This document shows, in pieces, positions 1 through 38,252 of a DNA stretch of 38,252 nt. Made by a program: the position numbers and the translations under genes. Position 1 is the stretch's first letter. Every line of letters begins with the position of its first letter. This DNA comes from Clostridia bacterium (GTDB taxonomy: Bacteria > Bacillota > Clostridia > Christensenellales > Aristaeellaceae). Under the pieces are notes generated by a model, which was given only the letters and a program-made list of their open reading frames with translations, searched no databases and was not told the DNA's origin. Location: contig JAFZPV010000009.1 of assembly GCA_017552535.1 (NCBI GenBank), positions 1 to 38,252 of the forward strand, read 5' to 3'.

Positions 1-201
1 CGCCACATGGGCATCCGTCCCACCGTCCGCGGCGTGGTCATGAACCCCGTAGACCACCCCCATGGCGGTGGTGAGGGCCGTTCTCCCGTAGGTATGCCCG
101 CCCCGATGAGCCCCTGGGGCAAGAAGACCCAGGGCGTCAAGACCCGCAAGCATCGCAAGTATTCCGACAAGATGATCGTCAAGCGGGCCGGCAAGAAGTA
201 A
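1..201 (+). CDS. rplB: 50S ribosomal protein L2, C-terminal part (cut by window start)
   Basis: Only the last 66 or so residues are present and the reading frame is open at the left edge. The segment holds the L2 signature [12 protein letters not shown], the conserved loop that reaches the peptidyl transferase centre of the 50S subunit, and ends in the usual basic tail. L2 binds 23S rRNA and helps subunit association. It is followed after 32 bases by rpsS, the standard S10 operon order. Identification is secure; the real start lies outside the window. Confidence 0.97.
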
Positions 202-233
202 GCGGCACATGATACAAGGAGGCAAAACGATTC

Positions 234-512
234 ATGAGCAGATCCGTTAAGAAAGGACCGTTTATCCAGGAAAAGCTGCTTAAGCGTGTTCAGGAAATGA
301 ATAAAAGCGGCGAGAAGAAGGTCCTCAAGACCTGGTCCCGCGCTTCCACGATCTTCCCGGATTTCATCGGCCACACCGTAGCCATCCACGATGGCCGCAA
401 GCATGTGCCGGTATACATCACCGAAGACATGGTAGGCCACAAGTTCGGCGAGTTCGCTCCCACCCGGACCTTCCGCGGCCATGCCGGCGAGAAATCCACG
501 GCCAAGAAGTAA
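234..512 (+). CDS. rpsS: 30S ribosomal protein S19
   Basis: 92 residues, normal length for S19. The N-terminus [10 protein letters not shown] and the later [11 protein letters not shown] stretch are characteristic. S19 sits in the head of the 30S subunit with S13 and contacts 16S rRNA near the A site. An AAGGAGG ribosome binding site at 216-222 precedes the ATG by 11 bases. The gene lies between rplB and rplV as in most bacteria. Confidence 0.98.
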
Positions 513-532
513 CGGAAAGGAGTTATTGACGA

Positions 533-916
533 ATGGCAACCCGCATCAGAGAAAAAGCCGCAGCGCGTCAGGCCAATAAGGACACCCGCGCCCACGCTAC
601 TGTGAAGAATGTTCGCATTTCTTCCCGCAAGGTCAAAATCGTCATCGACCTGATCCGTGGCAAGAAGGCCGAAGACGCCCTGGCGATCCTCAAGTTCACC
701 CCCAAAGCCGCTGCTCCCGTAGTGGAAAAGCTCCTCGCAAGCGCCATCGCCAACGCCGAGAACAACCTGGGCAAAAACCGGGACAATCTCTACGTAGCCG
801 AAGTGTTTGCCAACGAGGGCCCGACTTACAAGCGCTATTGGGCGCGCTCCCACGGCCGCGCTGACGTGATCCTGAAGAGGACCAGTCACATCACCGTCGT
901 GCTCGACGAGAAGTAA
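533..916 (+). CDS. rplV: 50S ribosomal protein L22
   Basis: 127 residues. The body shows the L22 features: the start of the globular domain ([17 protein letters not shown]), the long beta-hairpin region that lines the exit tunnel, and the C-terminal segment with RAHGRAD-like residues ([13 protein letters not shown]). L22 binds several 23S rRNA domains early in assembly. There is a short N-terminal basic extension before the conserved domain. A GGAAAGGAG binding site precedes the ATG. Confidence 0.97.
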
Positions 917-929
917 CGGAGGAAACACA

Positions 930-1715
930 ATGGGTCAGAAAGTTAATCCTCATGGCGCGCGCGTCGGTGTCATCATGGACTGGAGCGCCAAGTGGTACGC
1001 CAACAAGAAGAATTTTTCCCAGAACCTGATCGATGATCACAAGCTGCGCGAGTGGCTCAAAGACAAGCTCTTCGCCGCCGGCATTTCCCACATCGATCTG
1101 GCCCGCCCCGCTGACAAGCTGCAGGTGGATGTATGGACCGCAAAGCCCGGCATCATCATCGGCAAGGGCGGCGAGCAGGTTGAGACCCTCAAGAAGGAGA
1201 TCGCCGACTTCGCGGGCAAGCCCGTGGAGAACGTGAACCTCAACATCCTCGAGGTCTCCAATCCCGAGTGCGACGCTCAGCTGGTGGCCGAGAACATCGC
1301 CCAGCAGATCGAAAAGCGCACCTCCTTCCGCCGCGCGATGAAGCAGGCGCTGCAGCATTCCATGAAGGCCGGCGCCAAGGGCATCAAGACCAGCGTGGCA
1401 GGCCGCCTGGGCGGCGCGGACATCGCCCGCACCGAAGGCTACCACGAGGGCAGCATCCCGCTGCAGACCCTGCGCGCCAACATCGACTACGGCTTCGCCG
1501 AGGCGAAGACCACCTACGGCCGTATCGGCGTGAAGGTATGGATCTACAAGGGCGAGTTCCTGGGCAAGGGCTATGCCCCCAGATCCGTCAAGGCCAGCGG
1601 CAACCGCCGCGAAGGCAGAGGCGGCCGTGATTTCGGCCCCGGCCGCGGCCGTCCCAACCGCGAAAACCGCGGTGAAAACCGCGAGAACCGCGAACCCAGA
1701 GAAGGAGGGAAATAA
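930..1715 (+). CDS. rpsC: 30S ribosomal protein S3 with Arg/Gly/Asn/Glu-rich tail
   Basis: 261 residues, about 40 longer than a typical S3. The N-terminus [13 protein letters not shown] is diagnostic, and the type II KH domain carries the GKGG RNA-binding loop ([10 protein letters not shown]). The C-terminal domain [12 protein letters not shown] is normal. The extra length is a low-complexity tail, roughly residues 223-261, built of [10 protein letters not shown] and ENRE units. S3 lines the mRNA entry channel of the 30S subunit; such tails occur in some Clostridia and are probably flexible and RNA-contacting, which is inference. The tail codons include the ribosome binding site of rplP. Confidence 0.98.
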
Positions 1716-1718
1716 GCA

Positions 1719-2150
1719 ATGCTGATGCCCAAGAGAGTTCTGCACCGCAAGCAGCAGCGCGGTCGCATGAAGGGAAAGGCCCAGCGCGGCAATTTCCTGG
1801 CATACGGTGAGTACGGCCTTGTGGCGGAGCAGCCCGGCTGGATCACCTCCAATCAGATCGAGGCCGCCCGTCAGACCATGACCCGTACCACCAAGCGCGG
1901 CGGCAACGTCTGGATCAAGATCTTCCCCGACAAGCCCGTAACGGCCAAGCCCGCTGAGACCCGAATGGGTTCCGGCAAAGGCGCGCCCGAGTACTGGGTA
2001 GCCGTTGTGAAGCCCGGCCGCGTGCTGTTCGAAATGGGCGGCATCGACGAGGCCATCGCCCGCGAGGCCCTGCGCCTGGCCGGCCACAAGCTTCCTATCA
2101 AGACCAAGATCATTACCAAGGACACTCAGGCGGGTGGTGAAGAGCAATGA
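1719..2150 (+). CDS. rplP: 50S ribosomal protein L16
   Basis: 143 residues. The start [15 protein letters not shown] and the [11 protein letters not shown] segment are the conserved L16 N-terminus; [20 protein letters not shown] is the typical central block. L16 binds 23S rRNA near the A-site tRNA elbow and is needed for late 50S assembly. The gene starts 3 bases after the rpsC stop and its AAGGAGGG binding site lies inside rpsC. Its stop overlaps the next start as ATGA, suggesting coupled translation. Confidence 0.98.
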
Positions 2151-2353
2151 AGAACGATATCATGAACACCCTCAAGGATAAGACCAATCAGGAGCTCGAC
2201 ACCGAACTCAAGAACAAAAAGAGCGAGCTGTTCAACCTGCGCTTCCAGCTGGCCACCGGTCAGCTTCAGAATACGGCAGCGGTACGTGCCTGCAAAAAGG
2301 ACATCGCCCGCATAAAGACCGTTCTCAGCCAGCGTGAACTGACTAAGAACTAA
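2147..2353 (+). CDS. rpmC: 50S ribosomal protein L29
   Basis: 68 residues, two helices, with the usual L29 pattern ([19 protein letters not shown] then a second helix with [17 protein letters not shown]). L29 lies at the polypeptide tunnel exit next to L23 and contributes to the docking site for nascent-chain factors. The ATG at 2147 overlaps the rplP stop by 4 bases. A second in-frame ATG at 2162 would give a more typical N-terminus, so the exact start is not certain. Confidence 0.95.
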
Positions 2354-2367
2354 TGGAGGAGAGTACA

Positions 2368-2628
2368 ATGTCCGAGCAAAGAGGCATGCGCAAAGAGCGC
2401 ATCGGCGTCGTGGTTTCCGATAAGATGGACAAGACCATCGTCGTCGCGATCCGCACCCGTGTAAAGCATCCGCTGTATGGCAAGATCATGAACCGCACCA
2501 CCAAGCTCAAGGCTCACGACGAGAACAACGAGTGCGGCATCGGCGATACCGTGCGCGTGATGGAGACCAGACCGCTCTCCAAGGAAAAGCACTGGAGACT
2601 GGTCGAGATCATCGAAAAGGCGAAGTAA
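2368..2628 (+). CDS. rpsQ: 30S ribosomal protein S17
   Basis: 86 residues from the ATG at 2368, which sits 7 bases after a GGAGGA binding site (2355-2360). An in-frame ATG at 2353 would use that binding site as coding sequence and is rejected. The protein is an OB-fold S17 with [18 protein letters not shown] at the start and the [19 protein letters not shown] block near the end. S17 is a primary 16S rRNA binder in the body of the 30S subunit. Confidence 0.96.
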
Positions 2629-2646
2629 TTCAGGAGGAAAACCACT

Positions 2647-3015
2647 ATGATTCAGCCGCAAACCAGATTGAAGGTTGCAGATAACAGTGGCGCGAAGGAG
2701 ATCATGTGCTTCCGCGTACTGGGTGGCTCTTTCCGTCAGTCCGGCAGCGTAGGCGATATCATCGTCGCCTCCGTGAAGTCCGCGCAACCCGGCGGAGCCG
2801 TGAAAAAGGGCGAAGTCGTAAAGGCCGTTATCGTCCGCACCAAGAAGCAGTATCGCCGTCCCGACGGAAGCTACATCCGTTTCGACGACAATGCCGCCGT
2901 CATCATCGACGCTCAGAAGCAGCCCCGTGGCACCCGCATCTTTGGGCCCGTGGCCAGAGAGCTCCGCGAAAAAGATTACATGAAGATCGTTTCGCTCGCT
3001 CCCGAAGTACTGTAA
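2647..3015 (+). CDS. rplN: 50S ribosomal protein L14
   Basis: 122 residues, the standard L14 length. It begins [18 protein letters not shown], the conserved L14 N-terminus, and ends with the [13 protein letters not shown] block. L14 binds 23S rRNA, contacts L19 and forms an intersubunit bridge with 16S rRNA. It is also the docking site of ribosome silencing factor RsfS in other bacteria. A CAGGAGGAAA binding site lies 7-8 bases upstream of the ATG. Confidence 0.98.
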
Positions 3016-3030
3016 AAGGAGGATCGCGAT

Positions 3031-3378
3031 ATGGCAATGAATAAACTCGGCGTAAAGACCGGCGATACCGTAGTCGTGATCTCCGGCAAAGACAAGGGCA
3101 AGCAGGGCAAGATCCAGAAGGCCTTCCCTTCTACCGGCAAGATCATCGTGGAAGGCGTCGCGATGGTCAAGAAACACCAGAAGCCCCGCGGACAGGGCAT
3201 GCCCGGCGGCATCATCGACAAGGAAGCCGCTATCCCCGCCTGCAAGGTCATGCTTGTGTGCCCCATGTGCAAAAAGGCCACCCGCCTCGCCTACAAGTTC
3301 ATCGAGGTCGAGGGCAAAAAGCCCAGGAAAGTCCGCTACTGCAAGCATAAAGCCTGCGGCGCGACCATCGATAAGTGA
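3031..3378 (+). CDS. rplX: 50S ribosomal protein L24
   Basis: 115 residues. The KOW motif ([18 protein letters not shown]) is at the N-terminus, followed by [11 protein letters not shown] and the C-terminal half with the cysteine pair of the zinc-binding-like L24 type (CPMCKKATR, then CKHKACGA). L24 is one of the first proteins to bind 23S rRNA. ATG 3031 has an AGGAGG site 8 bases upstream; the second ATG at 3037 is a possible alternative. Confidence 0.97.
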
Positions 3379-3394
3379 TGAGGAGGAATAACAA

Positions 3395-3934
3395 ATGACC
3401 AGACTGCAAGAAAAGTATCGTTCCGAAGTCATTCCTGCCCTCACGCAGAAGTTCGGCTATAAGAACATCATGGAAGTCCCCCGCCTGGAAAAGATCGTGA
3501 TCAACATGGGCCTGGGCGACTGCAAAGACAACGCAAAAGCCATGGAAGTGGCCGTAAACGAACTTGCTACCATTTCCGGCCAGAAGCCCCTCGTGACCAA
3601 GGCCAAGAAGTCCATCGCAAACTTCAAGGTCCGCGCGGGCATGAACGTAGGCGCCAAGGTGACCCTCAGAAGCGACCGCATGTACGAGTTTGCCGATAAG
3701 CTCATCTCTATCGTGCTGCCCCGCATGCGCGACTTCCGCGGCGTTTCCGCCAAGGCCTTCGACGGCCGCGGCAACTATGCCCTGGGCGTTCGCGAGCAGC
3801 TGATCTTCCCCGAAATCGAGTACGACAAGGTCGAGAAGATCCGCGGCATGGAAATGATCTTCGTCACCACCGCAAAGACGGACGAAGAGGCGAAGGAACT
3901 GCTGTCCCAGCTGGGCATGCCGTTCCAGGCGTAA
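3395..3934 (+). CDS. rplE: 50S ribosomal protein L5
   Basis: 179 residues, the usual L5 length. It starts with [18 protein letters not shown] and contains the conserved [22 protein letters not shown] and [17 protein letters not shown] blocks. L5 binds 5S rRNA together with L18 and contacts the P-site tRNA. A TGAGGAGGAA binding site precedes the ATG. No unusual features. Confidence 0.98.
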
Positions 3935-3952
3935 TGCAAGGAGGTACCAAGC

Positions 3953-4138
3953 GTGGCAAAGACCAGTCTTAAAAACAAGCAGGCAAGAGAACCCAAGTTC
4001 TCCACCCGCGCATATACCCGCTGCCGTATCTGCGGCCGTCCCCATGCTGTGCTTCGCAAGTACGGTGTCTGCCGAATCTGCTTCCGCAATCTGGCCTACA
4101 AGGGCGAGATCCCCGGAGTGCGCAAGGCCAGCTGGTAA
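3953..4138 (+). CDS. rpsN: 30S ribosomal protein S14, zinc-binding type (GTG start)
   Basis: 61 residues, the short zinc-dependent S14 (type Z). Two CXXC pairs, Cys24/Cys27 and Cys40/Cys43, form the zinc knuckle in [12 protein letters not shown] and GVCRICFR. The start is GTG at 3953, eight bases after an AAGGAGG site; the family N-terminus [10 protein letters not shown] confirms it. S14 sits in the 30S head with S3 and S10. The zinc-type paralogue suggests no obvious zinc-saving adaptation at this locus. Confidence 0.97.
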
Positions 4139-4156
4139 TCGGAAGGAGGTTCATTT

Positions 4157-4555
4157 ATGCTCGTAAACGATCCCATCGCGGATATGCTCACCAGGATCCG
4201 CAACGGTCTGATCGCCAGACATGACGAAGTTCTGGTTCCCGCTTCCAACATCAAGAAGTCCATCGCTCAGATCCTGCTGGACGAAGGCTTTATCAAGAGC
4301 GTGGATTTCGTGGATGACGGCCAGCAGGGCCTGATCAAGATCGGCCTGAAATATGCCGAAGGCAAAGAGTCCGTCATCAAGGGACTCAAGCGCATCTCCA
4401 AGCCGGGACTGCGCGTGTACGCCAAGAGCGAGGAAATCCCCAAGGTTCTGGGCGGACTGGGCATCGCGATCATCTCCACCTCCAAGGGTGTCATGATCGA
4501 CAAGGAAGCCCGCAAGCAGAATATCGGCGGCGAAGTTCTGGCTTATATCTGGTAA
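4157..4555 (+). CDS. rpsH: 30S ribosomal protein S8
   Basis: 132 residues. The N-terminus [13 protein letters not shown] and the C-terminal [20 protein letters not shown] are the two hallmark motifs of S8. S8 binds helix 21 of 16S rRNA in the platform of the 30S subunit and in enteric bacteria represses the spc operon; nothing in the local mRNA lets me say that control exists here. A GGAAGGAGG site precedes the ATG. Confidence 0.98.
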
Positions 4556-4573
4556 TATGGAGGTGCTACTGTA

Positions 4574-5116
4574 ATGTCTCGAATCGGTAAGCTTCCGGTC
4601 AAATTACCCCAGGGCGTAGACGTGAAAGTTGAAAACAACGTCGTCACCGTCAAGGGCCCCAAGGGAACCCTGACCCAGAGCGTGAATCCCCAAATCGGCA
4701 TCGCCATCGAGAACGGCGAACTCACTGTGAGCCGTCCCAACGATGAGAAGGAATTCCGTGCCATGCACGGCCTGTACCGCGCGCTGATCCACAACATGGT
4801 CACCGGCGTAACCACCGGCTTCACCAAGACCCTGGAACTGGTCGGCGTCGGCTACCGCGCCCAGGCGGACAACCCCACTCAGCTCACCATCAACATCGGC
4901 TTCAGCCATCCTGTGATCGTGGCGGCGCCCGCGAACGTGACGTTCGCTACGCCCAACCCCAACCACATCGTGGTCAGCGGCATCGATAAGCAGGTCGTGG
5001 GCGAGATCGCTGCTGAGATCCGTGCCATCCGCAAGCCCGAACCCTATCATGGCAAAGGCATCCGCTATGAAGGTGAGTTCGTGCGCCATAAGGAAGGCAA
5101 GGCCGGCAAGAAATAA
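4574..5116 (+). CDS. rplF: 50S ribosomal protein L6
   Basis: 180 residues with the duplicated L6 fold. MSRIGKLPVKLPQGVDVKV begins the first repeat and ELVGVGYRAQ the second; the C-terminus PEPYHGKGIRYEGEFVRHK is the conserved rRNA-binding end. L6 binds near the sarcin-ricin loop and the GTPase-associated centre. It lies between rpsH and rplR in the normal spc order. Confidence 0.98.
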   Translation: MSRIGKLPVKLPQGVDVKVENNVVTVKGPKGTLTQSVNPQIGIAIENGELTVSRPNDEKEFRAMHGLYRALIHNMVTGVTTGFTKTLELVGVGYRAQADNPTQLTINIGFSHPVIVAAPANVTFATPNPNHIVVSGIDKQVVGEIAAEIRAIRKPEPYHGKGIRYEGEFVRHKEGKAGKK

Positions 5117-5134
5117 TTAAGGGAGGGTATCGCA

Positions 5135-5503
5135 ATGTTCAAAAAGACGGATAGAAACGAGATCCGCGTGATACGCCATGAACGCGTACGCAAAAAGATC
5201 AGCGGTACGCCCGAGCGTCCGCGCCTGTGTGTGTTCCGTTCCAACGCGCACATTTATGCTCAGATCATCGACGACACGAAGGGCAACACCCTTTGCGCCG
5301 CCTCCACCGTGGAAAAGGATATCGCCGCTCAGATCGGCGAGCTCGACAAGAAGGGCGCCGCCAAGCTCGTAGGCAAGATCGTTGCCGAGCGCGCTGTGGC
5401 CAACGGCATCACCGAAGTCGTGTTCGACCGCGGCGGATATATCTACACCGGTCGTGTAGCTCAGCTGGCTGCTGGCGCTCGCGAAGGCGGTCTGAACTTC
5501 TAA
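5135..5503 (+). CDS. rplR: 50S ribosomal protein L18
   Basis: 122 residues. The basic N-terminus is followed by [20 protein letters not shown] and ends in [24 protein letters not shown], the conserved L18 C-terminus. L18 binds 5S rRNA with L5 and attaches it to the 50S subunit. An AAGGGAGGG site precedes the ATG. Its stop is followed directly by the binding site of rpsE. Confidence 0.98.
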
Positions 5504-5521
5504 GTGGGAGGAGATAACGCA

Positions 5522-6022
5522 ATGCAGCGCAGAGAAAGACCCGTCAGCGAATACAAAGAGAAGCTTGTTTATATCAACCGCGTTGCCAAGGTCGTAAAGG
5601 GCGGCAAGAACTTCCGCTTCACCACGCTCATGGTCGTGGGCGATGAAAAGGGCAAGGTCGGCTGCGGTATGGGCAAGGCTGTTGAAATCCCCGAGGCCGT
5701 TCGCAAGGGCATCGAGGACGCCAAGAAGCACTTCATCAACGTGGCCATGGACGGCACCACCATCCCGCATGAGATCACCGGCGAGTTCGGCACCGGCAAG
5801 GTGCTGCTCATGCCCGCTCCCGAAGGTACCGGCGTTATCGCCGGCGGCCCCGTGCGTGCGGTCATCGAAGCGGTGGGCATCAAGAACATCCGCACCAAGT
5901 CCATCGGCAGCAACAACCCGATCAACATGGTGCGCGCCACCCTCAACGGTCTGGAGCGCCTGCAGGACGCCGAGAAGGTAGCCAGACTCCGCGGCAAGAC
6001 CGTGGAAGAGATGCTGGGCTGA
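5522..6022 (+). CDS. rpsE: 30S ribosomal protein S5
   Basis: 166 residues from the ATG at 5522, which follows a GGGAGGAG site at 5507-5513. An in-frame GTG at 5504 would translate the binding site and is rejected. The double-stranded RNA-binding-like N-terminal domain is complete ([21 protein letters not shown]) and the C-terminal domain has [13 protein letters not shown] and [14 protein letters not shown]5 helps decoding accuracy and lines the mRNA entry channel with S3 and S4. Confidence 0.97.
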
Positions 6023-6035
6023 GGAGGGCACGATA

Positions 6036-6218
6036 ATGAAGCTGAAAATCACGCAAACCAAGTCAACCATCGCGTGCTTGAAGAACCACATCGCCAACAT
6101 TCAGGCCCTGGGCCTGAAGCACGTGGGCGACAGCGTGGTCCGCGAGGATACGCCCGCTGTGCGCGGCATGATCTTCAAGGTGAAGCACATGGTCAAGGTT
6201 GAGGAAATCGAAGACTAA
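6036..6218 (+). CDS. rpmD: 50S ribosomal protein L30
   Basis: 60 residues, the short bacterial L30. It has the characteristic [17 protein letters not shown] start, the [20 protein letters not shown] middle and ends with a short acidic tail. L30 is a non-essential 50S surface protein that binds 23S rRNA. A TGAGGAGGGC site overlaps the end of rpsE. Confidence 0.97.
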
Positions 6219-6229
6219 GGAGGTCCGAC

Positions 6230-6670
6230 ATGAAACTTCATGAACTTGAGCCCGCATTCGGATCCACGAAGGCCCCCAAGCGTTTGGGCCGCGGCATCGG
6301 CTCCGGGCTCGGCAAAACATCCGGTAAAGGTCACAAGGGCGCCAAGGCCCGTTCCGGCGGCGGCAAGCGGCCCGGATTCGAAGGCGGCCAGATGCCCCTG
6401 ACCATGCGCCTGCCCAAGCGCGGCTTTACCAACAAGTGGCGCGTAGAGTATGAAGCGATCAATGTGGACGCTCTCAACATCTTTGAGGACGGCATGGTCG
6501 TAGGCCCTGTGGAGCTTCTGGAGTACGGCATCATCAAGAAGATGCTCGACGGCCTGAAGATCATGGGCGACGGCGAACTCACCAAGAAGCTTACGGTGCA
6601 GGCCAACAAGTTTACTGCCACCGCGAAGGAGAAGATCGAAGCGGCCGGCGGAAGCTGCGAGGTGATCTGA
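6230..6670 (+). CDS. rplO: 50S ribosomal protein L15
   Basis: 146 residues. [20 protein letters not shown] leads into the glycine/lysine-rich extended arm ([18 protein letters not shown], then GFEGGQMPL), which threads into 23S rRNA, followed by a small globular domain. L15 is a late assembly protein of the 50S subunit. The last codons contain GAGGTGATC, the likely ribosome binding site for secY, whose ATG follows the L15 stop by one base. Confidence 0.98.
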
Positions 6671-6671
6671 C

Positions 6672-7937
6672 ATGTTTGAAACGCTCAAAAACGCATGGAA
6701 GATCCCGGAGCTGCGCAAGAAACTGCTGTACACCCTGGGCATGCTGCTCCTGTACAGGTTCCTGTGCTTCATCCCCACCCCCGGCGTAGACGCTTCTTAC
6801 ATCGCCGAACAGGTGAACCGCATCAGCATCCTCAACTACATGCAGATCATGACCGGTTCGAACTTCTCGAACTTCACGATCATGGCCATGGGCATCACCC
6901 CGTACATCAACTCCAGCATTATCATGCAGCTGCTGTGCGTGGCGATTCCCAAGCTTGAGGAGCTCAATAAGAGCGGTGAGGAAGGCCGCAAGAAGATCGC
7001 ACAGATCACCCGCTACCTCACGGTGGCCCTGGGCTTCGTCCAGGCCGTGGCTCTCACGATCGGCCTGAAGGCCAACGCCTCCAACAGCTTCTTCAGCCTC
7101 ATCACCATCGGCTTCTGCCTGGCGGCAGGCACGGCCCTGGCCATGTGGATCGGCGAGCGCATCACGGAAAACGGCATCGGCAACGGCGTGTCCCTGCTGA
7201 TCTTCGCCGGCATCGTGTCCCGCTTTGCCACCTCCTTCGCCGGCGGCGTGGTGAACTTCATCAACAACATCGGCTCCGGCAACATCACCGGCATCCTGGG
7301 CACCCTGGCAGTGGTCATCATCAGCCTTGCGCTCATTGTGGGCGTTGTGCTGGTAGACATGTCCGAGCGCCGCATCCCGGTGCAGTATGCCAAGCGCATG
7401 GTGGGACGCAAGATGTACGGCGGCCAGTCCACCCACATCCCGATCAAGCTCAACGCCTCCGGCGTTCTGCCTCTGATCTTCGCCAGCGCCATCATGCAGT
7501 TCCCCGAGACCATCCTGGGGTTCTTCTCCTCCAGCGCTTCCAACTGGTGGAGCGATCACCTGGGCTCCAGCACCTGGTGGTACATCGCCATCAACTGCCT
7601 GCTGATCCTGGGCTTCACGTTCTTCTATTCCTCCATCACCTTCAATCCCAAGGAGATGGCTGAGAACATCCAGAACAACGGCGGCCTCATCCCCGGCATC
7701 CGCCAGGGCAAGGCTACGGTGGACTACATCACCAAGATCAACAGCCGCATCACGCTTTTCGGCGCTCTGTTCCTGGCCTTCCTGAGCCTGCTGCCCAACA
7801 TCGTGTATAAGGTAGCCGGCGTGCAGCTGGCGTTTGCCGGTTCCTCCCTGCTGATCGCGGTCAGCGTTGCGGTGGAGACGGCGCGTACGCTGGAGAGCCA
7901 GATGCTCATGCGTCACTACAGGGGCTTCCTGAAGTAA
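6672..7937 (+). CDS. secY: Preprotein translocase subunit SecY
   Basis: 421 residues with about ten transmembrane segments. SecY is the pore of the SecYEG channel that exports and inserts proteins at the cytoplasmic membrane. Visible family motifs are PTPGVDAS in the first periplasmic region, MGITPYINSSIIMQL in the plug/TM2 region, and the cytoplasmic loop ending KRMVGRKMYGGQSTHIP. It is placed, as usual, between rplO and adk. Translation is probably coupled to rplO (one-base gap). Confidence 0.98.
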   Translation: MFETLKNAWKIPELRKKLLYTLGMLLLYRFLCFIPTPGVDASYIAEQVNRISILNYMQIMTGSNFSNFTIMAMGITPYINSSIIMQLLCVAIPKLEELNKSGEEGRKKIAQITRYLTVALGFVQAVALTIGLKANASNSFFSLITIGFCLAAGTALAMWIGERITENGIGNGVSLLIFAGIVSRFATSFAGGVVNFINNIGSGNITGILGTLAVVIISLALIVGVVLVDMSERRIPVQYAKRMVGRKMYGGQSTHIPIKLNASGVLPLIFASAIMQFPETILGFFSSSASNWWSDHLGSSTWWYIAINCLLILGFTFFYSSITFNPKEMAENIQNNGGLIPGIRQGKATVDYITKINSRITLFGALFLAFLSLLPNIVYKVAGVQLAFAGSSLLIAVSVAVETARTLESQMLMRHYRGFLK

Positions 7938-7954
7938 GAAAGCGGAGGCGTCCC

Positions 7955-8578
7955 ATGAAGTTAGTATTTCTTGGCCCTCCCGGCGCGGGCAAGGGAACGC
8001 AGGCGCAGGTGATCTGCGAAAAGCTTTCCATCCCGCACATCTCCACGGGAGATATGCTACGAAGTGCCATCGCGAATAAAACGCCTACGGGCCTGAAGGC
8101 GAAAGCCTATGTGGAATCCGGGGCGCTGGTGCCGGACGAGGTGCTCATCGAGATGGTTCGCGAACGGCTTTCAAACGCCGATTGCGCTAACGGTTATTTG
8201 CTGGACGGGTTTCCCCGCACGGTACATCAGGCTTCGGCGCTGGACGAGATCCAGGCGCCGGACCTGGTGATCGACGTGGATGTATCGGACGATATGCTCT
8301 TAAAGCGCCTTACGGGCCGCAGGGTATGCACCAAATGCGGCGGCACCTTCCACATTTCCACCCTGGAAAATGAGAATGTGTGCCCCGTGTGCGGCGCCCC
8401 TCTGATCCAGCGCAAGGACGATACCCCCGAGACCATCTCCAACAGGCTCAGTGTTTATCACACGCAGACCGCGCCGCTGATCGATTTCTACTCCGCCGCG
8501 GGCAAGCTGCGCCGGGTAGACGGCGCGGCCCAGCCGGGCGAAGTTACGAATGCGATTTTGCTCGCGTTAGGGTGTTGA
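7955..8578 (+). CDS. adk: Adenylate kinase, zinc-lid type
   Basis: 207 residues. Adenylate kinase converts ATP and AMP to two ADP in the cytoplasm. The P-loop GPPGAGKGT is at residues 7-15, AMP-site residues STGDMLR follow, and LLDGFPRT is present. The LID domain carries a four-cysteine zinc site (CTKCGGTFH and VCPVCGAPL). The spacing between the two Cys pairs is 14 residues, two fewer than I recall for the Bacillus subtilis enzyme, so the lid loop looks slightly shortened. An AGCGGAGGC site precedes the ATG. Confidence 0.97.
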   Translation: MKLVFLGPPGAGKGTQAQVICEKLSIPHISTGDMLRSAIANKTPTGLKAKAYVESGALVPDEVLIEMVRERLSNADCANGYLLDGFPRTVHQASALDEIQAPDLVIDVDVSDDMLLKRLTGRRVCTKCGGTFHISTLENENVCPVCGAPLIQRKDDTPETISNRLSVYHTQTAPLIDFYSAAGKLRRVDGAAQPGEVTNAILLALGC

Positions 8579-8579
8579 G

Positions 8580-9356
8580 ATGATATACACAAAGAACAGC
8601 GCTGAGATCGAACTCATGCGCGAAGCGGGCAAGCTGCTGCATGAGGTGCTTGAGCAGCTGAGACTCATGATCAAGCCGGGCGTCACCACGCTTGAGATCG
8701 ACCAGACAGCCGAAAAGCTCATCCGGGGCGCGGGAGCGATCCCGTCCTTCAAGGGCTATGAAGGCTTTCCCTCTTCGATCTGCGCCTCCGTGGACAGTGA
8801 GGTGGTGCACGGTTTTCCCCAGGATGTGCCGCTTAAGGAAGGCCAAATCGTCTCTATAGACTGCGGCGTGATCTTAAACGGCTGGCAATCGGACTCCGCA
8901 TTTACATCTCCTGTAGGCAATGTCTCCGACGACCTCAAAAAGCTCATCAGGGTCACGGAGGAGTGCTTCTGGAGGGGAGCTTCCCAAGCTAAAGCGGGCA
9001 ACAGATTGGGCGATATCGGCTGGGCTGTACAGCAGCACGCCGAAAAACACGGTTACGGTGTGATCCGCGATTACTGCGGCCACGGGATCGGACGCGAAAT
9101 GCACGAAGATCCGGGCGTGCCCAATTACGGAAAACCCGGGCGGGGCACACGCCTGAGCGCAGGCATGACCATCGCCATCGAACCCATGATCGCCCTGGGC
9201 ACCTGGAAGGTGTTCATCACCGACAACGACTGGACGGCCGTCACCCGTGACAATCGGCCCTGCTCGCACTACGAGCACACGGTGCTGATCACGGAGGGCG
9301 AACCGGAGATCCTTTCCCTGCCGGGCGCGAGGGTAGGAGGTCATCTTCATGAGTAG
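8580..9356 (+). CDS. map: Methionine aminopeptidase, type I
   Basis: 258 residues. Removes the N-terminal methionine from nascent proteins. The five metal ligands of the pita-bread fold can be located: the two aspartates in SIDCGVILNGWQSDSAF, the histidine in CGHGIGREMHEDP, the glutamate in AIEPMI and the last glutamate in YEHTVLIT. There is no N-terminal zinc-finger extension. The ATG follows the adk stop by one base and the 3' end overlaps the next gene by 8 bases, so the adk-map-KOW genes are likely translated together. Confidence 0.97.
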   Translation: MIYTKNSAEIELMREAGKLLHEVLEQLRLMIKPGVTTLEIDQTAEKLIRGAGAIPSFKGYEGFPSSICASVDSEVVHGFPQDVPLKEGQIVSIDCGVILNGWQSDSAFTSPVGNVSDDLKKLIRVTEECFWRGASQAKAGNRLGDIGWAVQQHAEKHGYGVIRDYCGHGIGREMHEDPGVPNYGKPGRGTRLSAGMTIAIEPMIALGTWKVFITDNDWTAVTRDNRPCSHYEHTVLITEGEPEILSLPGARVGGHLHE

Positions 9357-9618
9357 ACCGCCTGTCCAAGTGGGCTCGGTGGTGGTATCCAAAGCCGGCC
9401 GGGACGAAGGACGGACCTTTCTGGTGATCGCGTCGCTGGACGAAGAGTACGTGCTCATCTCCGACGGCAGGACACACAAGGTTCAAAAGCCGAAAAAGAA
9501 GAAGCGCAAGCATCTGAAGCTCTCACAGGAACCTCAGCCCCACATCGTTCAAAGGCTTGAACAGGGCGGGGTGGAGGATCACGAAATACGTAAGTGGCTG
9601 TCCGACAAGGAGGAGTAG
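9349..9618 (+). CDS. KOW-domain RNA-binding protein (L14e-like)
   Basis: 89 residues. The N-terminal half is a KOW-type SH3-like barrel ([19 protein letters not shown]) like that of eukaryotic/archaeal L14e, followed by a lysine-rich linker and a helical tail. Small KOW proteins of this type sit between map and infA in many Bacillota and are thought to bind RNA or ribosomes; their exact role is not established. It overlaps map by 8 bases and is two bases from infA, so it is an integral member of the operon. Confidence 0.85.
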
Positions 9619-9620
9619 CA

Positions 9621-9842
9621 TTGTCCAAATCTGACGTTATCGAAGTCGAAGGCGTTGTAACCGAATCATACCCCAACGCTATGTTTGAGGTGCAGCTGCC
9701 CAACGGCCATAAGATTCTGGCCCACGTTTCCGGCAAAATGCGCATGAACTACATCCGCATCTATCCCGGCGACAAGGTGAAGATCGAGCTTTCGCCCTAC
9801 GACCTCACCCGCGGCCGCATCACCTGGCGCAGCAAGCAGTGA
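9621..9842 (+). CDS. infA: Translation initiation factor IF-1 (TTG start)
   Basis: 73 residues from a TTG at 9621, giving [11 protein letters not shown], the expected IF-1 N-terminus. The AAGGAGGAG binding site at 9608-9615 supports this start; a GTG farther upstream would read through the binding site. The OB fold is complete: [48 protein letters not shown]-1 occupies the ribosomal A site during initiation. The rare start codon may tune expression relative to the ribosomal genes, which is inference. Confidence 0.96.
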
Positions 9843-9863
9843 TCCCGAAAGGAGGAACACACA

Positions 9864-9977
9864 ATGAAGGTAAGACCGTCCGTAAAGACCATCTGCGAAA
9901 AGTGCAAGATCATCAAGCGCAAGGGTCACGTAATGGTGATTTGCGAGAATCCCAAGCACAAGCAGAAGCAGGGCTGA
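9864..9977 (+). CDS. rpmJ: 50S ribosomal protein L36
   Basis: 37 residues, starting [15 protein letters not shown] and ending KHKQKQG. This is the zinc-type L36 with ligands Cys11, Cys14, Cys27 and His32. L36 is the smallest 50S protein and binds 23S rRNA. AAAGGAGGAA lies upstream of the ATG. In most Bacillota rpsM, rpsK, rpsD, rpoA and rplQ follow directly; here a hairpin and unrelated genes follow. Confidence 0.97.
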
Positions 9978-9987
9978 CAAGATAATC

Positions 9988-10010
9988 GGCGCGGGAGGAT
10001 TTCCCGCGCC
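9988..10010 (+). terminator. Hairpin after rpmJ, probable end of the ribosomal operon
   Basis: A perfect 9-bp stem (GGCGCGGGA at 9988-9996 with TCCCGCGCC at 10002-10010) around a 5-base loop. It starts 10 bases after the rpmJ stop and is followed by ATCTTTGTAT, only weakly T-rich. It probably terminates or attenuates the operon, but the poor T tract makes read-through into the next genes possible. Confidence 0.6.
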
Positions 10011-10045
10011 ATCTTTGTATATCAGAGGTTTTGAAAAAGGCACAC

Positions 10046-10561
10046 ATGGCGAATATCGAAGGCTCCTTCAGCGGCATGCGCAGATACCTGGAAAAGGACA
10101 TGCTGGCCGAAGCCCTGCGCGGCAGGGTAAGGTACAAATGCCCTCACAAGGGCCTGTTTGAGGTATACATGGACGGAAAGCTGCTCAAGCGCTTCTGCTG
10201 GGAGGCGGTGAACAGCTGGTTCATCGGCCGCGGCTGCTCCGTAAAGCTCCGGCCCATGGATACGAAAGACTACTGGAAGGATTTCTGGGACTTGCTGAGC
10301 GCTTTTCCCATGGAGCAGCGCGGGGAGTATACGGACCAGGAGTTTGCCCGGGCGCTGCGCTGGTACCGGGAGAGCGATATCCAGACTTCCCTTCAGAGTC
10401 CAGACCTCATCGTAAAGATGTTTGCCCTGCTGGACAGGCGGACCGGCTCAAGGAGCCTTGCGCGCCTGGAGGAGGAAGCAAAGACTTGGCCTGACTGGCT
10501 GAAGACCGTGTATGAGCTGCGCCTGCAGGCGGCCAAAGGAGGCGCCGATGGAGATACGTGA
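10046..10561 (+). CDS. Conserved hypothetical protein, resembles SF0329 family
   Basis: 171 residues from the ATG at 10046, which has AAAAAGG five bases upstream; a TTG at 10031 is an alternative. The sequence has no signal peptide or membrane segment. The order of a basic N-terminal region (LRGRVRYKC), a strand pair with DGKLLKRF, a helical region and ALLDRRTGSRSL followed by a helix recalls proteins labelled SF0329 family, whose function is unknown. This link is from memory and moderate. Its 3' end overlaps the GNAT gene by 14 bases, so the two are co-translated. Confidence 0.7.
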   Translation: MANIEGSFSGMRRYLEKDMLAEALRGRVRYKCPHKGLFEVYMDGKLLKRFCWEAVNSWFIGRGCSVKLRPMDTKDYWKDFWDLLSAFPMEQRGEYTDQEFARALRWYRESDIQTSLQSPDLIVKMFALLDRRTGSRSLARLEEEAKTWPDWLKTVYELRLQAAKGGADGDT

Positions 10562-10955
10562 GTATACCGCATACCGCGAAAGCGAGATCATGAACCTGTA
10601 CCGGGACGCAGGCTGGACGGCTTATACGAACGATCCTGAGTCCCTGCGCCGGGGCTTTGAAGCTTCGCTCGTCACGTACGCGGCGTATGTGGGCGAAGAG
10701 CTGGCGGGCATACTGCGTGCGGTAGGGGACGGGAGCACCGTCGTGTTCATCCAGGACATCCTCGTTCTCTCCAGATACCGCAGGAAGGGCATCGGCACCG
10801 CCCTCGTGCGCGCGGTGCTTGAGCGCTTTCCAAACGTGCGGCAGATCCAGCTCACCGCGGACGATACGCCCGGGGCGCGCGCCTTCTACGCGTCGCTGGG
10901 CTTTCGGGAGCTGTCCCGTATCGGCTGCACCGGCTTTATCCGGATGGGGAACTGA
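10548..10955 (+). CDS. GNAT-family N-acetyltransferase
   Basis: 135 residues from the ATG at 10548, preceded by an AAAGGAGG site inside the upstream gene. The single GNAT domain includes the acetyl-CoA pyrophosphate-binding loop in SRYRRKGIGTALV (Q/RxxGxG/A pattern) and the C-terminal motif B region DTPGARAFYASLGF. The acceptor substrate cannot be read from the sequence. Length and layout resemble small-molecule or antibiotic-type GNAT enzymes. It lies in a compact run of accessory metabolic genes after the ribosomal operon. Confidence 0.85.
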   Translation: MEIREYTAYRESEIMNLYRDAGWTAYTNDPESLRRGFEASLVTYAAYVGEELAGILRAVGDGSTVVFIQDILVLSRYRRKGIGTALVRAVLERFPNVRQIQLTADDTPGARAFYASLGFRELSRIGCTGFIRMGN

Positions 10956-10971
10956 AGCAAGGAGAATAAGC

Positions 10972-11847
10972 ATGAACACCGTATGGTCTGATTTCGTTCA
11001 GGGGACAGACACGCTGTACCTAAGCCGCGCGCTTCGCTTTGACCACGCGTTCAGGGAACAGTACATCCGTTTTCTGTGCCTGGACGGAGACGCCGGGTTC
11101 GATGCGCTGGAGGTCGGCTGCGGCCCCGGCGCGCTGTGCGCTGCCCTCAAAAGCTGGTACCCAAAGGCTAATGTCACAGGTCTCGACCGGGACAGCTCCT
11201 TTGTGGCCTTCGCGAAGGAAAACGTGCCGGGTGTGCGCTTTGTGGAGGGCGACGCCTGCCGCCTGCCCTTTGAGGACGCGTCCTTTGACCTGACGATCTC
11301 CAACACCGTGAGCGAACACGTGGAGCCGGACGGCTTTTTCGGCGAGCAGTTCCGCGTTTTGAAAAGCGGGGGCGTGTGCGCGGTGTTTTCCTCCCGCAGG
11401 GGCATACATGTGGAAGCCGACTGCCTGAAGGACGACGAGTTCGAGCGCAGCTTCTGGAGCCGGGCGGCTGAAAAGGACGACAGCTTTGAAAAGTATGCCG
11501 TGTGCCGCTATCCCATGAACGAAAGCCAGCTGCCCGCGGCTATGGAGAAATACGGTTTTGGCCAGGTGGAAACGGACTATGCGGTGGTGCCGCTCACCCC
11601 GGACGATCCCCGCTTTTCCGGCAGCATGGCCCGCCGCATGATCGAGGCCGTGTACCGGGAGAAAAAGGAATGCCTTTCTTCCGTTCCCCGCACGCTGCCG
11701 GGTTTGTTCACGGCGTATGAACTTGAGCGCATGGATAAGCGCCTGGAAGAAAAGTTTGCCCTGCGCTATGAGCAGCTGGAAAAAGGCGAAAAGCAGTGGG
11801 ACACCAGCGTTTCCCTGATCATGATGATCCGGGGCGTAAAGCCCTGA
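10972..11847 (+). CDS. Class I SAM-dependent methyltransferase
   Basis: 291 residues from the ATG at 10972, five bases after a GGAGAATAAG site. A Rossmann-type methyltransferase: motif I EVGCGPG at about residues 47-53, the ribose-binding acid in GLDRDSS near residue 72, motif II/III region EGDACRLPFEDASFDLTISN, and RVLKSGGVCAVFSS. The C-terminal ~120 residues are outside the core domain and may hold the substrate site. The methyl acceptor is unknown. It is 16 bases downstream of the GNAT gene and 13 bases upstream of the isomerase-like gene. Confidence 0.88.
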   Translation: MNTVWSDFVQGTDTLYLSRALRFDHAFREQYIRFLCLDGDAGFDALEVGCGPGALCAALKSWYPKANVTGLDRDSSFVAFAKENVPGVRFVEGDACRLPFEDASFDLTISNTVSEHVEPDGFFGEQFRVLKSGGVCAVFSSRRGIHVEADCLKDDEFERSFWSRAAEKDDSFEKYAVCRYPMNESQLPAAMEKYGFGQVETDYAVVPLTPDDPRFSGSMARRMIEAVYREKKECLSSVPRTLPGLFTAYELERMDKRLEEKFALRYEQLEKGEKQWDTSVSLIMMIRGVKP

Positions 11848-11860
11848 CGGGGCGTTCGGC

Positions 11861-12595
11861 GTGAAAAGAAGCATGACAGCGGGCATACAGATATCGAGCT
11901 TCAAACCCCTCATGACCGACGAAGACGGTCTGCAAGAGGTGCTTTTCCGCATGCGCGGCATGGGCTGCAGCTGTACCCAGCTGCAGTGGATCGACAAACG
12001 CATCCCCGCCCGGACCGTGTCGGAGCTGCTCGCCGGCACGGGTATATCCTCCTACGGCACCCAGGACAGGCTGGCGGCGGTATTGGAGGACGAAGAGTAC
12101 TATCTTGACCTGTGCGTCCTCAGCGGCGGCAGGGATATGTGCGTGAGCGGCTTCGGCGCAGGGGCGTATTCCCTTGCCCAGCTTGCACCGATATTCGAAA
12201 AGCTGTATGCGGACGCGCGCCTGCGGGGCCTGACGCTGAGCCTCCACCCGGTGAAGACCGATCCGCCTGCGCTTCTGAAAGGGCTGATGGACCTTCTGCC
12301 GCAGCTGCGCCTCACCCTGGACGTGTGCCAGCTTTACGACGCCGGGCTCGATCCGGCGGCCTTCATCCGTTCCTGTGCGGGCCGGGTGGACGCCGTGCAC
12401 TTCAAGGACCGGGACGCGGCGGGAAATCTGTGCCCTGTGGGCAGCGGCGTGATCGATTTTAAGAGCGCTTTTTCTGCCTGCCGGGATGCGGGCGTCAAGG
12501 TGATATTCACCGAGCAGGAAACGTGGACGGACGCCTTTTCCGAACTGGAACAGGGCTTTCGATACGTACAGGCGCTGTGCACGTCTGAAAACTGA
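11861..12595 (+). CDS. TIM-barrel sugar phosphate isomerase/epimerase-like protein
   Basis: About 244 residues. The fold is the xylose-isomerase-like / AP endonuclease 2 TIM barrel: an AGIQISSFKP first strand, LSLHPVK, LTLDVCQLYDAG, DAVHFKDRD (metal-binding His/Asp) and a late IFTEQETW glutamate. Members isomerise or epimerise sugars, inositols or related compounds; the substrate is unknown. The given start is a GTG; an ATG at 11873 begins immediately before the first strand and is equally plausible, as neither has a strong binding site. Confidence 0.8.
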   Translation: MKRSMTAGIQISSFKPLMTDEDGLQEVLFRMRGMGCSCTQLQWIDKRIPARTVSELLAGTGISSYGTQDRLAAVLEDEEYYLDLCVLSGGRDMCVSGFGAGAYSLAQLAPIFEKLYADARLRGLTLSLHPVKTDPPALLKGLMDLLPQLRLTLDVCQLYDAGLDPAAFIRSCAGRVDAVHFKDRDAAGNLCPVGSGVIDFKSAFSACRDAGVKVIFTEQETWTDAFSELEQGFRYVQALCTSEN

Positions 12596-12605
12596 CGCAA
12601 AACGC

Positions 12606-12652
12606 GGCGGCAGAGCCGCCCAAAACGAAAAATGCGCCGCTTGACCGGCGCA
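12606..12652. other. Two adjacent short hairpins between genes
   Basis: The 76-base gap before the glycerophosphotransferase gene holds two stems: GGCGGC (12606-12611) with GCCGCC (12615-12620), and TGCGCCG (12633-12639) with CGGCGCA (12646-12652). Neither is followed by a T run, so they are not standard terminators. They may slow or process the mRNA. Confidence 0.4.
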
Positions 12653-12671
12653 GTCAGGGAGATGAAACAGC

Positions 12672-13823
12672 ATGGGCGATGGATTCAGGTATCTCACGGC
12701 GCTTTTCAGCCGGGCGGCGCTTACGCTCTGCCTGCCGTTTCTGAAGATACGCCCGCGCCGGGTGCTGTTCCAGAGCTACCGGGAAAAGCAGTACGCCTGC
12801 AACCCCAAGTATATCTGCGAGGCGCTTGAAAAGATCTGCCCGAAGGACACTGAGATCGCCTGGAGCTTCCGCGAGCCGGAAAAGTTCGCCTTCCTTCGTG
12901 AGAGGGGCGTGCGCGTGCTGAAGGCCGGCTCGTGGGAGGCGGTCAGATACGCCCTGACGGCCCGGGTAGTATGCGTGAACACCTACTATAAGCCCACCCT
13001 GCCGCGCCGGAAAGGCCAGATGCAGATGCGCACCTGGCACGGCGGCGGGGCATACAAGCGGGTGGCGATGCGGGAAAAACTGACGTTTTTCAAGCGCCTG
13101 GGCATAAAGCAGCAGCTGTCCGGGGCAACGCTGTACCTGTCGAGCAGCCGGGCTTTTACCCAGCAGACCATACGCGAAAGCTTTGGCTTTACAGGCGAAG
13201 TGATGGAAAAAGGCATGCCCCGCAACGATATCCTGATCAAGGGCATCGATAAAGCGGAGCTTGCGCGCGTGCGCCGGGAGATCGGCCTTCAGGACGGCGA
13301 GCATCTGGTGCTGTACGCGCCCACTTACCGGGACGATCTGAAAAACGACGTCCACGGCCTGGACACAGACCGGCTCACGGCGGCGCTGAAGCAGCGCTTC
13401 GGCGGCGAGTGGACCGCGGCGTACCGCGGGCACGTGTTCGTAAAGGGCGGGCAGGCAGCGCAGGCGAAGGACCTGAGCGCGTATCCGGATATGCAGCTTT
13501 TGCTCTTGGCCGCGGACGCGCTGGTGACGGATTACTCCTCCTGCATGTGGGATATGTCGCTCACCATGAAGCCGGTGTTCCTGTACTGCCCGGATCTGGA
13601 CGCGTACACGCGCAGCCGGGACTTCTACACGGATATACGCACCTGGCCCTATCCCCTGGCCCGGAGCAACGACGAACTGGAAAAGAACATTTCGGGTTTT
13701 GACGAAGAAGCGTACCGGCTGGCCGTCAGCCGTCATCACGAGGCGCTTGGTTCATGTGAAACGGGGGAAGCCTCCGTCCTGGCCGCCCGGCGCATCCTGA
13801 AAGAACTGGAAAGGCAGGACTAA
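12672..13823 (+). CDS. CDP-glycerol glycerophosphotransferase-family protein (TagB/TagF-like)
   Basis: 383 residues. The N-terminus is hydrophobic and amphipathic, as in membrane-associated teichoic acid polymerases. Family motifs are RTWHGGGAYKRV (conserved His), MPRNDIL, LYAPTYRD and the nucleotide-binding end VTDYSSCMWDMSLTMKPVFLY. Such enzymes transfer glycerol or ribitol phosphate from CDP-alcohols onto wall teichoic acid or capsule-like polymers. No tarI/tagD genes lie nearby, so the polymer is unknown. The stop codon shares bases with that of the convergent PAP2 gene. Confidence 0.9.
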   Translation: MGDGFRYLTALFSRAALTLCLPFLKIRPRRVLFQSYREKQYACNPKYICEALEKICPKDTEIAWSFREPEKFAFLRERGVRVLKAGSWEAVRYALTARVVCVNTYYKPTLPRRKGQMQMRTWHGGGAYKRVAMREKLTFFKRLGIKQQLSGATLYLSSSRAFTQQTIRESFGFTGEVMEKGMPRNDILIKGIDKAELARVRREIGLQDGEHLVLYAPTYRDDLKNDVHGLDTDRLTAALKQRFGGEWTAAYRGHVFVKGGQAAQAKDLSAYPDMQLLLLAADALVTDYSSCMWDMSLTMKPVFLYCPDLDAYTRSRDFYTDIRTWPYPLARSNDELEKNISGFDEEAYRLAVSRHHEALGSCETGEASVLAARRILKELERQD

Positions 13824-14473
13824 GCCTTGCTTTTTGAGCTGAACAGCCGCCTGCGGTAAACGATGACGCCGTAGAAAAGCGCCACCGCGATCCCCGAGGG
13901 CACGTCCAGCAGAGCGTGCTGCTTGATCAGAAGCGTGGAAGCGATGATCAGCGCGCCCCACAGCCAGAACAGCAGGGCGCCGAGGGGATGGCGCTTCATC
14001 CAGCCGCTGTCCACAAGCGCAAACAGCGCGGCCATGGTGCCCACCACGTGCTCGGAAGGGAAAACATTCGTGGGCGTATCGAAGCCGTAGATAAAGCGCA
14101 CCGCGTACGTGAACACGTTTTCGCGCGGGAAGGTCTCCGGGCGCAGGTCCTGTATATTGGGCACGATCATCCAGAACACTGCGCAGCTGAAAAACGAGAC
14201 GCAGAACAGTATCATATAGCGTTTGAAGGGGCCTTCGTGGCAGTACCACAGGTTCACCCCGACGCCGAACAGCAGGAAAAACCAGCTCAGATAGGGGACC
14301 ACGAACACCTCGCAGAAAGGGATATAGCTGTCCCACGCGCAGGTGGACAGCCAGTAGCCCTCCTCACCGCCCGGCATCAGCGCCTCGGCGGCGAAAAATA
14401 CCGACAGATAAATGGGCAGCCATGCGGCCCACACGAGGCGGCGCCACGGCGCGTTTTTGAAAAGCTCTTTCAT
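13820..14473 (-). CDS. PAP2-superfamily membrane phosphatase
   Basis: 217 residues from the ATG at 14473, which has GGAGGC upstream; a longer start at 14500 lacks support. Six or so hydrophobic segments are visible. The PAP2 signatures are PSEH at residues 139-142 (motif C2, normally PSGH/PSLH) and Ser179 to His186 with Asp190 (motif C3, STLLIKQHALLD). Motif C1 near KRY at 84-86 is weak. Such proteins dephosphorylate lipid phosphates or undecaprenyl pyrophosphate, or act as inositol phosphotransferases. Convergent with the glycerophosphotransferase gene, so a role in envelope lipid turnover is reasonable but inferred. Confidence 0.85.
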   Translation of the reverse strand: MKELFKNAPWRRLVWAAWLPIYLSVFFAAEALMPGGEEGYWLSTCAWDSYIPFCEVFVVPYLSWFFLLFGVGVNLWYCHEGPFKRYMILFCVSFFSCAVFWMIVPNIQDLRPETFPRENVFTYAVRFIYGFDTPTNVFPSEHVVGTMAALFALVDSGWMKRHPLGALLFWLWGALIIASTLLIKQHALLDVPSGIAVALFYGVIVYRRRLFSSKSKA

Positions 14474-14538
14474 GCGTTGCCTCCGGAACCGTGATATCAT
14501 AAGAAAAAAGCGGCTGAGCGCAGGATCTCTCTGTATCC

Positions 14539-14544
14539 ATTATA
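14539..14544 (-). promoter_or_regulatory. Extended -10 promoter for the PAP2 gene
   Basis: On the minus strand the bases read TATGGTATAATGG: a perfect TATAAT with an upstream TG (extended -10). No good -35 box is seen 17 bases upstream. It lies about 65 bases before the PAP2 start codon and points toward it. Confidence 0.6.
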
Positions 14545-14607
14545 CCATAAGACCGGGCTGCCCGGCCCGTTTACGGAAAAAATAACGCGCCCGTCATCTA
14601 ACGCGCT

Positions 14608-14636
14608 TTCAAAACGCTACATAGGCGTGCTATACT
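14608..14636 (+). promoter_or_regulatory. Promoter for the RNase J gene cluster
   Basis: TTCAAA (14608-14613) and TATACT (14631-14636) are separated by 17 bases, a plausible housekeeping sigma factor promoter. It would give a leader of about 100 bases before the RNase J start codon. Confidence 0.6.
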
Positions 14637-14658
14637 GAAAACACAGATTTGAAACGAT

Positions 14659-14720
14659 CCCTGCCGGACGTCGCGCCGCAGGGTGCTATACAAGGAAACC
14701 GAGGAAACCCAAGGACACCC
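14659..14720 (+). other. RNase J mRNA leader: hairpin and three 10-base repeats
   Basis: The leader contains a stem CCCTGC (14659-14664) with GCAGGG (14678-14683), then three imperfect 10-base units in tandem (CAAGGAAACC, GAGGAAACCC, AAGGACACCC; 14691-14720), purine-rich and probably unpaired, just before the ribosome binding site. This could be a landing or self-regulation site for RNase J, which is inference. Confidence 0.45.
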
Positions 14721-14742
14721 AAACCGATGAAAGGAGGAAGGA

Positions 14743-16422
14743 ATGTCCAAAAAATCTGATATCCGAAGCGCTCCCGAGGGAGTGCTGAAAGTCATACCCC
14801 TGGGAGGCCTGGGGGAGATCGGAAAGAACATGACTGTGTTCGAGTACGGCGAAGACATCATCGTAGTGGACATGGGCTCCATGTTTCCCCACGACGACAT
14901 GCCCGGCGTCGACCTGGTGATCCCCGACATCGCCTATCTGCGCGAAAACGCCGGCCGCATCCGCGGATATTTCGTGACTCACGGCCACGAGGATCATATC
15001 GGCGCCGCGCCCTATGTGCTGCGTTATGCCCCCGCGCCCGTGTACGCCACGCGGCTTACCTGCGCCCTGATGAACCTCAAGTTCAAGGAGCACCGCATGG
15101 CCAATTCCGTGGAAATGGTGGAGGTGGAGCCGGGTGACACGATCGTGGCGGGCTGCTTCGGCGTGGAGTTCATAAACGTCTCCCATTCCATTGCGGGCTC
15201 CTGCGCCCTGGCGATCCACACGCCGGTGGGCGTGGTGGTGCACACGGGTGACTTCAAGATCGACTATACCCCGGTAGCCGGCCAGACCACTGATTTTCAG
15301 CGGCTGGCGGCCCTCGGCGCCGGCGGGGTAAGGCTGCTTCTGGCGGATTCCACCAACGTGGAGCGCCCGGGCTACACCATGAGCGAGCGCAAGGTGGGGG
15401 AGACCTTCGGCCAGGTATTTGAGAAGGCTGAGGGGCGCATCATCATCGCCATGTTCGCCAGCAACGTGCACCGCATCCAGATGGTGGCGGATGCCGCCGT
15501 CAGGCACAAGCGCCACCTTTGCCTGCTGGGCCGCTCCATGCTCAGCGTGGCTAAAGTGAGCATGCTCCTGGGCTACCTGAACATCCCGGAGGGACTGCTG
15601 GTGGACGTAGATTCGCTGGACCGCTACCGGGACGACGAGCTGGTGGTGCTCACCACCGGCAGCCAGGGGGAACCCATGAGCGGCTTAAGCCGCATGGCGT
15701 TCTCGGAACATAAAAAGCTGGAGATCCGTCCAAGCGATATGGTGATCATCTCTGCCACGCCCATACCCGGCAACGAGCTGAGCGTTTCCAAGGTCATCAA
15801 CAAGCTGGTGAGCACCGGCGCGGACGTGATCTACGAGGCCCTGGCCGAAGTGCACGTATCGGGCCACGCCCGTCAGGAGGAGCTCAAGCTCATGCATTCC
15901 CTCACCAGGCCGCAGTTCTTCGTGCCCGTGCACGGGGAATACCGGCACCTGTACCATCATGCGCGCCTGGCTGAGTCGCTGGGCATGCCCGAAGAAAACG
16001 TGCTCATCCCCCAGACGGGCGGCGTGATCGAGCTGACTGAGAATTCCATACGCCGCGCGGGCACCGTGCCCTCCGGCGACCTGCTGGTGGACGGCCTGGG
16101 CATCGGCGACGTGGGCGAAAGCGTGCTAAAGGACCGGAAGCATCTGTCCGAGGACGGCATGCTCATCGTGGTGCTGTGCTTCGATCACGAAACGGGCGAG
16201 CTGATCAGCGGCCCGGACATCATCAGCCGTGGCTTTGTATACGTGAAGGAAAACGAAGAGCTGATGGAAGGCGCGAAGGAAGCGGTCAGAAAGCTCCTGC
16301 ACGCCCGCTCTTACGAGTATCTTTCCACGTCCGCCCTGAAGGAGGGTGTGCGCGAGGCGCTCAAACGCTATATCTACGAGACCACGCACCGCGACCCCAT
16401 GATCCTGACCATCATCGCATAA
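14743..16422 (+). CDS. rnj: Ribonuclease J
   Basis: 559 residues, full length for RNase J. The metallo-beta-lactamase/beta-CASP nuclease degrades and matures RNA by 5'-3' exonuclease and endonuclease action. The zinc motif HGHEDHIG begins at residue 80; NVSHSIAGS, HTGDFKID, LADSTN and the beta-CASP elements VSGHA and PVHGEYRH are visible, and the C-terminal domain is complete. AAAGGAGGAAGG precedes the ATG. The next gene encodes YlbF, an RNA-decay partner protein, so the pair makes functional sense. Whether this corresponds to J1 or J2 cannot be decided. Confidence 0.96.
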   Translation: MSKKSDIRSAPEGVLKVIPLGGLGEIGKNMTVFEYGEDIIVVDMGSMFPHDDMPGVDLVIPDIAYLRENAGRIRGYFVTHGHEDHIGAAPYVLRYAPAPVYATRLTCALMNLKFKEHRMANSVEMVEVEPGDTIVAGCFGVEFINVSHSIAGSCALAIHTPVGVVVHTGDFKIDYTPVAGQTTDFQRLAALGAGGVRLLLADSTNVERPGYTMSERKVGETFGQVFEKAEGRIIIAMFASNVHRIQMVADAAVRHKRHLCLLGRSMLSVAKVSMLLGYLNIPEGLLVDVDSLDRYRDDELVVLTTGSQGEPMSGLSRMAFSEHKKLEIRPSDMVIISATPIPGNELSVSKVINKLVSTGADVIYEALAEVHVSGHARQEELKLMHSLTRPQFFVPVHGEYRHLYHHARLAESLGMPEENVLIPQTGGVIELTENSIRRAGTVPSGDLLVDGLGIGDVGESVLKDRKHLSEDGMLIVVLCFDHETGELISGPDIISRGFVYVKENEELMEGAKEAVRKLLHARSYEYLSTSALKEGVREALKRYIYETTHRDPMILTIIA

Positions 16423-16431
16423 GGAGCCCAT

Positions 16432-16788
16432 ATGGCAGTTAACGTTTACGACACCGCGAACCTGTTGGCCAGCCAGCTGAAGGAGACCGAGGAATACCGG
16501 GAGTATCACCGCCTGAAGGAGCTGGCCTACGAAGACGGCACCAACAAGGCGCTATTGGATGAGCTCAAGCGCATGCAGTTCAAAATGCAGGCCCGCGCCG
16601 CCTCCGGCGAAAAACCGGACGGGGAGGACATGCAAAAGCTCATGCGCATCAGCTCCCTCCTGCAGCTCAACCAGGATGCCAGCGCGTACCTGGTGGCGGA
16701 GTTCCGCTTTCAGAAGCTGATCGCGGACATCTACAAGATCCTGGGCGACGTGGCCGGCATCGACATCGACGCGCTCACGCAGGCCTGA
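16432..16788 (+). CDS. YlbF-family regulator
   Basis: 118 residues, all-helical. The pattern VYDTANLLASQLKETEEYREYHRLKE at the start and QKLMRISSLLQLNQDASAYLVAE in the second half matches the YlbF/YmcA (Com_YlbF) family. In Bacillus subtilis YlbF works with YmcA and YaaT to steer RNase Y and to control competence, biofilm and sporulation. It is nine bases downstream of the RNase J gene with an AAGGAG site, so both belong to one transcript that deals with mRNA turnover. Confidence 0.85.
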   Translation: MAVNVYDTANLLASQLKETEEYREYHRLKELAYEDGTNKALLDELKRMQFKMQARAASGEKPDGEDMQKLMRISSLLQLNQDASAYLVAEFRFQKLIADIYKILGDVAGIDIDALTQA

Positions 16789-16798
16789 GGACAGAGCT

Positions 16799-18106
16799 AT
16801 GGCCGGACAAAACGAAAGACACCGCTACGACAAAGCGGGCTACAACCGTCTGTTCAAGGCGAGCCGCTATACCAGGCAGACCGTGCACCGGGACAGGGAA
16901 TACGGCCTGTTCTGGTACGATTGGCTCTGGCAGGTGCTCAGGCGCGTTTTGAGCGTGGTGTGCGCTTTGCTGGTGGTGGCGGGGCTGTTCTCTACCGCGT
17001 GGAAGCGGCTGTACACATCGCTCATCGCCCCCACAGCCGCCGGTGAAGTGACCACCTACGCATTTACCGTCAACAGCGGCGAGTCCGTAAGCACCATAGG
17101 CCGCCGGCTGGAGGAGGCGGGCTTCATCCAGTCCGACAGCATGTTCAAGTATTACGTGCAGTTCAAGGGCCTCACCAACAAGCTCCAGAGCGGCGTGTAC
17201 GACTTAAGCCACGGCATGGACCTGTTTGAGGTGGCAAACGTGCTGTCTTCCGGCAAGGGCACAAACGAGCGCACCATACGCATCATTCCCGGCTGGAATG
17301 TGGAAGACATTGCGGAGTATCTGGTAAACGTGGGCGCCATCAGCAAAAAGAGCGAATTCCTGGACGAATGCCGCCGCTATCAGAACTATATGGGCTACTC
17401 GCTGGCGCTGATCAACGCAGCCGAGCACGCCGACCTGAGCGCGCGCACCTATCCGCTGGAGGGATACCTGGCCCCGGATACCTACCGCATCTATCTGACC
17501 GCGGACGCCGCCTCCATCGTGCACACGCTGGTAAGGCAGATGGATACCGTATATACCTCCATGTTCAGCCGGGAGGCCACCTATGACGAAAACGGCAACA
17601 AGATCAGCGATCCCGAGCCCATCGGCGCCAAGGGCGTCACGCTGACCGACGACGAGGTGTTCATCCTGGCGTCCATCATCGAAAAGGAAGCCTCCGCCCC
17701 GGGCGACATGAAGCGGGTGAGCGCCGTGTTCTACAACCGCCTGGCCCTGGGCATGAAGCTGGAAAGCGACCCCACGGTGAAGTACCTTACGGGCATCACG
17801 CGCCTGGCCCTCACCAGCAATGATCTGGCGCGGCGCACCTCCTACAACACCTATCTGGTGAGCGGGCTGCCGGTGGGACCCATCTGTTCCCCCAGCCGCA
17901 GCGCGCTGCTGGCGGCGATGGAGCCGGATCAGGAATTCCTGGACAACGATTTTCTGTTCTTCTGCGCGGCGGAACCCGGCAGCGGCGCGCTGGCGTTCGC
18001 GCGCACCGGCGAGGAGCACCAGAGGAACGTGGACAAGTACCGCCCCCTGTGGGAAGCCTACGACCGCGAACAGGCGGCCAAACGGCAGCAGGCGGGCAAT
18101 CAGTAA
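16799..18106 (+). CDS. mltG: Endolytic peptidoglycan transglycosylase MltG
   Basis: 435 residues. A cytoplasmic basic N-terminus of ~45 residues is followed by one transmembrane helix ([15 protein letters not shown]), a LysM-like region ([21 protein letters not shown]) and the YceG/MltG catalytic domain. The catalytic glutamate is in [26 protein letters not shown] and [12 protein letters not shown] are all conserved. MltG cuts nascent glycan strands at the membrane and may set their length. It starts ten bases after ylbF. The 3' region is followed by a bulged hairpin without T tract before rubrerythrin. Confidence 0.95.
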
Positions 18107-18108
18107 GC

Positions 18109-18132
18109 GATCACGCGCTTTCAGGCGCGATC
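18109..18132 (+). other. Bulged hairpin between mltG and rubrerythrin
   Basis: GATC and CGCGC-like arms (18109-18118 with 18125-18132) can fold into an eight-pair stem with a two-base bulge and a TTTCAG loop. No T run follows. It may stabilise the upstream message or weakly separate it from the rubrerythrin gene. Confidence 0.3.
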
Positions 18133-18153
18133 AATAAACGGGAGGACACATTT

Positions 18154-18693
18154 ATGGCAAACAAGTACGCCGGCACCCAGACCGAAAAGAACCTGCTGGC
18201 CGCTTTTGCGGGCGAATCGCAGGCGCGCAACAAGTACACTTATTTTGCTTCCAAGGCCAAGAAGGAAGGCTTTGAGCAGATCGCCGAACTGTTTCTGAAG
18301 ACGGCGGACAACGAGAAAGAGCACGCCAAGCTCTGGTTCAAGGAGCTGGACGGCATCGGCTCCACTGCCGAGAACCTGGCCGCCGCCGCGGACGGGGAGA
18401 ACTTCGAATGGACGGACATGTACGAAGGCTTTGCGAAGACCGCCGAGCAGGAAGGCTTCAGCGATCTGGCCAAACGTTTCCGCCTGGTGGCCGCCATCGA
18501 GAAGCACCACGAGGAGCGCTACCGCGCGCTGCTGAAGAACATCGAGACCCGCCAGGTGTTTGAAAAGAGCACCGTGAAGGTGTGGGAGTGCCGCAACTGC
18601 GGGCACATCGTGGTGGGCGAGAAGGCTCCCGAGATCTGCCCCACCTGCGCCCATCCCCAGAGCTACTTCGAGGTCAGCGCGGAAAACTACTAA
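18154..18693 (+). CDS. Rubrerythrin
   Basis: 179 residues from the ATG at 18154 with a GGGAGGAC site; the family start [15 protein letters not shown] confirms it. The N-terminal ferritin-like domain supplies the diiron ligands (Glu21, Glu54/His57, Glu98, Glu116/His119) and the C-terminal rubredoxin domain the Fe(Cys)4 site (Cys146, Cys149, Cys162, Cys165). Rubrerythrin reduces hydrogen peroxide in anaerobes. It is the last gene before a very strong terminator and is probably highly expressed. No PerR-like operator was recognised upstream. Confidence 0.96.
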
Positions 18694-18704
18694 AGCATCG
18701 ACAA

Positions 18705-18749
18705 ACGCAAAACCGGGCAGCGGACGGGATCCGCTGCCCGGTTTTGCGT
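18705..18749. terminator. Bidirectional terminator, perfect 20-bp stem
   Basis: Bases 18705-18724 and 18730-18749 are perfect reverse complements around a five-base CGGGA loop. The arms carry AAAAC and GTTTT near their outer ends, so it can terminate in both directions. It separates rubrerythrin (+) from the convergent minus-strand operon. Confidence 0.9.
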
Positions 18750-18773
18750 CTAACTGCCGCCAGGTTTATACCG

Positions 18774-19067
18774 TCAGCTTTCCTTTTGCATGATGCGCCT
18801 GTTGCGGAAGTACAGCGCCAAGTCTGTGCTCACCATGGCCAGGTTTAGCACGTAGAAGCACAGCACGTACCATTTTTGGGAAAAGCTGTTCATGTAGCTT
18901 TCGTTCAGAAGCTTCGAAACGATGCCGGCGATGTAGCCCACGATGATCAGGATCAGAAAACCCAGGCTCTTGCCCTTCGTGGTGCGCGCCTTGTAGGACT
19001 TGATCACGTTCAGCGGCCAGGACGCACCGAAGCACACCAGCATCGCGATCTCCAGTATCTCGCTCAT
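18774..19067 (-). CDS. Three-helix membrane protein, SemiSWEET/PQ-loop-like
   Basis: 97 residues with three hydrophobic segments (residues ~4-20, 35-52, 65-85). The first helix ends in SWPLNVIKSYKARTTKGKSL, which resembles the PQ-loop signature of SemiSWEET sugar transporters (P-Q-x-x-K-x-x-K-T-K-S-x-x-x-I-S-x) with the glutamine replaced. SemiSWEETs act as dimers to pass small sugars. The assignment rests on pattern and size only. AGGAGGG lies upstream of the ATG; it is the last gene of the minus-strand run. Confidence 0.6.
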   Translation of the reverse strand: MSEILEIAMLVCFGASWPLNVIKSYKARTTKGKSLGFLILIIVGYIAGIVSKLLNESYMNSFSQKWYVLCFYVLNLAMVSTDLALYFRNRRIMQKES

Positions 19068-19088
19068 ATACCCTCCTGTTTATCCCAA

Positions 19089-19946
19089 CTAAAATTCAAC
19101 TTCCATCCCGTCGTACGCAATCAGGAAACCCGGCATCAGCGCTTCAAGCTCCTTCTGTCCGGGATAGCCGTTGTGGGAAAAGTGGTTGGCGACAAAGATC
19201 GTTTTCTCATCCGCCGAGCCGTTCACGATGAGGCGCTCCTTCATCAGCAGGTTGTCTTTGGCGCCCATGTGGCCGACCCACTTCGTTTCCAGAAAACCGT
19301 TCGTGCAGTCGAGGCTGACGAGATCGAGCCGCTTTCCCTTTAGGAAGTCAAAGTTCTTCTGCGTGAGTTTGGCGGTGTCGTGCCCGTACAAAAGGCGCTT
19401 GCCGTCTTTTTCGATCAGGTAGATGAAGGCCTCTTCGCTGCGGAAGTATTGCGTGCCCTCATGGATCACGGGATACAGTCCGCTGTCTTTGGAGATGCAG
19501 TGCACCGCTTCCAACGGCGTGACGCCGTAGCCTTCGATCTGAACCGTTTCAAACGGTCTTAAAAGCTGAAAGCGGAAATACTCGCATTCGTGGCGCCTTA
19601 CCTTTTCTCCCACGCGCTCGTTGCCGTAGACGGTCATGAGCTTTTCCGTCGTGGTGATCTGCGCGAAGGTCCCGCGCCTCAACTGCAGCTCGTCCACGTC
19701 CAGATGGTCCTCGTGGCTGTGGGTCACGAGCACCGAGTGAACATAAGCGTAGGAAAGGCCGTTGTCCAGCATCTGCTTGTAGGAATCGGGGCCGAAGTCG
19801 ATCTTGAACGTGCCGTCCAGCATCGCGCCCGAGCGCGTATGGACGCCTTTCGCGCTCAGCGCACGCGCTTTCTGGCAGGCTTCGCACTCACAGAACAGTG
19901 CCGGGATACCCTCCGCCGCGGCGGTGCCGAGATATAACAGTTTCAT
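19089..19946 (-). CDS. PhnP-like metallo-beta-lactamase-fold hydrolase
   Basis: 285 residues from the ATG at 19946, which follows AGGGAGGG; a longer start in the same frame has no binding site. The N-terminus carries Cys19-x-Cys21-x-x-Cys24 (CECEACQKAR), as in the PhnP phosphodiesterase subgroup, and the metal motif THSHEDHLD begins at residue 75; later HCISKDS, LLYGHDTA and VANHFSHNG supply further ligands. PhnP opens cyclic ribose phosphates in phosphonate breakdown, but no C-P lyase genes are present, so the substrate here is probably another phosphodiester. In the middle of the minus-strand run. Confidence 0.82.
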   Translation of the reverse strand: MKLLYLGTAAAEGIPALFCECEACQKARALSAKGVHTRSGAMLDGTFKIDFGPDSYKQMLDNGLSYAYVHSVLVTHSHEDHLDVDELQLRRGTFAQITTTEKLMTVYGNERVGEKVRRHECEYFRFQLLRPFETVQIEGYGVTPLEAVHCISKDSGLYPVIHEGTQYFRSEEAFIYLIEKDGKRLLYGHDTAKLTQKNFDFLKGKRLDLVSLDCTNGFLETKWVGHMGAKDNLLMKERLIVNGSADEKTIFVANHFSHNGYPGQKELEALMPGFLIAYDGMEVEF

Positions 19947-19981
19947 CAAAACCCTCCCTGTGTTTTGAAAATTATAAAGGA

Positions 19982-20938
19982 TTACGACGCTGAAACCCGC
20001 GTACAATAAAGTATCAGAAACCTGTCGCAATCCAGAATCAGCTTTTTACCCCGCACGTGCAAGATGAAGCCGTCTTCCGGTTCGATGGTGTCTGCAAAGA
20101 CGCTGAAATAGTCGATGGGAGCCGGATTTTCATATTCCAGCACGGTGCCCAGATTGTTCACGACGCCATACAATACAAATACGACATCTTTCAGACGCAG
20201 GGCTTCGCAGTTCACAGTGCCGTTCTCAACGGTGATTTCCAACGCCGGAACGTACGGGAGTGCCTTCATGTTGATCGGATAAGAGTACAGTTCGATTCTG
20301 TACGGATACCAATGACCATCAAAATCCGATACATCGTCTGTGATCAGCGGTTCCGTTTCTTCATATCCGTCATAAAAACGTACGGCTTCCGGCTTCTCGC
20401 GCGTGAATATGGTCGAAACAGCCTGCACAGGACTTTTCAGTGTCAATTTACCGTTCTTCAGTTCCAGCCTGAAAAGATCAACTATGTTTTTCATCTGGGT
20501 AAGGTACGGCTCATCTTCATTGGGGAGGTATTCCTGCTCCGCATAAAACGCCAGAAATTCGTCGCTCGGACGCATCCAAATCCCTCCGGGATAGCTTCCC
20601 CAGATAAAGGGAATGCTTGTGATCCCTTCGACAAGCCCGAGCTCGCATTCGCTTTCATATAACGCGCTGCCATCCGGCAAAAAGGTGAGGATGTCCGGGA
20701 CGGAAGCAAACCAGATATCGGCGGGCAATACGTCCATATAGAGCATTTCCGACGCATACCATGTGCCGCAGTATTTCTCCTGTGCTTCCTCGTCAGGTAA
20801 CCAGAACCTGTTATATCGCATCAGGCGTTCAGCCTGTTCAGATGTAGAATAAGAGTAAACATCTGTTTCGGCGAAACAGCTTGCTGTGAGCAGAAGTACC
20901 AATAATACGGTCGCGCTGAGCAGTTGCTTCAAGTTCAT
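19982..20938 (-). CDS. Exported protein of unknown function
   Basis: 318 residues. The N-terminus MNLKQLLSATVLLVLLLTAS is a signal peptide; the following CFAE could be a lipobox cysteine (TASC) or an ordinary cleavage site, so lipoprotein status is open. The mature part is rich in Tyr, Glu and Asp and looks beta-rich, with no recognised domain. Base composition is visibly more AT-rich than most neighbours. Its ATG lies only seven bases after the stop of the broken hemW 3' end, as if it once directly followed a complete hemW. Confidence 0.65.
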   Translation of the reverse strand: MNLKQLLSATVLLVLLLTASCFAETDVYSYSTSEQAERLMRYNRFWLPDEEAQEKYCGTWYASEMLYMDVLPADIWFASVPDILTFLPDGSALYESECELGLVEGITSIPFIWGSYPGGIWMRPSDEFLAFYAEQEYLPNEDEPYLTQMKNIVDLFRLELKNGKLTLKSPVQAVSTIFTREKPEAVRFYDGYEETEPLITDDVSDFDGHWYPYRIELYSYPINMKALPYVPALEITVENGTVNCEALRLKDVVFVLYGVVNNLGTVLEYENPAPIDYFSVFADTIEPEDGFILHVRGKKLILDCDRFLILYCTRVSAS

Positions 20939-20945
20939 CCTTTTC

Positions 20946-21097
20946 TCAATCTCCGATCCTGTTTTCCACCGCGTTCACCAGCTCGGCTACGAGCGCCGAG
21001 TGCAGCTAAAACCTATTTTGGTAAAGCGGAGGCGTCCGTCATCGATTCTTACAAAGCCGCGGAATCCCTGCGCCTTATCTGTGAGCGGCTGTAAAGC
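20946..21097 (-). pseudogene. Broken second copy of the hemW 3' end
   Basis: The minus strand encodes KAQ...RGFVRIDDGRLRFTKIGF and then, after a one-base loss near 21006-21008, LHSALVAELVNAVEN followed by a stop at 20946-20948. These match the last ~40 residues of intact HemW (KAQ...[32 protein letters not shown]) at about 22 of 39 positions, with co-linear DNA alignment to 21907-22030. The left part of the copy, beyond 21079, is less certain. No start or radical SAM domain is present, so it is a non-functional remnant. Confidence 0.85.
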
Positions 21098-21121
21098 TGT
21101 TTGATCAGCAAACAATACTGA

Positions 21122-21421
21122 TCAGAAGTTGAACCGTGGGAGCGTTTTGTATTCATCCTGCAAAGGCCATCCTATTTCCGCCAGCTTTTCTGATTGATCC
21201 ATGGGAAAAACATACTTGTTAAGGTAATCAATAAAGTCTTCTTGTGAATATGCAATGTAGGTACCTATGTCTTTACTGAAATGCCTGTATTTCGCGGCAT
21301 CTGGGCTATCATTCAACCAGTCGCAAAACGCCAGACAATACTCATGCAAACTGTCCGCAACGATATCCGGCACCAAATACAAACCGAGTGGACCATCAGC
21401 GCTCAAAATGACTTTCTTCAT
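21122..21421 (-). CDS. Small acidic protein, possible orphan immunity protein
   Basis: 99 residues, cytoplasmic, no signal peptide. The sequence (KKVILSADG start, CLAFCDWLND, KDIGTYIAYSQEDFIDYLN) recalls small proteins found beside polymorphic toxin genes in Bacillota, but I cannot name a family. AAAAGGA lies eight bases before the ATG. It lies between the intact hemW and the broken hemW 3' end, together with a second immunity-like gene, in AT-richer DNA. No toxin gene is present, hence orphan. Confidence 0.5.
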   Translation of the reverse strand: MKKVILSADGPLGLYLVPDIVADSLHEYCLAFCDWLNDSPDAAKYRHFSKDIGTYIAYSQEDFIDYLNKYVFPMDQSEKLAEIGWPLQDEYKTLPRFNF

Positions 21422-21437
21422 CTATGTTTCCTTTTCA

Positions 21438-21881
21438 TCACAGTTTAAAACGATGCTTTGTGTATTTTTTGTCCAAATAGCAGCTGAACTCATGAAATAG
21501 TCCTTCTGCGAAACACTTCAGGTATGTCTGATCGATATGGTTTTCGAATATCAGTCTCTGTTCGTCTTCCCCGGGGGTACTCAGACAGCCATGCACTTTG
21601 ATATGTCCACCCTTTAATGCTTCAAATTCAATAAAGTCTGTTTCACGGTACAGTGCCGTGAGCTTTGCTCTTCCGGACAGAAGGGTATATAACTCCATGA
21701 GTTCGTTTGAAAACTCCGCTAATGCAACAGCGTCCATAGTCCATTCTGCCGCTCCCGAAAAAGCGCCGCTTTGAACATAAACATGTGCTTCCGTGTTTGC
21801 TGAAATGATAGGTATTAAATCGATATCGTCAATTGAAGCATCTATTTTCAATTCAAAATTACTCGCATGAAGTGTATGCAT
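21438..21881 (-). CDS. Small protein resembling WapI-type immunity proteins
   Basis: 147 residues, acidic, no signal or membrane segment. The layout of strands and helices (VYVQSGAFSGAAEWTMD, then a helix with NELMELYTLLSGRAKL, a strand pair with GGHIKVHG, and NHIDQTYLKCFAEGL near the end) is like WapI-family immunity proteins that neutralise wall-associated toxins. The match is from memory and moderate. The ATG is 25 bases after the hemW stop with a GGAGGA site, so it is co-transcribed with hemW. Confidence 0.55.
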   Translation of the reverse strand: MHTLHASNFELKIDASIDDIDLIPIISANTEAHVYVQSGAFSGAAEWTMDAVALAEFSNELMELYTLLSGRAKLTALYRETDFIEFEALKGGHIKVHGCLSTPGEDEQRLIFENHIDQTYLKCFAEGLFHEFSCYLDKKYTKHRFKL

Positions 21882-21906
21882 TCCGTCCTCCGATATGCTT
21901 CCATAC

Positions 21907-23031
21907 CTAAAGATCCTCTATTGCGTTCACTAATTCAGTCACAACCGCTGAATGCAGCAGCAAACCTTCCCGTGTAAGGCTCAGGCGCTTTTCATCGATG
22001 CTTACCAGCCCTTTCAGCTCCTGCGCCTTGTGCTGCAGCACCTGCTCTGTCTGTATGCCGTAGCACGCCGCAATATCGCTTAGAGATATGCCCCGCACCA
22101 TGCGTGTGCCAAGCAGGATGGTTTCCTCCAGCTTTCCCTTTTCATCCACGCGGTACGCTTCCGTCCGCGTATTGCCCTTAAGGTATTCGTCCAGAACGGG
22201 ATTGGAGAAGCGCTCGGAATCCATAAAGGAATGCGCCGCGCAGCCCAGTCCCAGGTAGTCGCCGCCCGTCCAGTATACGATGTTGTGCCTGGATTCGCGG
22301 CCTGGGAGGGCGTAATTGGAGATCTCGTAGCGCTGATAGCCGTGCTTTTCCAGCACGTCCGCCGCGCAAAGATTCAGGCGGCGAGCCTGTTCCTCGTCGG
22401 GCAGCCGGAGCTCGCCGGACGATACGCGCTGAAAAAGCGGCGTACCCTCTTCGAGGATCAGCCCGTAACACGAGATGTGCTTTGCGCCAAGGGACATGAC
22501 CGCCGTCAGCGTTTCAGTGATATCCTCCTCTGTCTGGCCGGGCAGCTCGTTCATCACGTCGCAGCTGATGTTGTCAAAGCCCGCTTCGCGCGCCTGCTCT
22601 ACAGCCTCCGCGGCATCGTCAAAGCAGTGGATGCGCCCGAGCATCTCAAGCAGCCTGCCCTGCTTTGCCTGCACGCCCAGCGAGAGGCGGTTGAAGCCGA
22701 GGGACCGGGCGGTCTTCAGAAATCCCGGCTTCAGCGTGCCGGGATTGGCTTCCAGCGTGATCTCCGCGTCCGGCAGGGGCGGAAACAGCCGGGTCAGCCC
22801 ATCCGTCAGCCTGCTCAGCTGGTCCGCTGTGAGCAGGCTGGGCGTTCCGCCGCCAAGGTACAGGCTGTAGATGTTCTGGATGCCGTATTCCTGCTTGCGC
22901 TCGCGGGCTTCATCTAACACGCGTGAAATGTATTTGTCCGCTTCATTCAGCCTGCCCGGATACGACACAAAATCGCAGTAGGCGCATTTCTTCGCGCAGA
23001 AGGGAATGTGTACGTATACGGCGGGGGTCAT
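21907..23031 (-). CDS. hemW: Radical SAM family heme chaperone HemW
   Basis: 374 residues from the ATG at 23031, which overlaps the lepA stop as ATGA. The radical SAM cysteines are Cys12, Cys16 and Cys19 ([11 protein letters not shown]); the next residue pattern CDF, not CxC, fits HemW and not the coproporphyrinogen dehydrogenase Hem[18 protein letters not shown] and NRLSLGVQ are also conserved, and a HemN_C winged-helix domain closes the protein. HemW binds heme and delivers it to proteins. Following lepA is the standard Bacillota order, but the usual hrcA-grpE-dnaK does not follow. Confidence 0.95.
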
Positions 23032-24836
23032 GTATCCATCTTGAGCACGGCCATGAAGGCTTCGCTGGGCACCTGCACGCTGCCCACCTGGCGCATGCGC
23101 TTTTTGCCTTCCTTCTGCTTTTCCAGCAGCTTTTTCTTGCGGGTGATGTCGCCGCCGTAGCACTTGGCCAGCACGTCCTTGCGCAGGGCCTTCACGGTCT
23201 CGCGGGCGATGATCTTTCCGCCGATGGCCGCCTGGATGGGGATCTCGAACAGCTGCCGCGGGATGGCGTCACGGAGCTTTTCGGCGATGGAGCGGCCCCG
23301 GGCGTAGGCGCGGTCCCGGTGCACGATGATGGAAAGCGCGTCGCAGGGCTCGCCGTTCAAAAGCATGTCCAGCTTCACTAGGTCGCTTTCCACATAGTCC
23401 TTCAGCTCGTAATCGAAGGAGGCGTAGCCCCGGGTGCGGCTTTTGAGGGTATCGAAAAAGTCGTAGATCACTTCGTTCAGGGGCAGGTCGTAGGACAGCG
23501 ACACGCGCCCGCCGTCGATGTATTTCATGTCGCGGAAGATGCCCCGCTTTTCCTGGCACAGCTCCATGATGGCGCCGGTGTAATCCGCGGGCGTGATCAC
23601 GTGGGCGTCCACGAAGGGCTCCTCCATGTGCTCGATCTCGTTGATCGGGGGAAGGTTGGTGGGGTTGTCGATGGATACCATCTCGCCGTCGGTCTTCTTT
23701 ACGTGATACACCACGCTGGGCGCGGTGGTCACCAGGTCCAGATCGAACTCGCGCTCCAGCCGCTCCTGGATGATCTCCATGTGCAAAAGGCCCAGAAAGC
23801 CGCAGCGGAAGCCGTAGCCCAGCGCCACGCTGGTCTCCGGTTCAAAGGACAGGGAGGCGTCGTTCAGCCTGAGGCGCTCCAGGGCATCTTTCAGGGTCTC
23901 ATAATCCGCGCCGTCAGCGGGATAGATGCCGCAGAACACCATGGGCTGCACGGGCTTGTAGCCGGGCAGAGCCTGAGACGCGGGATTCAGCGCGCCGGTG
24001 ATGGTGTCGCCCACGCGGATGTCTGCGATGTCCTTGATGGAGGCGGCGATGTATCCTACGTCGCCGGCGGTCAGTTCGCCCGTGGGCTGGTAGCCGCCGG
24101 GGATGAACGCGCCGCACTCGGTGACGTCGAATTCCTTGCCGCAGGCCATCATGCGTATGCGGTCGCCCACCTTCACGGTGCCCTGCTTGATGCGCACCGA
24201 TGAGATCGCGCCGCGGTAGTTGTCGTAATAGCTGTCGAAGATCAGCGCCTGCAGGGGGGAGGAGGCGTCGCCCTTCGGGGCGGGCACCTTATCGACGATC
24301 TGCTCCAGCACTTCGTCGATGCCCACGCCCTGCTTGGCGCTGATCAGCGGGCAGCCTTCGGTGTCCAGGCCGATCTCGTCCTCGATCTCCTTTTTCACCA
24401 CTTCCGGCTGGGCGCTGGGCAGGTCGATCTTGTTGATCACGGGCAGGATCTCCAGGTCATGGTCCAGCGCAAGATACACATTGGCCAGCGTCTGGGCTTC
24501 GATGCCCTGGGTGGCGTCCACCACCAGGATCGCACCCTCGCAGGCAGCCAGGGCCCGGCTGACCTCATAGGTAAAGTCCACGTGGCCGGGGGTGTCGATC
24601 AGGTTCAATTCGTATTCCTGGCCGTCCTTCGCCTTATAGGGCATGCGCACGGCCTTGGACTTGATGGTGATGCCCCTTTCGCGCTCCAGCTCCATGCTGT
24701 CCAGCACCTGGTCGGTCATGTCCCGCAGGGCCATGACGCCCGTCTTTTCCAGCAGGCGGTCGGCCAGGGTGCTCTTTCCGTGGTCGATATGCGCGATGAT
24801 GCAGAAATTGCGGATCTTATCAAGCTGCGTTGCCAA
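23028..24836 (-). CDS. lepA: Elongation factor 4 / LepA (TTG start)
   Basis: 602 residues, full length. A ribosome-associated GTPase thought to help back-translocation or initiation and 30S assembly. All G motifs are visible: AHIDHGKST (G1), the RGITIKS region (G2), DTPGHVDF (G3), NKID (G4). The LepA-specific C-terminal domain ends ...[13 protein letters not shown]. The start is a TTG ([10 protein letters not shown]), with GGAGGAAG seven bases upstream. It lies 14 bases after the exported-protein gene in the same run. Confidence 0.97.
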
Positions 24837-24850
24837 AGGTCTTCCTCCGT

Positions 24851-25723
24851 TTACAGGGCGTTGTAATGCTGCAGGCGGACCACTTCGCCGTTTGAACCGA
24901 AGAGCACGGTAAAAACAGCTTCCACCTGGTTGATGTTGTAGTACTGTTCGATGGCCACAGAGATCTGGGCGGCGTCCGGCTCGCTGCGCTCAAGGGTATA
25001 CAGCGCGGAGCGCATATTGGGCAGCCACACGTCCGCGTCCGGGCTGAGCTTCACGGTGTATTGCCGGGGATCGTCGTTCACAGCGTAGGGGAGACCAAAC
25101 TCCTTTTCATACTCGATCTGGCAGTAATCGATGGTGAGGTATACGCCGTCTGAGCGCTGCTCGCAGGCGTTCAGAAAGGCCAGGCAGGCGGTGGAGATCA
25201 GCCGCTGCCGTAAGGACAGCGACGGGATGAAACTGTTTGAAAACCGCTCGCGCTCCGCCTCTTTGCCCCAGGAGGTCTGGCTGGCGATGAGCATGTATTC
25301 GGCGGAAACCCGGGCCGCGTACATATCCACGGTGAACACGTCTCCGCTTCCAGTGTCCCGCAGGGAACGGTAGGAGTAGCTCACGCAGGCGCCTTCGGAA
25401 TAGCCGGCGAAACCGCAGGCGGTCACGGCGGTCTGGTTTATTATGCTTCCGTAGCGGTTCACGCCCCGCACGTGGCTTTCCAGCAGGCGGGCGGGCGTAT
25501 CCTCCGCTTCGTCCAGCGAAACGCTGATCTCGCAGGTGTCTGCAAAGGCGCTTAAGAGCAGGCCGGAGGGCTCGATGAAGGTGATGACTTCCATGCCGCT
25601 CAAGGCGCTTTCGTCGTATACGGGCGCGTAGGCGGCGTAGACGCTTCCGTCAAAACCCGCCTCCCCCAGGGCACTCAGGCAGAAAAGCAGGATCAAAACC
25701 AGACACAGCCGTTTCGTGCGCAT
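24851..25723 (-). CDS. Exported protein of unknown function
   Basis: 290 residues. A clear signal peptide ([22 protein letters not shown]), probable cleavage after the ALGEA region. The mature protein has no recognised domain and is of mixed strand/helix character, ending in [30 protein letters not shown] precedes the ATG. It lies between the zinc-ribbon membrane protein and lepA, with small gaps on both sides, and may act with the former at the cell surface; this is context only. Confidence 0.7.
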
Positions 25724-25753
25724 AACGTCCTCCTGAAATCCGTTCGCCGGGCG

Positions 25754-27106
25754 CTAATCCCGCGAGTAGCGGGCGATGAGATAGGGGATATAGTTGCTGT
25801 CGTAGAACAGGCGGCCCGCCACGTCCGCGTACAGGGCGTATTCCTCGCCCGGCAGCAGACGGCCCACGTTGGACTGGTTCTCCAGGGCCACCAGCTTCAC
25901 GTCCGCATCGTTGCCCACGTTCATGATGGCGTAGGTGGTGCCGCTCTCGGTGTAGCTGTCCACCACCTTGCCGATGCACAGGAACACGCGGCCGTTCCAC
26001 TGCTCGTAGTACAGGCGCAGCTGCGCGTAGTCCATCTTCCAGGCGTTGCGCGTGTATTCCGCCTTGGCGGGCAGGTAATCCACGTAGAAGCTGATGGCGC
26101 TGTCCCGCCTGCCCTCCATGCTGGCGCGGAAGGACACCAGGTTCTTTCCGTAAGCGGAGAAGCGGGCCCGGAAGGAGAATTTGCCGGTGGACTGATCCAG
26201 CTGCAGGCTCCCGCGCTCGTAGTCCGTATCCACGGTCACGGTGGCGCCGGGCTCGGTCTTGCCGCTGATGGTCATGTAGTTGAGGCGGCTGATGTACTGC
26301 ACGGTGGAGGCGACCTCCAGGTTGATGTCCATCACCTCGCGGTAGAACACGATGTCGCGGCGGGCCTCTTTGTGGTTGGCCGTGCGCACGATGATGGAGA
26401 TGTTGTTGTCGCCGATGGGTTCGATGTTCAGCGTGAGGCTCAGGTTTCCGCTGCGGTCCACCTTGCCGGATACGTCTTCGCCGTTGATGATCACCTGGCT
26501 GCCGTACACCACGTTCATGTTGAGGCCGGTCTGGGCCGTGATCACGGTGACGCGGTCCTGCTTGGGCTCGGTGATGGTCACAGGCGCTTCGGGCACGTCC
26601 ACCTTGATGGAGAACACGGGAATGCGCGTCTTTTTGCCTGTGGACGCCACATACACAGGGGAGAAGGTGATCAGGGCGTTGTCGATCGTGGTGGGATCAT
26701 CCTCGAACCAGATGTAGTCGGGAAACTCTACGCGGGCGATGCCGCCCACGAACATATAGCTTTCGCCCAGTTCCTCGATGTATACGCAGTCCCCGTCCTC
26801 GCCGAAGAAGGTGAGGGCGTGGCCCCGCATGCCGTTTTCCAGCGTCACCGCCTCCACGGTCTGCTTTACATACTGCTCGGTGATGCGCTTGTTCTGCCGG
26901 CGTATGCGCAGCGGCTCCTCGATCAGCTGGATGATGATCAGCGTCACCACCACCGCCGCGAGCACCGCCAGCGCCCGCAGAAGCAGGCTCTTTAAGGGCA
27001 GCTTCTCCTCGTTGCTAACTTTATCCTGATAAGTAAGCGGCAGGCCGCATTTGGCACATTTGCTCATTGACGCCTTGATGGTGGCGCCGCATTTGGGACA
27101 GGTCAA
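25754..27106 (-). CDS. Zinc-ribbon single-pass membrane protein with large extracytoplasmic domain (TTG start)
   Basis: 450 residues from a TTG at 27106 with GGAGGT upstream. Residues 1-25 form a zinc ribbon (Cys3, Cys6, Cys17, Cys20), then a basic linker, one transmembrane helix at about residues 42-62, and ~385 extracytoplasmic residues. The latter contain Ig/bacterial beta-sandwich-like stretches (ISGKTEPGATVTVDTDYER is typical of a bacterial Ig-like repeat). Function unknown; such proteins may sense or bind the envelope. It is the first gene of a long minus-strand operon with a good promoter upstream. Confidence 0.8.
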   Translation of the reverse strand: MTCPKCGATIKASMSKCAKCGLPLTYQDKVSNEEKLPLKSLLLRALAVLAAVVVTLIIIQLIEEPLRIRRQNKRITEQYVKQTVEAVTLENGMRGHALTFFGEDGDCVYIEELGESYMFVGGIARVEFPDYIWFEDDPTTIDNALITFSPVYVASTGKKTRIPVFSIKVDVPEAPVTITEPKQDRVTVITAQTGLNMNVVYGSQVIINGEDVSGKVDRSGNLSLTLNIEPIGDNNISIIVRTANHKEARRDIVFYREVMDINLEVASTVQYISRLNYMTISGKTEPGATVTVDTDYERGSLQLDQSTGKFSFRARFSAYGKNLVSFRASMEGRRDSAISFYVDYLPAKAEYTRNAWKMDYAQLRLYYEQWNGRVFLCIGKVVDSYTESGTTYAIMNVGNDADVKLVALENQSNVGRLLPGEEYALYADVAGRLFYDSNYIPYLIARYSRD

Positions 27107-27142
27107 AGGTCTTACCTCCGAGTATAAATTTCCTCAATTTGT

Positions 27143-27171
27143 ATTATAGCGGAAACGAGCGCAAAAAACAA
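27143..27171 (-). promoter_or_regulatory. Promoter of the zinc-ribbon/lepA/hemW operon
   Basis: On the minus strand TTGTTT (27166-27171) and TATAAT (27143-27148) are separated by 17 bases, about 37 bases from the TTG start. It is the only clear promoter seen for the run down to 18774. Confidence 0.75.
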
Positions 27172-27304
27172 GCGCTGCGCGTTAAACCGGACATAAAACA
27201 GACCAAAGTCTGAAAAAAACGGCGCAAAACCAGACGCGCGAAAGCGTCCTTCCGCGGAGCGCGCCCGGCAGGAAGTGAGGCAGCAAGCGGAAACAAAAAA
27301 TAAT

Positions 27305-27333
27305 TTGACACGGCGGCCTCGCGGGCGTATCAT
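27305..27333 (+). promoter_or_regulatory. Promoter of the YitT-family gene
   Basis: TTGACA (27305-27310) and TATCAT (27328-27333) with a 17-base spacer: a consensus -35 box and a five-of-six -10 box, about 50 bases upstream of the TTG start codon. Confidence 0.8.
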
Positions 27334-27384
27334 ACTGTTCTGTCCGCACCCGGCGGACGTACAGACGGACGGGAGTGAGATCGA

Positions 27385-28245
27385 TTGAAGCTGAAGCTTA
27401 AGAATAACGAGCGCCTGTGGGCGTACGCGCAGATCGCGGTGGGATGCGTTCTGGGCGGCGCAGCTTACCCGCTGTTCATGACGCCCAACAACATCGCGCC
27501 CGGCGGCCTGACCGGCGTGGGCGTGATCCTCAATTACCTGTTCAAGTGGCCCGTCGGCACGGTGTCGCTGATCCTGAACGTGCCTTTGTTCATCATCGGC
27601 TACCGTTCCATCGGCGGCGTGTTCGCCTTCCGCAGCCTGATCGCCACGGTTCTGTTCTCCGTGTTTATCGATATACTGCCCCTGAGCCCCATGACGTACG
27701 ATCCGCTTCTGGGCACACTGTTCGGCGGCGTGCTGCTGGGCATCGGCCTTGGCCTCATCCTCCGGGGCGGCGCCACCACGGGCGGCTCCGACATGGTGGC
27801 GCGCATGGTGCACCGCAGGTTTCCGTTCATCACCGTGGGTTCGTTCCTCTTTGGCGTGGACTTCATGGTGGTGATCGCGGCGGGCTTCGTGGTGGGCGTC
27901 ACCCAGGCGCTCTACGCGCTGATCAACATCTACATCGCCAGCCGCGTGGTGGATGCGGTGATGATCGGCTTTGGCGGCAACAAGGCGTGCTTCATCATTT
28001 CCGACGCCTGGGAGAAGATCTCCCGGCGGGTGATGGACGAGATGGACCGCGGCGTTACCCTGCTCAGCGCCAAGGGCGCTTATACCGGAAACGAGCGCCC
28101 CGTGGTGCTGTGTGTGCTGGCCCGACAGGAAGTGATGACCATCAAGCAGATCGTCCGGCAGGTGGACGAAAGCGCCTTCATGTTCGTCACCGAAGCGCAC
28201 GAGGCCATCGGCGAAGGCTTCGCCGGCCTGAACGACGAAAACTGA
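27385..28245 (+). CDS. YitT-family membrane protein (DUF161/DUF2179), TTG start
   Basis: 286 residues from a TTG with a GGGAGTGAG site. Five hydrophobic segments in the first ~170 residues contain the repeated G-rich signature (NNIAPGGLTGVGVILNY and GATTGGSDMVARM). The C-terminal ~90 residues form the cytoplasmic DUF2179 domain (GVTLLSAKGAYTGNERPVVL, then QIVRQVDESAF). These proteins are common in Bacillota; some have been linked to transport, but their function is unsettled. The gene stands alone between its own promoter and terminator. Confidence 0.88.
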   Translation: MKLKLKNNERLWAYAQIAVGCVLGGAAYPLFMTPNNIAPGGLTGVGVILNYLFKWPVGTVSLILNVPLFIIGYRSIGGVFAFRSLIATVLFSVFIDILPLSPMTYDPLLGTLFGGVLLGIGLGLILRGGATTGGSDMVARMVHRRFPFITVGSFLFGVDFMVVIAAGFVVGVTQALYALINIYIASRVVDAVMIGFGGNKACFIISDAWEKISRRVMDEMDRGVTLLSAKGAYTGNERPVVLCVLARQEVMTIKQIVRQVDESAFMFVTEAHEAIGEGFAGLNDEN

Positions 28246-28261
28246 ATCGGCCCCCAAAAGG

Positions 28262-28305
28262 CTGTCCCGCCGCGCGAAGCACAGCGCAGGCGGGACAGTC
28301 TTTTT
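28262..28305. terminator. Terminator between the YitT gene and the minus-strand operon
   Basis: CTGTCCCGCC (28262-28271) pairs with GGCGGGACAG (28289-28298), with an inner GCGC stem in the loop, then TCTTTTT on the plus strand. On the minus strand the stem is followed by CCTTTTG, so it can serve both converging genes. Confidence 0.85.
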
Positions 28306-28314
28306 AGCGGCTTT

Positions 28315-28929
28315 TTACAGTTCGGGCACGTACGCGCCGCGCAGTTCGCCGATCTCGTTTTCCCCGGACAGGGGCTTTGCGTTGAGCGCATGGGCAAATT
28401 CCTCCGCCGTAGAAATGGGAAATGCACAGCAGGCGTTCCTGAAATGCATGGCCACGGCGGCTTTGGGGGCTGAAAGGCTCACGATCTTCAGCGCGGCAGG
28501 GGTATCGATGGTGTAAAAGCCGCCGACGGGAACGAGCAGCACGTCCGCGCCGGAGATGAAGTCCAGCTGGGCTTTGTCCGGCATGTGCCCAAGGTCGCCC
28601 AGGTGCACCGCCGACTGGCCGTCCGCCTCAAAGCGGAAGATCAGGTTTTTGCCGCGCTTTAAGCCGTTTTCGCCGTCGTGAAAGCTTTCGATGGCGCGGA
28701 TGCGCAGGCTGCCCAGGTCTTCGTCGCAGGGGCCGTCAAAAGTCCTCTGAAAGCCGTGCACACCCTCCAGGCAGTTGTGGTCGTGATGCTGGTGGCTCAT
28801 GGTGACGATGTCCGCCTGCACGTTCAGGCGGCCGTAGCCCACGCTTTCGTCGTATGGATCGGTTACGACCGTCAGGCCCTGCCCGGTGGTGATCCGAAAG
28901 CAGGCGTGTCCCAGCCATTCAAGCTTCAT
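28315..28929 (-). CDS. UlaG-like (UPF0173-type) metal-dependent hydrolase
   Basis: 204 residues, metallo-beta-lactamase fold. MKLEWLGHACFRI is the usual start, SHQHHDHNC is the HxHxDH metal motif, and FHDG, HLGDLGH, PVGGFYTID and HF follow in the order seen in UlaG/YtkL-type proteins. UlaG itself opens L-ascorbate 6-phosphate lactone; the substrate of this branch is generally not known. It starts within the end of the upstream gene (11-base overlap) with GGAGGAAAA before the ATG, and is the last gene of an eight-gene operon. Confidence 0.85.
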   Translation of the reverse strand: MKLEWLGHACFRITTGQGLTVVTDPYDESVGYGRLNVQADIVTMSHQHHDHNCLEGVHGFQRTFDGPCDEDLGSLRIRAIESFHDGENGLKRGKNLIFRFEADGQSAVHLGDLGHMPDKAQLDFISGADVLLVPVGGFYTIDTPAALKIVSLSAPKAAVAMHFRNACCAFPISTAEEFAHALNAKPLSGENEIGELRGAYVPEL

Positions 28930-29287
28930 GTTCGTTTTCCTCCGTTTCTGCCAGAAGCGCTTTCCAGAATGCTGCTTTTTCGCCCTGCCTGAGGCGCATG
29001 CTCAGGGCGAGTTTCTGGCGAAGCAGCTTTTGCGTTTGCGCGCCGCGGCATTTTAAAAACATAGTGCAGGCGGCTTCCTCCCCGGTGGGCACGTCTTCGT
29101 ATACCGGGGTGACGCGCATGATCCTGCCCTCCGTCCGCACCGTCCATGCTTCCTTCGGCAGGGAAAAGCCGGGATCGAACATCGGGGCGTTGGTAACGAA
29201 CAGGGCGTCCTTCCGGTCTGTCCGCAAAAAGGCGCCCTCCGGCAGCAGAGGCTTGAGCGCCGCCCGGTATTCGTCTATCCTGCGCAC
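28919..29287 (-). CDS. Conserved-looking hypothetical protein (GTG start)
   Basis: 122 residues. The start is GTG (MRRIDEYRAAL) with GGAGG ten bases upstream inside the preceding gene. The first half looks beta-rich (GAFLRTDRKDALFVTNAP, GRIMRVTPVYEDVPTGEE), the second helical and basic. I do not recognise a family. It overlaps both neighbours (13 bases with the NAD(P)H-hydrate gene, 11 with the hydrolase), which strongly supports real coding. Confidence 0.65.
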   Translation of the reverse strand: MRRIDEYRAALKPLLPEGAFLRTDRKDALFVTNAPMFDPGFSLPKEAWTVRTEGRIMRVTPVYEDVPTGEEAACTMFLKCRGAQTQKLLRQKLALSMRLRQGEKAAFWKALLAETEENEHEA

Positions 29288-30768
29288 GCTTTGAAGGCCT
29301 CCGGGATGCAGTCCACCAGGTCCGTGGCCAGCATGCTCGCTTTGCCGAAGCGTTTTTCAGCTGCTTCGCCCGCCAGGCCGTGCAGCTGGCTGGCCGCCCA
29401 CAGGGCTTCAAAGGATTCCATGCCCTGGGCCAGCAGGGCGCCGGTCATGCCGGTGAGCGCGTCTCCGCTGCCGCCCTTTGCCATGCCCACGCAGCCGGAA
29501 GAACTGACGTACAGCCCGCTGCCTGCGATCACGCTGGAGGCGCCCTTTACCAGCACGGCGGCGCCTGTGCTTTGAAGCGCCAGGGCGTATTCCGCCTGGC
29601 TGAGGCCGGTCTGTCCGGTCAGCCGGGCGGCCTCGCCGGGATGGGGCGTAAGCGCGCAGCCGGGGTGCAGAAGGGCTTTGAGCTCGGCCTGTTCCGATAT
29701 GATGTTCAGGGCGTCTGCGTCGATCACGGCCTTTACGCCGCTTTCCAGCGCCGCCTGTATGCACCTGGCCGAAGCGCGCCGGGAAAGCCCCGGGCCGATG
29801 GCCAAAGCGGTCTTCCCCTTCAGAGCCAGGCGGAGCTCCTCCGCCGCGCCGTCCGACAGGGCGCCGTCCTTTTCGCTGAGGGGAACGCACATCGCGCAGG
29901 GGACCAGCGTCTGGATGATGTTCACGATGCTTTGCGGGCAGGCCACGGTCACGAGGCCGGCGCCGGTCCTGAGGGCTGCGCCCGCGCAGACGGCCGCCGC
30001 TCCGGCCATGCCGAGGGAACCTGCCACGATCAGAAGGTGCCCGAAATCGTTTTTGTGCGCGGCGCGAGGGCGGGAGGGGAGGCGCGTTCCGACGTCCGCA
30101 TTTTCGATAAGGCGCATGGGGGAAGGCGGGAGGAATTCGTCCGGTATGCCGATGTCGCATACCCGAACGTCGCCGCACATCTCCATGCCCCGGCCCAGCA
30201 GGTGTCCGCGCTTGAGGGCCTGAAACGTCACCGTTAGGTCCGCCTGCACGCAGGCGCCGGGCATTTCGCCGGTGTCGGCGTCAAGGCCCGAGGGGATGTC
30301 GCAGGCCACGGTGCGGCTGCCCAGTGCGCGGTCCGCGTTCATGCGCCCGATCAGCTTAAGCTCGTTTCCGGCGGGCGCGCGGCTCAGGCCTATGCCGTAC
30401 AGGCAGTCCGCCCATACGTCCGGGCGGGGCAGCGTTTCGAGCTCGTCCGCTTTGACGCAGGCGAACACCTTCTCCCGGGCACGCTCAAAACACAGCTGCG
30501 CGTCCGGATTTCTGACCTCGCCGGAGGCAACGATGATGGCGCGACCGCCCCTTTCGGCAAACAGCTGCGCGGCCGCAAAACCGTCGCCGCCGTTTCCCCC
30601 GCAGCCGCAGGCAAAAGCGCAGGTCTTGCCTTCCGGCGGCATGGCGCTCCACACAGCGGCGGCCAGAAAGGAAGCGGCCTTTTCCATCAGCGAAAGGGAA
30701 GACGCGCCCTGTGAAAAATACGCCTGTTCAGTTTGCCGCATCTCGGCGGCGGTAAGCACCTTTTGCAT
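29275..30768 (-). CDS. nnr: Bifunctional NAD(P)H-hydrate epimerase/dehydratase
   Basis: 497 residues from the ATG at 30768 (GGAAG upstream). The N-terminal ~210 residues are the epimerase domain (YjeF_N; GCGGNGGDGFAAAQLF is the conserved loop), the rest the ADP-dependent dehydratase, a ribokinase-fold enzyme (AIGPGLSR, VIDADALNI, LTPHPGEAARL, GMAKGGSGDALTGM). Together they repair the damaged cofactors NADHX and NADPHX. The gene starts one base after the stop of the acetyltransferase gene. Confidence 0.95.
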   Translation of the reverse strand: MQKVLTAAEMRQTEQAYFSQGASSLSLMEKAASFLAAAVWSAMPPEGKTCAFACGCGGNGGDGFAAAQLFAERGGRAIIVASGEVRNPDAQLCFERAREKVFACVKADELETLPRPDVWADCLYGIGLSRAPAGNELKLIGRMNADRALGSRTVACDIPSGLDADTGEMPGACVQADLTVTFQALKRGHLLGRGMEMCGDVRVCDIGIPDEFLPPSPMRLIENADVGTRLPSRPRAAHKNDFGHLLIVAGSLGMAGAAAVCAGAALRTGAGLVTVACPQSIVNIIQTLVPCAMCVPLSEKDGALSDGAAEELRLALKGKTALAIGPGLSRRASARCIQAALESGVKAVIDADALNIISEQAELKALLHPGCALTPHPGEAARLTGQTGLSQAEYALALQSTGAAVLVKGASSVIAGSGLYVSSSGCVGMAKGGSGDALTGMTGALLAQGMESFEALWAASQLHGLAGEAAEKRFGKASMLATDLVDCIPEAFKACAG

Positions 30769-30769
30769 A

Positions 30770-31414
30770 TCAGTCTTCCGGCATGGCCGCATAGCCGCCC
30801 AGCAGCTCAGGCCTGTTCATCATGCTGTCTTCCTGCGTGATGGGGCGTATCACACGGCAGGGCACGCCCGCGGCGAAGGAGTCGTCCGGAATGTCCCGCG
30901 TCACCACGCTGCCCGCGCCGATCACACAGCGGGAGCCGATGGTCACGCCGGGGCACACCACCACGTTCGCGCCAAGCCAGCAGTCGTCGCCGATGGTCAC
31001 GGGACGGGCGTAGCAGGCGTGTTTCGGCTCGCCGTTTTCGTTCAGCATGACCCTGCGTTCGTCCGCCTTCATCGGATGCACGGGCGTGACGATGGTCACG
31101 TTGGGGCCGAAATTGCAGTCGTCGCCGATGGTCACGGGGGCGTCGTCCTGCACGGTGAGGTTGAAGTTGCCGAAAAAGCGCTTGCCGATGCGCGTATGCT
31201 TGCCGTAGTGGAAGGCGATGGGACCCTGGATGAAGCTGCCTTCGCCGAAGGCGCCCAAAAGCTCCTTGAGGATGCGGGCGCGCTTTTCCGTTTCGTATTC
31301 GTAGGTGTGGTTGTAATCGGTGTCCAGATTGTGGGCGCGAAGCTTGATGTCCCTCAGCTCCTGCGCGCCCGGCGCAAACAGCACGCCTTCGAAAATGCGT
31401 TGTTCCTCACTCAT
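30770..31414 (-). CDS. Maltose/galactoside O-acetyltransferase-like protein
   Basis: 214 residues. N-terminal helical cap (mac domain: EQRIFEGVLFAPGAQEL) and a left-handed beta-helix of hexapeptide repeats (VTIGDDCNFGPNVTI, VTIGDDCWLGANVVVCPGVTIG). The catalytic histidine is in VTPVHPM. Members acetylate sugars from acetyl-CoA (LacA, Maa); the acceptor is unknown. The residue pattern near the C-terminus GVPCRVIRPI is standard. It overlaps the upstream gene by 8 bases. Confidence 0.9.
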   Translation of the reverse strand: MSEEQRIFEGVLFAPGAQELRDIKLRAHNLDTDYNHTYEYETEKRARILKELLGAFGEGSFIQGPIAFHYGKHTRIGKRFFGNFNLTVQDDAPVTIGDDCNFGPNVTIVTPVHPMKADERRVMLNENGEPKHACYARPVTIGDDCWLGANVVVCPGVTIGSRCVIGAGSVVTRDIPDDSFAAGVPCRVIRPITQEDSMMNRPELLGGYAAMPED

Positions 31415-31916
31415 GGCCGTACTCCTCCAGAAAAATCACTCTGTACATGGGGCGGTAGGCGTCCCGGTAGACCTGGGAATGCCGCGTCATGGGGCATCCC
31501 GCGGCGGTGTACTCGTCTAAAAAGCGCCGGGCGTCCTCAGGGGAAAGCGGAAGCAGGCCCGCCTGCGCCAGACGCGGTATGCAATCAAGCGCTCCGGCCA
31601 GGCCGGTTTTGTCTGGTACGAAGCGCCCGGCTGAAAGGAAAAAGCGCTCCGCCAGTTCTTCGTCGCTCATCTTTATCCGGCCGCCCGCCATATGGCAGCG
31701 GCAAAGGCCGTTTCCGATGTCTTCGAGCCATACGCCGTTTTCGCCCGAGGGGCGCTCTGCGCGTATGCCGTCAAGGGCGGTTTCATAGCTCTCCACCAGG
31801 TGCCCCGGCCCCATAAAACGCTGAAACAGGAGCTTTGCAAAATCCTGCGCCTGCATCAGGGGATACAGGCGCGCATGCCGCACAAGCAGCTTCTCTATGT
31901 CCGTGTCAGGCGCCAT
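31407..31916 (-). CDS. Helical hypothetical protein
   Basis: 169 residues, mostly helical, cytoplasmic. The opening HARLYPLMQAQDFAKLLFQRFMGPGHLV recalls proteins of unknown function in Clostridia that start YPLMQ.QD..K.LYQ and contain a GPGH or GGGH motif, which could bind a metal or nucleotide. I cannot name the family. It overlaps the VanW gene by 11 bases and the acetyltransferase gene by 8, so it is part of the operon. Confidence 0.7.
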   Translation of the reverse strand: MAPDTDIEKLLVRHARLYPLMQAQDFAKLLFQRFMGPGHLVESYETALDGIRAERPSGENGVWLEDIGNGLCRCHMAGGRIKMSDEELAERFFLSAGRFVPDKTGLAGALDCIPRLAQAGLLPLSPEDARRFLDEYTAAGCPMTRHSQVYRDAYRPMYRVIFLEEYGHE

Positions 31917-33510
31917 ATTCGATCCTGGCCGCGGCTTCCTTATAATACGAGCGGCACAGCTCCACCGTGTCCAGCACGTTTCCGTCCTTGTCGTAGTATA
32001 CCCGGTAGGCCACCGCGCGGTAGCCGGTGCGGGCTTCGCTCACCACGACCTCCTCGCCCTTGGCGAGGGTGGGATTGTAGATGCGCACGGCCTCCGGCGG
32101 GGAATACTTTTTCGTCACCTTCTGGGTGATCTCGATATACTTTCCGTCCTCGAAGAGCTTGCCGTAGATCTCCACCACCACGCGCTTCTTCTCGTTCAGA
32201 TAGGCAACGATGTAGATCGGTTCGTCGGAGTTGTTTTTGAACTTCATGTCCTGGCTGCCCCAGCTCACCGTGGCGTCCTTGCCCTTGTCCACGTAGGCCA
32301 CGGGGCGGGAGTGCTCGTGGCGCTCCACCAGCTCGCAGTCGGCCTTCATGGCGGCGTTCCACAGCGTGGTGGACACCTGGCAGACGCCGCCGCCGATATC
32401 CTCGGTCACTTCTCCGCTCTGGTATACCGTGGCGATCTTGTAGCCCTTTGCCTTGGTGCGCTTGCCTACGGTGTCGTTGAAGGAGAAAGTCTCGCCGGGG
32501 GCGACGCAGGTGCCGCTGATGGACATGCAGGCCAGGTTCACGTTGTTCAGGCGGCTCTTGGAGGAGGACGAGGCGTTGGTCACAGCCTGGGCGATCATGC
32601 CGTAGGCGTTTTCCAGTTCGCCGCGCTCCGTGGTGGGCTCGATGATCTCCACGTCCACCTTCAGCAGGCCGCCGCCGCTTTCCATCAGGGCACTGGCCTT
32701 TTGGTACAGATCGTCGGCGTCCACGTAGGTGCCCGCGATCTCGCTGGAAAAGGTGAAGGTCTTGGCGTTGAAGTCAAAATCGGCGATGGAGGCGTTTTTG
32801 GCCTCGTGGGTGCATTTTTCGGCGATCGAATCGGTGACGGAGCGCAAAACCTCCGGATCGTACAGCTGCCGGTTTACGCTGAAGCGCTCGTTGTTTTCGC
32901 GCCTGGCGCCGATCACCCGGGCCCGCTCTTCCAAAGAGCCCAGGCGGCCCGAGTTGTAGGCGGTCAGAAGCACCTTTTCGTAATCGCTGGAATAGCCCAG
33001 CTCCTCCGCGGTCAGGCAGAAGCTTTCGCCTTCCACCTCAAACACGATGCTCGTCTCGCGGTAGGGCTTTTCCACGTTGCGGGCCCAGAATTCTCGGATC
33101 TCGTCCAGCTGATGGCCGGAAACGTCGTAGCTTTCGATGTATATGCCGTCGTAGAAGGCGTCCGAGAGCACGGCGGTCTTCATGGTTTTGAAGAGATCGT
33201 AGTTCTGGCTTTCGCGTATGCCCAGCGTGACCACGACCGCCACCACCAGAAGGCACAGGCAGCTCACGGGCAGGGCCCACCAGCAGTACTTTTCGCGTTT
33301 CGACTTTTTGCTTTTGCGCTTTGTGTGCTTTTTCGCTTTGGCGGCGGGCATGATGTCGTCGCCGAACAGGGAGACGGCCTTCTTCTTTTTGGACGCTGCC
33401 GTCTTCCGTGCCTTTTTCGTCCGGGCCGGGATCAGGGTCTTATCAGATCTTTTTTTCTTCTTCACTTCGCCGGTCGGCGCGTCCGATCCATGCGTTTTCG
33501 CAGTGTCCAT
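31906..33510 (-). CDS. VanW-family envelope protein with long Lys-rich N-terminus
   Basis: 534 residues. About 75 cytoplasmic residues very rich in Lys/Arg/Ala, one transmembrane helix (~77-98), a peptidoglycan-binding-4-like domain (roughly 110-290), then the VanW domain with GETFSFNDTVGKR, GGGVCQVSTTLWNAA and HEHSRPVAYV, and a G5-like C-terminal end. VanW proteins are named from vancomycin resistance clusters but occur widely in Clostridia as wall-associated proteins of unknown role. The start at 33510 has GGAGA upstream and lies inside the EamA gene, giving a 68-base overlap. Confidence 0.9.
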   Translation of the reverse strand: MDTAKTHGSDAPTGEVKKKKRSDKTLIPARTKKARKTAASKKKKAVSLFGDDIMPAAKAKKHTKRKSKKSKREKYCWWALPVSCLCLLVVAVVVTLGIRESQNYDLFKTMKTAVLSDAFYDGIYIESYDVSGHQLDEIREFWARNVEKPYRETSIVFEVEGESFCLTAEELGYSSDYEKVLLTAYNSGRLGSLEERARVIGARRENNERFSVNRQLYDPEVLRSVTDSIAEKCTHEAKNASIADFDFNAKTFTFSSEIAGTYVDADDLYQKASALMESGGGLLKVDVEIIEPTTERGELENAYGMIAQAVTNASSSSKSRLNNVNLACMSISGTCVAPGETFSFNDTVGKRTKAKGYKIATVYQSGEVTEDIGGGVCQVSTTLWNAAMKADCELVERHEHSRPVAYVDKGKDATVSWGSQDMKFKNNSDEPIYIVAYLNEKKRVVVEIYGKLFEDGKYIEITQKVTKKYSPPEAVRIYNPTLAKGEEVVVSEARTGYRAVAYRVYYDKDGNVLDTVELCRSYYKEAAARIEYGA

Positions 33511-34381
33511 TCGTTTCTCCGTTTTCGTTGTCGTTTTTGCCCTGGGGCAGGCAGGAGTACACCGTTACGGTGACGAGCACCAGCGCGCAGCCGATCAGGC
33601 CGGTGGCGTCGGGGCGCTCCCCCAGAAACAGGAATACCCATACGGGATTGAGCACAGGTTCCAGGTTTTCCAAAATCGCCGCCGTGGTGGGGGAGGCGGT
33701 CTTCAGGCCCAGCGCCAACAGCAGGTAGCCCAGCCCCAGCGAAACGCCCATCGCCGCCACCTTCAGAAAGTCTGAAGCGGCGCCTGCGCCCCAGCGCACG
33801 TTTTCGTCAAAGGGCAGCCCCAGGCTCAAAAGCATCGTGAGGCAGATGCCCAGGTATGTATATTCCAGCGGGTCAGCGCCCTTCATGCGCGAGGCCACGA
33901 ACACCAGCGAGAAGGTGAGCCCCGACAACAGCGCCAGCGCGTTTCCCAGCCCCTGGCGGGGCAGGGGAGTGCTTCCCACGCCCTTTCCCAGGCAGCACAG
34001 CGCCATGCCTGCCATCAGCAGGGGCAGTGCGATCAGCTGACGCCTGTCGGGTTTGACGCCGAAAAACAGAAAGCTGATCAGCGCCACGTACAGGGGCATG
34101 GAATACTGCAGGGTGATGGCGTTGGCTGAGGTGGTCATGGTGAGCGCTAGCATGTACAGCGTGCTTGTTGACGCTACGCCCAGCGCGCCGATCACGGTGC
34201 TTTTGGTAAGCTTCACCCGCAGGGTCCTGCGGTACAGCGCGTATATCGCCACCGCCACGATGGACCTTACGCCGCCCTTGGACAGGCCGTTCCAGGCAAG
34301 GTCCTTGCCGAGCACGCCCGAAAAGCTCCAGCACAGCGCCGACAAAAATACCAGCAATGATCCTTTCAGGCGTTTATCCAT
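33443..34381 (-). CDS. EamA/DMT-family transporter
   Basis: 312 residues with about ten transmembrane helices in two EamA repeats (first WSFSGVLGKDLAWN, second LGLGYLLLALGLKTASPTTAAILENLEPVLNPVWVFL). It is a drug/metabolite-type permease, possibly a metabolite exporter; the substrate is unknown. The hydrophilic C-tail (about 22 residues, acidic/basic) is encoded by DNA shared with the VanW gene. Starts within the end of the dehydrogenase gene (8-base overlap). Confidence 0.88.
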   Translation of the reverse strand: MDKRLKGSLLVFLSALCWSFSGVLGKDLAWNGLSKGGVRSIVAVAIYALYRRTLRVKLTKSTVIGALGVASTSTLYMLALTMTTSANAITLQYSMPLYVALISFLFFGVKPDRRQLIALPLLMAGMALCCLGKGVGSTPLPRQGLGNALALLSGLTFSLVFVASRMKGADPLEYTYLGICLTMLLSLGLPFDENVRWGAGAASDFLKVAAMGVSLGLGYLLLALGLKTASPTTAAILENLEPVLNPVWVFLFLGERPDATGLIGCALVLVTVTVYSCLPQGKNDNENGETNGHCENAWIGRADRRSEEEKKI

Positions 34382-35309
34382 CTACGCGGTTCAGCCTCCT
34401 GCCTTCCAGATAGGCCTTCAGGTTGTTTACCGCCGTATCCATCAGCCTCACCCGCGCCTCGTAGGGGGCCCAGGCGATATGAGGCGTGAGCATCACGTTG
34501 GGCGCGCCCAGCAGGGGATTTGTTCCCCGTATGGGTTCTTCAGTCACCACGTCCGCCATATACATGCCGATCTGCCCGCTCTTCAGGGCTTCCGCCACGG
34601 CGCTTTCGTCCACGAGGCCGCCGCGGGCGGTATTCACCAGCCAGGTTCCGCGCTTCATGCGGGCAATGACGGAAGAATTTATCATCTCCGCGTTGTCTTT
34701 TTTGAGGGGGCAATTGAGGGAGATGATATCGCTCTCTTCGATGATGCTGTCCAGCGTTTCCTTGGGGCAGCGGGATGGGGAGTACTCCGTCACGGTCATG
34801 CCGAAGGCCCGGCCGATCCGGGCGACGCGGCTGCCGATCGCGCCGGCGCCGATCACGCCCAGGCGCTTGCCTGCAATCTCCGTAAGCGGATGGCGCCAGA
34901 AGCAGAAGTCCGGGCAGCGCTCCCACTCGCCTTCCTTTACCAGGCGGCTGTGTTCGCCCACGCGGGAGGCGGCCTCCAGAATCAGCGCGAACACGTGCTG
35001 GGCCACGCTCTGGGTGGAATAGGCGGGTATGTTGGTCACGGCCACGCCCTTCTCCGAAGCGCAGGCGACGTCTATGTTGTTGTAGCCGGTAGCCAGTTCG
35101 CCGATGTAGCGAAGGCGCGGCAGGGCGCATATCACCTCGCGGGTGATGCGGCATTTATTGGTAAGCACGGCCTCGGCGTCATTTGCCCGCGGGACGATGT
35201 CGCAGGGCCCGGTGCGCTCGTATACCGTAAGCTCGCCAAGCTCCTCCATCTCCTGCCAGGAAATGTCGCCGGGGTTGGCTGCATAGCCGTCCAGAACAAC
35301 GATCTTCAT
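34374..35309 (-). CDS. D-2-hydroxyacid dehydrogenase (glycerate dehydrogenase-like)
   Basis: 311 residues from the ATG at 35309, nine bases after AAGGA; a TTG at 35327 is less likely. The NAD-binding GVIGAGAIGSRVARI fingerprint, the substrate-binding ELATGYNNID, the catalytic arginine in NTARGGLVDE and histidine in LTPHIAW are visible. Closest in feel to glycerate/hydroxypyruvate reductases (HprA). It reduces 2-oxoacids to D-2-hydroxyacids with NADH. First gene of an eight-gene operon with a good promoter upstream. Confidence 0.9.
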   Translation of the reverse strand: MKIVVLDGYAANPGDISWQEMEELGELTVYERTGPCDIVPRANDAEAVLTNKCRITREVICALPRLRYIGELATGYNNIDVACASEKGVAVTNIPAYSTQSVAQHVFALILEAASRVGEHSRLVKEGEWERCPDFCFWRHPLTEIAGKRLGVIGAGAIGSRVARIGRAFGMTVTEYSPSRCPKETLDSIIEESDIISLNCPLKKDNAEMINSSVIARMKRGTWLVNTARGGLVDESAVAEALKSGQIGMYMADVVTEEPIRGTNPLLGAPNVMLTPHIAWAPYEARVRLMDTAVNNLKAYLEGRRLNRVDG

Positions 35310-35348
35310 AAGCTGATATCCTTGCAATTCAATATCTTTCCATGATGC

Positions 35349-35377
35349 ATTTTACCGTTTGCGTGTTTATCTGTCAA
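35349..35377 (-). promoter_or_regulatory. Promoter of the dehydrogenase-to-hydrolase operon
   Basis: On the minus strand TTGACA (35372-35377) and TAAAAT (35349-35354) are separated by 17 bases, about 40 bases from the start codon of the dehydrogenase. A near-consensus promoter for eight overlapping genes. Confidence 0.85.
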
Positions 35378-35543
35378 CCGCACAGGGCCGTTTATCGCAG
35401 AAAAATGCGCTTTTGGGCGCCTTCCGGCGCCCGGAGGACTGTTTTGTTACAAATGCAACGAATGAGCAGCTGTGTTATTTACATGTGACAAATCAATCAA
35501 TTTTCTGGTAAGTCAAATTCATACGTCTGTCATCTGTGCTGTC

Positions 35544-35573
35544 TTGATTTTGCCTTGGACGCCGGTCTATAAT
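35544..35573 (+). promoter_or_regulatory. Promoter of nrdD
   Basis: TTGATT (35544-35549) and a perfect TATAAT (35568-35573), 18-base spacer. Transcription should begin near 35580, giving a leader of about 65 bases. Confidence 0.75.
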
Positions 35574-35586
35574 ACGCTCAGAAAGT

Positions 35587-35604
35587 CGCGCAGAGGTCTG
35601 CGCG
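35587..35604 (+). promoter_or_regulatory. Palindrome at the nrdD transcript start
   Basis: CGCGCAGA-GG-TCTGCGCG, a perfect 8-base inverted repeat within the first ~25 transcribed bases. It could be an operator for a dimeric repressor or a 5' stem that protects the mRNA. Neither is shown by the sequence alone. Confidence 0.5.
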
Positions 35605-35645
35605 CTCTATTTCTCACGAAAAATACAGCCGGGAGAACTGAAAAA

Positions 35646-37961
35646 ATGATAGAAATGATCATCAAGCGCGACGGCCGCAAGGTGCCGTTCAATGAGGAAA
35701 AAATCAGTTCCGCCATCAACAAGGCGTTTCAGGCCAGCGGCAGCGCCAAAAGCCTTTCCGTAGCGCAGGAGCTGGCCCATCAGGTGGTGGCGCGCATCAA
35801 CGCCGACGAATCCATCGGCACGCCCACCGTGGAAGAGATCCAGGACATCGTGGAGCGCGTGCTTCTGGACAACGGCTTTGTGAACACCGCCAAGAGCTAC
35901 ATCGTGTACCGCGCCGAGCGCAGCCGCGTGCGCCAGATGAACACGCGCCTGATGCGCATCTACGACGACATCACCTTCAAGTCCGCCCGGGACAGCGACA
36001 TCAAGCGCGAAAACGCCAACATCAACGGCGATACCGCCATGGGCGCGATGCTCAAGTACGGCTCCGAAGGCGCCAAGCAGTTCAACACCATGTTCGTGCT
36101 CAAGCCCGAGCATGCCGCCGCCCACAACGAAGGCGACATCCATATCCACGATATGGACTTCTACACCCTGACCACCACCTGTACCCAGATCGACCTGGTG
36201 CGCCTGTTTGAAGGCGGCTTCTCCACCGGCCACGGCGTGCTGCGGGAGCCCAACGACATCGCTTCCTATTCCGCCCTGGCCTGCATCGCCATCCAGGCCA
36301 ACCAGAACGACCAGCACGGCGGCCAAAGCGTGCCCAACTTTGACTACGCCATGGCCGTGGGCGTGCGCAAGACCTTCGCCAAGCGCTACCGCGACAACGT
36401 GGTGCGGGCGCTGGAGCTGCTGTGCGGCACCGAGAAAGCCCTGGACAGCGTAAAGGCCTATCTGAACGAACTGGAGAAAAAGGGCCTGCGCCCCACCCTG
36501 GTGAAGGACGACGCTTTCGACCAGGCAGAAAAAGAAGCGCTTCTGGCTATGGGCGTCAGCGAAGAAGAGACCGACAAGATCCAGTCCTTTGCCCACGAAA
36601 AGGCCGAAAAGGAGACCGACCGCGCTACCTATCAGGCCATGGAGGCCCTGGTTCACAACCTGAACACCATGAATTCCCGCGCCGGCGCGCAGGTGCCCTT
36701 CTCCTCCATCAACTACGGCACCGACACCAGCGAGGAAGCCCGCATGGTGATGCGCAACCTGCTTCTGGCCACCGAGGCGGGCCTGGGCCACGGCGAGACG
36801 CCCATCTTCCCCATCCAGATCTTCCGCGTGAAGGAAGGCATCAACTACAATCCCGGCGAGCCCAACTACGACCTGTTCAAGCTGGCCATCCGCGTGAGCG
36901 CCAAGCGCCTGTTCCCGAACTTCTCCTTCCAGGACGCGCCGTATAACCTGCAGTACTACAAGCCCGGCCATCCGGAGACCGAGATCGCCTACATGGGCTG
37001 CCGCACCCGCGTGGTGGGCAACGTGTACGATCCCAGCCGCCAGATCACCTACAGCCGCGGCAACCTTTCCTTCACCTCCATCAACCTGCCCCGCATCGCC
37101 ATCAACGCCAACCACAACATCGATCTGTTCTTCCGCGAACTGGACCGCATGATGGACCTGACCATCGACCAGCTCACCGAGCGCTTTGCCATCCAGTGCA
37201 AGAAGAAAGTCCGCAACTTCCCCTTCCTGATGGGGCAGGGCGTGTGGCTGGACAGCGAGAAGCTGGACTGGGACGACGAGGTGGGCGAGGTGCTCAAGCA
37301 CGGCACCCTCTCTATGGGCTTTATCGGCCTGGCCGAAGCCCTCAAGGCCCTGATCGGCGAACACCACGGCGAAAGCGAGAAGGCGCAGAACCTGGGCTTG
37401 GACATCATCTCCTACATGCGCCGCAAGATGGACGAGACCAGCAAGGCGCGCGGCCTCAACTACACGCTTCTGGCTACGCCTGCAGAAGGTCTTTCCGGCC
37501 GCTTCGTGCGCATCGACAGGGAAAAGTACGGCGTGATCCCCGGCGTGACCGACAGGGACTACTACACCAACTCCTTCCACGTGCCGGTATACTACAACAT
37601 TTCCGCCGTCAAGAAGATCCAGACCGAAGCGCCTTATCACGCCCTCACCAACGCCGGCCACATTTCCTATGTAGAGCTGGACGGCGATCCCACCCAGAAC
37701 CTCGAAGCCTTCGAGAAGCTGGTGCGCGTGATGAAGGAGAGCGGTATCGGCTACGGATCCATCAACCATCCTGTGGACCGCGATCCCGTGTGCGGCTACA
37801 ACGGCATCATCGGCGACACCTGCCCCTCCTGCGGCCGCAACGAAGGCAACGTGCACTTCGAGCGCATCCGCCGCATCACCGGCTACCTGGTGGGCACCAT
37901 GGACAAGTGGAACAACGCCAAGCGCGCCGAAGAGGCCGACCGCGTGAAGCACTCCGTCTGA
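35646..37961 (+). CDS. nrdD: Anaerobic ribonucleoside-triphosphate reductase
   Basis: 771 residues from the ATG at 35646 (GGGAGA upstream). An oxygen-sensitive glycyl radical enzyme that makes dNTPs. The N-terminal ATP-cone (IIKRDGRKVPFNEEKISSAI) senses ATP/dATP; the central domain contains NINGDTAMGAML, IHIHDMDFY and SRAGAQVPFSS; the C-terminus has the zinc Cys cluster (CGYNGIIGDTCPSCGRN) and the radical loop RITGYLVG with Gly near residue 746. The activase NrdG is not in the window on either side. Ends just before a perfect hairpin terminator. Confidence 0.96.
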   Translation: MIEMIIKRDGRKVPFNEEKISSAINKAFQASGSAKSLSVAQELAHQVVARINADESIGTPTVEEIQDIVERVLLDNGFVNTAKSYIVYRAERSRVRQMNTRLMRIYDDITFKSARDSDIKRENANINGDTAMGAMLKYGSEGAKQFNTMFVLKPEHAAAHNEGDIHIHDMDFYTLTTTCTQIDLVRLFEGGFSTGHGVLREPNDIASYSALACIAIQANQNDQHGGQSVPNFDYAMAVGVRKTFAKRYRDNVVRALELLCGTEKALDSVKAYLNELEKKGLRPTLVKDDAFDQAEKEALLAMGVSEEETDKIQSFAHEKAEKETDRATYQAMEALVHNLNTMNSRAGAQVPFSSINYGTDTSEEARMVMRNLLLATEAGLGHGETPIFPIQIFRVKEGINYNPGEPNYDLFKLAIRVSAKRLFPNFSFQDAPYNLQYYKPGHPETEIAYMGCRTRVVGNVYDPSRQITYSRGNLSFTSINLPRIAINANHNIDLFFRELDRMMDLTIDQLTERFAIQCKKKVRNFPFLMGQGVWLDSEKLDWDDEVGEVLKHGTLSMGFIGLAEALKALIGEHHGESEKAQNLGLDIISYMRRKMDETSKARGLNYTLLATPAEGLSGRFVRIDREKYGVIPGVTDRDYYTNSFHVPVYYNISAVKKIQTEAPYHALTNAGHISYVELDGDPTQNLEAFEKLVRVMKESGIGYGSINHPVDRDPVCGYNGIIGDTCPSCGRNEGNVHFERIRRITGYLVGTMDKWNNAKRAEEADRVKHSV

Positions 37962-37973
37962 GGGAGAACCAAT

Positions 37974-38009
37974 ACGAAAAACGGCGCGCGTCAGCGCGCC
38001 GTTTTTCGT
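37974..38009. terminator. nrdD terminator, perfect 16-bp stem
   Basis: ACGAAAAACGGCGCGC (37974-37989) and GCGCGCCGTTTTTCGT (37994-38009) are exact reverse complements with a four-base loop. The A5 and T5 tracts lie inside the stem, so it can act in both directions. It is 12 bases after the nrdD stop. Confidence 0.9.
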
Positions 38010-38033
38010 GGCGGGAGGGAGGAATGAGTTAGG

Positions 38034-38244
38034 AGTGTGGAGGTAGGAGTTAGAAGTTAAGAGTTAGAAGTTAGGAGGTAGGAGTTAGGAGTTCAGGTGG
38101 AAATGCCTGCAGCAGTTCTTTTGATTCAAGAGCGACGGGGCGGGCAAAGAATCTGCCTCGGAACAAAACAAGCTCCTTCCTTCAAAGAAAAGCCGCCAGG
38201 CTTTTCATCCGCAACTCCTGACTCCTGACTCCTACCTCTACACT
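38034..38244. repeat. Short element with heptad repeats and inverted ends
   Basis: The left side (about 38021-38096) is a run of imperfect GGAGTTA/GAAGTTA heptads; the right side (38213-38243) is the reverse complement type (ACTCCTG units). The outermost 20 bases at 38034-38053 and 38225-38244 are inverted repeats with 18 of 20 matches. The ~115-base core has a small AAAAGCC-GCCA-GGCTTTT hairpin (38188-38205) and no open frame of note. It looks like a non-autonomous repeat or MITE-like element, or a heptanucleotide repeat cluster as in cyanobacteria. Confidence 0.65.
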
Positions 38245-38252
38245 TTTTCTCA

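Follow-up and report, generated by a model that had tools for sequence, protein, structure and literature searches.

In the 38,252 nt of clostridial DNA analyzed here (hereafter, the window), the native 3′ end of the housekeeping gene hemW has very likely been displaced by an insertion. Comparison with the closest relative shows an apparent insert of ~0.95 kb, reaching from 21039-21052 to 21992-22005, that splits what would have been the ancestral hemW near codons 341-347. This comparison indicates that the insert brought a replacement hemW tail together with a WapI-family gene and a 99-aa gene, and that the presumed native tail and the start region of a gene for an exported protein were left on its far side. 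The locus is a real and well-bounded instance of a housekeeping gene whose end has been displaced, with an immunity gene carried as cargo, and though unusual it is of a recognizable kind. It extends to a conserved housekeeping gene a process of toxin genes, in which the 3′ end is swapped, the old end orphaned and an immunity gene gained, and it raises the possibility that shared core genes could serve as homology anchors through which immunity genes pass from one bacterium to another with no need of mobile-element machinery. Since the remnant makes such events recognizable, a scan for orphan core-gene tails beside small foreign gene groups could gauge their frequency.

Gene Order and the Orphaned hemW End

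Read along the minus strand, the locus consists of lepA, hemW (21907-23031), a gene for a 147-aa protein (21438-21881), a gene for a 99-aa protein (21122-21421), a hemW-like fragment (20946-21076), a gene for an exported protein of 318 aa (19982-20938) and a gene for a PhnP-like metallo-hydrolase (19089-19943). HemW is a heme chaperone, and the intact gene belongs to TIGR00539 (279.8 bits, cut-off 205.4). It ends 0.83 kb from the remnant, close to the 0.9 kb of the preliminary description, and the two small genes in between have a GC content of 0.41 (147-aa gene) and 0.43 (99-aa gene) versus 0.60 for the window. The islet at 21121-21906 proposed in that description does contain both cargo genes, but the insert extends further and reaches into hemW, to ~21992-22005.

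On the minus strand from 21076 to 20946, the translation corresponds to the C-terminus of HemW but is spread over two frames by a one-base frameshift and also interrupted by an in-frame TAG. A by-eye count across the frameshift gives ~22 of 39 residues in common with the intact HemW C-terminus, in agreement with the original report of a broken copy of the last ~40 codons. The likeness to the window's own gene is modest (a tblastn match of 15 residues to HemW, E 0.001; a local score of 34 to the intact hemW end, shuffle maximum 29). The hemW 3′ end of G006, a member of the same genus, matches the remnant at 64 of 74 nt (blastn, E 9e-20) with a local score of 98, where the highest of 2000 shuffles reached 28, and this match spans the hemW stop codon and extends to where the exported gene begins; the remnant is an orphan, G006-type 3′ end lying downstream of hemW. 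The 45 nt left of 21076 bear no likeness to hemW (p 0.20 and 0.95), so the fragment starts near 21076 and not at 21097, where its edge had been placed.

Gene order was compared in the source genome and six others of the genus (seven in all). G006 is the closest by HemW, at 75% aa identity, and the other five stand at 54-59%. In G006, an orthologue of the exported-protein gene (75% aa) begins 8 nt behind hemW, and after it comes the PhnP-like gene, which is next in order in the window as well. The suggestion that the exported gene was the original downstream neighbor of hemW is thus borne out in one close relative, and this gene order, together with the match of the remnant to the G006 end, supports displacement of the old hemW end. 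Elsewhere in the genus, the PhnP-like gene directly follows hemW in G004 and G005, with neither the islet nor the exported gene there, G002 carries a different gene on the opposite strand, and in G001 (L032 7252-8093) a ribonuclease of the barnase type (PF00545) that looks secreted comes directly after hemW together with a barstar (PF01337). Because the genes after hemW differ among relatives, the stretch behind it is a variable spot, and other cargo, as had been anticipated, occurs in the same place. The G001 genes are a toxin-immunity pair of bacterial competition, located at the same spot as the immunity gene of the window, and two genes behind hemW in G003 (L033) resemble them when judged by eye.

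Probable Replacement of the hemW Tail

Within the intact gene, the resident part (codons 1 to ~341; 22006-23031, minus strand) is 73% identical to G006 hemW at the nucleotide level and has a GC3 of ~0.77. In break-point tests of identity and composition devised after the data had been seen, identity drops to 56% over the final 33 codons (p 0.007 by permutation, with no circular shift as extreme), and the final 23 have a GC3 of 0.39 instead of 0.77 (p 0.001). A conserved 5′ part is joined to a differing 3′ end, with both breaks near codons 341-352, and the segment at 21907-22005 on the minus strand would be the replacement end that completes the 374-aa HemW. In a column-wise comparison, G006 is matched by the intact copy as far as ~17-38 nt beyond the first base of codon 335, and by the remnant from there on. 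These similarity switches are reciprocal, at ~codons 341-347, with informative sites divided 36:6 to the left of the break and 6:28 to the right and none of 5000 permutations as extreme, the left side being largely non-homologous islet sequence; the homologous stretch alone gives p 0.0034. Among the HemW C-termini compared (the window's own loci left out of the ranking), the best match of the intact tail is still G006, so its foreignness rests on the break-point and GC3 tests.

Proposed Mechanism of Displacement

Homology-anchored recombination as the mechanism of displacement is a proposition for which the balance is even, while event and mechanism taken together, displacement with recombination anchored in hemW, are judged fairly probable. 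The donor would be a related, unsampled lineage with its own hemW end and two genes behind it. On the left side, donor DNA would have recombined with the resident hemW by homology, and on the right side joining would have been illegitimate or at a short repeat, with little resident DNA lost. The old tail, deprived of its coding role, would then have decayed, and the event would have been tolerated because hemW stayed intact. The polarity of the event is based on one relative, G006, and the locus is known from one fragmented genome. In one report, homology-facilitated illegitimate recombination is proposed as the cause of displaced 3′ ends in effector genes (PMC5361080), and another proposes the same displacement mechanism for rhs and vgrG (PMC8125069).

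A donor of the insert was not found in searches of family genomes, order genomes, plasmids, phages and viral contigs. The islet DNA occurs among 300 family genomes in its own only, apart from one 30-nt match in G158 taken as chance, and the tail DNA among 308 family genomes likewise in its own only; this latter search also missed the homologous end of G006, and a diverged donor would therefore be missed too. HemW itself has one match in viral_contigs, to the N-terminal part only.

An alternative that we consider rather unlikely is site-specific integration, in which an element, or a cassette moved in trans, would have entered at a core inside the hemW 3′ end and restored the gene end, its integrase having since been lost or never been present. 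This would suit the reciprocal break, at which resident sequence shows no evident loss, and the near-direct repeat located exactly there, whose left copy GTAAGCATCGATGA (21992-22005, minus strand) and right copy GTAAGAATCGATGA (21039-21052, minus strand, within the remnant) share 13 of 14 nt. Both copies read GTAAG(C/A)ATCGATGA, and G006 differs at this place. The 14-mer has no further exact match in the seven genus genomes, which hold 10 one-mismatch places, but the permutation chance of such a 13/14-nt block is 0.07. The target gene was also kept whole, as is reported for IMEVchUSA3 at dusA (PMC8409611). Against site-specific integration, the replacement tail is just ~60% identical to the remnant, no PF00589 integrase is encoded on the contig (the four of the genome lie on other contigs), and none of the 47 larger window ORFs compared with Pfam matched a recombinase or transposase family. 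Nor was a second hemW end found behind hemW elsewhere. Among 124 hemW records, which contain duplicates and of which three are the window itself, 123 were scanned (one was dropped for too little flank), and only the window's own three fell below E 0.001, the next standing at 0.008; the scan was limited to the flank of each record, often ≤1.5 kb, and a strongly decayed end would escape it. In the literature matches listed for hemW with insertion site, integrase or hotspot, none of the titles treats hemW as an integration site. A more general scheme, in which sub-kb integrase-less cassettes moved in trans would enter short cores in the 3′ ends of housekeeping genes, carrying a spare end and immunity genes, with the hemW 3′ end as one such site, has only a slim chance of being correct.

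The event may also be read in the opposite direction: the islet and both ends would be ancestral to G006 and the window genome, and recombination between the ends would have removed the islet from G006. After such a loss, hemW of G006 would resemble the intact copy to the left of the break and the remnant to its right, as is seen, but this reading requires that a comparable insertion had taken place before, and neither islet nor exported gene is found behind hemW in G004 or G005. This reversal is quite unlikely, and it would leave the nature of the islet unchanged.

A recent tandem duplication had been disfavored from the outset, and the sites at the hemW end agree with that judgment. In favor of a duplication of the end followed by divergence and later insertion of two genes between the copies, the first 63 nt contain 10 sites that unite both copies against G006, with remnant and intact end equally distant from G006 (9:9). 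Over the last 51 nt, however, the remnant sides with G006 at 15 sites and the intact end at 3 (relative-rate test, p 0.0075), so that the non-coding copy is the nearer to G006, the reverse of duplicate decay, and the low GC3 of the intact tail is like that of the cargo. Two full hemW genes in tandem were seen at none of 12 loci. Duplication as an explanation of the whole locus is thus very unlikely, though the 9:9 division and the 10 uniting sites leave room for duplication of a short overlap, or for a very close donor, and the pattern of the first 63 nt may reflect such an overlap, a close donor or decay. A conceivable source of the short overlap is unequal crossing-over, which is reported to produce duplications when the transforming DNA is in part repeated in the chromosome (PMC3784515).

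That the contig falsely joins two strains is exceedingly unlikely. The genome assembly consists of 62 contigs at 76.7% completeness and 3% contamination, but only one hemW was found in it (the other match is a distant paralogue), and likeness to hemW is absent to the left of the remnant, so that no long shared sequence is seen there that could cause a false join.

Cargo Genes

The 147-aa protein, encoded 25 nt after hemW, belongs to the WapI-like immunity family PF24716 (40.2 bits, cut-off 27). It is the sole PF24716 match in its genome, where RHS-repeat proteins have no match, and on these grounds it looks like an orphan in a genome that is 77% complete. The protein probably guards the cell against the toxin of a neighbor. 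WXG100 proteins were matched in one of the seven genus genomes, the source genome being without them. The WapI-like protein has five matches in 200 family genomes, its own included, and none in phage records; neither cargo protein has a match in viral_contigs. A search for a related solved structure returned two matches, with E 0.39 and E 0.76, that are regarded as chance. Two of its relatives, L138 5432-5986 (G142) and L140 4869-5596 (G107), lie within ~0.25 kb of tRNA genes (tRNA-Glu and tRNA-Leu, respectively), and tRNA genes are common insertion places; the G107 copy is apparently broken by a frameshift.

The 99-aa protein, encoded 16 nt after the WapI-like gene, does not reach the cut-off of any family in Pfam or NCBIfam. 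It has five matches in 200 family genomes and five in 347 order genomes (its own included in each), one plasmid record with a 52.5% identical protein, and one weak match in PHROGs, to a family of unknown function (E 7e-4). Its relatives (26-53% identity) adjoin various other genes in other Clostridia, and in G074 a homologue forms, in frame, the end of a 603-aa ORF. The family has a patchy spread, with a conserved DFIDYLN-like stretch and a C-terminal P-x-x-x-F. PADLOC gave no match for the three locus proteins submitted to it, and none of 15 locus records held relatives of both cargo proteins at E 0.01 or better, as a standing pair would.

Both cargo genes are located on the strand of hemW, at the spacings of 25 and 16 nt given above, and are preceded by Shine-Dalgarno-like sequences (GGAGG for the WapI-like gene). 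From this closeness and these sequences, transcription with hemW is likely, and the cargo genes are probably transcribed together with lepA-hemW. Rfam at gathering score found no family in 18000-26000, and promoter and terminator scans were not above shuffles (3 vs 3.5 and 4 vs 7.2, respectively).

Relation to Known Systems

As in the C-terminal displacement described for rhs, vgrG and T6SS effector genes in two reports, which cite Jackson 2009 (PMC5361080; PMC8125069), hemW has a new 3′ end and an immunity gene, with the old end orphaned downstream. In those reports, the process acts on toxin genes and alters toxin activity (PMC5361080; PMC8125069), whereas hemW (TIGR00539) is neither a polymorphic toxin nor an effector and keeps its function with the new end. 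The hemW case therefore resembles rhs/effector displacement yet is not filed there. The gene beside the new hemW end scores above the PF24716 cut-off, and end and immunity gene presumably travelled together.

Phages integrate at icd and restore the target gene. Among integrative elements, IMEVchUSA3 inserts at the 5′ end of dusA, which is made whole by the incoming DNA, and SGI1 integrates at the 3′ end of trmE (PMC8409611). The hemW insert shares with such gene-restoring elements a conserved gene that is entered and made whole by incoming DNA, but it differs from them in having no integrase, a size of <1 kb, a strongly diverged replacement end and a single occurrence. A putative T6SS immunity islet of Salmonella Typhi is likewise a small cluster of genes, an immunity-family protein among their products; it comprises 14 genes, while the hemW islet comprises two, one of them in a recognized immunity family (PMC7400221).

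The Exported-Protein and PhnP-like Genes

The exported gene is low in GC (0.49, GC3 0.58) and present in two of the seven genus genomes, its own included, and for these reasons may itself have arrived behind hemW at an earlier time. It looks like an earlier arrival that G006 also has, and the islet would be a further addition. Ahead of this gene, a 32-nt exact run between the remnant and G006 (20974-21005) holds an inverted repeat ~47-66 nt from the start of the gene; for comparison, the longest exact run within hemW itself is 26 nt. Constraint on the leader of the exported gene is a possible reason for the run. Where hemW and the exported gene meet, G006 has a strong hairpin (z -2.4), whereas that of the window is not above shuffles (z -0.4). 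The PhnP-like protein is 70% identical (aa) to that of G005 and 64% to that of G006, though hemW is much closer to G006, and the PhnP-like gene has possibly been exchanged separately.
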